DNA of 64,000 nucleotides from Paludisphaera mucosa (lineage in GTDB: Bacteria > Planctomycetota > Planctomycetia > Isosphaerales > Isosphaeraceae). The position numbers were made by a program, and so were the translations under genes. Below are positions 1 through 64,000 of the stretch, one piece after another. Below the pieces are notes generated by a model, which saw only the letters and a list, made by a program, of their open reading frames with translations, made no database searches and had not been told where the DNA came from. How positions within the stretch are numbered: the first letter of the stretch is position 1; every line of letters begins with the position of its first letter. Where the stretch lies: NCBI RefSeq assembly GCF_029589435.1, contig NZ_JARRAG010000001.1:1168808-1232807 (forward strand). Direction: 5' to 3'.

Positions 1-242
1 TTCACGGCCGTGCACAGCTCGACGATGCGGTGGCGGAAGATGAAACGCGAGAGGTTGGGGATCGGCAGGTCGCGGATGTTGATGATCGAGTCGAAGGCCT
101 CGGTGATCCGGCTCGGACAGTCCGGCATGTCGTCGGACAGGACGAGGTGGAACGTCGCCTCGGGATGCACGCGCTTGACGGAGTGGGCCAGCGAGGCGGC
201 CTTCGGGAGGTAGTTGGCCGTGATGCTCGTGAAGACGTGCAT
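1..242 (-). CDS. Glycosyltransferase-like protein, N-terminal fragment (cut by window edge)
   Basis: The reverse strand reads an open frame of 80 codons running off the window edge. It begins MHVFTSITANYLPKAASLAH and later contains FDSIINIRDLPIPNLSRF and RIVELCTAV. This pattern (beta strand, 'ANYLPKA', then a predicted acidic strand around LVLSDD) resembles planctomycete nucleotide-diphospho-sugar transferase-like (GT8-like) glycosyltransferases encoded in surface polysaccharide clusters. ATG at 242 is preferred because AAGGA lies 6 nt upstream. An in-frame ATG at 248 directly abuts that AAGGA. The catalytic part lies outside the window, so the substrate is unknown. Its neighbours are further glycosyltransferases and methyltransferases, which fits a glycan assembly role. 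Confidence 0.65.
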   Translation of the reverse strand, partial: MHVFTSITANYLPKAASLAHSVKRVHPEATFHLVLSDDMPDCPSRITEAFDSIINIRDLPIPNLSRFIFRHRIVELCTAV

Positions 243-1037
243 GGGCATTCCTTTGCACCAGTAAGGATTTGGGCCTCGCGCCGCGGGCGGAGCGATGAGC
301 CATCGTCGCGGATCCCATGTGGGGATCCGAGGCGGGCGGATCCGTCCTGGACCGCCGCATCTCTTGTCGACGAGCCGCACAAGCTCTCGCGGCGGAGGTC
401 GAGATCCGTCGCCGTTCGCGGGAAAAATGCCCCGACGACGCACATGATCACGCGTCCGCTCGCCGACCCAAGCTCGCGGCCGCGTGAATTTAAAGGGTTC
501 CGACCCTTCTGTCAATCGATGGAGGAAAGGCCTGAGGCCGATTTCATCCGACTCGCGCGCCGGCGTCGCGGCGGATCGCATTCCACACAGCGCGCCGATC
601 GGGCCGATCCCGCCTCGCCTTCCCAATAAGGCTGTAGCCGCGCGTCGAAAGGGGCCGAAAAAATGATGACGGTTGAAGAGCGCGGACTCGGTCCGGACTC
701 TGTAAGCTCGGGAATCCCCGATCCGCGTCGAGAAGGAACTCGACCCATCGGCCGGAATGCCCGACTTCCGGCAGCTCGACGAATCGTCCATCGAGGCCTT
801 GATCGGGTCGCGAGGCCGGAGCCGAAATACGACGGCCCGTCGGGCTTCGGATTGACAAGGGATGGGCGTACTGTCATTAAGTCGCACTGACTCAGGAGCG
901 GGCGTCCCCGACTCGACGGGCCCATTGCTAAAATGAAGAAGCGTTAATTCTTGCGGCAGGGCGTCGCCAAGCCACGTCGCGACAGCGGCTTCTTCGGGTG
1001 GGCTGGCTCGAGAGAGGACCCGAGGAGCGTGAAGGAC
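243..1037. other. Intergenic region between divergent glycosyltransferase genes
   Basis: About 795 nt without a convincing gene. The open frames here have arginine/serine-rich shadow composition. It holds the start region of the leftward gene, a short hairpin at 493-508 (AAGGGT, loop TCCG, ACCCTT) and a candidate promoter near 852 for the rightward gene. No repeat or RNA gene was recognised. Confidence 0.6.
852..880 (+). promoter_or_regulatory. Candidate sigma70-type promoter for the 1554-aa glycosyltransferase
   Basis: A perfect TTGACA at 852-857 is followed after 17 nt by CATTAA at 875-880, a weak -10 match (3 of 6). It lies about 160 nt upstream of the chosen start codon at 1038. Position and spacing are right, but the -10 box is poor. 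Confidence 0.35.
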
Positions 1038-4000
1038 ATGGACGTCTCGTTCTACTTGTCGGAAGCCTCATTCTGGACGCCCGACCACGCTTTCGAGCCG
1101 CTCTCCCACAGTCCGTTCAGCCCGATTGCATACTGGCTGGTGGACGTTCTGCGGCCGAGCCAGATCGTCCAGCTCGGCGGCCGCGAGCCGGGCGTCTACT
1201 TTTCGCTCTGCGAGGCCGTACGACGGCTGAACCTCGACGCTCGGTGCCTGGCGATCGAACCATCGACCGCCGCCGGCTCGGGAGCGGCCTTCCTGGAGGC
1301 CTCTCTGAGGCGTGTCCGAGAGGCCCACGATCGATCCTACGGGACGATCTCGAAGTTGCTCCGAATCGACCCCGACGAGATCGTCGACGCGATTGAGGAC
1401 GGGTCGATCGACCTCTTCCACGCATCGACCCCCGCGGACGTCGAGCATCTCCTGGTCGACTTCAAACTCTGGCGGCCGAAGCTCTCGGACCGCGCCGTGA
1501 TCCTGCTTCCCAAGACGTGCATACAGGGCCGGACGCTGGGTTCTTACGCGAGCTTCCATGATCTTTCGCGAAACCACCCCGCCTTCGAGTTCACGCATGG
1601 CGAGGGCCTCGGGTTGATCGCGGTCGGTCGTGAGATCCCCGATCGACTCAACCCGCTCTTCGAGGCCCACAAGTTCCCAGGCCGCAGGAATGCCATCCGG
1701 GCGGTTTACGCACGTCTCGGAAAGAGCCTCGGCGAAAGCCTGGCGTCGTCTGCCGGACGAGGTGAAAACTTCGATCGGGAAGCGATCCTCGACCTCGGGG
1801 TCTTCGAAGCCGAGGGTCGTCGCCCCGAGACGTGGCGAAGCGAGTTCGCAGCCGAGGAAGAGAACCTCGCGCTTCGCGAGGAGCTCGACATGCTCCGCGA
1901 GGAACTCGCGGGCCTCGACGAGAACCATCAGGACATCGCCCGGGAGCACGCGGACCTCGGTCGCGAGAATCCCTGGCTTCGCCGCGACCTGGCGCATTTC
2001 CAGCACCACTACGCGGAGGCGATGGCGCAACTGGACGAGCTGCGGCGGAGCACGGCTCTCCGCTTGATCGAGCGTTGTCGCGGCACCCGGGATCGCTTCT
2101 TCCCCAGGACCCGGCTGCATGGCCGATGCCTGGAATTGTCGATACGCTTCCTCCGCGTCGCGGCGTCCGATGGGCCTCGACCGGCTCTCGCCAGGGTGTC
2201 GCGGCGCGTGATCCGCAAGGTCAAGAAGACGCTTGGCATCGGTGTAGAGACGCTCTCCCAGGTCGTCCCCGCAGGAATCCCGGCCCTCGCTCCCGCCCGC
2301 TTCGACGAATTGCCGTGGCAGGGGGTTGAAACGAGGAAGCGCGACGTCGAGACCCGCACCCGGGCGACGTTCAAGGTCCTGCTCGTCTCGCACTCGGCCT
2401 GCCGCACGGGGGCGCCGTTGTGCCTGCTCCGGCTCGCCGAGGAACTCTCCAGGCTGCCGGATGTGGAGTGCTGGGTCGTTTTGAAGACCAGCGGCGAGCT
2501 GGCGCCGGAGTTCGAGCGCCACGCGCCGACGCTGGAACTTGCGAAGACCGTCGAGTGCGGCCTCGCCACCTGGAGTGATGCGCCGAAGGTCATCGCCGCC
2601 CGCTTCCGCGAATACGCTCGGAACGGCGTCGCGGTCTGCAATACGATGGCGGTCAGCGAATTCCACGAGGCCCTGGCCGCCCACGACGTGCCGGTCCTGT
2701 CCTGGATCCACGAGCTGCCGACGTTTATCGAGATCCTCGGCGGGGTCGAGGCCATCGACCGCATCAAGGCCGCGAGCCGCCGCATGATCGTCCCCGCCGA
2801 CGTCGTGCGGAGTGCGCTCATTACTCGATTCGACGTCGATCCGGATGCGATCCAGACGGTCCGCTACGGGCTTGAGGGCAAGACCCGCGACCTGTCGCGC
2901 GACGAGATGAGGGAGCGCGTCCGAACCGAGCTGAGGCTCCCCGAAGATGCGCGGATCGTGCTCGGCTGCGGGACGATCGATCTCCGCAAGGGGGCCGACC
3001 TCTTCGTGCAGGCGGCCCGGCGGCTGCTCTCCGACCCGGAGGCCTCAGGGCTCGCCGAACGGACCTGGTTCGTCTGGTTCGGCCACGTCGTGAACACCGA
3101 CCTTTTCCACTGGCTGCGTCACGATATCGAGGCGTCCGGATTCACCGATCGGATTCGATTCGCCGGCGTTCGCGGGGGCATGGCGCCCTACTTCCTCGCG
3201 GCCGACCTGTTCGCGTTGACCTCGCGCGAGGATCCCTGCCCGTTCGCAAACCTGGAGGCCATGGAGAGCGCCCTTCCCGTCGTCGCCTTCCAGGGATCCG
3301 GTGGCGCGCCCGAGGTGCTCAACGGCGGCGGTGTGGCCGTCCCCTACCTCGACGTCTCGGCCATGGCCCAGGCGATGCGAGCCCTCCTCGCCGACGATGC
3401 CAGGCGTTTGGAGATGGGGCGTCGCGGCCGCGACACGATCCGCCGCTCGTTCACCTGGCCGCGATTCATGGACGAGTTCGTCGCCATCCTGAAGGCCCAG
3501 TACGGCTACGGCCCGGCTCAGGAATTGAAGGTCTCGGTGATCGTGCCCAACTACCGGCACGCACCCTATCTCGAAGAGCGGCTCCGCAGCGTCTTCGAGC
3601 AGACCGTCCGGCCGCACGAGATCATCTTCCTCGACGACGCATCGCCCGATGACAGCGTCGAGGTCGCCCGTCGGCTCGCCCCGCTCTCGCCGGTGCCGAT
3701 GCGGATCGTCGTCAACGACCGCAACAGCGGGAGCACTTTCCGGCAGTGGATGAAGGGCATGGAGCTCGCCACCGGCGACCTGATCTGGCTCGCCGAATCC
3801 GACGACGCCTGCCACCCTCAGTTCCTCGAACGGCTCCTGCCCGAATTCCACGACCGCGACGTCGTCCTGGCTTACGCCCAGTCCGCACTCATCGGCCCCA
3901 AGAGCGAGGCCTGGGCCGCGGACTTCCTGGCACATACCGACGACCTCGACCCCCAGCGCTGGCGTAGTCGCTACACGGCCGAAGCCGCCGAAGAGGCCGA

Positions 4001-5702
4001 GTTGGGGCTTAGTCAGAAGAACACGATCCCGAACGCCAGCGCGGTCGTCTTTCGCAAGCCCGAGCGCCTGGACTTCGCCGCGGAGCTGGCGGGCATGCGA
4101 TTCGCGGGCGACTGGCTCTTCTACGCCATGATGCTACGCGGCGGCAAGATCGCGTTCGTTCCGGAATCGTTGAACTCGTACCGACGCCACGAGCAATCGG
4201 TCTCGTTCCAGTCGATCAAGGCGGACACGCACGCCGAGGAAACGCTGCACGTCAAGTTCCGCATCTTCGAGACGTTCGACGTCTCGCTCGACGCCATGGC
4301 TCGCAGCCTCGGCCAGACGCTGTTCGAATACGACATGATGACCGAGCGCTTCGACTTGAAGCGAGCGGCCCTCATGTCCAACGCTCGTGCGGCGGCCCCG
4401 CTCGCCAGGATCCGAGAGTTGATGCGGCGGAGGCTCGGTGTGCAGGCCGAGCTGAAAGTCCTCCTCGTGGTCGACGGTTCGGAGACCGGGCTGGCCGCGA
4501 CCTCGACGATCCACCTGGCCAACGCACTGGCGCGAGAACATCAGGTCTTCATCTGCTGCGCCTCGCCTGCCGACGAGAACGAGGGTTTCCGCTCCCAGTT
4601 GAACGATCGCGTGGTTCTGCTCGAAGGGACGCTCGGAAATACACCCTGGTCGAGCCCTCGGCCGATGGGCGTCGAGCCCGCGAGCCGTGCTCGGGCGACG
4701 ATCCTCCAGGAACTCATCCGGTTCCACGAAATCGACGTGATCCACTCGCGACATGAAAGGGCAGACCGGCTCGTCGCTCAGATCAACGGCGATTTGAACC
4801 TCCCTTGGTTCGTCCATCTCGCTGAGGGCCGCGGAGGATGGTTCGAGGAACGCCCGGCTGGTGGAAACGCGGGATCGAGTCGGCCGGTCGACATGGTCTC
4901 CGGCGTCTTCTACGAGGGCGTGGCGTCGCCCGCCCTGGCCGAGGAATCGCCCGAGCTGTCCCGCAAGCGTTGGATTCCCCTCTTTCCGGGCATGCAACCC
5001 GACGCCGTCGTGGAAAGTCGGACGCCACCCATCGCAAGGCGGGATGCGGAGTTCCTCGTTTTCCTGATCGCGGGGGGCTCGGAGACTCAAGGGGACTGCG
5101 CGGACGCGATGTCGGCCGTCCGCGTCCTCAATCGACTCCCCGCCGCCGAGCGCGGGGGCCGACGAGTCCGTCTGGTGTTGACCGGATCGGCGTCGGTCGC
5201 GCTGCATGGGCAGGGAGGCTCGACCGCGAACCGCGTCGCACTTACGAGTTCGGATCCTCGCGATTCCATGGCCGTGCTCGCCCAGTGCGATGCGGCCCTC
5301 GCTCCGCACGAGAATCTCGCGGCCGAAACCTCCAGCTACATCGCGGCGGCCCTCGCCTGCCACTTGCCGATCATCGCGCCCGACCGGGGCCCGATCCACG
5401 ACGTGCTGACGCTCGATCGACGGACCGCGGGGCTCGCCGCTCCATCCAACGAGCATGGCAGCCTCGAAGTCGACCGGATGGTCACGGCGATGCTCCGTTA
5501 CCTCCGCCATCCCGATCTCTACGCCGCCCACCGCGCCCGCGCCCGATCTCTCTTCGAGGCCCGCTTCCACATCGACCAGACCGCGGCCGTCTGCACCGAG
5601 GCCTACTTCCACGCCCGCGACTTCCTCGTCTTCCCGCGAGAGACGCGCCCGACCCTCGCCTTGCCGGAACGCTCGATGAAGGCGTCTCGCGAGAGCGCGT
5701 GA
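1038..5702 (+). CDS. Modular methyltransferase / GT4 / GT2 / GT4-like glycosyltransferase, 1554 aa
   Basis: A predicted multi-domain cytoplasmic enzyme for surface glycan assembly. Residues 1-230 resemble a class I SAM methyltransferase of the Methyltransf_24/TylF type (IVQLGGREPGVYFSLCEA, then DLFHASTPADVEHLLVDF). A coiled coil spans about 271-338. A GT4 domain follows: FKVLLVSHS near 445, and the nucleotide-sugar signature SREDPCPFANLEAMESALPV near 728-760. A GT2 domain begins with SVIVPNYRHAPYLEERL near 831 and contains FLDDASPDD. A second GT4-like domain starts with LKVLLVVDGSETG near 1138 and ends near 1540. Start ATG 1038 has GAAGGA just upstream. A longer TTG-initiated frame from 951 lacks a comparable site. 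The glycan and donors cannot be read from sequence. The domain order suggests several successive transfers by one polypeptide. Confidence 0.85.
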   Translation: MDVSFYLSEASFWTPDHAFEPLSHSPFSPIAYWLVDVLRPSQIVQLGGREPGVYFSLCEAVRRLNLDARCLAIEPSTAAGSGAAFLEASLRRVREAHDRSYGTISKLLRIDPDEIVDAIEDGSIDLFHASTPADVEHLLVDFKLWRPKLSDRAVILLPKTCIQGRTLGSYASFHDLSRNHPAFEFTHGEGLGLIAVGREIPDRLNPLFEAHKFPGRRNAIRAVYARLGKSLGESLASSAGRGENFDREAILDLGVFEAEGRRPETWRSEFAAEEENLALREELDMLREELAGLDENHQDIAREHADLGRENPWLRRDLAHFQHHYAEAMAQLDELRRSTALRLIERCRGTRDRFFPRTRLHGRCLELSIRFLRVAASDGPRPALARVSRRVIRKVKKTLGIGVETLSQVVPAGIPALAPARFDELPWQGVETRKRDVETRTRATFKVLLVSHSACRTGAPLCLLRLAEELSRLPDVECWVVLKTSGELAPEFERHAPTLELAKTVECGLATWSDAPKVIAARFREYARNGVAVCNTMAVSEFHEALAAHDVPVLSWIHELPTFIEILGGVEAIDRIKAASRRMIVPADVVRSALITRFDVDPDAIQTVRYGLEGKTRDLSRDEMRERVRTELRLPEDARIVLGCGTIDLRKGADLFVQAARRLLSDPEASGLAERTWFVWFGHVVNTDLFHWLRHDIEASGFTDRIRFAGVRGGMAPYFLAADLFALTSREDPCPFANLEAMESALPVVAFQGSGGAPEVLNGGGVAVPYLDVSAMAQAMRALLADDARRLEMGRRGRDTIRRSFTWPRFMDEFVAILKAQYGYGPAQELKVSVIVPNYRHAPYLEERLRSVFEQTVRPHEIIFLDDASPDDSVEVARRLAPLSPVPMRIVVNDRNSGSTFRQWMKGMELATGDLIWLAESDDACHPQFLERLLPEFHDRDVVLAYAQSALIGPKSEAWAADFLAHTDDLDPQRWRSRYTAEAAEEAELGLSQKNTIPNASAVVFRKPERLDFAAELAGMRFAGDWLFYAMMLRGGKIAFVPESLNSYRRHEQSVSFQSIKADTHAEETLHVKFRIFETFDVSLDAMARSLGQTLFEYDMMTERFDLKRAALMSNARAAAPLARIRELMRRRLGVQAELKVLLVVDGSETGLAATSTIHLANALAREHQVFICCASPADENEGFRSQLNDRVVLLEGTLGNTPWSSPRPMGVEPASRARATILQELIRFHEIDVIHSRHERADRLVAQINGDLNLPWFVHLAEGRGGWFEERPAGGNAGSSRPVDMVSGVFYEGVASPALAEESPELSRKRWIPLFPGMQPDAVVESRTPPIARRDAEFLVFLIAGGSETQGDCADAMSAVRVLNRLPAAERGGRRVRLVLTGSASVALHGQGGSTANRVALTSSDPRDSMAVLAQCDAALAPHENLAAETSSYIAAALACHLPIIAPDRGPIHDVLTLDRRTAGLAAPSNEHGSLEVDRMVTAMLRYLRHPDLYAAHRARARSLFEARFHIDQTAAVCTEAYFHARDFLVFPRETRPTLALPERSMKASRESA

Positions 5703-5791
5703 GCCGAGTGATCGAGGCGAGGGTGGTTACCTCACCGCAGCGACGCTGTTAGCCTGGAGCCGGACAGGAGCGCCGGCTGCGGGGATGCGGC

Positions 5792-6496
5792 ATGCTTCGA
5801 TCGTGGACTCGCCTCGATAATCTGGCGATCTCGGTGGTTCTGAGCGTCCTCGTCTCGGGCGTTGCGACGGCGCTCTGCGCCGCAATCGTTCATGCCCGGA
5901 CGGACGCGAGGGCTGCGAACTGCCTCAATAATCCACTTTTCTTGTATCATTGGCTCCTGAATTATCAGTCCGAACACGGCCACCCGCCGCCCGCCGTCAT
6001 GTTCGATTCGGAAGGGCGGCCGATGCACAGCTGGCGGGCCGTCGTCTGGGCTTACGGGTCCCCTGAATTTGCGGCTCGCTACGACTTCAGCGAACCGTGG
6101 AACAGCCCGGCGAACCTCGCCGCCGCGCAGCCCGTTCCGGTGGACCTATGGTGTCACAACTCGCAGAACAGTCCGGCATGCTCTACCAACTACGCCGCGA
6201 TCCTGGACGGAGACCGCTGTTCCCTCGACTCGGCGGGGCAGGGCGGGCCGAATAAGCGTCGCATCGTGATCGTCGAGGTGCCCGATTCGACGATCCTGTG
6301 GACCGAGCCGCGGGACGTGACGCTGGAGGAGATCGCCAGGTTCCCGCCGCCCCACGACCCCGGCGGGCTCGCGGCGGTCTTCTCGGACGGGAGTTATCGT
6401 CGGCTTTCGATCCAGGAGATTCTCGCCCCCGAGATCCTGGATCACTGGACCCGCCACCTCAAGGCGGCGCGCGCGAAAAAGAGCCCCGATCGTTGA
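5792..6496 (+). CDS. DUF1559-like protein lacking the prepilin cleavage motif, 234 aa
   Basis: One N-terminal hydrophobic helix (about residues 10-32) is followed by a DUF1559-type domain: NNPLFLYHWLLNYQSEHGH, PMHSWRAVVWAY, an NSPAN segment, and a C-terminal HDPGGLAAVFSDG close to the family's H-X9-DG signature. Unlike canonical DUF1559 proteins it has no GFTLIELLVVIAI prepilin motif, so it is probably membrane-anchored or exported by another route. It lies 89 nt after the large glycosyltransferase gene and is convergent with the methyltransferase downstream. Its stop codon falls inside the hairpin at 6480-6510. Function unknown; a truncated or diverged pseudopilin relative is the best description. 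Confidence 0.7.
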   Translation: MLRSWTRLDNLAISVVLSVLVSGVATALCAAIVHARTDARAANCLNNPLFLYHWLLNYQSEHGHPPPAVMFDSEGRPMHSWRAVVWAYGSPEFAARYDFSEPWNSPANLAAAQPVPVDLWCHNSQNSPACSTNYAAILDGDRCSLDSAGQGGPNKRRIVIVEVPDSTILWTEPRDVTLEEIARFPPPHDPGGLAAVFSDGSYRRLSIQEILAPEILDHWTRHLKAARAKKSPDR

Positions 6497-6510
6497 TCGA
6501 CCGGGGCTCT
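6476..6510 (-). terminator. Intrinsic terminator of the tandem methyltransferase gene
   Basis: The inverted repeat AGAGCCCCG (6480-6488) / CGGGGCTCT (6502-6510) has an inner GATC-GTT-GATC extension. On the minus strand it is followed by a run of five T (6480-6476). It begins 28 nt after the stop of the leftward gene and includes the stop of the rightward gene. Confidence 0.75.
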
Positions 6511-6537
6511 CGTGGATCGTTCTAGCTATGAGCGGGA

Positions 6538-8280
6538 TCAACGTCCCTTGCGGACGATCCAGAGGTCCTGGTGGTACCACCATTCGGCCTGCTTGAAGTC
6601 GACGATGGTGGCGTCGACCGCCTTCTGCACGGTCGGGACGACGTATTGGGCCAGGCTCAGGGTCAGGCCGTATTCCGCCGCGTCGAGGTCGTGCTGCTCG
6701 CTGCGAGCCTGGAACCAGAAGCCTTCCTCGTCGGCGTCGTCGACCGTGATCTGCAGGCCCTTGCAGCTCTTGACGCCGTGGGTCGTGAAGAGCAGGTGCC
6801 CCCCCGGGGCGAGGGAGCCGTACAAGGCTTTGACCCAGCGCCCGAAGGTGGACTTCGGCATGTGCGAGAAGAACGAGAGCGCGAAGATCGCGTCGTACTT
6901 CTCGGGCGTGGCGAATCCCTCGGGCGTGTGCGCCGATTGGAGAGCCTTGACGCCGATCTGGTTCGTCAGGAACTCGATCGCTTCGGGGTGGATGTCGCAG
7001 CTCGTCAGGTCGAGCCGGGGGTTCTTCTTCAGGTGCCGCGACACGCAGCCGTAGCCCGAGGCGAACTCCAGCAGCTTGATCGGCTTGTCCACCCCGAAGA
7101 GCCGGCTCAGGTGGCCGTCGAGCTTGGCCGCCGAGCGGGCGCCGTCCTCGAAGTAATATTTCGTCGCGTCTTCAAGCGACATCTCGGGGTGGGTCGCCAC
7201 GAACCAGAAGATGAAGTCCTTGGGATGGACGACCTTCGTCACCTGCTCCTTCTCGGCCCACTGCTCGTTGAGCCGGAGCATCTCCTCGGTGAGCGCGCCG
7301 TCGTTGGGGGGGACGGGGACGCCGCCGGTCTTGGGCTTGGAAGCCTCGGCGACCTCGGCCTCGCTCTTGGCCCCGCCCACGTTCACGATCGTCGTGGCCG
7401 GGCTGCCCGGCTTCACCTTGAACAGCATCGCGTACTGGCCGAGGACCTCGCCGAGCTTGACGGCGAGCTGCAGGCCGGCCTCGTCGCACATCTCGACGAA
7501 GTAGTCGATGTCGACGTCGATCTTGACCTCGTCGCCCGAGTACCGCGTGCCCGGGGTCGGGTGGATGTGGATCGTCGGCAGGAACATGCCGGCGGGCGCC
7601 ATGACCCGGCGCACCTCGCGCAGGTAGTGTCGGGCGTCGGGTTCGAGCAGGTGGGTGAACAGCGAGCAGCCCCAGGCGAAGTCGACCGACCCGTCCTTCG
7701 CCGGGAACTTCACCTCGGTCGGCTTGACAGCCCCCCGGGGGTTGTAGCACGACAAAACGTCGAGGTGATGGAATTCGAACTTATCGCCGATCCGCGGGAC
7801 GAGCACCTGGTTGCAGAAATCGATGCTGTCTTTGAGGACGTCGATGCCGACGTACTTGCGGACGTAAGGATGGTAGGCGAGGTTGCGGGCCATCTTGCCG
7901 CTGCCGCAGCCGATGTCCAGCAGCAGCGAGTTCGGCTTGAGGAACTTGCTCAGCAGGATCTGCCAGGCGTCGCCGCTGAGGATGTAGCCCGCCATCGAGG
8001 GGCTGCCGGCCGTCGCCCGGACGCCGGCGCCCGGGATCGGCGGGATGATGGCCGAGAGGTGCTCCGTCCCCAGGAAGTACGGATCCAGGCCCTCGAACTG
8101 GGCCTGCTCCTTCTGGAACTGGGCGACCTGCATCTTCAGCCAGGAGATCTCCATCTCCATCGCCTGCACGTTCGCCGACCTGCCGGCGCCCTCGCCGGCC
8201 AGGGTGACGGACGACGTCCTGGGGAAAAGGACGCCGAGCAGCCCCTTGCGGGGCGGGTTGGTGGTATTCGAGTTCGCCAT
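6538..8280 (-). CDS. Tandem class I SAM-dependent methyltransferase, 580 aa
   Basis: Two methyltransferase domains lie in one chain. A short N-terminal stretch with predicted coiled-coil character (about residues 38-62) precedes domain 1, whose SAM-binding motif LLDIGCGSGKM is at about 120-130, followed by YVGIDVLKDSIDF and the late strand FAWGCSLFTHLL. Domain 2 (about 395-560) has LLEFASGYGCVSRHL, LTSCDIHPEAIEFL and DAIFALSFFSHM. Between them is a linker rich in Ala, Glu and Pro. The likely role is methylation of sugars or lipid-linked intermediates of the neighbouring glycan cluster; the substrate is not readable. A terminator lies just downstream, and the gene is divergent from the 1797-aa glycosyltransferase gene. 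The two domains may modify different positions or one may be structural. Confidence 0.85.
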   Translation of the reverse strand: MANSNTTNPPRKGLLGVLFPRTSSVTLAGEGAGRSANVQAMEMEISWLKMQVAQFQKEQAQFEGLDPYFLGTEHLSAIIPPIPGAGVRATAGSPSMAGYILSGDAWQILLSKFLKPNSLLLDIGCGSGKMARNLAYHPYVRKYVGIDVLKDSIDFCNQVLVPRIGDKFEFHHLDVLSCYNPRGAVKPTEVKFPAKDGSVDFAWGCSLFTHLLEPDARHYLREVRRVMAPAGMFLPTIHIHPTPGTRYSGDEVKIDVDIDYFVEMCDEAGLQLAVKLGEVLGQYAMLFKVKPGSPATTIVNVGGAKSEAEVAEASKPKTGGVPVPPNDGALTEEMLRLNEQWAEKEQVTKVVHPKDFIFWFVATHPEMSLEDATKYYFEDGARSAAKLDGHLSRLFGVDKPIKLLEFASGYGCVSRHLKKNPRLDLTSCDIHPEAIEFLTNQIGVKALQSAHTPEGFATPEKYDAIFALSFFSHMPKSTFGRWVKALYGSLAPGGHLLFTTHGVKSCKGLQITVDDADEEGFWFQARSEQHDLDAAEYGLTLSLAQYVVPTVQKAVDATIVDFKQAEWWYHQDLWIVRKGR

Positions 8281-8556
8281 GCGGGCTCACTACCTTTCTC
8301 GAGACCGGGAAAGACCGAGGAAGTGATGGTCGCCCTGGCCCGACGCAAGACGGATTGAGGGCGGATCGGCGCGGGATTATAGCCGGGTGCCCCGATCCAG
8401 CAAGGCGAGAATCGAGCCTCCCCGGGCCGTCGCCGACCCGTCTTGACCCCCTTCGGCGGCTGATGTAAACCACCGGTCGCATGCGCAGTCGAAGTCCGGC
8501 CCGCGAGGACGACGCCCGCCGTCGAGGGGCATCCGACAATTCCTACGGAGGAGACC

Positions 8557-11500
8557 ATGGCTCAGGACCGAACCGCCGACGTCATCGTGCCCGTCACGCT
8601 CGGCGGTCCCGCGATACTGAGCCGTATCCGCCGAATCCTGGAGTGCAGCGGGCCGGCCCTCGCGCGATTGCTGGTCGTCGACGACGGCTGCGCCGATCGC
8701 GTCCTGGCGGCGGGACTGGCCGGGTTGGCCGAGGCCGACCCTCGACTTCATCACTTACGATGTCCTCGGGGGCTCGGCTGGGTGGCCTATGCCAATCGCG
8801 GGCTGGCCGAACGCCATGGCGACGTCGTCCTGCTCGCACCCGACGCCCGGCCTACCTCGGGCTGGATCGAACCGCTCGCCGAGGCCGCCCACTCGGAAGA
8901 GCGGGTCGCGCTGGTCGCCCCGCTTTCGAACGGCGACGGATTCGAGCTCGACTCCGGGCTCGGCGAGGGACCGTTGAAACACGCGCTCGCGGGGCTTCCC
9001 GAGTGGCTCTCCTCGCCTCGCTCGGGGCTGGCCGGGAACTACCTGAGGGGCGACGTGCTCGACGCCGTCGGCCTGCTCGACCCCGCGCTCGATTCTCCCC
9101 AGGCGGCCCTCGACGACTGGCTGATGCGGGCCTGCTCGTTGGGCTTCTTCGCCAGGCGCGCCTGCCGATCGCTGGTGCTTCGCGACGCCGTCTCGGCGAC
9201 CGAGGAGCCCGTCGCGGCGGCCGACGACGAGTCTTTGCACGAGAAACACGTCTACATGAAAGGGCAGGTCGAGCGATACGCCCGCACGCTCGACGGATCG
9301 ATCGCGTCCCACGCGGTCGATCATGCGGCCTCGAGGAAGATCAGGGTCGCGCTCGACGTCCGCCATCTGCCGCTGGAGATGAACGGGACGAAGATGTACG
9401 CCTCGAGCCTGGGCAAGGCCCTGGCGGCCATGCCGGAGATCGACCTCACCCTGCTGGCCGTCCACCCCCTCCAGGCCGACGGGATCGAGGGCCGGTTGGT
9501 CTCGCCCGACGAATGGGCCGACGACGTCGCCATCCTCCACAAGCCGGCGCAGGTCTTCGACCGGTCTCACGCCACGCTGCTCTTCCAGTCGCGCGCCCAC
9601 GTCGTCATCACATATCAGGATCTGATCGCTTATCGCATGGCCCACGTCTTCGCGACCGAGGGCGACTACAACGCCTACCAGCAGACGAGCCGCCTCATCC
9701 TTCCCGCGGCGCAGGCGGTGGTGACTTACTCGCAAAACACCGCCCGCGAGGTCGCGACCGAGTTCGGCGTCCCGGGCGATCGCATCCACCCGGTGCTGTT
9801 GGGCGTCGACGCCGACGCCTTCGCCGCCGCGCCGAGCGAGCGGGAACCCGCCGACGTCTTCGGGGAACTCGGCATCGAGGGTCGCTACTTCCTGAGCCTC
9901 GCGTCGGATTATCCCCACAAGAATCTCGTGGGATTGCTGGACGCCTATGCGATCTTCCGGGAATGGTGCACCGACCGCGTGCCCCCGGACCTCGTCCTCG
10001 CCGGCCGCGCTCCCAGGTTGGAATCCGAGTTCCCGTCACGATCGGGTGGGACGATACCGGGCGTGCGGTTCTTGGGCCTGGTCAGCGATGAAACGTTGCG
10101 CACCCTCTATCAAAACTCCGACGCCCTTGTCTTCCCGTCGCTTTACGAGGGCTTCGGCCTGCCCCCGATCGAGGCCATGGCGGCCGGCGTCCCGGTCGTG
10201 GCGATGCCCTTCTCCTCGGTATCCGAAGTCTGCGGCGAGAACGTCCTCTATTCGGACGGACTGTCGCCCGTCGACCTGGCGCGAGCCCTCCAGCGGATGG
10301 CGTCCGACGACGACCTGCGACGCGAACTACGGGAGAGGGGACTTCGACGCGCCCGCGTCCTGACCTGGGAGAAGACCGCCCGGGAGACCGTGGAGGTCTA
10401 CCGCAAAGTCCTGCTGACGCCGTCCTCAAGCTCGCTCCAGGCGCGTCGGGCTCTCGGCGAGGCCATCGTGCTCTGGTCGCAGCCGCCGAGGCCGGAAGCG
10501 GTCGCCGAGCCGGTTCCGTCAGCGGCCGATCCTGACTCGCTAGACGTCGCGACCGAGGCGGTCGAGACATCCGACCCGGTCCCGCCCGAGCCCGTCGCGG
10601 CCCCGGTCGTGGCGATCGCGCCTGTCCTTCCCGCCACCCTGGCACCGCCGGCGGTCGCCGAGCCCGAGCCGATGGGGGTGATCAACGCCTGCCGGGCGCT
10701 TCGACTCGCCTTGCGGAGGCGAATCCGCCGCGACCTCGTCGGGCGTGCGGCGAAGCAGCGCGCACGGCTGTCGCGCGTCAAGCGACTCTCCCGGCGATTC
10801 GTGCAGGTCGTCAGGACTGACGGCGTCGGCGCGGCCGCCGGCAAGGTCGCGCGGAAGATCAAGAACAAGACGCGCCACGTCCTCCGACGTCTCGTCCCGG
10901 CTCGACTCCGAGGGGAGGCGGCCTGTTCCTACTACAAGCCGTCGACGCCTCTCGACCTCTATGAGGCCTGGCGTCGCGTGAATGCGCCGGCGCCGTTCCG
11001 AGCCGGGCGGATCGACGAGGTCGTGGAGGCGATTGGACTTCTGCCGACGTTCTCCATCCTCGTCCCGGTCTACAACACACCCCCGGAGTTGCTCGACGCG
11101 GCGATCGAAAGCGTGCTCGCGCAATCTTACGAGAACTGGGAGCTGATCCTCGCCGACGACGCGAGCAACGATCCCGGGCTGGCCGCGTATCTCTCCGACC
11201 GCCTCTCGGACGATCCCCGCGTGCGACTCGTGCGACGCGAAGCCAACGGGAACATCTCGGCCGCCACCAACACCGCCGCGGAGCTGGCGACGGGTGAATT
11301 CCTCGTGCTGTTGGACCATGACGACCTCCTCCATCCGGAGGCACTGTCGCATGTGGCGATCTACATCGACCGTGCGCCGGACTCCGACCTCATCTACAGC
11401 GACGACGATAAGCTGGGCGTCGACGGCGTGCGCGTGGCCCCCCAGTTCAAGCCGGATTGGTCGCCCGAGCTCTTGCTGAATTTCTGCTACACCGGCCACC

Positions 11501-13950
11501 TGACGGCGGTCCGCACCAGCCTCTACCGCGAGGTCGGCGGGATGCGCCTGGGCTTCGAGGGCTCGCAGGATCACGACTTCTGGTTGAGGGCGTCGGAGCG
11601 GGCGCGGCGGATCGGCCACATCCCTCAGATCCTTTATCACTGGCGGGTCTTGCCGGGGTCGACGGCCGCGAGCGGACACGAAAAGCCGCACAGCTTCGAG
11701 GCCGGCAGGCGGGCCGTCGAGGAGGCCTTCGCCCGGCGCGGGGTGTCGTGCCGCGTCGAACAGCCGGCGTGGGCGCTCCAGGCCGGCTGTGGGGTCTTCC
11801 AGCCCGTCATGGCGGATGAAGGTCCGTCCGTCGCGATCCTGATCGCCACCAAGAACCAGAAGAAGCTGCTCCAAAACCTGATCAGGTCGCTCGAGAAGAC
11901 GAGCTACAAAAATTATCGGGTTTATGTCATCGACAACGAGAGCGATGATCCCGAGACTCTCACCTACCTGGCGAAGCAGCCGCACCCGGTCCTGCATATC
12001 CCCAACATGGACGGCCGCTTCAACTATGCGGCGATTCACAACGCGGCCGTCGCTCGCGTCGACGCCGATCTGATCTTGCTCTTGAACAACGACGTCGAGG
12101 TCATCGAGCCGCGTTGGCTGAGCCAGATGGTAGGCTGGTCGCGGCTCCCGGGCGTGGGGGCCGTGGGGGCGCGGCTCCTTTATTCGGATCGTCGCGTTCA
12201 GCACGCGGGGATCGTCCACGGCCTGCACGAGGGGCTCGCGGGCCACGCGTTCAAGCTCTCTCCCTGGTGGGACGGCGGTGCCATGGGGCTCGCCCGGGCG
12301 ACCCGCGACTGCCTCGCGGTGACGGCGGCCTGCATGCTCACGCCCCGGAAGCTCTATCTGGAGATGAACGGCTTCAACGAGACCGATTTCGGGGTCGCCT
12401 ACAACGACGCCGACTACGGTTACCGGCTCCACGACGCCGGCTGGCGGAGCGTGATCTGCGCGGAGGCCGAGCTGTTCCATCATGAAGGCGCGACCCGAGG
12501 CTTCGGCGACAATCCCCGCGAGGAGGCGAATTATCGCCGCATCCACGGTCATCGCCGCGACCCCTACTTCAATCCGCACCTCGACGGTCGCAGCGAAGCC
12601 TTCATACTTCAGCCGACGGTCGTCCCGGTCGCACCCTCCGAGCAGCCCATCCGCGTGCTGGCCGTCACGCACAACCTGAACTGGGAGGGTGCTTCCCGGT
12701 TCGAGCTGGAGCTGACCACGGGCCTGAAGGCGTCCGGATCCGTCGAGCCGATCGTGGTCAGCCCCGTCGACGGTCCCCTTCGGGACGAATACGAAAAGGC
12801 CGGCGTGGAGATTCGTATCGACCCTTCGCTCGTCTCGATCTTCGGCGGCGATGCCGCCTATGCCGAGTCACGGCGGAGGACGGTCGAGCTGATCGCCCGC
12901 GAGTCTTGCCACGCACTTCATGCGAATACGCTCCAGGGCTTCTGGGCGGTGGACGCGGCGCGCGAGGCCGGCATACCCTCCATCTGGAGCATCCACGAGA
13001 GCGAACCCTGGCAGACGTACTTCGACCAGTTTCCGAGCGAGATCGCGCGAATCGGCCTGGGCTGCATGGAATGGCCGTACCGCGTCGTCTTCACGGCGAA
13101 CAGCTCCGCCTCCGTCTGGCGGGACCTGGATACGCGAGGCAACTTCGGCCTGGTGCGCTACGCCCTGAACGTCGAACGATTCCACTCCGAGCTGGCGACG
13201 TTCCCGCGCGACCAGGCTCGCGCCGCCCTGGGCCTGGCTTCAGACGAGGTCTGCGTGCTCCTGCTCGGCACCGTCTGCGAGCGGAAAGGACAGCACGACC
13301 TGGTCCACGCGTTCCAGACGCTGGCGGCCGAGGTCGCCGATGCGGTGCGGTGCGTGGTGGTCGGCGCCCGCGACAGCCTCGAATATAGCCGGGAACTGCG
13401 GCGTCTGGCCGATTCGCTCGCATGGGATCGTCGCGGGCGGTTCCACATCGTCGACGAGACCGGCGCGACGGCGGCGTACTGGCAGGCCGCCGACGTCTTC
13501 TGCTGCACGTCGCGCGTCGAGAGCTATCCCCACGTCGTGCTGGAGGCGCTCGGGCGCGGATTGCCGATCATCACGACTCCGGTGTTCGGGATCCCCGAGC
13601 AGGTTCGACGCGACGTCAACGCGCTGTTCTACGACCCGGGGGACGTCCGCACGCTGGCGAGGCATCTCGACTCCCTGACGCGCGACTCGGTGAGGCGCCG
13701 CTCCATGGCCGAGGCCTCGTCGTGGATTCTTCGCGCTTTGCCCAGCCACGCCGACATGATCGAGCAGTACGCCCGGCTCTTCCGAGCCGCGGCCGAGAGT
13801 GCGGTCGATCGCGGCGACGCGACTGGAATCGTCGAAGTCTCGACCGCGAGCCCCGGTTCGCGACTCCTCCACCGGGCCCACGACGGCGGGAGAAGAATGC
13901 GGTCTCCGGCCTTCGCCCACACGTCCGATCACGAAGCCAACCACTCCTAG
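8557..13950 (+). CDS. Modular GT2 / GT4 / GT2 / GT2 / GT4 glycosyltransferase, 1797 aa
   Basis: Five glycosyltransferase-like modules are visible. A short GT2-like module covers residues 4-200 (DVIVPVTLGGPAILSRI, LLVVDDG). A complete GT4 module has RVALDVRHLPLEMNGTK near 263, SLASDYPHKNLVGLLDAY near 447 and SDALVFPSLYEGFGLPPIEA near 520. A Pro/Ala/Glu-rich linker spans about 647-708, then a basic helical stretch to 790. Next is a GT2 module (FSILVPVYNTPPELLD near 832, acidic motif DHDDLL), then a second GT2 (VAILIATKNQKKLLQNL near 1092, LLLNNDVEVIEP). A C-terminal GT4 follows (RVLAVTHNLNWEGASRFELE near 1366, VESYPHVVLEALGRGLPII). The start ATG has GGAGGAG just upstream. It probably elongates a surface polysaccharide or glycoprotein glycan together with the 1554-aa protein. 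Confidence 0.88.
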   Translation: MAQDRTADVIVPVTLGGPAILSRIRRILECSGPALARLLVVDDGCADRVLAAGLAGLAEADPRLHHLRCPRGLGWVAYANRGLAERHGDVVLLAPDARPTSGWIEPLAEAAHSEERVALVAPLSNGDGFELDSGLGEGPLKHALAGLPEWLSSPRSGLAGNYLRGDVLDAVGLLDPALDSPQAALDDWLMRACSLGFFARRACRSLVLRDAVSATEEPVAAADDESLHEKHVYMKGQVERYARTLDGSIASHAVDHAASRKIRVALDVRHLPLEMNGTKMYASSLGKALAAMPEIDLTLLAVHPLQADGIEGRLVSPDEWADDVAILHKPAQVFDRSHATLLFQSRAHVVITYQDLIAYRMAHVFATEGDYNAYQQTSRLILPAAQAVVTYSQNTAREVATEFGVPGDRIHPVLLGVDADAFAAAPSEREPADVFGELGIEGRYFLSLASDYPHKNLVGLLDAYAIFREWCTDRVPPDLVLAGRAPRLESEFPSRSGGTIPGVRFLGLVSDETLRTLYQNSDALVFPSLYEGFGLPPIEAMAAGVPVVAMPFSSVSEVCGENVLYSDGLSPVDLARALQRMASDDDLRRELRERGLRRARVLTWEKTARETVEVYRKVLLTPSSSSLQARRALGEAIVLWSQPPRPEAVAEPVPSAADPDSLDVATEAVETSDPVPPEPVAAPVVAIAPVLPATLAPPAVAEPEPMGVINACRALRLALRRRIRRDLVGRAAKQRARLSRVKRLSRRFVQVVRTDGVGAAAGKVARKIKNKTRHVLRRLVPARLRGEAACSYYKPSTPLDLYEAWRRVNAPAPFRAGRIDEVVEAIGLLPTFSILVPVYNTPPELLDAAIESVLAQSYENWELILADDASNDPGLAAYLSDRLSDDPRVRLVRREANGNISAATNTAAELATGEFLVLLDHDDLLHPEALSHVAIYIDRAPDSDLIYSDDDKLGVDGVRVAPQFKPDWSPELLLNFCYTGHLTAVRTSLYREVGGMRLGFEGSQDHDFWLRASERARRIGHIPQILYHWRVLPGSTAASGHEKPHSFEAGRRAVEEAFARRGVSCRVEQPAWALQAGCGVFQPVMADEGPSVAILIATKNQKKLLQNLIRSLEKTSYKNYRVYVIDNESDDPETLTYLAKQPHPVLHIPNMDGRFNYAAIHNAAVARVDADLILLLNNDVEVIEPRWLSQMVGWSRLPGVGAVGARLLYSDRRVQHAGIVHGLHEGLAGHAFKLSPWWDGGAMGLARATRDCLAVTAACMLTPRKLYLEMNGFNETDFGVAYNDADYGYRLHDAGWRSVICAEAELFHHEGATRGFGDNPREEANYRRIHGHRRDPYFNPHLDGRSEAFILQPTVVPVAPSEQPIRVLAVTHNLNWEGASRFELELTTGLKASGSVEPIVVSPVDGPLRDEYEKAGVEIRIDPSLVSIFGGDAAYAESRRRTVELIARESCHALHANTLQGFWAVDAAREAGIPSIWSIHESEPWQTYFDQFPSEIARIGLGCMEWPYRVVFTANSSASVWRDLDTRGNFGLVRYALNVERFHSELATFPRDQARAALGLASDEVCVLLLGTVCERKGQHDLVHAFQTLAAEVADAVRCVVVGARDSLEYSRELRRLADSLAWDRRGRFHIVDETGATAAYWQAADVFCCTSRVESYPHVVLEALGRGLPIITTPVFGIPEQVRRDVNALFYDPGDVRTLARHLDSLTRDSVRRRSMAEASSWILRALPSHADMIEQYARLFRAAAESAVDRGDATGIVEVSTASPGSRLLHRAHDGGRRMRSPAFAHTSDHEANHS

Positions 13951-13991
13951 CCGACGGTCCAGCCGTCCACGTCCTCTCGAGGGAGATGTCC

Positions 13992-14813
13992 ATGAGCGAG
14001 ATCCCGGCCGCGATGCTCGAGAAGCGTCGCCGATTGAGCTACAGGCACCTGATCGGCGACGGCCTGGAAGTCGGCGCGCTGCACCATCCGATGGAGATCA
14101 GCGATCGCGCCCGGGTCCGCTACGTCGATCGCATGGACGTCGACGGCCTGAGGAGCCATTACCCGGAGCTGAGGAACTACAACCTCGTCCCCGTCGACGT
14201 CGTGGACGACGGCGAACGCCTCGGGACGCTCCCCGACTCCTCGCTCGACTTCGTCGTGGCCAACCACTTCCTCGAGCATACCGAGAATCCGCTCGGCACG
14301 ATGCGGAACCACCTGAAGAAGCTCAGGCCCGGCGGCACGCTGTACCTCGCCGTGCCGAATAAGGACTTCAGCTTCGATCGCGACCGCGACCTGACGCCGT
14401 TCGAACATCTCGTCCGCGACGACGTCGACGGCCCGGAGGCCACGCGGTTCACCCACTTCCAGGAATGGGCCCGTTTCGTGGATCGAAACGAGGATCCCGA
14501 AGCGATCGAACGCCAGGCCCGTCGGCTCGCCGAGGCGAACTACAGCATCCACTTCCACGTCTGGGATGCGAGCACGTTCGCCGACTTCATCGATCGCGCG
14601 AAGCTCCACCTTCGCGGCGCGTTCGAGGTCAGAGAACTCACCTTGAACGACACCGAGATCATCGCGGTCCTCGAACGGACCTCGGCCCCCGTCGCGGCGA
14701 GGCGTTCCTGGATTCCTCAGCAAGCCTCACGATCGCTCCGAAGCCTGGCTCTGAAGGTCGGACGTTGGAAGGCGCGGGCGCAGGCCGTGGGGCGTGGGAG
14801 CGACGGACGGTAG
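13992..14813 (+). CDS. SAM-dependent methyltransferase, 273 aa
   Basis: A class I methyltransferase fold is suggested by an N-terminal LEVGALHHPMEI (SAM-binding loop position, residues 25-36), RVRYVDRMDVDGL, then DFVVANHFLEHTENP and KLRPGGTLYLAVPN. The sequence HTENPLGTMRNHLKKLRPGG is the usual Methyltransf_11-like post-motif region. ATG at 13992 is preferred over ATG 13986 because GGGAG ends immediately before 13986, giving 6-nt spacing to 13992. It lies 41 nt downstream of the large glycosyltransferase on the same strand and is followed by a strong terminator, so the two probably form one transcription unit. Likely role: glycan methylation or capping; substrate unknown. Confidence 0.82.
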   Translation: MSEIPAAMLEKRRRLSYRHLIGDGLEVGALHHPMEISDRARVRYVDRMDVDGLRSHYPELRNYNLVPVDVVDDGERLGTLPDSSLDFVVANHFLEHTENPLGTMRNHLKKLRPGGTLYLAVPNKDFSFDRDRDLTPFEHLVRDDVDGPEATRFTHFQEWARFVDRNEDPEAIERQARRLAEANYSIHFHVWDASTFADFIDRAKLHLRGAFEVRELTLNDTEIIAVLERTSAPVAARRSWIPQQASRSLRSLALKVGRWKARAQAVGRGSDGR

Positions 14814-14847
14814 GCGACCGATTGACGTGACAGGCGAGCAAAATACA

Positions 14848-14888
14848 GGAGCCGTCCGCCCGCAGTAGAATTGGGGGCGGACGGCTCC
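14848..14888 (+). terminator. Strong intrinsic terminator closing the glycan operon
   Basis: A near-perfect inverted repeat: GGAGCCGTCCGCCC at 14848-14861 pairs with GGGCGGACGGCTCC at 14875-14888, followed by TTGTGTTCTT. It lies 35 nt after the methyltransferase stop and before the convergent GT-C gene. It may serve both strands, although the T-rich tail is on the plus side. Confidence 0.8.
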
Positions 14889-14919
14889 TTGTGTTCTTGA
14901 GCCGATGGATCTGCGCCGA

Positions 14920-16794
14920 TCAGCGTGAGGATGGAATCTCATCCCAGTCGGTCGATTCCCGGGGCGAGCCTTCCGGCGCGGCCTGATTCATCCGGACCGA
15001 AGGAGCGGGGACCGCATCGGATCGTGCGTCGATCCGCTCTCGCTTCCGCACGAGGTTCAGCCAGGAAGGCCTCGCCGCGGGCGAGGATTCGTGCGGCGTC
15101 AGGACAAACCCCTCGATGTCGCGGCCTGCGAGGCCGATCGCCCGCACGGCGGACGCGAACAGGACGAGCCCCACCGTCATCGCGGCCGCGCAGGTGGTCA
15201 TCGAGAGATACCAGGGCTGGAGGCTGGTGATCCGTCGCAGGGCTTCCAGGCCCTGGGCGCCTCCGGAGTAGAACGGAAGCATCTGGAGCCACCACATCGA
15301 GTGCTCGGCGGCCAGGCTGAGGAAGACGACGCCCGCCACCAGCCCCGCGGCGACGAACCGGGGCCATCCACTTGCGCCCATGCCGACGAGGAGCAGAAAC
15401 CAGGGGATCGCGGGTGAAGCGTACCAGGGACCAGTCGTCGTTACACCCCACGCCAACGCGGATTGAACCGCGTGGTAGATCAGGGCTCCAAGGAACCCAA
15501 CGCACACGGTGAGACATATCAAGGGAGTCGCGAGGGCGTCGATCGGAGACTTCCGCTCGACCTGGCCTGATTTGAAAACCAGCCCGACTCGGGCCAGGCC
15601 CCCACGGATCACACCCGCTGCGGTGGAGAGGATCAACCCGAGGGCCGCGCACTTGAGGAAGAGGCCGTGCAGGGAAAGAACGTCGTCGATCGGAAGGACG
15701 AACGACCAATTTCCAGCGATGAACAAGCCCTGGCCGAACAGCCATCGGCCATAGGCGACGGAATGGAATTCGCGGAATGCGTTGTAGAGTTCGGGGAGCC
15801 CGCGACCTTTCGAGCGATTCTCCAAGGCTTCCTGCATCGGGGTCGCGATCCCGTACTGATTCAGGTTGTGCACCAGGTCCGGCCCGATCAACGCGGCGAC
15901 GGCCCCGACGATCACAGCCGCGGATCCCAACATCATGAGGACAGGCGGCCGAGATCGTAACACGGCCACGGTCCAGGCAACCCCGACCGCGGGCAGGAGC
16001 GCGAAATTCGTCGCCTTCATCACGATGGCGAGGCTCAGAAACAGGCCGACCAGGCAGGAACCGCGGACGAGGCGGCGATCATCGACCGCTAACTTAATCA
16101 TCTGGGCGACTGCGGCGATCGAGAAGAACACGCCGGCCGCATCGCTCGACACGCGGATGCCGTTCGTCACCATGAGGGGTTGGACGCCGATCATGAGGAC
16201 TATCCAGCCCGCCGTTCGAGGATCGGAGACCCGCGCGGCCACCACTCCCAGGGCGATCCACACCGCTCCCACGGTGAAAGCCAGGTTCAGCAGCCGCAAT
16301 CCCGCCACGGAGTTTCGCAGGTCGTCCACACCCCCGAGCGCCTGGAATACGGGCGACACGATGACGTAATACCACCAGGAATGCTGCGCCTGATAGAGTC
16401 GCACCTCATGCGAGGCGAGCGCCACGGCTTCGGCCGAACCGGGGGCGATCGATCGCGGCGTTCGCCGATCTCGCATCCAGAACGACTCATAAGAGTCCGG
16501 TTTCAACTGGTTTGGGAACTGGACGCGAGCCGCCTCCGGCTGGGGAAACTCGCGAACGACCGCCGCGATCATGCGAGACGGGACGAGCGTCTGGTTGAGG
16601 ACGGCCCGTCGACCAGTGTCCTGGATGTGGACGATGTAGGCGATGTGCTGATATTCGTCCCAACCTTCGAAGAGGGGCGTGACGCAGAGGGCGACCAGGC
16701 CTCGGGCGACGATCAGCCCCGCGATCAAGAGGCGAAGACTGCGGGAGATGGACGGACGCGTGGCGCCCTCGAGGATTTGCACCGTCGAATCCAT
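14920..16794 (-). CDS. GT-C fold membrane glycosyltransferase (GT39/ArnT-like), 624 aa
   Basis: A polytopic membrane protein with about ten or more hydrophobic segments. The first periplasmic loop carries an acidic pair in LFEGWDEYQHIAYI, typical of the lipid-phosphate-sugar-dependent GT-C enzymes (PMT/ArnT/GT39). A second conserved-looking loop is QAQHSWWYYVIVSPVF. The C-terminus is a soluble tail of about 70 residues rich in Pro, Arg and Ser. ATG 16794 is chosen because GGAGG lies about 11 nt upstream. A longer GTG-initiated frame from 16839 has no ribosome binding site. Predicted role: transfer of a sugar from a polyprenyl-phosphate donor on the outer face of the cytoplasmic membrane, consistent with the neighbouring glycan genes. 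Donor and acceptor unknown. Confidence 0.75.
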   Translation of the reverse strand: MDSTVQILEGATRPSISRSLRLLIAGLIVARGLVALCVTPLFEGWDEYQHIAYIVHIQDTGRRAVLNQTLVPSRMIAAVVREFPQPEAARVQFPNQLKPDSYESFWMRDRRTPRSIAPGSAEAVALASHEVRLYQAQHSWWYYVIVSPVFQALGGVDDLRNSVAGLRLLNLAFTVGAVWIALGVVAARVSDPRTAGWIVLMIGVQPLMVTNGIRVSSDAAGVFFSIAAVAQMIKLAVDDRRLVRGSCLVGLFLSLAIVMKATNFALLPAVGVAWTVAVLRSRPPVLMMLGSAAVIVGAVAALIGPDLVHNLNQYGIATPMQEALENRSKGRGLPELYNAFREFHSVAYGRWLFGQGLFIAGNWSFVLPIDDVLSLHGLFLKCAALGLILSTAAGVIRGGLARVGLVFKSGQVERKSPIDALATPLICLTVCVGFLGALIYHAVQSALAWGVTTTGPWYASPAIPWFLLLVGMGASGWPRFVAAGLVAGVVFLSLAAEHSMWWLQMLPFYSGGAQGLEALRRITSLQPWYLSMTTCAAAMTVGLVLFASAVRAIGLAGRDIEGFVLTPHESSPAARPSWLNLVRKRERIDARSDAVPAPSVRMNQAAPEGSPRESTDWDEIPSSR

Positions 16795-17571
16795 GACTGG
16801 CGACGCCTCCGGCACGAACGTACCCCACCGCGACCCCACGGAGGCGCGGCGGATGGTCGAAGGTTCCTAATTCCTAACCATTCATCGGTGGGGTTTCGAG
16901 GGTTCATGAAAATCTATCAAAATGAACGATGTAGCAGTTAAGGAGTTTGTAACGTAATTTCCGGTCCTTTCGTCGCGTACATAAGGTTGATAGAGGATTC
17001 GTTTCAAGTCTTGCGATGAGGGCGACTCGTGTTCTTCGGCGGGAGAGTGTTCCTTGGCCGCTCCGACGCCAACATCCCCGATCCCGTAAGGACGAAGTCG
17101 CCCATAGATCGAGATCGACCGGGGCGATCGAGCGCAGGATCGACGATCCACGACTCGGGAGGAGCTTTGATCCGGCCTTGGCGCGTCGGTCGTGGATGCT
17201 CACGAGGGTCGATAACCGGGAACGTCCAGGCGTCACTCCCCTTGATCTCGATTTCGGGGGTGTTACCGTGGGAGCGTGCCCGCTCACGACGGGGCGGGGG
17301 GAGTTGGTCTTGAAGGCCTTGTCTTTCGGCGTCGACGCCGGAGGGTGGGGCTTTTCTCGTTTTCCGAGTTCGCTTCCATCGGTGCCGCTCGATTCCGAAC
17401 CATGGCGTAATCGAAATTTCGCCCGATTCCCCCCGGCGTTTCCGGCCTTGGCCTGAGTCGGAAGAAGCCACGGAGACGGCTGGGATTCTGCACCGCAACC
17501 GAAAACGCGTCTTAAGCTGATTACAGCGGCTCTGAGCCTGGTCGCGAGCCAGCCGGAAGAGGGAGCACCTG
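16795..17571. other. Intergenic region upstream of the beta-helix protein gene
   Basis: About 777 nt with no convincing coding frame; open frames here are Arg/Ser-rich and lack start signals. The segment 16861-17000 is clearly more AT-rich than its surroundings and could hold divergent promoters. The ribosome binding site GAGGGAG for the rightward gene lies at its right end. No tRNA or repeat was seen. Confidence 0.5.
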
Positions 17572-19656
17572 ATGTTGAAGTCGACGACGAGCTTCGCCCC
17601 ACGATTTGCTGAGATGGGATCGGCCGGCGGGAACAGGAAACGTCGGCGTCGCCGGCCGTCCATCCCGGCCCTGGAGAGGTGCGAGGATCGTTTGTGCATG
17701 TCGGGCCTGACGCCCGGCCTGGGGGTCGCCTATCCCTCCAACGGGGCGATGGTCAACTACATCGACAACACGATCACCGGCCGGACCGACATCACCCGAG
17801 CCTTCGGCGTCGATACGGACATCCCGGTGTTCGGCGACTTCGCCGGCACGACGCTCTCGAACATCGGCGTGTACCGTCCGTCGACCGGGACGTGGTTTCT
17901 GGACCTCACGAACGGCGGCACCGCCACGATCGCCCTCCAGTTCGGCGGGCCCCAGTGGAAGCCGATAACGGGCGACGTCGACGGCAACGGCACGACCGAC
18001 CTGGGCCTGTACAACCCGAGCGACGGAACCTGGCTCTTCTGCACCAACCTCAGCGGTCAGGCGTCGCGGAGCTTCGTCTACGGAGGATCCGCGGGCGACG
18101 TCCCGGTGATGGCGGACTTCAACCACGACGGCACCGACGACCCGGTGATCTACAACAGCGGTCAGTGGCTCGTCGATACCAACGCCGACCACGTCCCGGA
18201 CCAGACGTACCATTTCGGGAGCTTCGCGCCGGGGGCGACCCCGCTGGCGTTCGATCTCTACGGGAATCACGACCCCGGGCTGGCGGTCGTCGCGCCCCAG
18301 CCGAACGGCCAGTTGATGTGGTACATCAACCCCAACCGCGACGGGGTTACGGTCGGGCAGTACGCGTACGGGGCGAACGGCAGCATCCCCTTCAGCGGCA
18401 ACTTCTCGACGGCGAACTCGCTGTTCGTCAATCCCTCCACGGGTCGGGACGCCTCGGGGGCTGGAGCCTACGGTTCGCCCTATCGGACGATCGCCGCCGC
18501 CGTGGCCGCCTCGTCGCCCGGGACGACGATCCGCCTGATGTCGGGCGCCTATACCGAAAACGTCCAGCTCGTCTCCAAGAGCAACCTGAAATTCGTCGGC
18601 ACGGGGATGCAGTCCTCGGTCATCTATCCCCCCCGCGGCGACGGCTTCTTCCTGCTCAACTCGGACAACATCTCCTTCGACGACATGTGGTTCGCAGCGG
18701 CCGGGACCGACGGGCGGGGCCTTGTGCTGCTCGGTTCGTCGGCGAACACCGGGTTGATCCGGACGAATCTCACGAAGTGGATCGGCGTCCTCGCCGGGAG
18801 CCAGAACGGCCGGTCTTCGAGCATCAACGCCCTCTTCAGCCGGTTCGACGGCGTCCAGACCGGGAGCGGCGTCTACCTGGACAACGGGGCGAACGGGGTC
18901 TTCACGGCCTGCACGGTCCTCGACAACGGATACGCTCCCGACTTTCGCGCCGACGGCGGTGGCATCATCGTGGGCGGCAGCTCGACGGCCAAGATTTACG
19001 GCACGGTCCTCATGCGCAACCGCCATTCCGGCGTGATCGCGAACACGACGGCCCGGGTCGAGATGTACAACTCCTACAGCGCCCAGAACATCCTGGGCTG
19101 CGGCGCGATCTTCTTCAACGCCTCGACGGCGATCCTGGTCGGCAACACGTTCGCCAACAACGGCGTGACCTTCGGGGCCGTCCCCGGGCTGAACGGGGTC
19201 GAGTTCGCCTACGACTTCACGGGCTACGCTTCGGTCGTGGGGAACAACTTCATCGGCAACACCGCCAGCGGCATCTACCTGGGAAGCGCCCCCAACCTGG
19301 TGCGGATCGCCGGGAACGTCTTCGCGGGGAACTGGTCGGGCGTGACGATGTTCGCCGATCAGCCGCGGGCGATCAACGTCCAGATCGTCGGCAATTACTT
19401 CGTGACGCCGCCCGACTTCACCGAGGCGACGTTCGGCATCGCCGGCATCGGGAGCCGGATCAACGCCCAGATCGGCGGGTCGGGGGGCGACGGCAACCTC
19501 TTCGACGGCTTCCGCGACTACCTGTTCGTCAACCCGAGCCATTCGGGCGGGGCCCCGGTGCAGAATCTGGGATGCCCGAACTTCGTGGTCCAGGGAAACG
19601 TCTTCCGACGCAAGGGCGTCCTGATCGACGTTTCCCGGGCCGTCACACCTTGCTGA
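17572..19656 (+). CDS. Exported FG-GAP/VCBS-like and right-handed beta-helix protein, 694 aa
   Basis: The N-terminus has a basic KRRRRRPSIPALERCEDRLC segment, matching the LEPR/LEDR-type motif found near the start of many large secreted planctomycete proteins. Residues about 45-285 contain repeated propeller-like units (DIPVFGDFAGTTLSNIGVYR, ITGDVDGNGTTDLGLYNPSD, DVPVMADFNHDGTDDPVIY). From about 283 a DUF1565-type beta-helix begins (LFVNPSTGRDASGAGAYGSP, YRTIAAAVAASSPGTTIRLM). It continues with N- and G-rich turns such as NNGVTFGAVPGLNG to the C-terminus. It is probably a surface or secreted protein; polysaccharide binding or lysis is possible, but no catalytic residues were identified. RBS GAGGGAG precedes the ATG. 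Confidence 0.8.
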   Translation: MLKSTTSFAPRFAEMGSAGGNRKRRRRRPSIPALERCEDRLCMSGLTPGLGVAYPSNGAMVNYIDNTITGRTDITRAFGVDTDIPVFGDFAGTTLSNIGVYRPSTGTWFLDLTNGGTATIALQFGGPQWKPITGDVDGNGTTDLGLYNPSDGTWLFCTNLSGQASRSFVYGGSAGDVPVMADFNHDGTDDPVIYNSGQWLVDTNADHVPDQTYHFGSFAPGATPLAFDLYGNHDPGLAVVAPQPNGQLMWYINPNRDGVTVGQYAYGANGSIPFSGNFSTANSLFVNPSTGRDASGAGAYGSPYRTIAAAVAASSPGTTIRLMSGAYTENVQLVSKSNLKFVGTGMQSSVIYPPRGDGFFLLNSDNISFDDMWFAAAGTDGRGLVLLGSSANTGLIRTNLTKWIGVLAGSQNGRSSSINALFSRFDGVQTGSGVYLDNGANGVFTACTVLDNGYAPDFRADGGGIIVGGSSTAKIYGTVLMRNRHSGVIANTTARVEMYNSYSAQNILGCGAIFFNASTAILVGNTFANNGVTFGAVPGLNGVEFAYDFTGYASVVGNNFIGNTASGIYLGSAPNLVRIAGNVFAGNWSGVTMFADQPRAINVQIVGNYFVTPPDFTEATFGIAGIGSRINAQIGGSGGDGNLFDGFRDYLFVNPSHSGGAPVQNLGCPNFVVQGNVFRRKGVLIDVSRAVTPC

Positions 19657-19681
19657 TCCGCCCGCTCGCGGCCCGGCGGGA

Positions 19682-20449
19682 TCAGCCCCGCCGGCCGCGG
19701 ACGACGGCGCGCACGCAATCGATCCGGATCGACGGCCGCTGATCCGGAGCGACGCGGAATCCCCGCGCGTCCAGGCCGGCGAGCAGGACCTCCCGGACGC
19801 TCGCCTTGGATTCGCTCGGCGAGCCCCGGTCGAACCACTCGTCGAAATCCAGAGCGAACGACTCCTCCTGGTACTGGACGTCGCTCAGGCCGGCGGCGGC
19901 GAAGAGGTCGACGAGCTGGCCGCCGGTGAGATTCCGCGTGTGGGTCCGATCCCGCGCCTCCTCGATCTCCTGGTGACGCCGAGCGAGCGCCGCGTCCGGG
20001 CCGGAGAGATGATCGCACACGACGATCAGGCCGCCGGGGCGTACCAGCTCGACCTGACGGGAGAGGAACGCCCGCGCGTCGAGGACGTGGTGCAGCACAT
20101 AACGCGAATACGACCCGTCGAACGGCCCCAACGCCGAGATCTCGGCGGAGTGGATGGAGCCCTCGACGAAGCGGGCGGCGTCGCCCGCGAACGCGCAGCG
20201 GGCCCGCGCGCGCTCGATCATGACGGGCGAGAGATCGACCCCGACGACGCGGTGGCCCGCCTTCAAGAACGCCTCGCTCACCAGCCCCGGGCCGCAGCCG
20301 GGATCGAGCAGCCTCGATCCCGGCGGGAAGTCGGCGGCCCGGACGAGCCGTTCGAGCGCCGCGGCGTCGCTCTGCACGGGCGAGTGCTCGAACTTCACGG
20401 CCTGGTCGTCGAAGGCCCCTGCGAGATCTTCATCGTGGGGACGGATCAC
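19682..20449 (-). CDS. Class I SAM-dependent methyltransferase, 255 aa
   Basis: Canonical Methyltransf_11/25 organisation: motif I RLLDPGCGPGLVSEAFL, acidic loop VVGVDLSPVMIERAR, motif II SYSRYVLHHVLD and VRPGGLIVVCDHLSG. The start is a GTG whose first bases overlap the TGA stop of the upstream CehA-like gene (GTGA, 4-nt overlap), indicating translational coupling. Substrate unknown. Coupling to a secreted metallohydrolase gene does not by itself reveal a pathway. Confidence 0.85.
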   Translation of the reverse strand: MIRPHDEDLAGAFDDQAVKFEHSPVQSDAAALERLVRAADFPPGSRLLDPGCGPGLVSEAFLKAGHRVVGVDLSPVMIERARARCAFAGDAARFVEGSIHSAEISALGPFDGSYSRYVLHHVLDARAFLSRQVELVRPGGLIVVCDHLSGPDAALARRHQEIEEARDRTHTRNLTGGQLVDLFAAAGLSDVQYQEESFALDFDEWFDRGSPSESKASVREVLLAGLDARGFRVAPDQRPSIRIDCVRAVVRGRRG

Positions 20450-22785
20450 GGCTTGAGTTCCTCGGTGGCGGTGTTCGCGGCGGCCTTCGGCTTCTCATCC
20501 TCGCATTCCGCCAGGATCTTGCGATAGGCGACCCTTGCCGCCTCATACGCCTGGCGCGCCGCGTCTTTCTCGCTCGCGCGGATCGCCGGCTCCTTCTGCG
20601 ACCAGCACTGATCGACGGACTTGAGGCACCATTCGGCCGACCTTTTGGAGGCTCGGACGGGCTTGTCGCCCACTGTCACGAAGATCGGGTTGGTGTGAGA
20701 CGTGGGGAAAATCCGGGCGGCGACCCAGCTCGATTTGGCGATCGGCACGTTGAATTCGAGGTCCTGCACCGAGCCGTCGGCCTCGATCTCGCGGCGTTCC
20801 ACCGGCAGGCCGTTGACGATGATCTCGACCGGGACCTTGCGCGAGGCCCCAACGCGCGCCCGCTCGACGTGCCAGTAGGGCTGCACGTCCAGGGGCTTCG
20901 TCCGGATCGCCTCGGTCTCGAACGAGGGCGCGGCGGCGAGCAGGGCGGCGGCCTTCATGCGGACCTTGACGGTCGCCGGGGCGGGGAGTTTCAGCTCGCT
21001 CCCCTCCTCGCCGACCTTGCGGTCGTCGACCTGGAAGTCGATGAGGTGGCTGTGGCCGTCGGAGACGTAGGACCGGCCCTCCTTGAGCCCCTGGCACCAC
21101 CGGTCGAAGTCGAGCTTGCCGTCAAGTTTGACGTACACCCGCCCCAGGCCGACGCGCTCGCCGTAGATGCAGGGGAAGTCGGTCTCGCCGCTGATGCGGG
21201 TCCGGAAGCCACAGTTGAGCGTGTGATACCAGATGTTCAACTCCCACGGGATCGGGGTGTCGACGGCCGAGAGGAAGTCGACCGCGTCGTGGACGACGTC
21301 GACGATGTACTCGTTGCCGCCGATGCCGTCGAACGGCGGGATCTCGTCGGTGGGGATCGCGTTCGACTCGGTCTTGAGCCCCCAGCCGGTGTGCGAGAAG
21401 CCGACGACTCCCCCTTGCTCCTTGCCCCACTTCAAGACGGGCAGGTCCCAGCTCGGCCACTCCTCGATGCGGGTCGTGCCGGGGTAGTCGTCTTCCTTCA
21501 GGCGCAGCAGGCAGAGGTGGCCGGCGTGCGACGAGGGGAAGCCGGAGACCTCCACGTCGTAGCGCATGAGGTTGTCGGGCGTCGAGAGCTTGTGGACCTT
21601 GCCGTCGAAGAACGCCTTCTGGGCGTACCAGCAAGGGCCCCAGCTCAGGACGCAGCCGACGTCGAGGTCCTCGCCCAGGATGTGCCGCCACATATCGTCG
21701 GGCGTGACGCCTTCGGTGGGGCTCTCGTAATGGGCGCATCCCGCGGCGTGGACGTGGTGATCGCCCGAGAACCAGTTCATCGCCGCCAGGTGGATCCAGC
21801 GTTCGAGCTGGAACGCCTCGCGATGCGTGATCCCCTTCGGCACGACGATCGACTTCGTCATGACGCGATACTCGGGCCCCCGGGTGTACTCGACCTGAAA
21901 CGCACCCGCCGGCAGGAGGACGGTCTCGCCGTCGGCCCGATAGATCTGGGGGTGGAAGAAGAAGTCGGGGGCGAGCCGGCGGCTGGGCGACGGATAGACC
22001 CGCCCCAGCCGGTCCCGGAAGATGAACGAGGCGGTCGTCGGCCGTCCGGCCTCGTCGCGGACGTCGAGCGTCACGGCGACGGCGGGCTCGACGGTGAATA
22101 GGACGTCGACGTCGCTGCGGAAGCCCAGGTCCTGGCTCCCCTGGCCGACGCTGAACGTCAACTTGGCCTCGCGACGGCCGGCGTCGCGGCTGGCGACCTG
22201 CAAGATCCGATACTCGACCGCGAGCCCCGAGAGCTTCCGCGACAGGGGCCGGTCGCGATAGAGCGCGACGTCGCACCAGCGCTGCACGAGGTCGGCCTTG
22301 CGGATGGAGTCCTTCGGCTCGGCACTGCTGGTCGACCGCGTGTAGATCGGGCCGGCGTTGGGGCTCTCGACGATCAGCTCGGCCGTGACGCCCGCCTCGT
22401 TGTGGACCTTGGCCAGGAAGACGCTCCAGCCGCCCTGGACCAGATGAGGAGCGGCGGGCCCCGGCGTCGACTTCACGCGGCTCTCGGGATTGACGTCGAC
22501 CCCGACGAGGCAGTGGGCGTCGAGCACTTCCTGGATGGTCTTGATCCCGGGCCCCTCGTCGGCCGCCTCGATCGCCGCTTCGATCCGCCCCTTCTCCTCG
22601 GGCGAAAGCGGCTGGCCGAGGAGGTCGAGCGCCTGGACGACGCGTCGAGCCTGGGCGCTGAGGGGCTGGAACTCGACGTCCGCCACGATGGGCAGGTCGT
22701 CGCCGCGGGTCGTCCCCGAGGTCCCGCCGAGAGCCAGCGCCAGCGAGGCGACGAAGATCGAAACGAAGCTCGCGCGTGATTTCAT
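20446..22785 (-). CDS. Secreted CehA/McbA-family (PHP-type) metallohydrolase, 779 aa
   Basis: A signal peptide is visible (MKSRASFVSIFVASLALALG, with a cleavage region before DDLPIV). The C-terminal half has the CehA/McbA metallohydrolase pattern: a metal-binding GDHHVHAAGCAHYESP at about 339-354, later GVVGFSHTGWGL and NCGFRTRISGETDFPCIYGE, then VYVKLDGKLDFDRWCQGLKE and SYVSDGHSHLIDF. The N-terminal half is beta-rich (FIFRDRLGRVYPSPSRR). The upstream open frame extending to 23208 is a composition shadow. ATG 22785 is chosen because the signal peptide starts there. The family includes carbaryl hydrolase and relatives, but most planctomycete members have no known substrate. It is coupled by a GTGA overlap to the methyltransferase gene. 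Confidence 0.82.
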   Translation of the reverse strand: MKSRASFVSIFVASLALALGGTSGTTRGDDLPIVADVEFQPLSAQARRVVQALDLLGQPLSPEEKGRIEAAIEAADEGPGIKTIQEVLDAHCLVGVDVNPESRVKSTPGPAAPHLVQGGWSVFLAKVHNEAGVTAELIVESPNAGPIYTRSTSSAEPKDSIRKADLVQRWCDVALYRDRPLSRKLSGLAVEYRILQVASRDAGRREAKLTFSVGQGSQDLGFRSDVDVLFTVEPAVAVTLDVRDEAGRPTTASFIFRDRLGRVYPSPSRRLAPDFFFHPQIYRADGETVLLPAGAFQVEYTRGPEYRVMTKSIVVPKGITHREAFQLERWIHLAAMNWFSGDHHVHAAGCAHYESPTEGVTPDDMWRHILGEDLDVGCVLSWGPCWYAQKAFFDGKVHKLSTPDNLMRYDVEVSGFPSSHAGHLCLLRLKEDDYPGTTRIEEWPSWDLPVLKWGKEQGGVVGFSHTGWGLKTESNAIPTDEIPPFDGIGGNEYIVDVVHDAVDFLSAVDTPIPWELNIWYHTLNCGFRTRISGETDFPCIYGERVGLGRVYVKLDGKLDFDRWCQGLKEGRSYVSDGHSHLIDFQVDDRKVGEEGSELKLPAPATVKVRMKAAALLAAAPSFETEAIRTKPLDVQPYWHVERARVGASRKVPVEIIVNGLPVERREIEADGSVQDLEFNVPIAKSSWVAARIFPTSHTNPIFVTVGDKPVRASKRSAEWCLKSVDQCWSQKEPAIRASEKDAARQAYEAARVAYRKILAECEDEKPKAAANTATEELKP

Positions 22786-22997
22786 GGTGGGCCGGCTCGA
22801 TGGGGACGTGGGGATTCCTGGATGCGTTCGCCGGGGACGATTTTGTCGCATCCCGGTCGGTCCTGCAACCATGCGGCGAGCGACGAAGCCGCGGGGCGAC
22901 GTCAAGAGCCCGAGGTTCGCCTTGAGCCGAATGGAGGGCCGAGATAGGGTGTGCGGCCATAGCCGGACATCTTCCCTGGCCACGGAGGGCCGAACGC

Positions 22998-23699
22998 GTG
23001 AAACGCCAGCGCGGATTCCAGGCGGATCGCCTGCGCAGACTCCTCCAAGGCGGCCTGAGGCGGCCCGTCTCGGCCGCCGGCATGGCGCCCCACATCGAAG
23101 TCGCCTCCCCCGCGCGGCACCATCAGCACCACCATTCGGAGCCCGCGCGCGGCGACGGCCGAACCCGGCTCGTCGCCACCCTGGAACGCTGGGCTCGGCT
23201 GAACGCAACGCTCCCCGAGGAGCTGATCCGTCGCGGCCTGGTGACCATGCACATCGACCGCGAGGCGCTCGGCGAGGCCGTCCATTTCGACGAACGCGGC
23301 TATCAGCGGACGCGCATCTTCCAGTGCGAACATTTCGAGGCCCTGGTGCTGAGCTGGCGATCGGGGCAGGGGAGCCCGATCCACGATCACGGCGACTCGA
23401 CCTGCGGCCTGCTCGTCGTCCAGGGGAACGCCACCGAGACCCTCTTCGAAAAAAGTCGGAGCGGCCGCCTCGCGCCGCTTCGGTCCGTGGTCGTGCCCGA
23501 GGGGGCGGTCGGGGTCTCGCGGGGGAAGGACATCCACCTCGTCGCCAACCTGCAGCCGCCGGGGACCGACCTCGTCAGCCTGCACGTCTACTCGCCGCCG
23601 CTGCTCGCGAGTCGCTGCTACCGGCTCGCGGAGACGATCTTCGGGGATCACGACGAGATCCTCGATCAGCGGTCCTCCATGCGCATGATCTCGCTCTGA
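22998..23699 (+). CDS. Cysteine dioxygenase (thiol dioxygenase, cupin), 233 aa
   Basis: Predicted to oxidise L-cysteine to cysteine sulfinate using Fe(II) and O2. The cupin core is unusually close to animal cysteine dioxygenase. GYQRTRIFQ matches the Y58/R60 substrate-binding segment (here Y102, R104). SPIHDHGDSTCG supplies iron ligands H129 and H131 and the equivalent of Cys93 (C136). DIHLVAN gives the third ligand H180. SLHVYSPP gives H197 and Y199, equivalent to His155/Tyr157. A Cys-Tyr cofactor is therefore possible. The N-terminal 50 residues are extra and contain a His-rich HHQHHH patch. GTG at 22998 is preceded by GGAGG at 9-nt spacing. ATG 23082 would give a shorter form. An FAD/NAD(P)-binding oxidoreductase gene follows after 88 nt. 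Confidence 0.9.
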   Translation: MKRQRGFQADRLRRLLQGGLRRPVSAAGMAPHIEVASPARHHQHHHSEPARGDGRTRLVATLERWARLNATLPEELIRRGLVTMHIDREALGEAVHFDERGYQRTRIFQCEHFEALVLSWRSGQGSPIHDHGDSTCGLLVVQGNATETLFEKSRSGRLAPLRSVVVPEGAVGVSRGKDIHLVANLQPPGTDLVSLHVYSPPLLASRCYRLAETIFGDHDEILDQRSSMRMISL

Positions 23700-23787
23700 G
23701 CGTCCACGCCGCCGGCCGGATCTCCCCGGCGTGCGGCTTGCAGGTCTCGGCTTCCTCGTCCCCTCTCATCATGGAAGGAAGGCGGCC

Positions 23788-25260
23788 ATGCCATCGGGCT
23801 CGACGTCGGGACTGCGGGACGGCTCGGTGGGTATCGTGGGCGGCGGATTCAGCGGGACGATGACCGCGCTTCACATCCTGAGGCACGCACGATCTTCCGT
23901 TCGCGTCGACCTTTTCGAGCGATCGCATCGGGTCGGCCCCGGGGTGGCGTATGGGACGTCGTCCGCCGAGCACCTGCTCAACGTCCCGGCGCGGATGATG
24001 AGCGGCTGGCCCGACGAGCCCGACCATTTTGCGAACTGGCTGATCGCCCGCACCCCCGGCGCCGGCCCCGGCGTCTTCGCGCCGCGGAGGCTTTATGGAG
24101 AGTACCTCGCGGAGATGCTCCAGGAGGCCGCCGCCACCTATCCCGACCGGCTTCGAATGCACGAGGGCGAAATCGTCGACGTCCGAGAGGAGTCCGACGG
24201 CCTCTACCTCGGCGACGAGCGAGGCGATGAGCATCGGGTCGACGCCCTGGTGCTCGCGACCGGAAACTCGCGGCCCAGGGACCCTTTCCCAGTGCCGGAT
24301 GAATTGCGTCTGAGGAGCGTCTACCTCGGCGACCCCTGGGCTTGCGACCCGCTCGCCGGCCTGGAGGCCGACGCCGACGTCGTGCTCATCGGGTCGGGCC
24401 TGACGGCCGTCGACGTGGTGGTGGACGCCGAGGCTCGCGGCTTCCGCGGGAGGATCAGGGCCGTGTCGCGACATGGTTTGACGCCCTCTCCCCATGCACC
24501 GGCCCTCGGCCCCGCGGCTTCGCCTTTCGAAGGCCGTGAACTCCCGCGGACCGCACGGTCGTTGCTTCGCGGCTTCCGGGACGCATTGGAGCGCGATCCC
24601 CACGGCCCGGCGAACTGGCGTGCGGTCGTCGATGCGCTCCGGCCCCAGATCTCGGAACTCTGGCGGGCGCTCGACGACGCCGAGAAGCGGCGGTTCGTCG
24701 ACCGCGTGGGCACCTACTGGGAAATCCACCGCCATCGTGTCGCCCCCGCCGTTTTCCAGGCGGTCGAGCGGGCGAAATCGACGGGCCGATTTCGGGTCGT
24801 CGCGGGCCGTCCGGTCGGGATCGACGGTGACCGCAAAGGCGCGGCCCTCGCGGTCGCGTCGCGATGCTCGGGCGCGATCACGATGGAAGCGAGCCGCGTC
24901 GTCAACTGCACCGGGCCGGCTCGAGACGTCCGACGCCACGAGTCGGCGCTGACTCAAGCGCTCCTGGCGCGTGGCACGGCCATCCCGGGGACTCTGGGGA
25001 TGGGGCTCGCGACCGACGAGCACGGTCGGCTGAAGCGGGCCGACGGCCAGGCGTGGGACCGGGGGTATGCCATCGGCCCGCTCTTGAAAGGAAGCCTCTG
25101 GGAGACGACGGCGGTCCGCGAGCTGCGTCAGCAGGCCGCCGACCTCGGTCGGAGGCTCGCCGAGCGGCTCGACGCCCCGCCGGCCCGAGTCGTCCCCCGG
25201 CCGCACTGGAAACGCATGAACCGCCGCTCGCCCCGCGACGTGGGTTCGGCCTCCGACTGA
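23788..25260 (+). CDS. FAD/NAD(P)-binding oxidoreductase (NAD_binding_9 type), 490 aa
   Basis: The N-terminal Rossmann signature SVGIVGGGFSGTMTALHIL is followed by FERSHRVGPGVAYGTSSAEH and LLNVPARMMSGWPD, characteristic of the YdhS-like NAD_binding_9 family. A second dinucleotide motif, DVVLIGSGLTAVDVV, is at about 198-212. The C-terminal part includes RVVNCTGPARDV, consistent with an FAD contact. ATG 23788 has GGAAGG upstream; the frame open from 23731 has no start signal. It lies directly downstream of the cysteine dioxygenase gene on the same strand, so a role in sulfur compound oxidation or recycling is a reasonable inference, but the substrate is not known. Confidence 0.82.
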   Translation: MPSGSTSGLRDGSVGIVGGGFSGTMTALHILRHARSSVRVDLFERSHRVGPGVAYGTSSAEHLLNVPARMMSGWPDEPDHFANWLIARTPGAGPGVFAPRRLYGEYLAEMLQEAAATYPDRLRMHEGEIVDVREESDGLYLGDERGDEHRVDALVLATGNSRPRDPFPVPDELRLRSVYLGDPWACDPLAGLEADADVVLIGSGLTAVDVVVDAEARGFRGRIRAVSRHGLTPSPHAPALGPAASPFEGRELPRTARSLLRGFRDALERDPHGPANWRAVVDALRPQISELWRALDDAEKRRFVDRVGTYWEIHRHRVAPAVFQAVERAKSTGRFRVVAGRPVGIDGDRKGAALAVASRCSGAITMEASRVVNCTGPARDVRRHESALTQALLARGTAIPGTLGMGLATDEHGRLKRADGQAWDRGYAIGPLLKGSLWETTAVRELRQQAADLGRRLAERLDAPPARVVPRPHWKRMNRRSPRDVGSASD

Positions 25261-25416
25261 AGGCCTGCGGTCAAAGTGTCCTTGCAGGGGATCTTCGATT
25301 CGCTTAAGGTTCGCTGCCTCTCGGAGTCGACCACCGTCGATCTCCGACGCAATCGTCGCCCCGGCCAGGACGGCCGGGGAAGGGCCGAGCCCTTCGGGTG
25401 CTCGGGAGGGATTCCG

Positions 25417-26652
25417 ATGAAATGCCGCTGGTTCCGCCGCCTCATGCTGATCCCCCTGGGGATCGCCGTCGCGCCGGCCTTGTTCTGGTGCCTGATCGTC
25501 CTGGTCGCGCCGACGAACTGGGCCCGCAAGCATGTCATCGCCGCGCTGGAACGGTCGAGCGGGCGCTCGGTGGACCTGAATCGGCTGCGCGTCTGCTTCG
25601 GCGGCGGGATCGACCTGGAAAACCTCAGGATCGGGGCCCCTGGTTCGCCGGCCGATCCCTGGCTCGACGCCGAGAATGTTCACGTCGACGTCGGCATGAT
25701 GCAGATCCTCTGCGGCCGCCTCGACGCGACCTCGCTCGACGTCGACGGCCTTCGCCTGCGCGTCCAGCGTCGGGCCGACGGGACGTTCGAACTCGGCGAC
25801 CTCGTCCGCGCGCCGTCGCCGACGAACCGGCCGGCGGACGCCCAGGTGTGCAGCGGGCCCACGAACCTGCAGATCCACGTCAAACGGGGCCAGGTCCACC
25901 TGATCGACGAGCCCACCCGCACCGACGTCATCATCTCGGAGGTCGTCGGCGAAGGTACGTGGGAAGAGGGTAAGACGATCACCGGCACCCTCAGCGGGTC
26001 GGCCAACCAGGGGGCGGTCCAGCTTTCGGGCTCGCTCAACCGCATCCCGGGCCGGCCGAGTTTCGAAGGCCAGATCTGGGCGGACGGCGTCGTGCTCGAC
26101 GACGGCATGTCGTTCCTCCGATATTTGGTCCCCGTGCTCGCCGGGGCGACGCCGAAGATCCAGGGCGACCTCACGATGGAGATGTACCTCCGCGGCGACG
26201 GCGAGACCCGCGACCTCCTCCGGAAGACGCTCGTCGGCCACGGCCGGATTTTGATCGACCCCATCCAGCTCGAAGGCGCGGAGCTGCTGGCCGAGGTCGA
26301 GAAGAGCCTGCCGATCCCCGCCAAGAGCCGAATCGGCTCGTTGCGTACGGACTTCACCGTCAAGGAAGGGCGGGTCACCACCAGCAGGCTCGCCTTGAAC
26401 ATCGCCCGCGCGCCCCTCGTGATCACCGGCTGGACCGACTTCGACGGCCGGCTCGACTACCGCATGAGCCTCGAAGGCCTGGCCGAGCGCGTCCCCGCCC
26501 GGGCCAAGCGGCTCCTCGCCGACCTCGAACTGAACGTCGACGCCCTGGGCAGCCTCCGCCTGAGCGGCACCGTCGACGACCTGAAGGTCAGCGTGCTCGA
26601 CAAGCAGCGCGTCAAGCTGCTCGGCCGCGACCTGGAGAAGGTCTTGCGCTGA
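25417..26652 (+). CDS. AsmA-like inner-membrane-anchored protein, 411 aa
   Basis: An N-terminal transmembrane helix (about residues 9-32) is followed by a beta-rich periplasmic domain. The segment VIAALERSSGRSVDLNRLRV near the N-terminus and the C-terminal region (LRTDFTVKEGRVTTSRLALN, ITGWTDFDGRLDYRMSLEGL) fit the AsmA / AsmA_2 superfamily, whose members bridge or regulate outer-envelope lipid transport. ATG 25417 is preceded by GGGAGGG; the in-frame upstream ATG at 25276 has no such site. About 156 nt separate it from the oxidoreductase gene. The envelope role is inferred from the family, not from its neighbours. Confidence 0.78.
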   Translation: MKCRWFRRLMLIPLGIAVAPALFWCLIVLVAPTNWARKHVIAALERSSGRSVDLNRLRVCFGGGIDLENLRIGAPGSPADPWLDAENVHVDVGMMQILCGRLDATSLDVDGLRLRVQRRADGTFELGDLVRAPSPTNRPADAQVCSGPTNLQIHVKRGQVHLIDEPTRTDVIISEVVGEGTWEEGKTITGTLSGSANQGAVQLSGSLNRIPGRPSFEGQIWADGVVLDDGMSFLRYLVPVLAGATPKIQGDLTMEMYLRGDGETRDLLRKTLVGHGRILIDPIQLEGAELLAEVEKSLPIPAKSRIGSLRTDFTVKEGRVTTSRLALNIARAPLVITGWTDFDGRLDYRMSLEGLAERVPARAKRLLADLELNVDALGSLRLSGTVDDLKVSVLDKQRVKLLGRDLEKVLR

Positions 26653-26825
26653 CCTCCCGCCCCGATTGCGCCTGCTGCAACGTCCCTGACGACGTCGATC
26701 CGCCTCCGCCCCGGTTTCACCTGATAGCACGCCGCCGCGCCGCCCGATCTGATCGAGCAGAGGCGGCCCGGAGACGTCGGAACCCACGGCGGCCCGGCCG
26801 GTGATTGCACGCGTGTTTCCGATTC

Positions 26826-26854
26826 TTGATTCCGGCTGCGACGGAACATACAAT
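26826..26854 (+). promoter_or_regulatory. Sigma70-like promoter upstream of the small TPR membrane protein
   Basis: TTGATT at 26826-26831 and TACAAT at 26849-26854 are separated by 17 nt. They lie about 53 nt upstream of the GTG start at 26907. The -10 box matches 5 of 6 positions and the -35 matches 4 of 6. Confidence 0.55.
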
Positions 26855-26906
26855 CAGGACGTTCGAGCCTCGTGACGAGGCGAGAGTAGCGTAGGAGGAG
26901 CCGACG

Positions 26907-27437
26907 GTGCCGAGGCGACCATGGATCGGGCTGTTGTGTTTCTGGCCGGGCCTTCCGCAAATCTGGACCGGCCAGGAGGTCTTCGGGCTGATGCTGGCCG
27001 GATTCTTCGCGGCGACGGTCAACCTGGCGGTCGCGGCGCGCTGGGTCTGGGTCGAGGCGTTCGCCCCCGGCTGGGCTGATTTCTTCGCGGCCGCCGCCAT
27101 CCTGACCTGGTCGGTCGCCTTCGCCTACACCTCCTGGTGGGTCTGGCTGTGCCATCCCGAGCGGCATCGCCAGGAGATCAACCGGCTGTTCCAGGAGGCC
27201 GTCGAGGCCTACCTGCAGGGGAAGTGGAACGAGTCGCGGCGGCGGATCGAGCGGATCCTGGCCCTGGACGACACCGACGCGGACGCCCTCCTGCAATTGG
27301 GGGCGATCCACGTGCGGACGCATCAGCCCGAGGCGGCGCGACGGGCTTTCCGCCAGTGCCTGGAGCAGGACGGCGGCTCCAAATGGCGGTGGGAGGTCGA
27401 GCGGGCCCTGGCCGCGCTCGATAGTCCCGCATCCTAG
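26907..27437 (+). CDS. Small membrane protein with C-terminal TPR-like repeats, 176 aa
   Basis: Residues 8-85 form about three hydrophobic segments (IGLLCFWPGLPQIWTG, FGLMLAGFFAATVNLAVAA, FFAAAAILTWSVAFAYTSWW). The C-terminal 85 residues are helical with a TPR-like pattern (FQEAVEAYLQGKWNESRRRI, ALLQLGAIHVRTHQPEAARR). GTG 26907 is chosen: AGGAGGAG lies 7-8 nt upstream and a good promoter lies further upstream. Function unknown; the membrane anchor plus TPR suggests an assembly or scaffolding role. It is encoded upstream of clpC on the same strand. Confidence 0.72.
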   Translation: MPRRPWIGLLCFWPGLPQIWTGQEVFGLMLAGFFAATVNLAVAARWVWVEAFAPGWADFFAAAAILTWSVAFAYTSWWVWLCHPERHRQEINRLFQEAVEAYLQGKWNESRRRIERILALDDTDADALLQLGAIHVRTHQPEAARRAFRQCLEQDGGSKWRWEVERALAALDSPAS

Positions 27438-27634
27438 GCGGTTGGGCTCCTTGGAACGACGCCGGACGAGGCTCGCGGTCCTCGGGAGATCCCGAGAGGA
27501 CGCGAGCCGCCGTCGTTTGAAGCCGGATCGGGAGCGGCCCCGGGGTCGCGTCGGCGGGCTTGTCGGGATCGGTGGTACGCGTTCGAGCGGCGGGCGCGGG
27601 CCGCGCGAAAAGCCGTGCGACGGCGCCGGTCGAC

Positions 27635-27665
27635 TTGAACCGGCGCGGGGCTCCGGGTGTACAAT
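27635..27665 (+). promoter_or_regulatory. Candidate promoter for clpC
   Basis: TTGAAC at 27635-27640 and TACAAT at 27660-27665 are separated by 19 nt, slightly long. The predicted transcription start would lie about 50 nt upstream of the clpC ATG at 27720. No CIRCE or other heat-shock operator was recognised. Confidence 0.45.
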
Positions 27666-27719
27666 GCACGACAAGAGAGGGCTCGTCGCCGCCAAGAACG
27701 TCGGATCGGAGTAGACCGC

Positions 27720-30224
<2,505 letters not shown>

Positions 30225-30275
30225 CCCGACTCGATCCGCCCCCGGGGCGGCGTGAGCAAAGCGACGATCCAGCAG

Positions 30276-30299
30276 AGAGGGGGGCTTCGGCCCCCCTCT
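30276..30299 (+). terminator. clpC intrinsic terminator
   Basis: A 10-bp perfect stem, AGAGGGGGGC (30276-30285) / GCCCCCCTCT (30290-30299), is capped by a stable TTCG tetraloop and followed by TTTCG. It lies about 50 nt after the clpC stop. Confidence 0.85.
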
Positions 30300-30443
30300 T
30301 TCGCGTCTCGATTCGGCCCTGGGCGCGCCCAATCTCGTCGAGCGTCGCGTGGACCCCAGCGTGCTTGCGCAACCAGACGGCGGCCGCCGAATCATCCGCG
30401 CGAAGAGCATCCTTTCGATCGAGATCGCACCCGAGGAGGCAGC

Positions 30444-32927
30444 TCACTCCTCGTAGAACTGGCCGAGGCAGGAGTCGACCGCGTCGGGAGCCATCGATCG
30501 CACCTCGTCCTCCTCGACGAGCTTGCCGTTCGCGGAGGCCGCGAAGGTCGCGGCGGTCCGCTCATCCTTCTCGGCCTGCTGCTTGGCCTTCACCTTGGCG
30601 GCGTTCGGGGCCTCGTTCCACAGCTTGTCGGCGACCACCACGAACGCCGGCACGAGGATCGGCCGCACCAGGAAGGTGTCGAGCAGCACGCCCAGGCCCA
30701 GCGAGAAGCCAAGCTCGCGGAGCGACGTCAGGCTCCCCGTCAGCATCGAGCCGAACGTGCCCGCCATGATCAGGCCGCACGAGCTGATGATGCCGCCCGT
30801 ATGCGCGACCGCCCGGCGCGTCCCTTCGACGGCCCCGTGCTTCGCTTCCTCCTCGATCACGCGCGCCATCAGCAGGATGTTGTAGTCCTCGCCGACCGCC
30901 ACCAGGATCACGAAGAGGAAGAAGCCCACGGTCCAGTCGAGGCCGCCCCAGGGTTCGGTGCCGTGGTGCATGCCCTTGAAGACCAGCTCGGTGATCCCCA
31001 GGGAGGCCAGGTAGCCCAAAACGACGGTCAGGATGAGGTAGAGGCACGTCCCCGGCCGCCGCAGCAGGGCGACCAGGATGATGTAGACCCCGAAGGTCAC
31101 GAGGAAATACATTCGCCGCTCGTCGCCCGTCGTCACCCTCATCAGGTCGTTCACGGCGGACGTCGAGCCGGCGAGGCCGACGGCCGATGCGCCCTGGATC
31201 GGGCCTCCGGGCTTGCTCGCGGCGTCCAGGGTGTCGCCGACCCGGGAGAGGCTCGTGAGGCTCGCCCGCGAGAACGGATCCGTCTCGAAGACGATGTCGA
31301 ACCGGGTGATGTGGTTCGGGGCGTTTCGATCTTGTGGCTTGATGCTGACGTATCGGCCGTCGGCCGCCGCACGCAGGGCCCGGTCGGCCATCTTCTGCAG
31401 GAAGTTCATCTCCGAATCGAGCATCGGAGTTTTGCCGGTCGGCTGCGAAAGCGAGCGGACCTCGGCCACGCCTGGGACCGCCAGCAGGCGACGGGTGACC
31501 TCGGTGACCTTCTCGCGGCCTTCGGGAGTCCGGAAATCGACCTTGGGATTCTCGACGACCGCGATCGTCGGGCTCAACTCGCCGACCGCGAAGTAACGGC
31601 GGATCACCGAGGCCCCGACGACGCTCGGCCGGTCGGGCGAGAGGTCGGCGAGCTGGCTGTAGTTCGACGTCGTCCTCGCCCCGATCACGGCCAGGGGCAA
31701 GAGCGCGGCCAGGCTTAAGGTCAGGATCCAGACCGGATGGCGGACGACCAGGCTTGAGACCCCGACCCAGAAGCCGGTCATCGGCATCTCTTGAAGGCTC
31801 TCGGCCTCGCGATCCGCGCCGGGAGTGTGGTGGGGCGGCCGGAAGGGCCAAAAAATCACGCCGCCGAGCCATCTGAGCAGCATCGGAGCCAGCGTCAGGG
31901 CCGCCAGCAGGGCGATGGACAGGCTCATCGCGATCGCGGGTCCGGTATAGCGGATCTTTGCGAAGCTGGAGAAATAGAGCATTCCCAGGCCGACGATGAC
32001 CGTCCCCGCGCTCGCGACGAGCGCGCCGCCCACCTGCTCGATCGCCTCGCGGAGTGCGTCCTCGCGCGTCCGCCCCCGCGCCAGCTCCTCGCGGTAGCGG
32101 GCGATCAGGAAGAGACAGTAATCGGTCCCGGCCCCGAACAGCACCACGACGACGAAGACCCGGGTGATGTTGATGACCTGGAACGACAGGAACGGGATCG
32201 CCGTCAGCGCCGCGATCGCCTTCATCGAGACGACGACCGAGAACGCGATCGTCACCAGGGGGACCATCGCCAGCAGCGGCGATCGGTAGACGATCAGCAG
32301 GATGGCGATCACCAGGACGATGGTCGCCGTGGTCGTGTTCTCGATGCTCTCGTTCGCGGCGGTGTTCATGTCGTGGCCGACGAGCGCCGAGCCGGAGACC
32401 GATCGGGTGAGGCCCTCGGGGAGGGGGGGCTGCTCGTGCAGGTAGTCGAGGATCTTGTCGACGGCGATCCGGGTCTTGCGCGAGAGGTAGGTGCCGTTGA
32501 GCGCGGCGATCGAGAGCACGGCCTGGCCGGGGCCGTCGTGGGCCTTGCCGATCAATCGCGGGCCGATGACCGGCGATCGATGCGTGTCGATCTTCTTGAC
32601 GCCGAGGGTGGGGTCGGCCTCGCTCCATTTGTAGAACTCGGACGCTTGCTTCTCGACGTAGGCCAGGTCTTCCGGGCTCAGCGGGCCCGCGGGCCTCTCG
32701 AAGATGAAGACCACCTGCGAACTGGAGGCGTCCCTGGGGAAGCCGCGCTCGAGCAGCTCCTGCCCGACGACGCTGGGGTAGTCGCGCGGGAAGAACCGGA
32801 CGTCGTCGTCCTTGGTCACGTCCTCCCAACGCGGTGCGTAAAGAAACAGCAGGGCTGTCGCTGAAATCCAGAGCAGGAGGACGACCCAGGATCGACGCTG
32901 CACGAGACCCGCGAGAAAACGAAACAT
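30444..32927 (-). CDS. MMPL/RND-family transporter, 827 aa
   Basis: A predicted inner-membrane exporter of the MMPL (MmpL/HpnN-like) family, probably for lipids or other hydrophobic compounds. There are two related halves: an N-terminal TM helix (RSWVVLLLWISATALLFLYA), an extracytoplasmic loop, then a bundle including LFGAGTDYCLFLIARYREEL, the MMPL GxxxDY motif. This arrangement is repeated in the second half as ILVAVGEDYNILLMARVIEEE. The C-terminal cytoplasmic tail is charged. It is a single gene, divergent from a 129-aa protein gene, and no outer-membrane partner lies next to it. Substrate unknown. Confidence 0.88.
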   Translation of the reverse strand: MFRFLAGLVQRRSWVVLLLWISATALLFLYAPRWEDVTKDDDVRFFPRDYPSVVGQELLERGFPRDASSSQVVFIFERPAGPLSPEDLAYVEKQASEFYKWSEADPTLGVKKIDTHRSPVIGPRLIGKAHDGPGQAVLSIAALNGTYLSRKTRIAVDKILDYLHEQPPLPEGLTRSVSGSALVGHDMNTAANESIENTTTATIVLVIAILLIVYRSPLLAMVPLVTIAFSVVVSMKAIAALTAIPFLSFQVINITRVFVVVVLFGAGTDYCLFLIARYREELARGRTREDALREAIEQVGGALVASAGTVIVGLGMLYFSSFAKIRYTGPAIAMSLSIALLAALTLAPMLLRWLGGVIFWPFRPPHHTPGADREAESLQEMPMTGFWVGVSSLVVRHPVWILTLSLAALLPLAVIGARTTSNYSQLADLSPDRPSVVGASVIRRYFAVGELSPTIAVVENPKVDFRTPEGREKVTEVTRRLLAVPGVAEVRSLSQPTGKTPMLDSEMNFLQKMADRALRAAADGRYVSIKPQDRNAPNHITRFDIVFETDPFSRASLTSLSRVGDTLDAASKPGGPIQGASAVGLAGSTSAVNDLMRVTTGDERRMYFLVTFGVYIILVALLRRPGTCLYLILTVVLGYLASLGITELVFKGMHHGTEPWGGLDWTVGFFLFVILVAVGEDYNILLMARVIEEEAKHGAVEGTRRAVAHTGGIISSCGLIMAGTFGSMLTGSLTSLRELGFSLGLGVLLDTFLVRPILVPAFVVVADKLWNEAPNAAKVKAKQQAEKDERTAATFAASANGKLVEEDEVRSMAPDAVDSCLGQFYEE

Positions 32928-33145
32928 GTTCGGTACGGTTTCCCGTAGAGGAGCAGACGACTCCCACCCTGAAGGCGTCGAGCGGGAAGCCGGTCTCTTG
33001 ATCCCAAGTCGTCCAGCGGCAAGCTTTTTGGTTGACCGGGCCGAGTCTAGTCGATCGTCGGCCCCCTGTCAAAGCGAAACGACCTCGCCGACTGGGGCCG
33101 TGATCGCCGGGACGGGGGGGTGGTAGGCGGTGTGGATTCGGACGG

Positions 33146-33180
33146 TTGGTTGGCCTGAAACTTGCCCTGAAGCGTATTAT
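33146..33180 (+). promoter_or_regulatory. Candidate promoter upstream of the 129-aa protein
   Basis: TATTAT at 33175-33180 (5 of 6 match) has a TTGGCC -35-like hexamer at 33150-33155 with a 19-nt spacer. It lies 65-90 nt upstream of the TTG start. It is a weak call based on the -10 box alone. Confidence 0.35.
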
Positions 33181-33244
33181 GTTTTAGAAGCATCTCAGGG
33201 GGCCGACGATTCGGCCTCAGAACGGGCCTCAGAGGAAACCTGCC

Positions 33245-33634
33245 TTGTCGCCTTCATCGCTCCGCGAACTCGCCACCTTCTGGACGGGCCGCCTGGCCCA
33301 CTACAACGCGCATCGCAACGACGAGCATCTGAACGCGCTTTACGAAGAGACGCTGCGTTACGTCGGCCTGCACCTGGAGAACGACCTCAGTCGTTCCGAC
33401 TACTGGACGCGAGTCCCGCTCCACCGCCGCCTGGGGGTGCTCCTCTACCTGGTCGATCAGGGCGTCGTCGAAATGTCGACGCGGCACGGCCGCCATCAGT
33501 TCATCGCCCTCCCCCAGGCCGAGGAATGGGTCGCGCAGCATTCCGCACTCCGCCCTTTCGCCAAGGCCACCCTTGAACTCGTAACGGCCCTCCGGCACCA
33601 CGCCGCCCGCGTGGCTCGCTCTCGCAAGGCCTGA
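33245..33634 (+). CDS. Conserved-type hypothetical protein, possible winged-helix fold, 129 aa
   Basis: Not recognised as a named family. The sequence is mostly alpha-helical, with a possible winged-helix pattern in PLHRRLGVLLYLVDQGVVEM then RHGRHQFIALPQAEEWVAQH. TTG 33245 is chosen because GAGGA lies about 8 nt upstream and no ATG is well placed; amino acid composition is normal, unlike shadow frames. It ends 26 nt before the end of the convergent reverse transcriptase gene. It could be an unrelated neighbour or a regulator of the RT operon; sequence alone does not decide. Confidence 0.6.
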   Translation: MSPSSLRELATFWTGRLAHYNAHRNDEHLNALYEETLRYVGLHLENDLSRSDYWTRVPLHRRLGVLLYLVDQGVVEMSTRHGRHQFIALPQAEEWVAQHSALRPFAKATLELVTALRHHAARVARSRKA

Positions 33635-33660
33635 GGCGCCCGCAGCCCGACGGTCGCACC

Positions 33661-34608
33661 TTAGCGGCCGTCGTGTGCTGAACGACGATGTCGGATGGCC
33701 TCGGGCACCTGCTCGACCATCCGCTGATACTCACGGCGGCCCTGCAGCCTCGCCAGGTCGACCGGATCCCGGGTCCACCAGGATCGCCAACGCAAGACTG
33801 CGGTCCGCCACTTCAGTTCCCAGGGGACGCGTAGCCGACCGTCCCCGGCGAGCACTAGACCCGTCACGCGGGGCCGTTCGCGGGCCTCGCCCACCTGCCA
33901 GCCCTTTCGCGGCTGAACCTCGTATCCCGAATCCCCGAGGGCATCCTCGACGGATCGCCGGAAGCCGCTCGGCATCCGGTCGTGGGGCCAGGAGAAGGTC
34001 AGGTCGTCGCCGTAACGGGTGTAAATCCCGCGTGAACGACGAACCAGTCTCAGCAGTCGGTCGTCGAGTTGGACGTTGACCAGGTTGCTCAGGCAGGGGC
34101 TGGTCGGCGCGCCCTGCGGCAATCCCTCGCGCGAGGTGCATAGCCGCATCAGAACCTGCAACGCCTCGCCACGCCAACCGTGCGCGCGAAAGCATCCTCT
34201 CACCCGAGCCGACTGCGTCGTCTCGAAAAAGTCTCGCAGGTCCACCGTCGCGATCAGGGCGCTCCTCGCATGGGGAATCGCATTGAGGACGGTGGTCGCC
34301 CCGGGATAGAATGCGGTCGCGGCGGGATGGATCGGCAGGCTGACCAGGTACCCGTCCAGCAGCCTGCGTTGCAGCCGCTTCAGCGAGGGCGAGGGTGCCA
34401 GGAGTCGACGTTCGCGGCCGTCGGGCTTGGAGATGGTGAACGGTCGATAATGGTATCGAGGGCCCAGCCGTACCCCCCGCAACTCCTCATCATCGATGTC
34501 GAGAATCGCAGCCAGCCTTGCGGTCTGGTCGGAGGGCCCAGCGTCCCTCGCGATCATGCGACGAAGACCCTCAGGGACGAGGCGGCTCAGCGGGAGACGC
34601 GCGCTCAT
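33661..34608 (-). CDS. Retron-type reverse transcriptase, 315 aa
   Basis: RNA-directed DNA polymerase with all core motifs: fingers region KPDGRERRLLAPSPSLKRLQ (61-80), NAIPH at 109-113 (the retron NAxxH motif), catalytic VDLRDFF at 122-128 with D123, LPQGAPTSPCLSNLV at 163-177, YGDD at 199-202 (YxDD box with D201 and D202), and VTG at 248-250 (the retron-specific triplet). The length is typical of retron RTs (about 300-330 aa). No maturase X domain, HNH or protease domain is present, which argues against a group II intron or RT fusion. The ATG overlaps the TGA of the SPFH gene by 4 nt (ATGA), so the two are translationally coupled. A retron RT would copy part of a structured RNA into msDNA. 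Confidence 0.88.
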   Translation of the reverse strand: MSARLPLSRLVPEGLRRMIARDAGPSDQTARLAAILDIDDEELRGVRLGPRYHYRPFTISKPDGRERRLLAPSPSLKRLQRRLLDGYLVSLPIHPAATAFYPGATTVLNAIPHARSALIATVDLRDFFETTQSARVRGCFRAHGWRGEALQVLMRLCTSREGLPQGAPTSPCLSNLVNVQLDDRLLRLVRRSRGIYTRYGDDLTFSWPHDRMPSGFRRSVEDALGDSGYEVQPRKGWQVGEARERPRVTGLVLAGDGRLRVPWELKWRTAVLRWRSWWTRDPVDLARLQGRREYQRMVEQVPEAIRHRRSAHDGR

Positions 34609-35324
34609 GAGGATCCCGCCCGCGGCGAGGAGTCGGACGCGCGGGAAAGCAACGAGTCCAGGCCGGGGATGATGAGCACGTTGCCGGATTTGGACGCCAG
34701 CTGCGACAGGGTTTCCAGCTCCTGGAGCTTCAGCAGCAAGGGGTTATCCTGGATCATCCTCGCCGTATTGACGCGGGCCCGCGCCGCGGCGACCTCATGG
34801 CGGGCGGACGTGAGGTTGGCGCGGCCCTTCAGGTCGGCTTCCACTTCCTGAAGGAACACGGCGCGGACCGAGCCGGGGAGGACCATGTCCTTGACGCCGA
34901 CCCGTGTGAGCTCGACCCCGAAGGCGTTCGCTCGCGGTGCGACGCTGATCTGCAGGTCGCGCGAGAGGGCGTCGCGCTCTTTCAGCAGCTCCTCGAGGGT
35001 GCGGCCGACGATCGCCTCGCGGAGGGTCAGTTGCAGATCCTGGTAAAGCTGCGTCTGGAAGTCGCCGACGCGATGGCGAGCGGCGATCGGGTCCGAGACC
35101 CTGTACTGGGCGATCAGGGTGACGCGGACGCCGATCTTGTCCGCCGTGAGGATCTCTTGGGCCTCGACCGTCTGGCTGACTTCGCGTAAGTCCATGCGAT
35201 CGACTTGGCGGTCCTGCCAGCTCCAGAAGCGGTAACGTCCGGGGGGCAGTAGCTCGAGGAATCGGCCGTGATGATAGAGCAACCCCCGTTCGAATTCGCG
35301 GACGATCACCGTGCGACGGAACAC
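34605..35324 (-). CDS. SPFH/slipin (band 7) protein, 239 aa, first gene of the RT operon
   Basis: SPFH/prohibitin-type domain: IVREFERGLLYHHGRFLELL, PPGRYRFWSWQDRQVDRMDL, VSQTVEAQEILTADKIGVRV, LIAQYRVSDP, then LREAIVGRTLEELLKERDAL, a region with PGSVRAVFLQEVEADLKG, and a coiled-coil-like ARHEVAAARARVNTARMI. SPFH proteins form membrane-associated ring or cage assemblies. GTG 35324 is chosen: AGAGGAG lies 6 nt upstream. A longer open frame exists to 35450 but has no start signal. The protein lacks an obvious N-terminal transmembrane helix, unusual for slipins. Its stop overlaps the RT start (ATGA). As the only partner of a retron RT it is the best candidate effector or membrane anchor; this is inference. 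Confidence 0.8.
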   Translation of the reverse strand: MFRRTVIVREFERGLLYHHGRFLELLPPGRYRFWSWQDRQVDRMDLREVSQTVEAQEILTADKIGVRVTLIAQYRVSDPIAARHRVGDFQTQLYQDLQLTLREAIVGRTLEELLKERDALSRDLQISVAPRANAFGVELTRVGVKDMVLPGSVRAVFLQEVEADLKGRANLTSARHEVAAARARVNTARMIQDNPLLLKLQELETLSQLASKSGNVLIIPGLDSLLSRASDSSPRAGSS

Positions 35325-35499
35325 GACCGGCTCCTCTCGGGGGCGCAATGAGACTGCGAGCGATACGCGAACGGACGATCCGATGATGGCGAGTCGGAGG
35401 GCTGGTGCCGGACGAATCGGCGAACGCGGGCCGATCATTGATGCCGGCACGCCGGGAGCCGATGGCTCGGGGCGAGTTCCGACAGGTATCCTGACCGAC

Positions 35500-35640
35500 G
35501 CAAGACGATCGCGGACCGCGGTTTCCCGCGGCCGGCGGCGAGACCTCCGGCCTTGCGGCCGCAGGACTCGCGTTTCACCCCCCGACGTTAGCCGTGCGAC
35601 GCCATGCGATGCACGGCTAAAACGTATCCCCCAACTGCGG
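35500..35640 (-). ncRNA. Candidate structured RNA (retron msr-msd-like) in the SPFH-RT leader
   Basis: On the minus strand, between a TACAAT -10 box and the SPFH start, several hairpins occur close together. They include TTAGCCGTGC/GCACGGCTAA (35620-35611 with 35597-35588, 13-nt loop, extendable with ACGTT/AACGT), a CCGCGG-GAAA-CCGCGG stem with a GNRA loop (35531-35516), and a 10-bp GC-rich pairing of 35565-35556 with 35534-35525 that competes with it. CCGCAG (35640-35635) can also close the region against CTGCGG. Position and density of stems suit a retron RNA, but the terminal a1/a2 repeats and the branching G were not identified, and high GC makes stems common by chance. Confidence 0.4.
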
Positions 35641-35686
35641 AACGCTCGATCCTAAAGGGGAGCGCCGCGAGACTTGAGGCGGCCTG

Positions 35687-35692
35687 ATTGTA
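35687..35692 (-). promoter_or_regulatory. Candidate -10 box of the SPFH-RT operon
   Basis: TACAAT on the minus strand (35692-35687), the same hexamer as in the candidate promoters at 26849 and 27660. It is preceded by no clear -35 box. Transcription would start near 35680, giving a leader of about 355 nt before the SPFH GTG. It lies just downstream of the rlmN terminator-like hairpin. Confidence 0.35.
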
Positions 35693-35747
35693 CTGGCCTG
35701 ATTTCGAGCCCACCAGAGGCGGCCGGCGGGCCTCGACGACCATCGGA

Positions 35748-35767
35748 AGGCCGCCGTCCGGCGGCCT
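35748..35767 (-). terminator. Terminator-like hairpin after rlmN
   Basis: AGGCCGCC (35767-35760) pairs with GGCGGCCT (35755-35748) around GGAC. It lies 13 nt after the rlmN stop on the minus strand, with only TTCC following, so termination efficiency is uncertain. Confidence 0.45.
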
Positions 35768-35780
35768 GGTCCGCGGCGAT

Positions 35781-36818
35781 TCAGCCGACGCCGGCGAGGG
35801 TTCCGCAGGCGGCCTGGATGTCCTTGCCCCCCGAGTAACGCCGGACGATCGGCTGGCCGACATGTCGGGTCAGGGCGTCGCGGAAGGCTTGCAGCTCCGC
35901 CGTCGTCGGCGGGGCGTACCGGCCCGAGGGGTCGGTGACTTCGATCAGGTCGACGCGGACGGGGGTGTCGCCGATCAGCACGCCCAGGGCCTGTGCGTCG
36001 TCCTCGCCGACGTTCACCCCGGCGATGCAGACATAGGCCAGGGTCACGCGGCAGCGGCGGGCCAGGGCGAAACGTCGGGCCGCGGCGACGACCTCGGCGA
36101 CGGGCCAGCGCGACGCGACCGGCACCAACTCGCGACGCTTGGCGTCGGTCGCCGCGCCGAGGCTGATCGCCAGTCGATAGCGATGCCCTTCGCGGGTGTA
36201 GCGGTCGATCTCCGGGACGAGGCCCACGGTGCTGATCGTGATCGCCTTCGCCCCGATCGAGCCGGCCGACGAGCAACGCAGCAGGTCGGCCGCCGTCAGG
36301 ACGTGGTCGTAGTTGAGGAACGGCTCGCCCATGCCCATGAACACGGCGCCCGTCACCCGCCGCCCCTGGCCGCGGACGATCTCGCGTGCCTGGAGGAACT
36401 GGTCGATGATTTCCCAGGCCTGCAGGTTGCGTCGCGAGGTCATCCGGGCCGTCGCGCAGAACGTGCAGCCCATCGCGCAGCCGACCTGAGACGAGAGACA
36501 GAGGCTGACCGCCCCCGGCTTGTGGAGCGGGATCAGGACCGTCTCGAGCGCCAGCCCTTCACTCGTCCGGAACCTCAGCTTCTGGAATCCGTCGCCCGGC
36601 GAGACGACCGAGGCGTCGAGCGTGAGCCTCGGCAAGGGGAGGGGAGAGACGGCCTCCGCGAGCCGCCTTGGGATCTGGGATTCCGCCATCCAGCGCGACG
36701 GGTCGAGCACCCCGCGCTGGAAGACGGTGGACAACAGCTTTCGCGCGACCCCGGCGTCGCAGCCCCGGCCCGCCGCCCACGTCTCCAGCTCGCCCGGCCG
36801 GACGTTCCTCGGATCCAT
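35781..36818 (-). CDS. rlmN: 23S rRNA/tRNA adenine-C2 methyltransferase RlmN-type radical SAM enzyme, 345 aa
   Basis: Radical SAM enzyme that methylates adenine C2 in 23S rRNA (and some tRNAs). The iron-sulfur cluster motif is GCAMGCTFCATARMT with C114, C118 and C121. The substrate segment AVFMGMGEPFLNYDHVLTAA and the C-terminal SGGKDIQAACGTLAG, with C338 in the position of the methyl-accepting cysteine, are RlmN hallmarks. The Cfr branch (C8 methylation) is closely related but not obviously favoured here. ATG 36818 is chosen; the 23 extra N-terminal codons to 36887 lack a start signal. It is encoded upstream of the retron operon on the same strand but separated from it by a hairpin, so it is probably an unrelated housekeeping gene. 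Confidence 0.9.
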   Translation of the reverse strand: MDPRNVRPGELETWAAGRGCDAGVARKLLSTVFQRGVLDPSRWMAESQIPRRLAEAVSPLPLPRLTLDASVVSPGDGFQKLRFRTSEGLALETVLIPLHKPGAVSLCLSSQVGCAMGCTFCATARMTSRRNLQAWEIIDQFLQAREIVRGQGRRVTGAVFMGMGEPFLNYDHVLTAADLLRCSSAGSIGAKAITISTVGLVPEIDRYTREGHRYRLAISLGAATDAKRRELVPVASRWPVAEVVAAARRFALARRCRVTLAYVCIAGVNVGEDDAQALGVLIGDTPVRVDLIEVTDPSGRYAPPTTAELQAFRDALTRHVGQPIVRRYSGGKDIQAACGTLAGVG

Positions 36819-37614
36819 CGTCGCGTCGTCTCCCCGCCTGATTCGTTCCCACGGTCGACCCGAGAGTGGTCCTAGGGCTCTCAGCATAGCGAAGCGACAC
36901 CCGCCGAAGAATTCCAGACGGCGCGGCGATTCGTGCTGCGGCCCGTTCGAGACCAGGCGGTATGGTGCATTATTATCAAGTGGATTTCGCGCGTCGGTCG
37001 ATCGAGATCACCCTTAAGTCAAGGAGACTCCTCGGTTTCGAGTCCTTCGAAAACACCATCGAAGCCAATCCGACGAGGTTTTTCCGCCGGACATCGGCTA
37101 GACTCGAGGTGGCCATAAATTCCATCAAGTTTGTGGTTTACGTCGAACTGAGATCCTTGTTTGACGCGAGTATCGTGGCCTGGCCGAGGGGATGGACGAA
37201 CCCGAGCGGACCCGAATCGAAGCCATTCCGAAGCCATTCCGAAGCCAGACCGAAGCCGAACGGGAGAGTCGCCGACAGGCGCACAATATCCGAGCCTCCT
37301 CGACGAACGCCGTAAGGGCGAAGTGGGTCGATGCGCTCGCATTTATGGGGGATTCGGTCGCTCTCGAGCCGTCGCAAGAAACTTCGAATCCTTGAACAAA
37401 CCATCGGGACGGACCCGTCGTAGGAAACGGAGATTCGCGTGCAATCAGGCCGGCGGGTCCGGGACGCCTCGTCCAAGTGACTGCCGGATCAAGGTTTGAG
37501 GACGGCCGACGGGCTCGCTCGGCGGTCGTCCGGCATGGCGCTCGACGGGGGCCGCCGGCTTCCGCAAGGGCGGATCACCGCGGTCCCTCCAGGGACTACA
37601 ACAGGAGCAGGTTG
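36819..37614. other. Intergenic region between rlmN and htrA, with short tandem repeats
   Basis: About 796 nt without a convincing gene; possible frames have shadow composition. At 37219-37262 four adjacent 11-nt units occur: GAAGCCATTCC twice (37219 and 37230), then GAAGCCAGACC and GAAGCCGAACG. The segment 36960-37150 is more AT-rich. No tRNA or sRNA was recognised. Confidence 0.5.
37219..37262. repeat. Short tandem repeat, four 11-nt units
   Basis: GAAGCCATTCC occurs twice in direct succession, followed by GAAGCCAGACC and GAAGCCGAACG, with GAAGCC conserved in every unit. It is non-coding and upstream of htrA. Confidence 0.7.
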
Positions 37615-39201
37615 ATGATGAAGAGTACCCCAGTCGCCTGGGCGGCCCTCGTGGTCTCGTCGGCCGCGTTGGTCAGCTCGACGGGCGTGTTGCGTCCGAT
37701 GCCCGCGGCCCCCAAGGTGTCTCCCGAGAGTCAGAAGGTGGCCGAGGCACTTTCGCAGGCCTACGAATCCGTGGCCGAATTCGTGAAGCCTTCGGCGGTC
37801 CAGATCAGCGTCAAGAAGAAGGCCACCGGGCCGAACCTACGGAACTTCCAGTTCCCGATGCCGGGCAATCCCAACGGTCCGGGCGGGAACGGCCGCAATC
37901 CCCAATCGCCCCGCGACATGAAGGATTTCGAGGAGATGCTCAAGCGGTTCTTCGGCCCCGAGGGGATGCCCGAGAAGAACCAGTTCGGCGGCCCCGGCAC
38001 GGGCGTCGGGTCGGGCTTCGTTTATGACGACAAGGGCCACATCCTGACGAACAACCACGTCGTCGAGGGGGCCGAGAAGATCACCGTGGCCTTCTACGAC
38101 GGCATCGAGCTGCCCGCGACGGTCGTCGGCCGCGACGAGAAGTCCGACGTGGCGGTCATCAAGGTCGACACGACCAATTACCCCGCGCTGCCCAAGGGCG
38201 ACAGCCACAAGCTCAAGGTCGGCGACCTGGTCATGGCCGTGGGCTCGCCGTTCGAGCTGAGCCAGAGCGTGACCACCGGCATCATCTCCGCGACCGAGCG
38301 GAACAACGTCCGGATCAACGAGTACGAGTCGTTCCTGCAGACCGACGCCGCGATCAACCCGGGCAACTCGGGCGGGCCGCTGGTCAACATGGCGGGCGAG
38401 GTCGTGGGCGTCAACTCGGCGATCGTCACCGGCAGCCGCGGCAACGACGGCATCGGCTTCGCGATCCCCATCGACATGGCGGAGAACGTCGCCGACCAGC
38501 TCATCAAGGACGGCAAGGTCAGCCGCTCGCGGATCGGCATCAAGCTCGACCCGCTCACGCCGGTCCTCGCCAAGCAGCTCGGCTTGGACGCCGCCGCCAA
38601 GGGGATCCTCGTGGGCGAAGTCGTCCCCGGCGGGCCCGCCGAGAAGGCCGGCCTCAAGCAGGGCGACGTGATCGTCGGCTTCGCCGGCGAGAAGGTCGAC
38701 GGCATCCCCTCGTTCCGCCTGAAGGTGGCCGCCAGCCCCTCCGGCAAGGATTTCGCGGTCGAATACTACCGCGACGGCGAGCGTAAGACGGCGAACATCG
38801 TCCCGGCCCCGGCCGAGAACGTGGTCTTCGACGTCGAACGCGACCAGAACAAGGGCGATGAGGGCTCCGCGACCAAGGAACCTGCGAAGACCTCCGTCAG
38901 CGACTTCGGGCTGGAAGTCCAGCCGCTGACCGCCGAGCTGGCCGAGTCTTTGGGCCTGCCCAAGGACGTCAAGGGCCTGCTCGTCGCCGAGGTGAAGGAG
39001 AACAGCCCCGCCGACGCCGAGGGGATCAAGGAAGGCGACGTCATCACCAAGATCCTCCGCGACAAGAGCGTTCAGCCTGTGGGCGACGTGAAGTCGTTCC
39101 AGGAGCTGGCCGCCAAGAGCGAGGTCCTTTCGTTCTACGTCCAGTCCAACAAGGCCGGCAGCCGCTTCGTGTCGCTGGCCAAGGCTACTCCGGTGAAGTG
39201 A
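37615..39201 (+). CDS. htrA: HtrA/DegP-type serine protease with two PDZ domains, 528 aa
   Basis: Predicted periplasmic quality-control protease. The N-terminal hydrophobic stretch [14 protein letters not shown] is a signal peptide or anchor. The trypsin-like domain has the full catalytic triad: H148 in [11 protein letters not shown]178 in KSDVAVIKV and S252 in [12 protein letters not shown]. Two PDZ domains follow (about 300-390, with [20 protein letters not shown], and about 435-525, with [20 protein letters not shown]). A Pro/Gly/Asn-rich loop precedes the protease core. ATG 37615 follows AGGAG; the adjacent ATG 37618 is an alternative. The upstream open frame to 37477 is a shadow. It is followed by a 16-bp hairpin terminator. 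Confidence 0.93.
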
Positions 39202-39234
39202 GACGATCGTCCTCGATCGACCGTCTTGAAGCGA

Positions 39235-39270
39235 GAAAGGGCGTCCCGGTGCGAACCGGGACGCCCTTTC
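39235..39270 (+). terminator. htrA intrinsic terminator
   Basis: A perfect 16-bp stem, GAAAGGGCGTCCCGGT / ACCGGGACGCCCTTTC, with loop GCGA, followed by TTCG. It lies 33 nt after the htrA stop. Confidence 0.85.
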
Positions 39271-39671
39271 TTCGATCTATGAGAATCCAGAATGACCTGG
39301 TGCCGCGGGGTCAATCGAGGAGGTTTGCGACGAAGTCGACGGGTCGACCTGGTGGTAGAACGAGTTATCGACTTGCCGCTCCACGGGAATCACACAATCC
39401 GAGACCTTGGCCCCGATTCAAGACGGATGCGCCGATCGGCCGAAATTTGCCGGCCGGGCGGGTGCTCGGACGATCGGCGTCAGTCCGTGGAAAGGAACTG
39501 CCAGGATCGGCCGATCTGCGGTATGGTATTAAGAGGAACCTGGGCCGAGGAACGTCCGCGAGGCGACGCCCCGGCCATCGTCGAATTTCTTCGAGGAGAG
39601 CCCGCCGGCGGGTCCGGTGGACGGCGGGCGCTCGCCATGATTCCTACCGCGGGCCGAGGACGAAGGTCGCG
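39271..39671. other. Intergenic region between htrA and the aminotransferase gene
   Basis: About 400 nt with an open but Arg-rich, shadow-like frame. No strong promoter hexamer pair was recognised. GGA and AGG near 39658-39666 may act as the ribosome binding site of the next gene. Confidence 0.45.
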
Positions 39672-40922
39672 ATGATCGATCCGAAAACCAATCCCGGATC
39701 CGAAGAGCACGAGTCGACCGAGCACTATGACATCGAAGTCGCGCCCCGGGTGCGCAACCTCCCGCCGTACCTGTTCGGCAAGATCAACGAGTTGAAGTAT
39801 CGGAAGCGGACCGCCGGGATCGACGTCATCGATCTGGGCATGGGGAACCCCACCGATCCGCCCGAGGAGTGGGTGATCGACAAGCTGTGCGAGGCCGCCC
39901 GCGACTCGCGGAACCATCGCTACAGCGTGGCCACCGGCATCTACAACCTGCGCCGAGAGGTGGCCGCCAAGTATGAGAACCGCTTCGGGGTGAAGCTCGA
40001 CCCCGACCAGGAGGTCGTCGCCACGATCGGCTCGAAGGAAGGGTTCAGCCACATGTGCCTGGCCCTCCTCGGCCCCGGCGACACGGCGCTGGTGCCCGCC
40101 CCGAGCTTTCCGATCCATATCCACGCCATCGCGCTGGCCTCGGCCAACGTCATCTCGCTCGACGTGCGCGACGAGCAGGCGTTCCTGACGAACATCGCGA
40201 GGGTCTGCGAGAGCCTGCACCCCCGACCCAAGATCCTCGTGCTCAACTACCCGCACAACCCGACGGCCTCGGTGGTCGAGCCGGCCTTCTTCGAGGAGAT
40301 CGTCGGCCTGGCCAAGAAGTACCGCTTCTTCGTCATCCACGACTTCGCCTACGGGGACATCGGCTTCGACGGCTACCAGCCGCCGAGCTTCCTTTCGGTG
40401 AAGGACGCCATCAAGGTCGGCTGCGAATTCACGACGATGTCGAAGGGCTACAACATGGCCGGCTGGCGGGTGGGCTTCGCGGCCGGCAACCGCGACATGC
40501 TCGGCGCACTCAAGGCGATCAAAGGCTACTACGATTACGGCATCTTCCAGGCCGTGCAGGTGGCCGCGATCGTCGCGCTGAGGCATGGCGAGGAAGGCCG
40601 CATGGCCCAGGTGGCCGAGTATCAGGAGCGTCGGGACGTGATGGTCCGCGGCCTCCGTCGCCAGGGCTGGGAGGTCCAGCCGCCCAAGGCCGGCATGTTC
40701 GTCTGGGCCAACATGCCCGAGCCCTGGCGCAGCCAAATGGGCTCGATCGACTTCGCCATGAAGCTGCTCGAAGAGGCGAACGTCGCCGTCAGCCCGGGCC
40801 GGGGCTTCGGCGAGGCCGGCGAAGGCTCGCTGCGGATGGCCCTGGTCGAGAACGCCCAGCGCCTCCGTCAGGCCGTACGCCAGATCGGCCGCTGCCTGCG
40901 CCTCGAACAGGCCGTGAACTGA
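39672..40922 (+). CDS. PLP-dependent class I/II aminotransferase (AlaC / LL-DAP aminotransferase-like), 416 aa
   Basis: A pyridoxal-phosphate fold type I aminotransferase. The PLP lysine K258 sits in [20 protein letters not shown]. Other conserved parts are [52 protein letters not shown] and [15 protein letters not shown]. The NYPHNPT and [10 protein letters not shown] sequences and overall length match the alanine-glutamate aminotransferase AlaC / DapL-like subgroup. Substrate cannot be fixed from sequence: alanine/glutamate or diaminopimelate exchange are candidates. ATG 39672 is chosen over the long upstream open frame from 39198. It is followed by its own terminator. Confidence 0.85.
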
Positions 40923-40938
40923 GCGACCCGAAACGCCC

Positions 40939-40990
40939 GACGCCTCGACCCCGGGCCGCCGGAGGGCCCGGGTCGCGGCGTCTCGCTTTT
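40939..40990 (+). terminator. Intrinsic terminator of the aminotransferase gene
   Basis: A nested hairpin: outer GACGCC (40939-40944) with GGCGTC (40977-40982), inner GACCC-C-GGGCC with GGCCCGGGTC (one bulge). It is followed by TCGCTTTT. It may also serve the convergent YacL-like gene. Confidence 0.7.
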
Positions 40991-41014
40991 GAAGCCGACG
41001 CCGTCAGGACGCGC

Positions 41015-42121
41015 TCACACGTCGCGGTTGCGACCCTGAGGGGCGGGCGGAGCGTTGTCGTGCTGGGCCTGCGGGTTCGGCCCCGGGCCCGCCTTCGGCG
41101 GCGGGGCCAGCAACTCCATGCGGCCGAAGATCATCCGGCCGGCGCTGGTCTGGAGGACGCTCGTGACGATCAGCTTGACCATCTCGCCCAAATGATGCGC
41201 GCCTTGCTCGGCGACGACCATCGTGCCGTCGTCCAGGTAGCCGACGCCTTGTCCCGCCTCTTCGCCGCGCTTGATCAACTTGACCGTGAGGTTCTCGCCC
41301 GGCAGGACGATGGGCTTCATCGCGTTCGCCAGGTCGTTGAGGTTGATCACGTCGACGCCCTGGAGTCGGGCGATCTTGTTGAGGTTGTAGTCGTTGGTGA
41401 CGACCTTGCCGCCGAGATGCTTGGCCAGGATCACGAGCCGCTGGTCGACCTCGCGGATGCCTGCCAGCTCGGGGATCTCGGCGTCGTCGATGCGAATCTC
41501 GATGCCCGGCGACTTCTGGAGGCGGTTCAGGATGTCCAGCCCTCGCCGACCGCGATTGCGCCTCAGCTTGTCGGAGCTGTCGGCGATGCCCTGAAGCTCC
41601 TGAAGGACGAACCGCGGGACGACCATGGGCTGGTCGATCACCTTGGTCTCGGCGACGTCGGCGATCCGACCGTCGATCACGACCGAGGTGTCCAGTACCA
41701 GGGGACGGGCCCCTTTGACCTCCTTGGAGAACTCGACGTAGGGGATGACGAAGCGGAAGTCGTCCTTGGTCTGAAGCAAGGTCGAGATGCAGATGTACGT
41801 GATGAAGATCGTCAAGACGCTGGCGATCGCCGAGTGGATCATGGGATTGATGTAGAGCTGCACCGCGGGCTGGACCGCGTCATTGATCAGGTTGCTGAGA
41901 AAGATGCCGACGATCACCCCGAAATACACGGCCGAGATCGTCTGGATCCGCTTCCTCGGGGTCAGGAGGTCGCCCATCACGAACGCGATGGCCGCCAGCA
42001 TCAGGCCGATGAAGAAGACGTAGGGCTTGCCGATCTCGTTCTCGCCCACGATCCGAGCGAGGCGCACGCCCAGGCCCGCGACCACCAGGATGAACGTCAG
42101 TCGAATCAGGACGAGCAGCAT
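41015..42121 (-). CDS. YacL-like PIN-TRAM membrane protein, 368 aa
   Basis: Four hydrophobic N-terminal segments (about residues 1-115) precede a PIN nuclease-like domain (RPLVLDTSVVIDGRIADV, acidic D144 and D150; later GGKVVTNDYNLNKIARL). Next is a TRAM-like domain (LTVKLIKRGEEAGQGVGYLD, DGTMVVAEQ). This matches the Bacillus YacL family of membrane-bound PIN/TRAM proteins. The Pro/Ala-rich C-terminal tail is specific to this protein. Its RNase activity is inferred from family. The HIT-domain gene lies upstream on the same strand, 96 nt away, so the two may share a transcript. Confidence 0.85.
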   Translation of the reverse strand: MLLVLIRLTFILVVAGLGVRLARIVGENEIGKPYVFFIGLMLAAIAFVMGDLLTPRKRIQTISAVYFGVIVGIFLSNLINDAVQPAVQLYINPMIHSAIASVLTIFITYICISTLLQTKDDFRFVIPYVEFSKEVKGARPLVLDTSVVIDGRIADVAETKVIDQPMVVPRFVLQELQGIADSSDKLRRNRGRRGLDILNRLQKSPGIEIRIDDAEIPELAGIREVDQRLVILAKHLGGKVVTNDYNLNKIARLQGVDVINLNDLANAMKPIVLPGENLTVKLIKRGEEAGQGVGYLDDGTMVVAEQGAHHLGEMVKLIVTSVLQTSAGRMIFGRMELLAPPPKAGPGPNPQAQHDNAPPAPQGRNRDV

Positions 42122-42217
42122 GGGATGAAAACCTCGCGATGAACGAGCCGCCAGGATGAATCGGACATCGAACCAAGATAAGTATGATGCAATAAAAAGC
42201 TGGACGAAATCGTTCGT

Positions 42218-42739
42218 TCAGAGCCCGACGCCGGCTCGCCGGTCCAGTTCGATCTCGGATCTCAGGCGATCGTGGAAACTCCCGAGGCTCTCGGTGATCA
42301 CCTTGGTCTCGGCCAGGACGGGCATGAAATTGACGTCGCCGTCCCAACGAGGCACGACGTGCCAGTGGAGGTGGCCGGGGAGGCCCGCGCCGGCCGCCTT
42401 GCCCTGGTTCAAACCCACATTGTAACCCTGGGGCCTCATCATGCGATCGAGGATCGAGATCATCCAGCGGATCGTCTCGATCGGCTCGACGAGTTCCGAC
42501 CCGTTGAGTTCCTGCAAGGTCCCCTTGTGATTCGTGGGAGCGATCAGGAGGTGGCCGTTGTTATAAGGATAGCGATTCAGGACCACGACCGTCTCGCGAC
42601 CGCGCCATGCGATCAAATTTTCGGCGTCGCGATCCTCGGCCAGGCCGGTGCAAAGGAAGCAGGCGGAGTCCGTCCGGGCGTCTCGGACGGCCCCGGACAC
42701 ATATTGCGCACGCCACGGCGCCCAGATGCGGTCGAGCAA
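42218..42739 (-). CDS. HIT-domain nucleotide hydrolase/phosphorylase-like protein, 173 aa
   Basis: Histidine triad protein with the signature GHLHWHVVPRW (H123, H125, H127) and ENLIAWRGRETVVVLNRYPY upstream. The N-terminal MLDRIWAPWRAQYVSG and a CFLC pair (residues 27-30) are typical of the bacterial HIT subfamily related to Ap4A phosphorylase-like enzymes. It is expected to act on a dinucleotide or AMP-linked substrate. TTG 42739 starts the sequence; GGAG lies about 10 nt upstream. Encoded upstream of the YacL-like gene. Confidence 0.85.
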   Translation of the reverse strand: MLDRIWAPWRAQYVSGAVRDARTDSACFLCTGLAEDRDAENLIAWRGRETVVVLNRYPYNNGHLLIAPTNHKGTLQELNGSELVEPIETIRWMISILDRMMRPQGYNVGLNQGKAAGAGLPGHLHWHVVPRWDGDVNFMPVLAETKVITESLGSFHDRLRSEIELDRRAGVGL

Positions 42740-42984
42740 CGTCGAGGAACTCCGTCCGATCGTCCTCCCGCCTCGCTGGAGGCGGAGCCCGACGTTCGGT
42801 TTCGGCGGGAAGAATGATCAGGCGCGAGAGGACGGTTCGCACTCGTATGACGTCCGGCGTGTTGGCTCGCGCGATCCAACTGGATCATACCAGGCTAAGG
42901 GAGCGCCTGTCTCGCGCGACCCGAGAAAACGACGCTTCCTCGGAGGCTGGCCGAGGGGGCTGGGGGCGAACGACCGTCTCGCCG

Positions 42985-43767
42985 TCAGAGCAGGCCGCGC
43001 TCCCAAAAAGGCGAGCAGTGCGCCCAGACCTGGCCGACGATATGTTCGCGCGGGACCATGATCAGGGCCGCTCGAGTCTCGTCCGAGCGGGCGCCGCCGC
43101 TCCCCGGGTCGATCAGGACGTGGCCGCTGGGGACCCGGAACTTCCAGCGCTTGGGGTATCCCGCCGAGGCGTGCCCCGGGTCGAGCACCACCTCCTCACC
43201 ATTGACCAGCCAGCGACGGCCGGTCCACTCGACCTCCTGGCCGCCGACGGCCACGACCTTCGCGGCGCTCTGAAGGCCGGTGGTCGAGCCGTCGAGCCAG
43301 ACCCACTGGCCCGGCGATGGCAGGTGGTCCTTGTAGGCGAGTCGATTCACCAGGTACGACCCCCCGCCCGGGTCGGGTCCGTAACTCGGCCATGCGAGAA
43401 GCGTCAGGAGCCCGAAGATCGGGGCGTGCAGGGCCAGGCTCAGCCCGCCCCCCATGACGGCCAGGACGGGCGTGGGCGTCAATCCGGAGAACGGATTCTG
43501 GCGCACGCCCTCGACCCAGCTCAAGGCCTGGATGAAGACCAGGCCGACGAGGAAGAGCCAGGTCGTCGGATTCCCCCAGAGCAGCAACGCCGAGGCCGCC
43601 GAGATCAGATACAGGCCCGCGAGGATCAGCCCGCGCGTCCTTCGTCCTTGGGACCATTGGGCGAAGCCCGGGACCAGGAACGTCAGCCGGGGCACGTTCG
43701 TGGAGAACGCATGGGCCGACGCGGGACGTCGGCCGGCTTTCGGTGGTTCGGCGGGTGGAAACGTCAT
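42985..43767 (-). CDS. Signal peptidase I-like membrane protein without catalytic residues, 260 aa
   Basis: Three or four membrane segments (about residues 45-125) precede a C-terminal domain resembling the S26 signal peptidase fold. SYLVNRLAYKDHLPSPGQWV aligns with the GDRVLVNKLAY region after box B. SAAKVVAVGGQEVEW and RRWLVNGEEV align with the box D (VKRVIGLPGD) and YVNG region. VPREHIVGQVWA aligns with the box E end. The SGSMxPT serine motif is absent (PSYGPDPGGG at that position) and the catalytic lysine position is alanine (A169 by alignment, uncertain by one residue). It is probably a pseudoenzyme or a non-proteolytic relative. Confidence 0.6.
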   Translation of the reverse strand: MTFPPAEPPKAGRRPASAHAFSTNVPRLTFLVPGFAQWSQGRRTRGLILAGLYLISAASALLLWGNPTTWLFLVGLVFIQALSWVEGVRQNPFSGLTPTPVLAVMGGGLSLALHAPIFGLLTLLAWPSYGPDPGGGSYLVNRLAYKDHLPSPGQWVWLDGSTTGLQSAAKVVAVGGQEVEWTGRRWLVNGEEVVLDPGHASAGYPKRWKFRVPSGHVLIDPGSGGARSDETRAALIMVPREHIVGQVWAHCSPFWERGLL

Positions 43768-44034
43768 GCAAGTCGCCTGGGCCTACGCACGGGAGGGAGA
43801 GTCGGGCGGTCCTTGCGGCAGGTTCGACGGGTCGATGAGATCGCCTGGCTAAGGGAGCGGGCGTCCTCGGGATCATCCTGATCCTCCCGCAAGGGAGCAT
43901 ACAGGTAAAGAGTACACGATCAATGCCGAATCTCTCTTCCCAATTTTCGCGCCGGAACGCGAAATAATTGGAGCGGGCGGCCGCCGGGGCCTGGTGCACG
44001 GCATGCCCGCCTGCGTCGACGTTCCGACGGGGCC

Positions 44035-44064
44035 TTTCCAACTCCAAGGCCGGACGGTTATAAT
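44035..44064 (+). promoter_or_regulatory. Candidate fusA promoter P1
   Basis: A perfect TATAAT at 44059-44064 is preceded by TTTCCA at 44035-44040, a weak -35 (4 of 6), with an 18-nt spacer. It lies about 280 nt upstream of the fusA ATG. Confidence 0.4.
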
Positions 44065-44088
44065 CAGTTGCGGCGATAAGGATGAGCC

Positions 44089-44116
44089 TTGACGCGTTCG
44101 GGACGACTGTTACGAT
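44089..44116 (+). promoter_or_regulatory. Candidate fusA promoter P2
   Basis: TTGACG at 44089-44094 (5 of 6) and TACGAT at 44111-44116 (4 of 6) are separated by 16 nt. It lies about 225 nt upstream of the fusA ATG. Either P1 or P2 could be used; neither was tested. Confidence 0.45.
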
Positions 44117-44340
44117 GGTTCGTCCTGAACATCTGCGAGCCTCCCCGGATCGATCCCGATCCCGCATCAAGACGCCGCCGGCCTACCGTGCTTGATGCGC
44201 ACCGCTTCCCTCGGCTGGCCGTCCATTCGTTCTTGGAACGACGAACCGGGCGGCACCCGTCTCGATGAGTTCGGCGTGTGGTTTCTGGTCGCGGGAAGGG
44301 CGTTCCACCCCTCCGGCGCCCGTAGAGACGTAATCGGACC

Positions 44341-46431
44341 ATGGAAAACCTGAAAAGCCTTCGGAACATCGGCATCTCGGCCCACATCGATTCGGGCAAG
44401 ACCACACTCACCGAGCGGATGCTGTATTACACCGGCCGGACCCACGTGATCAAGGAGGTCAAGGGTGAGGGCGCGGTGATGGACCACATGGAGCTGGAGA
44501 AGGAGCGGGGGATCACCATCACCTCCGCCGCCACCACGGTCCGGTGGCACGACAGCGAGATCAACATCATCGACACACCCGGCCACGTCGACTTCACGGT
44601 CGAGGTCGAGCGGTCGCTCCGCGTGCTCGACGGCGCGGTGCTCGTCCTGTGCGCGGTCGCCGGCGTGCAGTCGCAGTCGATCACCGTCGACCGCCAGATG
44701 AAGCGGTACAACGTCCCCCGGATTGCGTTCATCAACAAGATGGACCGCACCGGCGCCAACCCGGTCAACGTCATCAGCCAGCTGGAGTCCAAGCTCGGCC
44801 TGACGACCCTGCCGCTGCAGATCCCGATCGGCTCGGAGTCGAACTTCCAGGGCATGATCGACCTGATCGAGCGCCGGGCGATCTACTTCGACGGCGAGAA
44901 GGGCGAGGACGTCCGCTACGGCGAGATCCCGGCCGACCAGATCGAAGAGGCGGCCCGCGCCCGCCAGGGGATGCTGGAAGCCCTCTCGATGGTCTCCGAC
45001 GAGGTCATGGAGCTGCTCCTCGAAGAACAAGAGGTCCCGCTCGAGTTGATCCACAAGACGATCCGCGAAGGCACCATCGCCTCGCAGATCTGCCCGGTGA
45101 TGATCGGCACGGCCTATCGCAACAAGGGCATCCAGCCCCTGCTCGACGCGGTCTGCCGCTACCTGCCCAGCCCGCTCGACCGCGAGGTCTTCGCCAAGGA
45201 CAACAACAACGGCATGGCCGAGGTGCCGCTCTCGACCGACCCCGACGCCCCGCTGGTCGCCATGGCGTTCAAGCTCGTCGAGGAGACGTTCGGCCAGGTC
45301 ACCTACATGCGGGTCTACCAGGGGACGCTCCAGAAGGGGACGTTCTACTACAACTCGCGTCAGAAGAAGCGGGCCCGGATCAGCCGCATCCTGCGGGTCC
45401 ACGCCGACCAGAAGGAAGACATCGACTCGGCGCAGGCCGGCGACATCGTGGCCGTCATGGGCATCGAGTGCGCCACCGGCGACACCTACTGCTCCGAAGG
45501 CGTGAACTACTCGCTGGAGAGCATCTTCGCCGCCGAGCCGGTCATCGACCTGTCGATCAACCCCAACAAGCGGGCCGACTACGACAAGCTGTCGAAGGCG
45601 CTGAACCGCTTCATGCGGGAAGATCCGACCTTCCGCGTGCACGTCGACGCGGAGACGAGCGAGACCATCATCTCGGGGATGGGCGAGCTCCACCTGGAGA
45701 TCTACGTCGAGCGGATCCGCCGCGAGTACAAGGTCGACTGCACCGTCGGCGCCCCCAAGGTGAGCTACCGCGAGGCGCCGACCCGCGAGACGCCGTTCAA
45801 CTACAAGCACAAGAAGCAGACCGGCGGCTCGGGCCAGTACGCCCACGTCGTCGGCAAGCTCGTGCCGATCGAGCCCCAGTCCGCCGAGCCCTTCGTCTTC
45901 GAGAACAAGGTCACCGGCGGCCGCATCCCCAACGAGTACATCCCGTCGGTCGAGAAGGGCTTCCGCGAGTCCATGCACAAGGGCCCGGTCGCGGGCTACG
46001 AGGTCATGGGCGTGCAGATGGTCCTCGAAGACGGCTCGTACCACGACGTCGACTCGTCGACGATGGCCTTCGAAATCTGCGCCCGCGACTGCTTCCGCGA
46101 GACCTTCCGCAAGGCCGACCCGGTCCTGCTGGAGCCGATCATGCTGGTCGAGGTCGAGGTGCCGACCGAGTTCCAGGGCCCCGTCACGGGTGCGATCTCG
46201 TCCAAGCGAGGCGTGATCCTGGGCACCGAGAGCCGGTCGGGCTACACCGTCATCTCGGCCGAGGTCCCGCTCAGCGAGATGTTCGGCTACTCGAACGACC
46301 TCCGGAGCATGACCCAGGGCAAGGGGGGCTTCAGCATGGAGTTCCTCAAGTACCAGAAGCTGCCTTCGCGCTTCCAGGAAGAGATCGTCAAGCGGGTCCA
46401 GGCCGAGGCCAAGGCCACCGCGAAAGCCTGA
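44341..46431 (+). CDS. fusA: Elongation factor G (spdEFG1-type), 696 aa
   Basis: Ribosomal translocase GTPase. GTP-binding motifs: AHIDSGKT at 14-21 (G1), [12 protein letters not shown] (switch I region), DTPGH at 78-82 (G3) and NKMD at 132-135 (G4). Domains II-V are complete (for example [32 protein letters not shown]). The serine in AHIDSGKT, rather than alanine, is shared with mitochondrial EFG1 and the spirochaete/planctomycete/delta-proteobacterial spdEFG1 subtype. That subtype is thought to specialise in translocation while a paralogue, spdEFG2, handles recycling. Two candidate promoters lie upstream and a 12-bp hairpin terminator follows. No ribosomal protein or tuf genes are adjacent. 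Confidence 0.95.
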
Positions 46432-46471
46432 CCGACCTCGCCCCCTCCCGAACCTGATCGACGACGTTGCG

Positions 46472-46501
46472 AAAGGCCGCCGGCCCCCCCGGCGGCCTTT
46501 T
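46472..46501 (+). terminator. fusA intrinsic terminator
   Basis: A perfect 12-bp stem, AAAGGCCGCCGG (46472-46483) / CCGGCGGCCTTT (46489-46500), with a CCCCC loop and a following TC. It lies about 40 nt after the fusA stop. Confidence 0.75.
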
Positions 46502-46582
46502 CGCGCGCCTGAGTTCGTTCCCCGGCCGCATGGAGCACGGGACGACTCATGCACAAATCTTAAGTAGGCCAAATTTCGATAA

Positions 46583-46611
46583 TTGACGTGGGCGTTGGAC
46601 TTTGTCATAAC
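46583..46611 (+). promoter_or_regulatory. Candidate promoter for the DUF3179 gene
   Basis: TTGACG at 46583-46588 and CATAAC at 46606-46611 are separated by 17 nt, about 58 nt upstream of the ATG at 46669. The -35 box is good; the -10 box matches 4 of 6. Confidence 0.5.
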
Positions 46612-46668
46612 GACGCGACACCCGTCTTCCCACGTCCGTCCTGGACGTCCTCGGAGGGAGTCTCGCCC

Positions 46669-47562
46669 ATGCAGCCCCACGTCACCGCCTTGAATCTCGA
46701 TTCGGCGTCCTCGGTCCCGCTCGATGCCCCGCGAGGTCGCCCGCGAGCGGTCGTCGCCGCGACCTTCGTCCTGCTCCTCGGCGTCCCGATGGCGCTGCTG
46801 GGCCGCTTCCTCTGGCACGAGTGGAATTCGTTGCTGGTTGAAGAAGAGTCGGCGGCCGCCTCCGCCGTCATCGGCTATCCCAACATCTATCCCGCCATCT
46901 CCCGGGCCGCCCGCCCCGCGGACTGGCGACGCGTCGAGGGTCGTGACCTTCTCGTGTGGTCCGGCTGGAAGGATGGAGAGGGCCACCGCTGGTTCAAGCT
47001 CCTCAGCGAGGATTGCGACCCGCAATTGCTCGGCGACCCGGTCGGCCGTGACGTCGCCCGGGCCATCGATTACCCCGCCGTCGAGACCAGCGGAGGACCG
47101 ATCTGGGAGCGCGTCCCGTCGAACGCCCACGTCGCCGGCTTCGACGTGGGCAAGATCCCCTGCGTGTATCCCAAGATGGTCTTGGCCAAGGTCCTCGTGG
47201 TGAACGATCTCATCGACGGGACGCCGCTCCTGGTCCACCACGATCCCTTCGTGGCGGCCTCGGGATCGGCGGAGTCGGACGTCGCGGTCTACGACCCCCG
47301 GATCGACGGGCGTCGGATCACCCTGGGCTGCGGCGGCTTCAGCATCGGCCGCAAGCACGTCCTCTACGATCGCGGGACCGAGAGCCTCTGGGTCGACCAG
47401 GTGAACGGCCTCGTGGCGTTCAGCGGCAAGCTGAAGGGCAAGACGCTGCCGCTCGTCCAGCGCGTTCCGACCAAAACCTGGCGCGACTGGCAGTCCGAAA
47501 ATCCCGACTCCCGGCTCCTGGTGGGCTCACTCGATCGGGCTCGGGGCATCCCCGCCGAATGA
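46669..47562 (+). CDS. DUF3179-family membrane-anchored protein, 297 aa
   Basis: One N-terminal transmembrane helix (about residues 30-48, AATFVLLLGVPMALLGRFLW) precedes a DUF3179 domain. The match is based on VYPKMVLAKVLVVNDLIDGT, LLVHHDPF, KHVLYDRGTESLWVDQVNGL and TLPLVQRVPTKTWRDWQSEN. The Cys found in many DUF3179 proteins after the first strand (as in CPLC) is replaced by HHDPF. ATG 46669 follows GGAGGGAG. Function unknown; members are exported and often annotated only by domain. Confidence 0.75.
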   Translation: MQPHVTALNLDSASSVPLDAPRGRPRAVVAATFVLLLGVPMALLGRFLWHEWNSLLVEEESAAASAVIGYPNIYPAISRAARPADWRRVEGRDLLVWSGWKDGEGHRWFKLLSEDCDPQLLGDPVGRDVARAIDYPAVETSGGPIWERVPSNAHVAGFDVGKIPCVYPKMVLAKVLVVNDLIDGTPLLVHHDPFVAASGSAESDVAVYDPRIDGRRITLGCGGFSIGRKHVLYDRGTESLWVDQVNGLVAFSGKLKGKTLPLVQRVPTKTWRDWQSENPDSRLLVGSLDRARGIPAE

Positions 47563-47919
47563 AGCTGGATGAGGCCCCAATTCGACCGCCGCGCCGGCTG
47601 CCCGACGCGGCGAAAGCCCCTGCGCCGCGATCGTCGGACTGCCTCCTTGACGGAGGCCCTCGCAACGGCTAACTTGGATTGTGACAAGATAATACGAATC
47701 TGAACGTTCTCGACGGCGGCCGGCGTCCTTCCACGTCCGACCTGAAACGTCGATTTCCCGTTCAGCGGCCCACCCGAGTCGGCGATACAGCCGGATGGAA
47801 CCGGCTCCTTCCCTCTCCTAGCAGAGGCGTGCGTGCAGGCCCCGAGGCCCCCTGGCTTCGTCCTCGTCGGGAGCTGTTGGACTTTCTTGACTGGCCCTGT
47901 CCAGGAGTTTTCGAGTCCG
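47563..47919. other. Intergenic region upstream of ppdK
   Basis: About 357 nt without a gene. A stretch near 47660-47700 is more AT-rich (GTGACAAGATAATACG) and may hold a promoter, but no well-spaced -35/-10 pair was found. Confidence 0.4.
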
Positions 47920-50589
<2,670 letters not shown>

Positions 50590-50619
50590 CCTGATCGTCG
50601 CCGATAGCTGAAGACCACG

Positions 50620-50656
50620 AAGACCGTCGGACCCCCTGGTCCGACGGTCTTGTTTT
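50620..50656 (+). terminator. ppdK intrinsic terminator
   Basis: A perfect 14-bp stem, AAGACCGTCGGACC (50620-50633) / GGTCCGACGGTCTT (50638-50651), with loop CCCT, followed by GTTTTTG. It lies about 30 nt after the ppdK stop. Confidence 0.85.
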
Positions 50657-50753
50657 TGCTCCCCCTTTTCGGGCACGATCGACGGGCGGCCGCGACCTCG
50701 CGTAGAGGTTCGGCCGACCCGGTTCGACCACGCCACCTCGACGGGACGATGAC

Positions 50754-52079
50754 ATGCCGATCCGCCTCAAAGACGCCCTGCCGATCGCCCTCGGACTCCT
50801 TGCTCTCGCCCCGCCGGCGATCCCGGCCGCCGAAGATCCTCCGGCCGCCGCCGTGCTCAAGGGCAAGGCCGCCCTGGGTGACTGGACGACCGACGGGCCG
50901 GGCGTCCGTCGCCTGATCAAGCTCGACGACCTGGCGACGCCGTTCGACACCCCGTCCGCCCAGAATCATCCTCGGGTCGTGCCGCAGCCGGAGGGAGCCT
51001 GGCCCAAGGCGCCGGCGGGATTCGAAGTGTCGAAGTTCGCCACCGGCCTGAACCAACCCCGGGTGATCGTCACCGCCCCCAACGGCGACCTCTTCGTCGC
51101 CGAGAGCGCCGCGGGTCGCGTGCGGATCCTCCGCGACGCCGACGGCGACGGCAAGCCCGAGGCTCAGGAGGTCTTCGCAACCGGGCTCAAGCGACCGTTC
51201 GGGATCGCCTTCCACCCCCTCGGCGCCGACCCGAAGTACGTCTACGTGGCGAACACCGACTCGGTCGTCCGCTACCCGTACAAGTCGGGCGACCTCAAGG
51301 CGACGGGCGAGGGCGAGGTCCTCATCAAGGACATCCCGACCGGCAACGAGGCGGTCGGCGGCGGCGGCCACTGGACGCGCGACGTCCAGTTCTCGCCCGA
51401 CGGCAGGACGCTCTTCGTCTCGGTCGGCTCGCGGTCCAACGTGACCGACGACGCCAGCGAGACCCGCCGCGCCGACATCCTGGCGTTCGATCCTGACGGC
51501 AAAAACGAGAGGCTCTTCGCCTCGGGCATCCGCAACCCGGTGGGGCTCGCGATCGACCCGGCCACGGGCAAGCTCTGGACCTCGGTCAACGAGCGCGACG
51601 GCCTGGGCGACGACCTCGTCCCCGACTACATCACCCACGTCGAGGAAGGTGGCTTCTATGGCTGGCCCTGGTACTATCTCAGCGGAGCGAACCAGGATCC
51701 GCGGCACAAGGGCAAGCATCCCGAGCTGAAGGACAAGGTCATCGCGCCCGACGTCCTGCTCCAGTCGCACTCCGCGTCGCTCGACCTCGCGTTCTACACC
51801 GGCGAGGCGTTCCCCGCCGAGTATCGCGGCCACATCTTCGCCGCCGAGCACGGCTCCTGGAATCGCGCGCGGCGCACCGGCTACAAGGTGGTCCGGGTGC
51901 CGGTCGAGAAGGGGGTCGCGACCGGCGAGTACGAGGATTTCCTGGTCGGTTTCGTCACGCCGGACGGGAACGTCTGGGGACGTCCCGTCGGCGTCGCGGT
52001 GGCGAAGGACGGCTCGCTCATGGTGACCGACGACGCCTCGGGGACCGTGTGGAGAGTCGCCCATGTCGGCAAGAAATGA
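50754..52079 (+). CDS. Secreted PQQ-dependent sugar (sorbosone-type) dehydrogenase-like protein, 441 aa
   Basis: A signal peptide is visible (MPIRLKDALPIALGLLALAP, cleavage near AIPA-AEDPP). The rest has the GSDH beta-propeller pattern: FATGLNQPRVIVTAPNGDLF, VFATGLKRPFGIAFHPLG, DVQFSPDGRTLFVSVGSRSN, FASGIRNPVGLAIDPATG, GWPWYYLSG and a near-C-terminal LVGFVTPDGNVWGRPVGVAV. The typical sugar dehydrogenase would use PQQ and oxidise an aldose or sorbosone in the periplasm; the substrate is unknown here. The last 17 nt overlap the start of the DUF1559 gene, so they may be translationally coupled. Confidence 0.85.
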   Translation: MPIRLKDALPIALGLLALAPPAIPAAEDPPAAAVLKGKAALGDWTTDGPGVRRLIKLDDLATPFDTPSAQNHPRVVPQPEGAWPKAPAGFEVSKFATGLNQPRVIVTAPNGDLFVAESAAGRVRILRDADGDGKPEAQEVFATGLKRPFGIAFHPLGADPKYVYVANTDSVVRYPYKSGDLKATGEGEVLIKDIPTGNEAVGGGGHWTRDVQFSPDGRTLFVSVGSRSNVTDDASETRRADILAFDPDGKNERLFASGIRNPVGLAIDPATGKLWTSVNERDGLGDDLVPDYITHVEEGGFYGWPWYYLSGANQDPRHKGKHPELKDKVIAPDVLLQSHSASLDLAFYTGEAFPAEYRGHIFAAEHGSWNRARRTGYKVVRVPVEKGVATGEYEDFLVGFVTPDGNVWGRPVGVAVAKDGSLMVTDDASGTVWRVAHVGKK

Positions 52080-53085
52080 GATCCGCCGGCCGGTCGCACG
52101 CGGCGGCTTCACGCTGATCGAGCTGCTGGTGGTGATCGCGATCCTCGCGGTCCTGATCGCACTGCTCCTCCCCGCGGTCCAGGCCGCGCGGGAGGCGGCC
52201 CGCCGGGCTCAGTGCACGAGCAGCTTGAAGCAGATCGGGATCGCCCTCCAGAATTACCACGACGCGATGGGGAGCTTCCCGGTCGGATTCCTGGTGCCCT
52301 CGGCCCCCGTCCCGGCGACGACCTCGGTGTCGCAGTACCGCTGGTCGGCCCTGGCGCAGCTCGCGCCTTTCCTCGAACAGCAGGCGTTGTTCCACGCCCT
52401 GAACTTCGATTTCGCGGTCGGCTACCGGCCCACGGGCGCCTCGGCCTTCTGGCCGTTTCACCCGGCGAACTCGACGGCGATGGCGACCCGGGTCGCACTT
52501 TTCGTCTGCCCGAGCGACGGGGCGCCGGCCCCCGCAGTGGACTCGGGGCCGACGAGCTACGCCTTCTGCACCGGCGACGGATCGAACGGCGGCGATGCGA
52601 CCGGGGCCAACGGGCTCTTCATCCTGGGCCCGTCGCGTTCGATCCGCGACGTTCTCGACGGCACGAGCGGGACGGCTACGACCTCGGAACACCTCCTGGG
52701 GATCGCCGGACCTTACACGCAGACGACTCCAACCCCCATCCCACATCCGCTCTCCCGCGCCTTCGCCCGGGCCGCGGCCCCCCTGACGGACGAGTCTTGC
52801 GCCGCGGCGCCGCTGGGATGGCTCTTCTACAAGGGGTCGGGCTGGTGGGACGGGAACCACTTGAACACCCTCTATAATCACCACGAGACCCCCAACGGCC
52901 GTCGCGTCGATTGCATCACGTACCACAACCCGGGCTGGACGGCCGCGAGGAGCCAGCATCCGGGGGGCGTGAATCTGCTCTACTGCGACGGCCACGCGGC
53001 GTTCGTCGGCGACGAGATCGATCCCGCCGTCTGGCAGGCGACGTCGACCCGGGCGGGGGGCGAGATCGTGTCAGGGACGCTGTGA
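52063..53085 (+). CDS. DUF1559 protein with type IV pilin-like prepilin motif, 340 aa
   Basis: The N-terminal GFTLIELLVVIAILAVLIA is the prepilin cleavage/methylation motif followed by the pilin hydrophobic helix; a prepilin peptidase would cut after the glycine. The DUF1559 (SBP_bac_10-like) body includes AAREAARRAQCTSSLKQIGI, LQNYHDAMGSFPVG and a C-terminal HPGGVNLLYCDGHAAFVGDE matching the H-X9-DG signature. DUF1559 is an expanded planctomycete family; its members are probably minor pseudopilins or surface proteins. It overlaps the end of the sugar dehydrogenase gene by 17 nt. Confidence 0.9.
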   Translation: MSARNEIRRPVARGGFTLIELLVVIAILAVLIALLLPAVQAAREAARRAQCTSSLKQIGIALQNYHDAMGSFPVGFLVPSAPVPATTSVSQYRWSALAQLAPFLEQQALFHALNFDFAVGYRPTGASAFWPFHPANSTAMATRVALFVCPSDGAPAPAVDSGPTSYAFCTGDGSNGGDATGANGLFILGPSRSIRDVLDGTSGTATTSEHLLGIAGPYTQTTPTPIPHPLSRAFARAAAPLTDESCAAAPLGWLFYKGSGWWDGNHLNTLYNHHETPNGRRVDCITYHNPGWTAARSQHPGGVNLLYCDGHAAFVGDEIDPAVWQATSTRAGGEIVSGTL

Positions 53086-53187
53086 GCCTCACTCGCAGGA
53101 ATTTCCTCGACGAGCGGGAACCTTCGCCGCGATCGAGGGTCTGACGGTCTTGCGGGATGAACGGAGTACGGGAGGGAAGGGGACGCA

Positions 53188-54500
53188 ATGGGGATGGAAG
53201 CGCAGGCCGTTGGGGAGGAAGCGAAGCCCATTCGCCGGGCCGTGAACCCGGAGGAGGTCCGAACGGAGGTCCCGCTCGACGACCTCCGGGTCCAGATGCG
53301 CCGGGAGCTGATCCTGGTGCTCATGCTGGCCTCGGTGCAGTTCACGAGCATCGTCGATTTCATGATCGTGATGCCCCTGGGGCCGCAGCTCATGCGCGTG
53401 CTGGGGCTCACTCCCGACCAGTTTGGACGGATCGTGTCGTCCTACACGGTCGCCGCGGGGATCGCCGGCTTCGTCGCGTCGTTCGTGATGGACCGATTCG
53501 GCCGGAAGACCGCGTTCCTGACGCTCTACGCGGGGTTCCTGCTGGGCACTTTGCTCTGCGGACTGGCGTGGAATTATCCCACGCTCCTCGCCGCGCGGCT
53601 GGCCACGGGTGTCTTCGGCGGCATCCTGGGGGGCCTGGCGTTGGCCATCGTCGGCGACGCCGTCCCGGAAAGCCGCAGAGGGCGGGCGACGGGGGTCTTG
53701 ATGTCGGCCTTCGCCATCGCCTCGGTCGTGGGGATCCCGGTCGGGCTGAAATTGGGAACCGCGTTCGGCTGGCAGATCCCGTTTTTGGTCCTCGCGGGCC
53801 TCGGGCTTCCTACGCTTTTCGTCGCCCTGAAGGTATTGCCGCCGCTCCGGGCCCACATCCGCCGCGGCGAGTCGACGTCGGTCTGGCGCAAGGCCGTAGA
53901 GATGTTCGCCCACGCGAACCACATCCGGGCCTTCGCGCTCACCGTGGCGATCATGTTCGGCGGCTTCACGGTCATCCCGTACATCAGCGCCTACCTGGTG
54001 CGGAACTGCGGCTTCCGCGAGGGAGACCTCTCCTGGGTGTTCGTCAGCGGCGGGCTGCTGACCCTGATCGGAGCCCCGTTGATAGGCCGGGCGGCGGACA
54101 GGTTCGGCAAGCTGCGCGTCTTCCGGATCGTGGCCTCCGTCACGATCGTCCTGCTGATCGCCATCACGAACCTCGGGGTCGTGCCGATCTGGGTCGCTTC
54201 GGCCGTCTTCGGCTGCTTGATGCTGGGGAACGCCGGACGAATGGTCCCCGCGATGGCCATGGTGACGGCGAGTGTCGAGCCCTCGCAACGCGGCGGCTTC
54301 ATGAGCGCCAACTCGGCCGTACAACACCTCGCCGCGGGGATGGCCGCCTACGTCGGAGGCCTGATCTTGCGCGAGGCTCCGGACGGATCCCTGCTGCAAT
54401 TCGATCGCGTCGGCTACTTCGCGGCGGCGTTCACGGTCGTGAGTCTGTGGCTCGCCGGTCGACTTCGGTCGGCGAGCCCTTCGTCGAGTGCGGCCGAGGT

Positions 54501-54522
<22 letters not shown>
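53188..54522 (+). CDS. MFS transporter, 444 aa
   Basis: Twelve predicted membrane segments after a cytoplasmic N-terminus of about 40 residues. MFS signature A-like motif DRFGRKTAFLTLYAG lies between TM2 and TM3, GDAVPESRRGRATG after TM4, and the symmetric RAADRFGKLRVFR between TM8 and TM9. It is of the drug/sugar antiporter type (DHA1-like), substrate unknown. Its last 22 nt overlap the end of the convergent glycerol kinase gene. Confidence 0.87.
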
Positions 54523-56006
<1,484 letters not shown>

Positions 56007-56123
56007 GGGAGAGGGCCTCATTCAGGGTGATCTGGTCGCGGTATTCGTTTCAAACTACCATGAGTCGAGGACCGCGTCGCCAGACCGGCGGGACCCGACG
56101 GCCCTTCAATCGAGGTCGATGAC

Positions 56124-56576
56124 ATGCCACCGACGATCATCCCCCTGGCCGGTATCGCCCTCCCCTTGATCCTGGTCCCCACGATTATGCTGACCAAGAA
56201 TCTGGGCCAGAGGCGCTATTACCGGCACCTGGAACGGATGCAGGCCCTCAAGTCGGGCCTCCCCGTCCCCGCCTCGACCCCGCTGCCTGGGCCCGGTTCG
56301 GTCGTGGCGATCGGCGCCGGAGTCCCGATCGTCTCGATCCTGGGCGCGCTCATCGCGACTGCATCGATCCCGTGGGAGTCGCCGGACGTACTGCCGCTCA
56401 CGGCGATCATCTGGAGCATGTCGCTGTTCCTGGCCTTGGGAGGGCTGACCACGGCCCTGATCCTGGGCGTGCTGCTCCACCGGGCGCATCGGCGGTCGAC
56501 CTCGACCGACGCCGCCGCCTCAGCCAAGCCGGCCTACGACCCCGACATGTTCGAGCCCGCCGGCCGCGGCTACTGA
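56124..56576 (+). CDS. Small membrane protein, 150 aa, family not recognised
   Basis: Three hydrophobic segments: about 5-22 (PLAGIALPLILVPTIMLT), 60-82 (VVAIGAGVPIVSILGALIAT) and 94-118 (LTAIIWSMSLFLALGGLTTA). A basic loop after the first segment carries RRYYRHLERMQALKSGLPVP, a pattern also seen in some small uncharacterised integral membrane proteins. The C-terminal tail ends in PAGRGY. ATG 56124 has AGG about 10 nt upstream. Its 3' end (57 nt) overlaps the end of the convergent GT-C gene. Function unknown. Confidence 0.62.
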   Translation: MPPTIIPLAGIALPLILVPTIMLTKNLGQRRYYRHLERMQALKSGLPVPASTPLPGPGSVVAIGAGVPIVSILGALIATASIPWESPDVLPLTAIIWSMSLFLALGGLTTALILGVLLHRAHRRSTSTDAAASAKPAYDPDMFEPAGRGY

Positions 56577-57911
56577 TCGTCCCGGGAGCCGTCCCCAAGC
56601 GAAGTCGAGCGTTCTCACCAGGCCCGCTCCCGCCCAGATCGCCATCAGCGGCTCGATGGGGATGTGGAATCGGGCCGAGACGATCGTCAGGGCGTGGAAA
56701 AGGCTTATCGCCCCCACCGTCGCCAGCATCGGGGCCGACCGTCGCCGCAAGGTCGCGCCGGCGGTCGCCAGTCCCAGGAGCGACAGCCCCGTCAGGCCCA
56801 GATGAGACGCCCGGTAAATGAAGACCCGAGACCTCGGGTTCGTCTCGTCGAAGAGCCAGAAGTACCGAAATCGCCGGACGCAGAGCCCCACATATCGCAG
56901 GGCGTCCTTTCGGATGTCGGCGATCGCCCTTCGAAGCAGGACGCGAGATCGCTCCGGCTCGGAGAGCGTCTCCAGGTAGCGACGATCCTCCGCGGTGAAT
57001 GCGACGTCGTCGATGTATCCCGCCGTGTGCCGAGCCTCCCAGACCGTCCGATTGTAGGCGGCGAGGCTGCCTGCGTCTTTCGCCCCGTCCATAACCCCCT
57101 CGACGGATGCGCGGACGACCTTGTCCGTACCCTCGCTGATGGCGCAGTTCCCCTGCCAGAAGGCGTAACCGAACGTGCTCTTGATCGGCACGAACTCGCC
57201 GTGGACGAACGCGTTGCGAGCGATCCAAGGCGTGACGCCGAGGGCGGCGACCATGACGACGACGGCACCCAGCGACCAGCTCGATCGGGACGCGGACGCT
57301 TCCGTTCGCGACAGGGCGAGCACCGCGAACAGCCCCGGCGCGACGAGTCCCAGGATCGGATCCGTCAGGGCGCACAGGGCAAGCAGCAGGCCGGCGATGA
57401 TGGCGTCCCCGTTCGAACCCGAAGCGCCCGCCCTGACGGCCCAAACGAACGTCCAGACGACCAACGTCGCGGCGAGAAGCGCGACCTGGACGTGCGTCGC
57501 GGCGTAAACGAGCGTCGGATGCAGCGCGGCGATCCATGCGGCTGACCAGGCGACGGCCGGCCGCTCGGGCGCGGCCCAGGTCGCCAGTCGGAAAACGCCG
57601 AGGACCATCAGGCCGCCCAGGAAGGCCTGCCCCAGCTCCAGGATCAGCAGCGATCTCGGTCGCTCAACGCCCCCCAGGGCGTACGCGGCGGCGACCACGA
57701 GCGGATAAACCGGGGCCTGTTGCGACGTCGGGCCGTCGACGCCCAGAAAGTGCATCGCGAACCCTCGGCCCGCGACGAGCGAGGCGGCGATCTCGCCGTG
57801 CTCGTAAGTCGACCGGGGAACGTGGTGGCTCTGAAGGACCAGCACGGCGGCGGCCCGCACGAGGACTGCGGACAGCAACAGGACGGCCAGCCAAGGGCGG
57901 CTCCCCTTCAC
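56520..57911 (-). CDS. GT-C fold membrane glycosyltransferase (ArnT/GT39-like), 463 aa
   Basis: Around ten membrane segments. A loop near the N-terminus contains YEHGEIAASLVAGRGFAMHF, comparable to the first GT-C loop but without the classical Asp-Glu pair, so catalytic capacity is not certain. Later parts have NAFVHGEFVPIKSTFGYAFW and QGNCAISEGTDKVVRASVE. The overall architecture resembles polyprenyl-phosphate-sugar-dependent glycosyltransferases. It is convergent with the small membrane protein and overlaps it by 57 nt. The target glycan is unknown; the locus is distant from the main glycan cluster. Confidence 0.7.
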   Translation of the reverse strand: MKGSRPWLAVLLLSAVLVRAAAVLVLQSHHVPRSTYEHGEIAASLVAGRGFAMHFLGVDGPTSQQAPVYPLVVAAAYALGGVERPRSLLILELGQAFLGGLMVLGVFRLATWAAPERPAVAWSAAWIAALHPTLVYAATHVQVALLAATLVVWTFVWAVRAGASGSNGDAIIAGLLLALCALTDPILGLVAPGLFAVLALSRTEASASRSSWSLGAVVVMVAALGVTPWIARNAFVHGEFVPIKSTFGYAFWQGNCAISEGTDKVVRASVEGVMDGAKDAGSLAAYNRTVWEARHTAGYIDDVAFTAEDRRYLETLSEPERSRVLLRRAIADIRKDALRYVGLCVRRFRYFWLFDETNPRSRVFIYRASHLGLTGLSLLGLATAGATLRRRSAPMLATVGAISLFHALTIVSARFHIPIEPLMAIWAGAGLVRTLDFAWGRLPGRSVAAAGGLEHVGVVGRLG

Positions 57912-58033
57912 AATCGCTCCTCCGGGGTGGGATCGCGCCCGACAGGATCCACATCCCTCCGAGCAGGCGCGGGGCGATCATGATGGAGAGGCGACGGATG
58001 GTCAACGTCGATCCCCACGGGTAACTTCGAAGC

Positions 58034-58702
58034 ATGATCCGACTGGCCGACGATCTGGAATTACTCCGGGGATTTCCCCCTTACGCTTTCAACGTCTACC
58101 TGATGGGCGGCGTCGTGGTCGATGCGGGGACGCGCTTCGCGATGCGACGCATCCTGCGTCAGCTTCGGGGACGGAGGGTCGAAGCTCACGCCCTGACCCA
58201 CGCCCATCCCGATCACCAGGGGGCGAGCCACGCCATCTGCGAGACGCTCGGCGTGCCCCTCTGGTGCGGAGAGGCCGACGCCGACGCGGCCGAGACCGAA
58301 GGCCTCGTCATGTCCAGGATGCCTCCCCACTGGCTCACCCGCGCGGTCGGCCCGCATTGGACCGGCCCTTCGCACCCCGTGGCGAGAAGGCTTCGCGAGG
58401 GCGACGTGGTCGGCGGCTTCACCGTCCTGGAGACCCCCGGCCACACCGCGGGCCACGTCTCATTCTGGCGCGAGTCCGACCGCGTGCTGCTCCTCGGCGA
58501 CGTGGTCGCGAACCTGAACATCTATCTGGGAATCCCGACGCTCCGCGAGCCGGAGCGGATTTTCTCGCTGGATCCGGCGGCGAATCGTCGGTCGGCGAGG
58601 CGGATGGCGGCCCTGGAGCCTCGGCTGATCGCCTTCGGCCACGGGCCTCCGTTGCGCGATCCCGGACGCTTTGCGGACTTCACCGGCCGCCTCCCCGATT
58701 AA
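58034..58702 (+). CDS. MBL-fold metallo-hydrolase, 222 aa
   Basis: Metallo-beta-lactamase fold with the metal site ALTHAHPDHQGAS (H56, H58, D60, H61), VLETPGHTAGHVSFWRES for the third histidine, VLLLGDVVANLNIYLG with the bridging aspartate, and FGHGPPLRDPGRFADF near the end. Probably a hydrolase of a thioester, ester or phosphodiester bond; substrate unknown. No clear ribosome binding site is visible, but the start coincides with the natural beginning of the fold. Confidence 0.85.
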   Translation: MIRLADDLELLRGFPPYAFNVYLMGGVVVDAGTRFAMRRILRQLRGRRVEAHALTHAHPDHQGASHAICETLGVPLWCGEADADAAETEGLVMSRMPPHWLTRAVGPHWTGPSHPVARRLREGDVVGGFTVLETPGHTAGHVSFWRESDRVLLLGDVVANLNIYLGIPTLREPERIFSLDPAANRRSARRMAALEPRLIAFGHGPPLRDPGRFADFTGRLPD

Positions 58703-58935
58703 GCCCGAATCGCTTCGACCTTGCCGGATTTCTCGATTTCGATTGAAGTGCGGCCGATCGACCGCCGATCCCTGATCTGAGACGCACTTCCAGCAAGCGC
58801 CCCGCCGCCGCGCGTTCCGCGCCCGATGGGGGAGGATCGGTCGATCCGCTCCGCGATCGCCCGCACGGCATGGACGCCGCGATGTGGTCGATGAACGCTC
58901 ACGAGTTTCGAACGAGGAGAGGCGGCGAAGGGCTC

Positions 58936-61900
58936 ATGCGCAGACGAGGGCGCGAGGTCCTGGCGATCCTGGCCGTGTCCGCGATGGGGACGTTGTTCCT
59001 CCCTGCGCCCCGCGCGGCGGCTCGCGGCGGGGAAGAATCCACGCCCCGCTCGGGGCTGTCGATCGAGCTGACCTGGAGCGTCCCCGGTGCCGCCGATCAA
59101 GCCCCCGCCCTGGAGCCGCCGCCGCAAGAGGTGGTGCTGGAACTGACCGACGGTCGCGCGACCGAAGCGGTCGCATGGCCGTGGGATGCCGACACGTCGA
59201 TGCGGGGGCAAGCCGATCCTGCGCCCACGCCCTCCGGCGCCTGGCGGTTGGGCTCGCAGCCCAGCGGGCGCGTCCGGATGCGGATCGAGGCGACCCCAGC
59301 CTCCACCCTCCTCGTCCGCCGAGGAGACCAGGTCGTCAAGCTGCCGGTCTCGGCGATCCTCGAAGGGCCGCAGACGGTCCCCCAGCCCTCGGGCCTGAGC
59401 TTGACGGTCCAGCGCCTCCCCTGGGACGTCCTGGCGATCGACTTCGGGGCCGGGGCCGAAGAGGGCGTCGCCGCCCCCGGGACTGCCGTCCCGGTCACGA
59501 TCGGCTACAACATCTTGCAGGCCGATGCCGGGGAAGTCACGGTCCGAACCACGGCCGTCCTCCGTCCCATCGGCAAGCCTGACCCCGTCTGGCAGTTCGA
59601 ACAGCGGGAGGTCCTGCCCGCCAATCTGCCCGAGCCGCCCGCGCGGCTCTGGTCGGTTCCGGCTCCGGCGAAAGAGGGCAGCTACATCCTGGAAGTGCAG
59701 GCGACCTGGGAGTCCGCCGGGGCCCGAGAAGGGTCTCGGATCGGGCGGCTCATCCGCCGTCGCCGCGCCGCCGGGGTCGTCAGCACGGCCTCGCGCCGCG
59801 TCGTCCTGGCCGTGCTCGCCTCGCAGACGAAGGCGGTGCCCGCCGTGCTCGCAGCGTCCGGAGCGCCCGGTCGACCGAACGAGGTGGACTCCTTCGAACT
59901 CTCGCGTCTGCGGAGCGCACGCTTCGCGGCGTGGGGGCGGTCGCCCGTGGCCTCCGGCGGCTCGGTCTGGGAAGTGCCGGCGGAAGTCCTTGTCGAGTCG
60001 TCCCGGCGCGACAGGGAGCGGGAGTGGCTCCGCGGCTTCATCACCAAGCCCGGCGCCGAGCCCGCCAAGCTGGGACCCGTCGACGCCTCGGGGCTGGCCT
60101 GGACGGCCGTCGCACTCCGATCTCCCCACCCCGACCGGCCGCATCGGCTGACGGTGACCATCGCCGGGGGCGATCCTTCCGCCCTCGGGGCCCTGGTAGT
60201 CGACGCCGGCTCGGCCGATCGCCGGCCCAGGGTGTTACTCGACGCTTGCGGGACCGCGACGGTGGCCGAGAGTCCAACCGGGACCCGTCAACCCCTCGAG
60301 TGGATCGTCTGGCCCGGAACGGCCGAACCCATCCTCGTGCTTTTCAACCGCAATCCAACGTTCGACGTGACCGTCGGCGCGATCCGGCTGATCGAATTGG
60401 AGCCCACGGCGGCCGTCGCTGCGACCCCGCCGGTCGCCGCTGCTTCGGGCCGCGAGGTGGGCATCCAGCTCGTCGGCTCGGACGCGCTCGAACGGTTCGA
60501 AGGGTCGACGGAGCCGGGGATGGAGGACGCCTTCGCGACGGCCGAGAACCTCGCCAGCTACCTCGGCGCCTGCGGCTCCACTTTCGTGATCCTCCCGGAA
60601 CGCCTCGAGGATCGATCGCGTCGTCGTCGGCTGAACGGTCGATTGGCCGAGGACGCGACCGGGCCCGATCGCCTGGACATGGTCCTTCGGGTGCTCCGGC
60701 GCCGTGGCATGTCCGCCTGGCTGGAGCCTGATTTCCGGCGGCACGACGCCTTCCCCGAACTCCCTCCGCCCGACTCGGCCGAGGCGCTTCAGCAGGGACT
60801 GGCTCGGATCGGGCCCACCGGGGCGGCCGACGGCGGGGCGTACCAACCCCTGCATCCCCGGGTCCACGCGGCCCTGGAGCGGCGGATCGTCGAGTCTCTC
60901 GCCGACCGCAATGGCCGTCCCGGCTTCGCGGGCGTGCTCGTACGTCTCGGCTGCGGCCCGACGCTCCTGGGGACGCCCGATACGGGCATGGACGACGAGA
61001 CCTTCGCCCGTTTCGTCCGCGAGTCCTTCGGGCCCGATGCGGCCAAGGAGATCCCCGGCCTCGGCACGACCGAGGCGGATCGGTTCGCGGTCCGCTCCCG
61101 ATATCTCGCCGGTATCGGCCGCATGCCCTGGCTGACCTGGCGCGCCAAGGCCGTCGCCGGCCTGTACGGCGAGCTGGCGGCCGCCGCCCGAAAGGCCGCG
61201 CCGGGAGGCGTCCTGGTCCTGGCGACGCCGACGCTCGACGACGGGCCCACCGATGCCGAGGCCCGTCGGGTCGACCTAGCGGGGCTGGCTCCCAGCCAGG
61301 CCTGGCGAAGTCTCGGGCTCGATCTCGAGGAGTGGCCCAAGAGGCCTGAGGCACCGCTCCTGCTGCGGGGCGCGAAATCGTCGGACGACGGCCTGGCGCG
61401 CGACCTGGCGTCGCACCCCGACCTCGACGCCCAGCTCGTCGGCTTCTCTCGACGCGGCTTCCTGCTTCATACGGCCCAGGACGCCGACCCCGACGGCCGC
61501 CGATCGCGGCCGGTCGCCCGGGCGCTCCCCCCCGGCGAGTCGTCCGGGGCCGACGGCTTGCTGGCGCACGCGGTCTCGGCGCTGGACGCCCAACGGATCG
61601 TCGTCCCGATCACGGCCGTCGCCGGCCGCGAGGAACGGGTGCGTCGCTTCGCCGAGGTCTACCGCCGGATCCCGATGGTCGCGCGGCCGACGCCGCCGTC
61701 GGCGGGCGTCAAGGATTCGGGCGTCGTGGTCCGCACGCTCGCCGACGGCGGCCGGACCGTCCTGGAGATCGTCAACGACACCCCATTCGCGATGCGCCTG
61801 GCCGGCGTGGTCAAGGGCGATCCGAACGCGGCCGTGGAGGACCTCGGGCGCAACCTGAAGCTGGCCCCGCAGGCGGCCGACGGGGGCCGGAGGCTGGTCG

Positions 61901-62787
61901 TCGACCTGGCGCCCTACGGCGTCTCGGTCGTGCGGGTCGGGGCCGCCGACGTCGTGCTCGAAAAGCAGGCGATCTACCCGCCCGAGCCGGTTCTGGCGGC
62001 GATGGAGTCCCGTTCTCTGGAGCTTTCGAGCCAGCTCGCCCTGCTGAATCGCGGCCTCGCCCAGCCCATCGTCGAACCGCCCAACGCCGGCTTCGAACAG
62101 GAGCCCGTCACGCCGGTCTCGACGACGGCCGGCGATCCCCAGGCGTCGGCTCCGGGGGGCTGGAGGCTCGATCCCGCCGGTCGCGGCGCGACCGTGGCTC
62201 TGGACCAGAAGAACCCCCACGCCGGCCAGCGTTGCCTCAAGCTGGAGTCTCTCCAGGGCCCGGCCTCGCTGATCAGCGGCGACTTCGCTCCGGGAGCCGG
62301 CGCGACGTTGCTCGTCCAGGCGTTCCTCCGGGCGGACAAGGATCAGGCCCCCGTCCGGGTCTGGATCGAGGGCGAGCAGGAGGGCCGACCGTTCGCCCGT
62401 CGTTCCGACGCCGTCGTCGCGACGGAATGGCGGGCTCTCGTCGTACGGGCTTCGGACCTGCCCCCGGGCGGCCTCGACTCCGTCCGGCTCCGATTCGAGT
62501 CGACGGTCCCGGGCAGGCTTTGGATCGACGACGTCCGGGTCCGCGGCGAGATCGCGCCCAAGGCCGTACGGCTCAACGCCCAGCGGACCCTCCTGGCGGC
62601 GCTCCAGGCTTATCGCGAGCAGCGTTACGCGGAGTTCGCCAGGCTGGCCGATTCGCACTGGACCAGGCATCCGGGCGTCCTGGCCCTGGTCCGGAGCGAC
62701 CGGACGGCCCCCGCATCCGAGTCGCGTCCGGCGGCCGCCCAGGCCGCCGAGGCTTCTGCCCTACCACCGGACCGCACCCTGCGGTAA
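58936..62787 (+). CDS. Very large secreted protein with GH-like TIM-barrel region and CBM-like C-terminus, 1283 aa
   Basis: A signal peptide is visible (REVLAILAVSAMGTLFLP, then APRAAARG). Residues about 30-500 are beta-rich. A central part has the flavour of a family 10-type glycosylhydrolase barrel (YQPLHPRVHAALERRIVESL, GFAGVLVRLGCGPTLLGTPD, LTWRAKAVAGLYGELAAAAR). The late region (about 1065-1220) resembles a carbohydrate-binding jelly roll (GWRLDPAGRGATVALDQKNP, RLWIDDVRVRGEI). No catalytic acids were identified with confidence. ATG 58936 is selected for its signal peptide; upstream in-frame codons exist back to 58870. Possibly a cell-surface polysaccharide-binding or degrading protein; function is inferred only weakly. 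Confidence 0.65.
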   Translation: MRRRGREVLAILAVSAMGTLFLPAPRAAARGGEESTPRSGLSIELTWSVPGAADQAPALEPPPQEVVLELTDGRATEAVAWPWDADTSMRGQADPAPTPSGAWRLGSQPSGRVRMRIEATPASTLLVRRGDQVVKLPVSAILEGPQTVPQPSGLSLTVQRLPWDVLAIDFGAGAEEGVAAPGTAVPVTIGYNILQADAGEVTVRTTAVLRPIGKPDPVWQFEQREVLPANLPEPPARLWSVPAPAKEGSYILEVQATWESAGAREGSRIGRLIRRRRAAGVVSTASRRVVLAVLASQTKAVPAVLAASGAPGRPNEVDSFELSRLRSARFAAWGRSPVASGGSVWEVPAEVLVESSRRDREREWLRGFITKPGAEPAKLGPVDASGLAWTAVALRSPHPDRPHRLTVTIAGGDPSALGALVVDAGSADRRPRVLLDACGTATVAESPTGTRQPLEWIVWPGTAEPILVLFNRNPTFDVTVGAIRLIELEPTAAVAATPPVAAASGREVGIQLVGSDALERFEGSTEPGMEDAFATAENLASYLGACGSTFVILPERLEDRSRRRRLNGRLAEDATGPDRLDMVLRVLRRRGMSAWLEPDFRRHDAFPELPPPDSAEALQQGLARIGPTGAADGGAYQPLHPRVHAALERRIVESLADRNGRPGFAGVLVRLGCGPTLLGTPDTGMDDETFARFVRESFGPDAAKEIPGLGTTEADRFAVRSRYLAGIGRMPWLTWRAKAVAGLYGELAAAARKAAPGGVLVLATPTLDDGPTDAEARRVDLAGLAPSQAWRSLGLDLEEWPKRPEAPLLLRGAKSSDDGLARDLASHPDLDAQLVGFSRRGFLLHTAQDADPDGRRSRPVARALPPGESSGADGLLAHAVSALDAQRIVVPITAVAGREERVRRFAEVYRRIPMVARPTPPSAGVKDSGVVVRTLADGGRTVLEIVNDTPFAMRLAGVVKGDPNAAVEDLGRNLKLAPQAADGGRRLVVDLAPYGVSVVRVGAADVVLEKQAIYPPEPVLAAMESRSLELSSQLALLNRGLAQPIVEPPNAGFEQEPVTPVSTTAGDPQASAPGGWRLDPAGRGATVALDQKNPHAGQRCLKLESLQGPASLISGDFAPGAGATLLVQAFLRADKDQAPVRVWIEGEQEGRPFARRSDAVVATEWRALVVRASDLPPGGLDSVRLRFESTVPGRLWIDDVRVRGEIAPKAVRLNAQRTLLAALQAYREQRYAEFARLADSHWTRHPGVLALVRSDRTAPASESRPAAAQAAEASALPPDRTLR

Positions 62788-62919
62788 GATCGTCGCGCCC
62801 GGTGGAAGACCGGGGCCGCCCCGCTTCCTGAGCGGACGCCGGGGCGTGGGCCGAGCCCGCCCGGGCGTCGCCAGCGACGCACGACGCGGGCCGCGATGGG
62901 GTAGAAGGAGGAGACGCCG

Positions 62920-63690
62920 GTGTTCGTAGCCTGTAGCACGCTCTGCTTCGCGAACGAGCCCCTGGAGTCCGCTCTGCGACACATCGCCGAGCTGGAATTC
63001 GACAAGTTCGAGCTCGCCGTCGTCGAGAGCGGTCAACACCTGCGGCCGTCCGAGGTCGGCGAGGATCCCGAGGGCGCCATCCTGCGACTCAAGCGGGGGC
63101 CGGCCCTCATCCCCTCGACGCTCTACCTCGACTTCGGGCCGGTCGACTGGGCCGACCCCGTCCAGAAGAAGCGGTTCGACAACCACTGCCGGTTCGCCAA
63201 GCTCCTGAACGTCGCCGTGCTCACGCTCACGGCGTCGCCGGCGGGGACGACCGTCGAGCAGGAGATGGCGCGGGTGACGAGCCTCTCGGCGACCGCCATG
63301 CGCGAAGGCCTTGTGCTCGCCCTGCTCACCCATCGCGACGCCATCACCGGCGACCCCGCCGCGGCGCTTCGGCTCTGCAAGTCGGTGCCGGGCCTCGGCC
63401 TGACGCTCGATCCCAGCCATTTCGTCAACGGGCCGGCCAAGGAGTCGGAAGTCGATCTGCTCTACCCGTACGTCCAGAACATCCACCTCCGCGACACGGG
63501 CAAGAACGCGAACGAATTCCAGGTCCGCATCGGCCAGGGGCAGATCGAATACGCGCGGATCGTGAACCAACTCCTCCGGGTCGGCTACAATCGGGCGTTG
63601 ACCGTGGCGATCCTCGACCTCCCCGACAACGCCTTCGACCGCGAGGTCGAGGTCCGCAAGCTGAAGCTGCTGCTCGAAACGCTCCTCTGA
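62920..63690 (+). CDS. Sugar phosphate isomerase/epimerase-like TIM-barrel protein, 256 aa
   Basis: Xylose isomerase-like / AP endonuclease family 2 barrel: STLCFANEPLESALRHIAEL, FELAVVESGQHLRP, TLTASPAGTTVEQEM, LGLTLDPSHFVNGPAKESEV and VQNIHLRDTGKNANEFQVRI. The DPSHF and NIHLRDTGK motifs carry likely metal/substrate ligands. GTG 62920 follows AAGGAGGAG, a strong ribosome binding site. Substrate unknown. The kinase-like gene starts 11 nt after its stop, so they are likely co-transcribed. Confidence 0.82.
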   Translation: MFVACSTLCFANEPLESALRHIAELEFDKFELAVVESGQHLRPSEVGEDPEGAILRLKRGPALIPSTLYLDFGPVDWADPVQKKRFDNHCRFAKLLNVAVLTLTASPAGTTVEQEMARVTSLSATAMREGLVLALLTHRDAITGDPAAALRLCKSVPGLGLTLDPSHFVNGPAKESEVDLLYPYVQNIHLRDTGKNANEFQVRIGQGQIEYARIVNQLLRVGYNRALTVAILDLPDNAFDREVEVRKLKLLLETLL

Positions 63691-63701
63691 GTCGCCCCCA
63701 C

Positions 63702-64000
63702 ATGCAAGAGCTGACGTCCGAGAACGCGGCCGACTATCTTCGCGACTCTAGGAGGATCGACCCCGCGAAGGCCGTCACGGTGCGAGAGCTGAGCGGCGGC
63801 GTTTCCAACGTCGTCCTCCGCGTCGATGCGGCCGGCCGCCACCCGTTCGTCGTCAAGCAATGCCGCGAGCGACTGAGGGTCGCGGTCGAATGGCTAGCAC
63901 GGTTGGATCGCATCTGGGTCGAGCATGCGACGCTGAAGGTGCTCTCGCAACTCCTCCCGGCCGGCGTCGTCCCCGAGGTCCTGTTCGAGGATCGCGACGA
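63702..64000 (+). CDS. MtnK-like (aminoglycoside phosphotransferase family) kinase, N-terminal fragment
   Basis: Starts with MQELTSENAADYLRDSRRID and reads to the window end with no stop. RELSGGVSNVVLRVDAAGRH is the nucleotide-binding loop, and HPFVVKQCRERLRVAVEWL contains the ATP lysine and a KQ pattern seen in S-methyl-5-thioribose kinase (MtnK) and related APH-fold enzymes. RIWVEHATLKVLSQLLPAGV follows as in that family. The catalytic loop lies outside the window. It sits 11 nt after the sugar isomerase-like gene. A methylthioribose or sugar kinase role is an inference. Confidence 0.7.
   Translation, partial: MQELTSENAADYLRDSRRIDPAKAVTVRELSGGVSNVVLRVDAAGRHPFVVKQCRERLRVAVEWLARLDRIWVEHATLKVLSQLLPAGVVPEVLFEDRD

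What the first reader, a model, noticed from the sequence alone, without database searches (positions are those of the whole stretch)
35325..35690. Hairpin-dense leader as candidate msr-msd RNA
Between the -10 box and the SPFH start, about 355 nt of minus-strand leader contain a perfect 10-bp stem (TTAGCCGTGC, loop of 13, GCACGGCTAA), a CCGCGG-GAAA-CCGCGG hairpin, a competing 10-bp GC-rich stem and an enclosing CCGCAG/CTGCGG pairing. The length and position fit a retron RNA that would sit 5' of the accessory gene and RT. No protein gene explains the region.
Basis: partly seen in the sequence, partly recalled or inferred. Interest (0 to 1): 0.72.

Follow-up and report, generated by a model that had tools for sequence, protein, structure and literature searches.

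The report
Structured RNA partnering SPFH and reverse transcriptase
The stretch upstream of an SPFH (stomatin-like) gene and a retron-type reverse transcriptase gene encodes a real, strongly conserved folded RNA that travels with both genes between two bacterial phyla, but it lacks the standard retron RNA layout and appears to be a new kind of reverse-transcriptase partner RNA.

Summary
Window 35393-35680 (minus strand) encodes a structured RNA of about 286 nt, just downstream of a -10 box. The same RNA lies upstream of SPFH-RT gene pairs in 18 genomes: planctomycetes including a distant class, and three Anaerolineae. Helices are kept through compensatory changes: stems A/B are 95% paired against 63% shuffled (0/500), and 14 of 14 pairs change on both sides. 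A long-range helix P3 and a hairpin P2 are rebuilt with unrelated sequence in different lineages. A model of the 5' domain alone found two further SPFH-RT loci. One related genome lacks promoter, RNA, SPFH and RT as a block.

The msr-msd reading is only partly supported. The RT falls clearly among retron RTs, but all 18 SPFH-linked RTs form their own clade (support 0.998). In 27 of 31 sister-clade retrons the leader carries the UUU hairpin, mostly with a1/a2 arms. The SPFH clade has neither: 0/18 hairpins, and end-to-end arms not above control.

Best reading: an ncRNA-SPFH-RT system derived from retrons with a remodelled RNA. cDNA synthesis and phage defence are inferred, not shown. I found no published description in the library searched.

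The parts
35687..35692 (-). -10-like box TACAAT just upstream of the RNA
   Evidence: located; TATAAT/TACAAT/TANANT-like box 7-10 nt upstream of the RNA in relatives; the scan finds no full sigma-70 -35/-10 match, so the promoter is inferred
35393..35680 (-). structured ncRNA body, from before P1 to the 3' arm of P3
   Evidence: homologous RNA at every SPFH-RT locus; MFE z -3.8
35669..35678 (-). P1 5' arm (pairs with bases just 3' of hairpin 1)
   Evidence: weakly supported overall; clear in L070/L069 (CACTGAC/GTCAGTG) and in the relic L091 (GCCTTC/GAAGGC)
35637..35668 (-). hairpin 1: GCGG-CGCTC...GAGCG-TT-CCGC with conserved 2-nt bulge
   Evidence: present in all 16 aligned leaders; 98.6% paired, 5 pairs with two-sided changes
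35588..35620 (-).
   Evidence: own arms 10.7 bp versus 5.3 bp cross-lineage; absent in L052
35577..35586 (-). P3 5' arm of the long-range helix
   Evidence: own helix mean 11.6 bp versus 7.2 bp cross-lineage; different sequence in different lineages
35393..35402 (-). P3 3' arm of the long-range helix
35538..35571 (-). P4 hairpin, variable, shortened or absent in L020 and L052
35516..35531 (-). P5 hairpin CCGCGG-GAAA-CCGCGG
   Evidence: GGGAAAC core shared by Isosphaeraceae, L067, L020 and relic L091, not by all lineages
35492..35499 (-). stem A 5' strand
   Evidence: 95.3% paired, 8/8 pairs with two-sided changes
35485..35491 (-). internal loop strand RGAUACC (here GGATACC)
   Evidence: near-invariant in 16 sequences
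35479..35484 (-). stem B 5' strand
   Evidence: 94.8% paired, 6/6 pairs with two-sided changes
35442..35447 (-). stem B 3' strand
35438..35441 (-). internal loop strand UYAA (here TCAA)
   Evidence: conserved in 16/16
35430..35437 (-). stem A 3' strand
34605..35324 (-). SPFH (Band_7, stomatin-like) protein without a predicted N-terminal membrane segment
   Evidence: Pfam PF01145 4.8e-22; PDB stomatin 6e-29; AF2 pLDDT 79.5, first strand at residue 3; Foldseek best hit stomatin; stop overlaps the RT start
33661..34608 (-). retron-clade reverse transcriptase, 315 aa, YGDD active site

Best explanation
The leader encodes a trans-acting structured RNA that is the cognate RNA of the retron-clade RT encoded two genes downstream; RNA, SPFH protein and RT form one heritable, transferable unit. 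Shown: the RNA exists as a conserved fold, it covaries, it is confined to SPFH-RT loci apart from two truncated relics, and the unit is gained or lost as a block. Inferred: the RNA is made from its own promoter, binds the RT through its conserved core (hairpin 1 and the RGAUACC/UYAA internal loop between stems A and B), and is copied in part into a short cDNA, most likely from one of its sequence- and length-variable parts (P2 or the outer end of stem B). The soluble stomatin-like SPFH protein, of a family that forms rings or cages, is the accessory: a scaffold that holds the RT-RNA-cDNA particle, or an effector that the particle restrains. By analogy with retrons the likely use is phage defence. 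The ancestor was probably an ordinary retron: the RT is sister to retrons with canonical-looking RNAs, and the 5' GCGGYGCUC element resembles theirs.
For: Covariation on 16 leaders: stems A/B 95.1% paired versus 62.7% shuffled and at most 46% when slid by 1-3 columns, 14/14 pairs with two-sided changes; hairpin 1; P3 11.6 bp own versus 7.2 bp cross-lineage; P2 10.7 versus 5.3 bp. Association: CM R1, searched over 65 sources, hit only SPFH-RT loci; in 95 genomes of one family, 10 of 12 RNA hits have SPFH+RT next to them, two of these not known before, and the other two are truncated relics; in 298 Anaerolineae the three strong hits are exactly the three SPFH-RT genomes. Same module in two phyla with unrelated flanks. 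Empty site in G029: about 94 bp replaces 2.16 kb. SPFH-linked RTs monophyletic, 0.998. RT profile best matches retron Ec86 RT at 1e-44, DRT2 and group II RTs only near 1e-7; fold agrees.
Against: No expression, RT-DNA or phage data. Canonical retron RNA hallmarks are absent. Neighbours in the window are housekeeping genes, not a defence island, and synteny within the genus is stable. SPFH is not in PADLOC, so a defence role has no direct support. P1 is statistically weak. Reverse transcription of this RNA is not shown.
Confidence: 0.74

Rival explanations
1. A true retron msr-msd with a shifted layout: P3 is the a1/a2 duplex, P4 and P5 are msr hairpins, the stem A/B arm is the msd, and the RT makes 2'-5' branched msDNA from a G near P3.
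For: P3 is long-range, sequence-variable and complementary, as a1/a2 are; the RT is retron-clade; sister retrons in the same phylum have a canonical-looking RNA.
Against: Two conserved elements (hairpin 1, P2) lie 5' of P3; no conserved G next to P3; the base of the supposed msd is the most sequence-conserved part; no UUU hairpin.
Confidence: 0.22
2. A template RNA read without a 2'-5' branch, as in DRT2/DRT9-type systems, used by an RT of retron descent.
For: Large multi-helix RNA upstream with conserved core and variable arms; lacks retron hallmarks.
Against: The RT is far closer to retron RTs than to DRT2/DRT9.
Confidence: 0.2
3. A cis-regulatory leader (riboswitch or attenuator-like) controlling the SPFH-RT operon, acting only in cis.
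For: Lies in the 5' leader; the internal loop with near-invariant bases resembles a ligand or protein site.
Against: No Rfam match; no terminator found at its 3' end in the window; sister RTs carry a retron-like RNA in the matching place; truncated RNA relics without the genes fit either view.
Confidence: 0.1
4. Chance structure in GC-rich intergenic DNA.
For: The genome is GC-rich and single hairpins are cheap.
Against: Compensatory changes over 16 sequences and two phyla, including an AT-rich genome; shuffles 0/500.
Confidence: 0.01

Closest known systems
Retrons (RT + msr-msd ncRNA + accessory/effector), e.g. Ec86/Eco1, Ec67/Eco2, Ec78/Eco7, Kva2
   Same: RT sequence and predicted fold, ncRNA upstream, accessory gene between RNA and RT, single small operon
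   Different: No outer a1/a2 arms, no UUU msr hairpin, different RNA core; SPFH accessory not among PADLOC retron effectors
Sister planctomycete retrons (L023-L049, L058, L075-L077)
   Same: Nearest RT relatives; 5' element CUUG-GCGGUGCUC resembles P1/hairpin 1 of the SPFH RNA
   Different: Shorter canonical-looking RNA, about 110 nt where the arms resolve, with UUU hairpin and mostly a1/a2; no SPFH gene in the fetched flanks
DRT2 and DRT9 systems
   Same: Upstream structured ncRNA used with an RT
   Different: RT only distantly related (about 4e-7 versus 1e-44 to retrons)
Stomatin/slipin SPFH proteins (also HflK/C, prohibitin, vault protein)
   Same: SPFH fold plus C-terminal helix
   Different: No membrane hairpin before the SPFH fold; genetically tied to an RT and RNA; three SPFH copies in one protein in L052

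Membership tests
Retron | RT of the retron clade with intact active site | tested here: met
   PDB profile search Ec86 1e-44; Foldseek top 18 all retron RTs; YxDD invariant in 18
Retron | Structured ncRNA encoded upstream in the same operon | tested here: met
Retron | a1/a2 inverted repeats joining the two ends of the ncRNA | tested here: not met
   5' end versus region after P3: own 16.0, cross-lineage 14.4. P3 is a long-range helix but not terminal
Retron | msr stem-loop with UUU-containing loop | tested here: not met
   0 of 18 SPFH-clade leaders; found in the sister clade
Retron | Match to the Rfam retron msr model | tested here: not met
   no retron family match at gathering threshold or E<=5; the sister RNAs do not match either, so this test is weak
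Retron | Known retron effector in the operon | tested here: not met
   SPFH protein has no PADLOC match
Retron | Branching guanosine and 2'-5' linked msDNA | not testable with these tools
   needs RT-DNA isolation and debranching
DRT2/DRT9 template-RNA systems | RT of that family | tested here: not met
   DRT2 and DRT9 RTs only at E about 3e-7 to 5e-7; NCBIfam Drt2 45.6 bits against cut-off 390
Riboswitch or known cis-regulatory RNA | Match to a described RNA family | tested here: not met
Diversity-generating retroelement | Template/variable repeat pair and Avd | not tested
   RT similarity points to retrons; repeats not searched

The most novel reading that the evidence does not exclude
A retron-lineage RT has given up the msr-msd layout and works with a new RNA architecture (hairpin 1, P3-closed domain, RGAUACC/UYAA core) inside a soluble SPFH ring, forming a vault-like reverse-transcriptase ribonucleoprotein.
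Probability: 0.3. Interest if true: 0.88.

Novelty: new variant of a known kind. Interest (0 to 1): 0.72.

Why it matters
Retron-clade RTs are recognised by a stereotyped msr-msd RNA and a limited list of effectors. Here a well-defined clade keeps the RT but carries a different, strongly conserved RNA and a stomatin-like partner. If confirmed it adds a new accessory type and shows that the RNA of a retron can be rebuilt. It also gives a clean evolutionary pair (canonical sister, remodelled clade) for asking what an RT needs from its RNA, and it may offer a new single-stranded-DNA producer.

Tried and rejected
Rfam at gathering and permissive thresholds: no relevant match. Coding explanation of the leader: frame broken in relatives. 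Outer a1/a2 search: not above control. RNAduplex cross-pairing over long regions was uninformative because GC-rich stretches pair with anything; replaced by the longest-uninterrupted-helix test. Viral collection scans with RT, SPFH and a DNA pattern found no member; plasmid and phage tblastn gave only distant retron RTs. The genome-contig scan with the RT gave one locus, L020. A first six-way MAFFT alignment of the 5' domain used wrong L052 coordinates and was discarded. Literature searches for SPFH, stomatin or band 7 together with retrons found nothing describing such a system. Weak Anaerolineae RNA hits (E above 6e-4) have no RT or SPFH and are taken as chance.

Full report
WHAT IS THERE. 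On the minus strand the window carries rlmN (35781-36887), then the leader, then an SPFH/Band_7 gene (34605-35324), then a 315-aa RT gene (33661-34608) whose start overlaps the SPFH stop, then a convergent 129-aa gene of unknown family and an MMPL transporter. The RT matches retron RT models but falls below the NCBIfam cut-offs for named retrons and has nearly equal PADLOC scores for RT_XIII, RT_other, RT_III-A and the outgroup. The genome holds no other relative of this RT at E<=0.001.

CHECK OF THE OBSERVATION. The leader folds better than shuffles (z -3.79). The same analysis over 16 homologous leaders gives a mean z of -4.26.

RELATIVES. Three genomes of the same genus have the same gene order, and an Anaerolineae MAG (L020) has RNA, SPFH and RT between unrelated genes (LacI regulator, sugar ABC transporter). 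The RNA stays alignable in all five. A distant planctomycete class (L052, AT-rich) has it too, with three SPFH copies in one protein. Class-level searches added ten SPFH-RT loci, all with the RNA. An RNA-only search then found two more SPFH-RT loci (L090, L092), giving 18. Among 65 sources, mostly RT loci without SPFH, the RNA model hit only SPFH-RT loci.

ANATOMY. From 5' to 3': a -10 box; P1 (weak); hairpin 1 with a constant 2-nt bulge; P2, a variable perfect hairpin; P3, a long-range helix; inside P3 a variable P4, a GAAA-type hairpin in some lineages, and stem A - internal loop RGAUACC/UYAA - stem B - variable arm; then the 3' arm of P3, 22-104 nt before the SPFH start where measured. Statistics: stems A/B, hairpin 1, P3, P2. 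The cross-lineage control pairs one sequence's 5' arm with another lineage's 3' arm, so it keeps composition; P3 pairs far better with its own partner (11.6 versus 7.2 bp).

ONE UNIT. In G029 the segment between the 129-aa gene and rlmN is about 94 bp, against 2.16 kb here: RNA, SPFH and RT are absent together. In G028 the site holds a different gene. Two further genomes (G1134, G1186) keep promoter, P1, hairpin 1, P2, the P3 5' arm and the GAAA hairpin, and then break off into an unrelated gene next to mutS, with no SPFH or RT: truncated relics.

RT DESCENT. All 18 SPFH-linked RTs form one clade (0.998) in a tree of 61. PDB profile search and Foldseek place the RT among retron RTs (AF2 pLDDT 86.9). 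The sister clade carries canonical-looking retron RNAs: the UUU hairpin core was located in 27 of 31, and in those where the arms resolve cleanly they covary (GCCGUCUUG/CAAGGCGGC, UGUUGCCUUG/CAAGGCAACG, UAUGUCUUG/CAAGACAUA) and enclose about 110 nt. My arm detection picked a likely wrong pair in several of the 27, so the arm count is lower than 27. The SPFH clade has no UUU hairpin and no outer arms, although its 5' end (CUU-GCGGCGCUC) resembles the sister element (CUUG-GCGGUGCUC).

SPFH. The protein is stomatin-like by sequence and fold (pLDDT 79.5, pTM 0.57, so the domain arrangement is uncertain). The first strand starts at residue 3, so the usual N-terminal membrane segment is missing. It is more conserved than the RT (81-45% versus 64-34% identity to the window protein), unusual for a toxin-like effector (inference).

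MECHANISM. The RNA is most likely the RT's partner and partial template; the SPFH protein most likely scaffolds or is controlled by the RT-RNA particle. Steps shown: conserved fold, near-exclusive association, block presence or absence, retron-clade RT. Steps inferred: transcription as a separate RNA, RT binding, cDNA synthesis, SPFH oligomerisation, defence. That SPFH proteins form rings and that retrons defend against phage is established knowledge (retron definition as in PMC12548924 and PMC8867640).

NOVELTY. No paper in the library searched combines SPFH/stomatin/band 7 with retrons as a system; the library lacks most subscription journals, so this is not proof. I file it as a new variant of a known kind: it works like a retron-type RT-RNA system but fails two RNA features that define retrons, so I do not call it a retron outright.

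Noticed in passing
L023-L049, L058, L075-L077 (leaders upstream of RT): Sister-clade planctomycete RTs have their own conserved canonical-looking retron RNA (a1 ..CUUG|G.GGUGC, UUU hairpin GAUGUUUCGUC, variable last hairpin, GCAAG.. a2), not matched by Rfam; several of these RTs seem to carry a hydrophobic N-terminal extension.
   Followed up: partly
L091:5582-5669 (-) and L093:4802-4889 (-): Truncated relics of the RNA (promoter to GAAA hairpin) without SPFH or RT, beside mutS in two related genomes.
   Followed up: yes
L052:5435-7045 (-): SPFH protein with three tandem SPFH repeats ahead of the RT.
   Followed up: partly
window 33245-33634 (+): 129-aa protein with no Pfam or NCBIfam match, conserved next to this site in the genus whether or not the SPFH-RT unit is present.
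   Followed up: partly
L097:601-1540: In G028 the SPFH-RT site is occupied instead by a gene for a secreted-looking DUF1080-type protein (identified by eye).
   Followed up: no
L061, L020, L062 between RNA and SPFH start: Extra strong hairpins (e.g. GGTAGAGCG...CGCTCTACC in L061) between the RNA and the SPFH gene, possible processing or attenuation sites.
   Followed up: no
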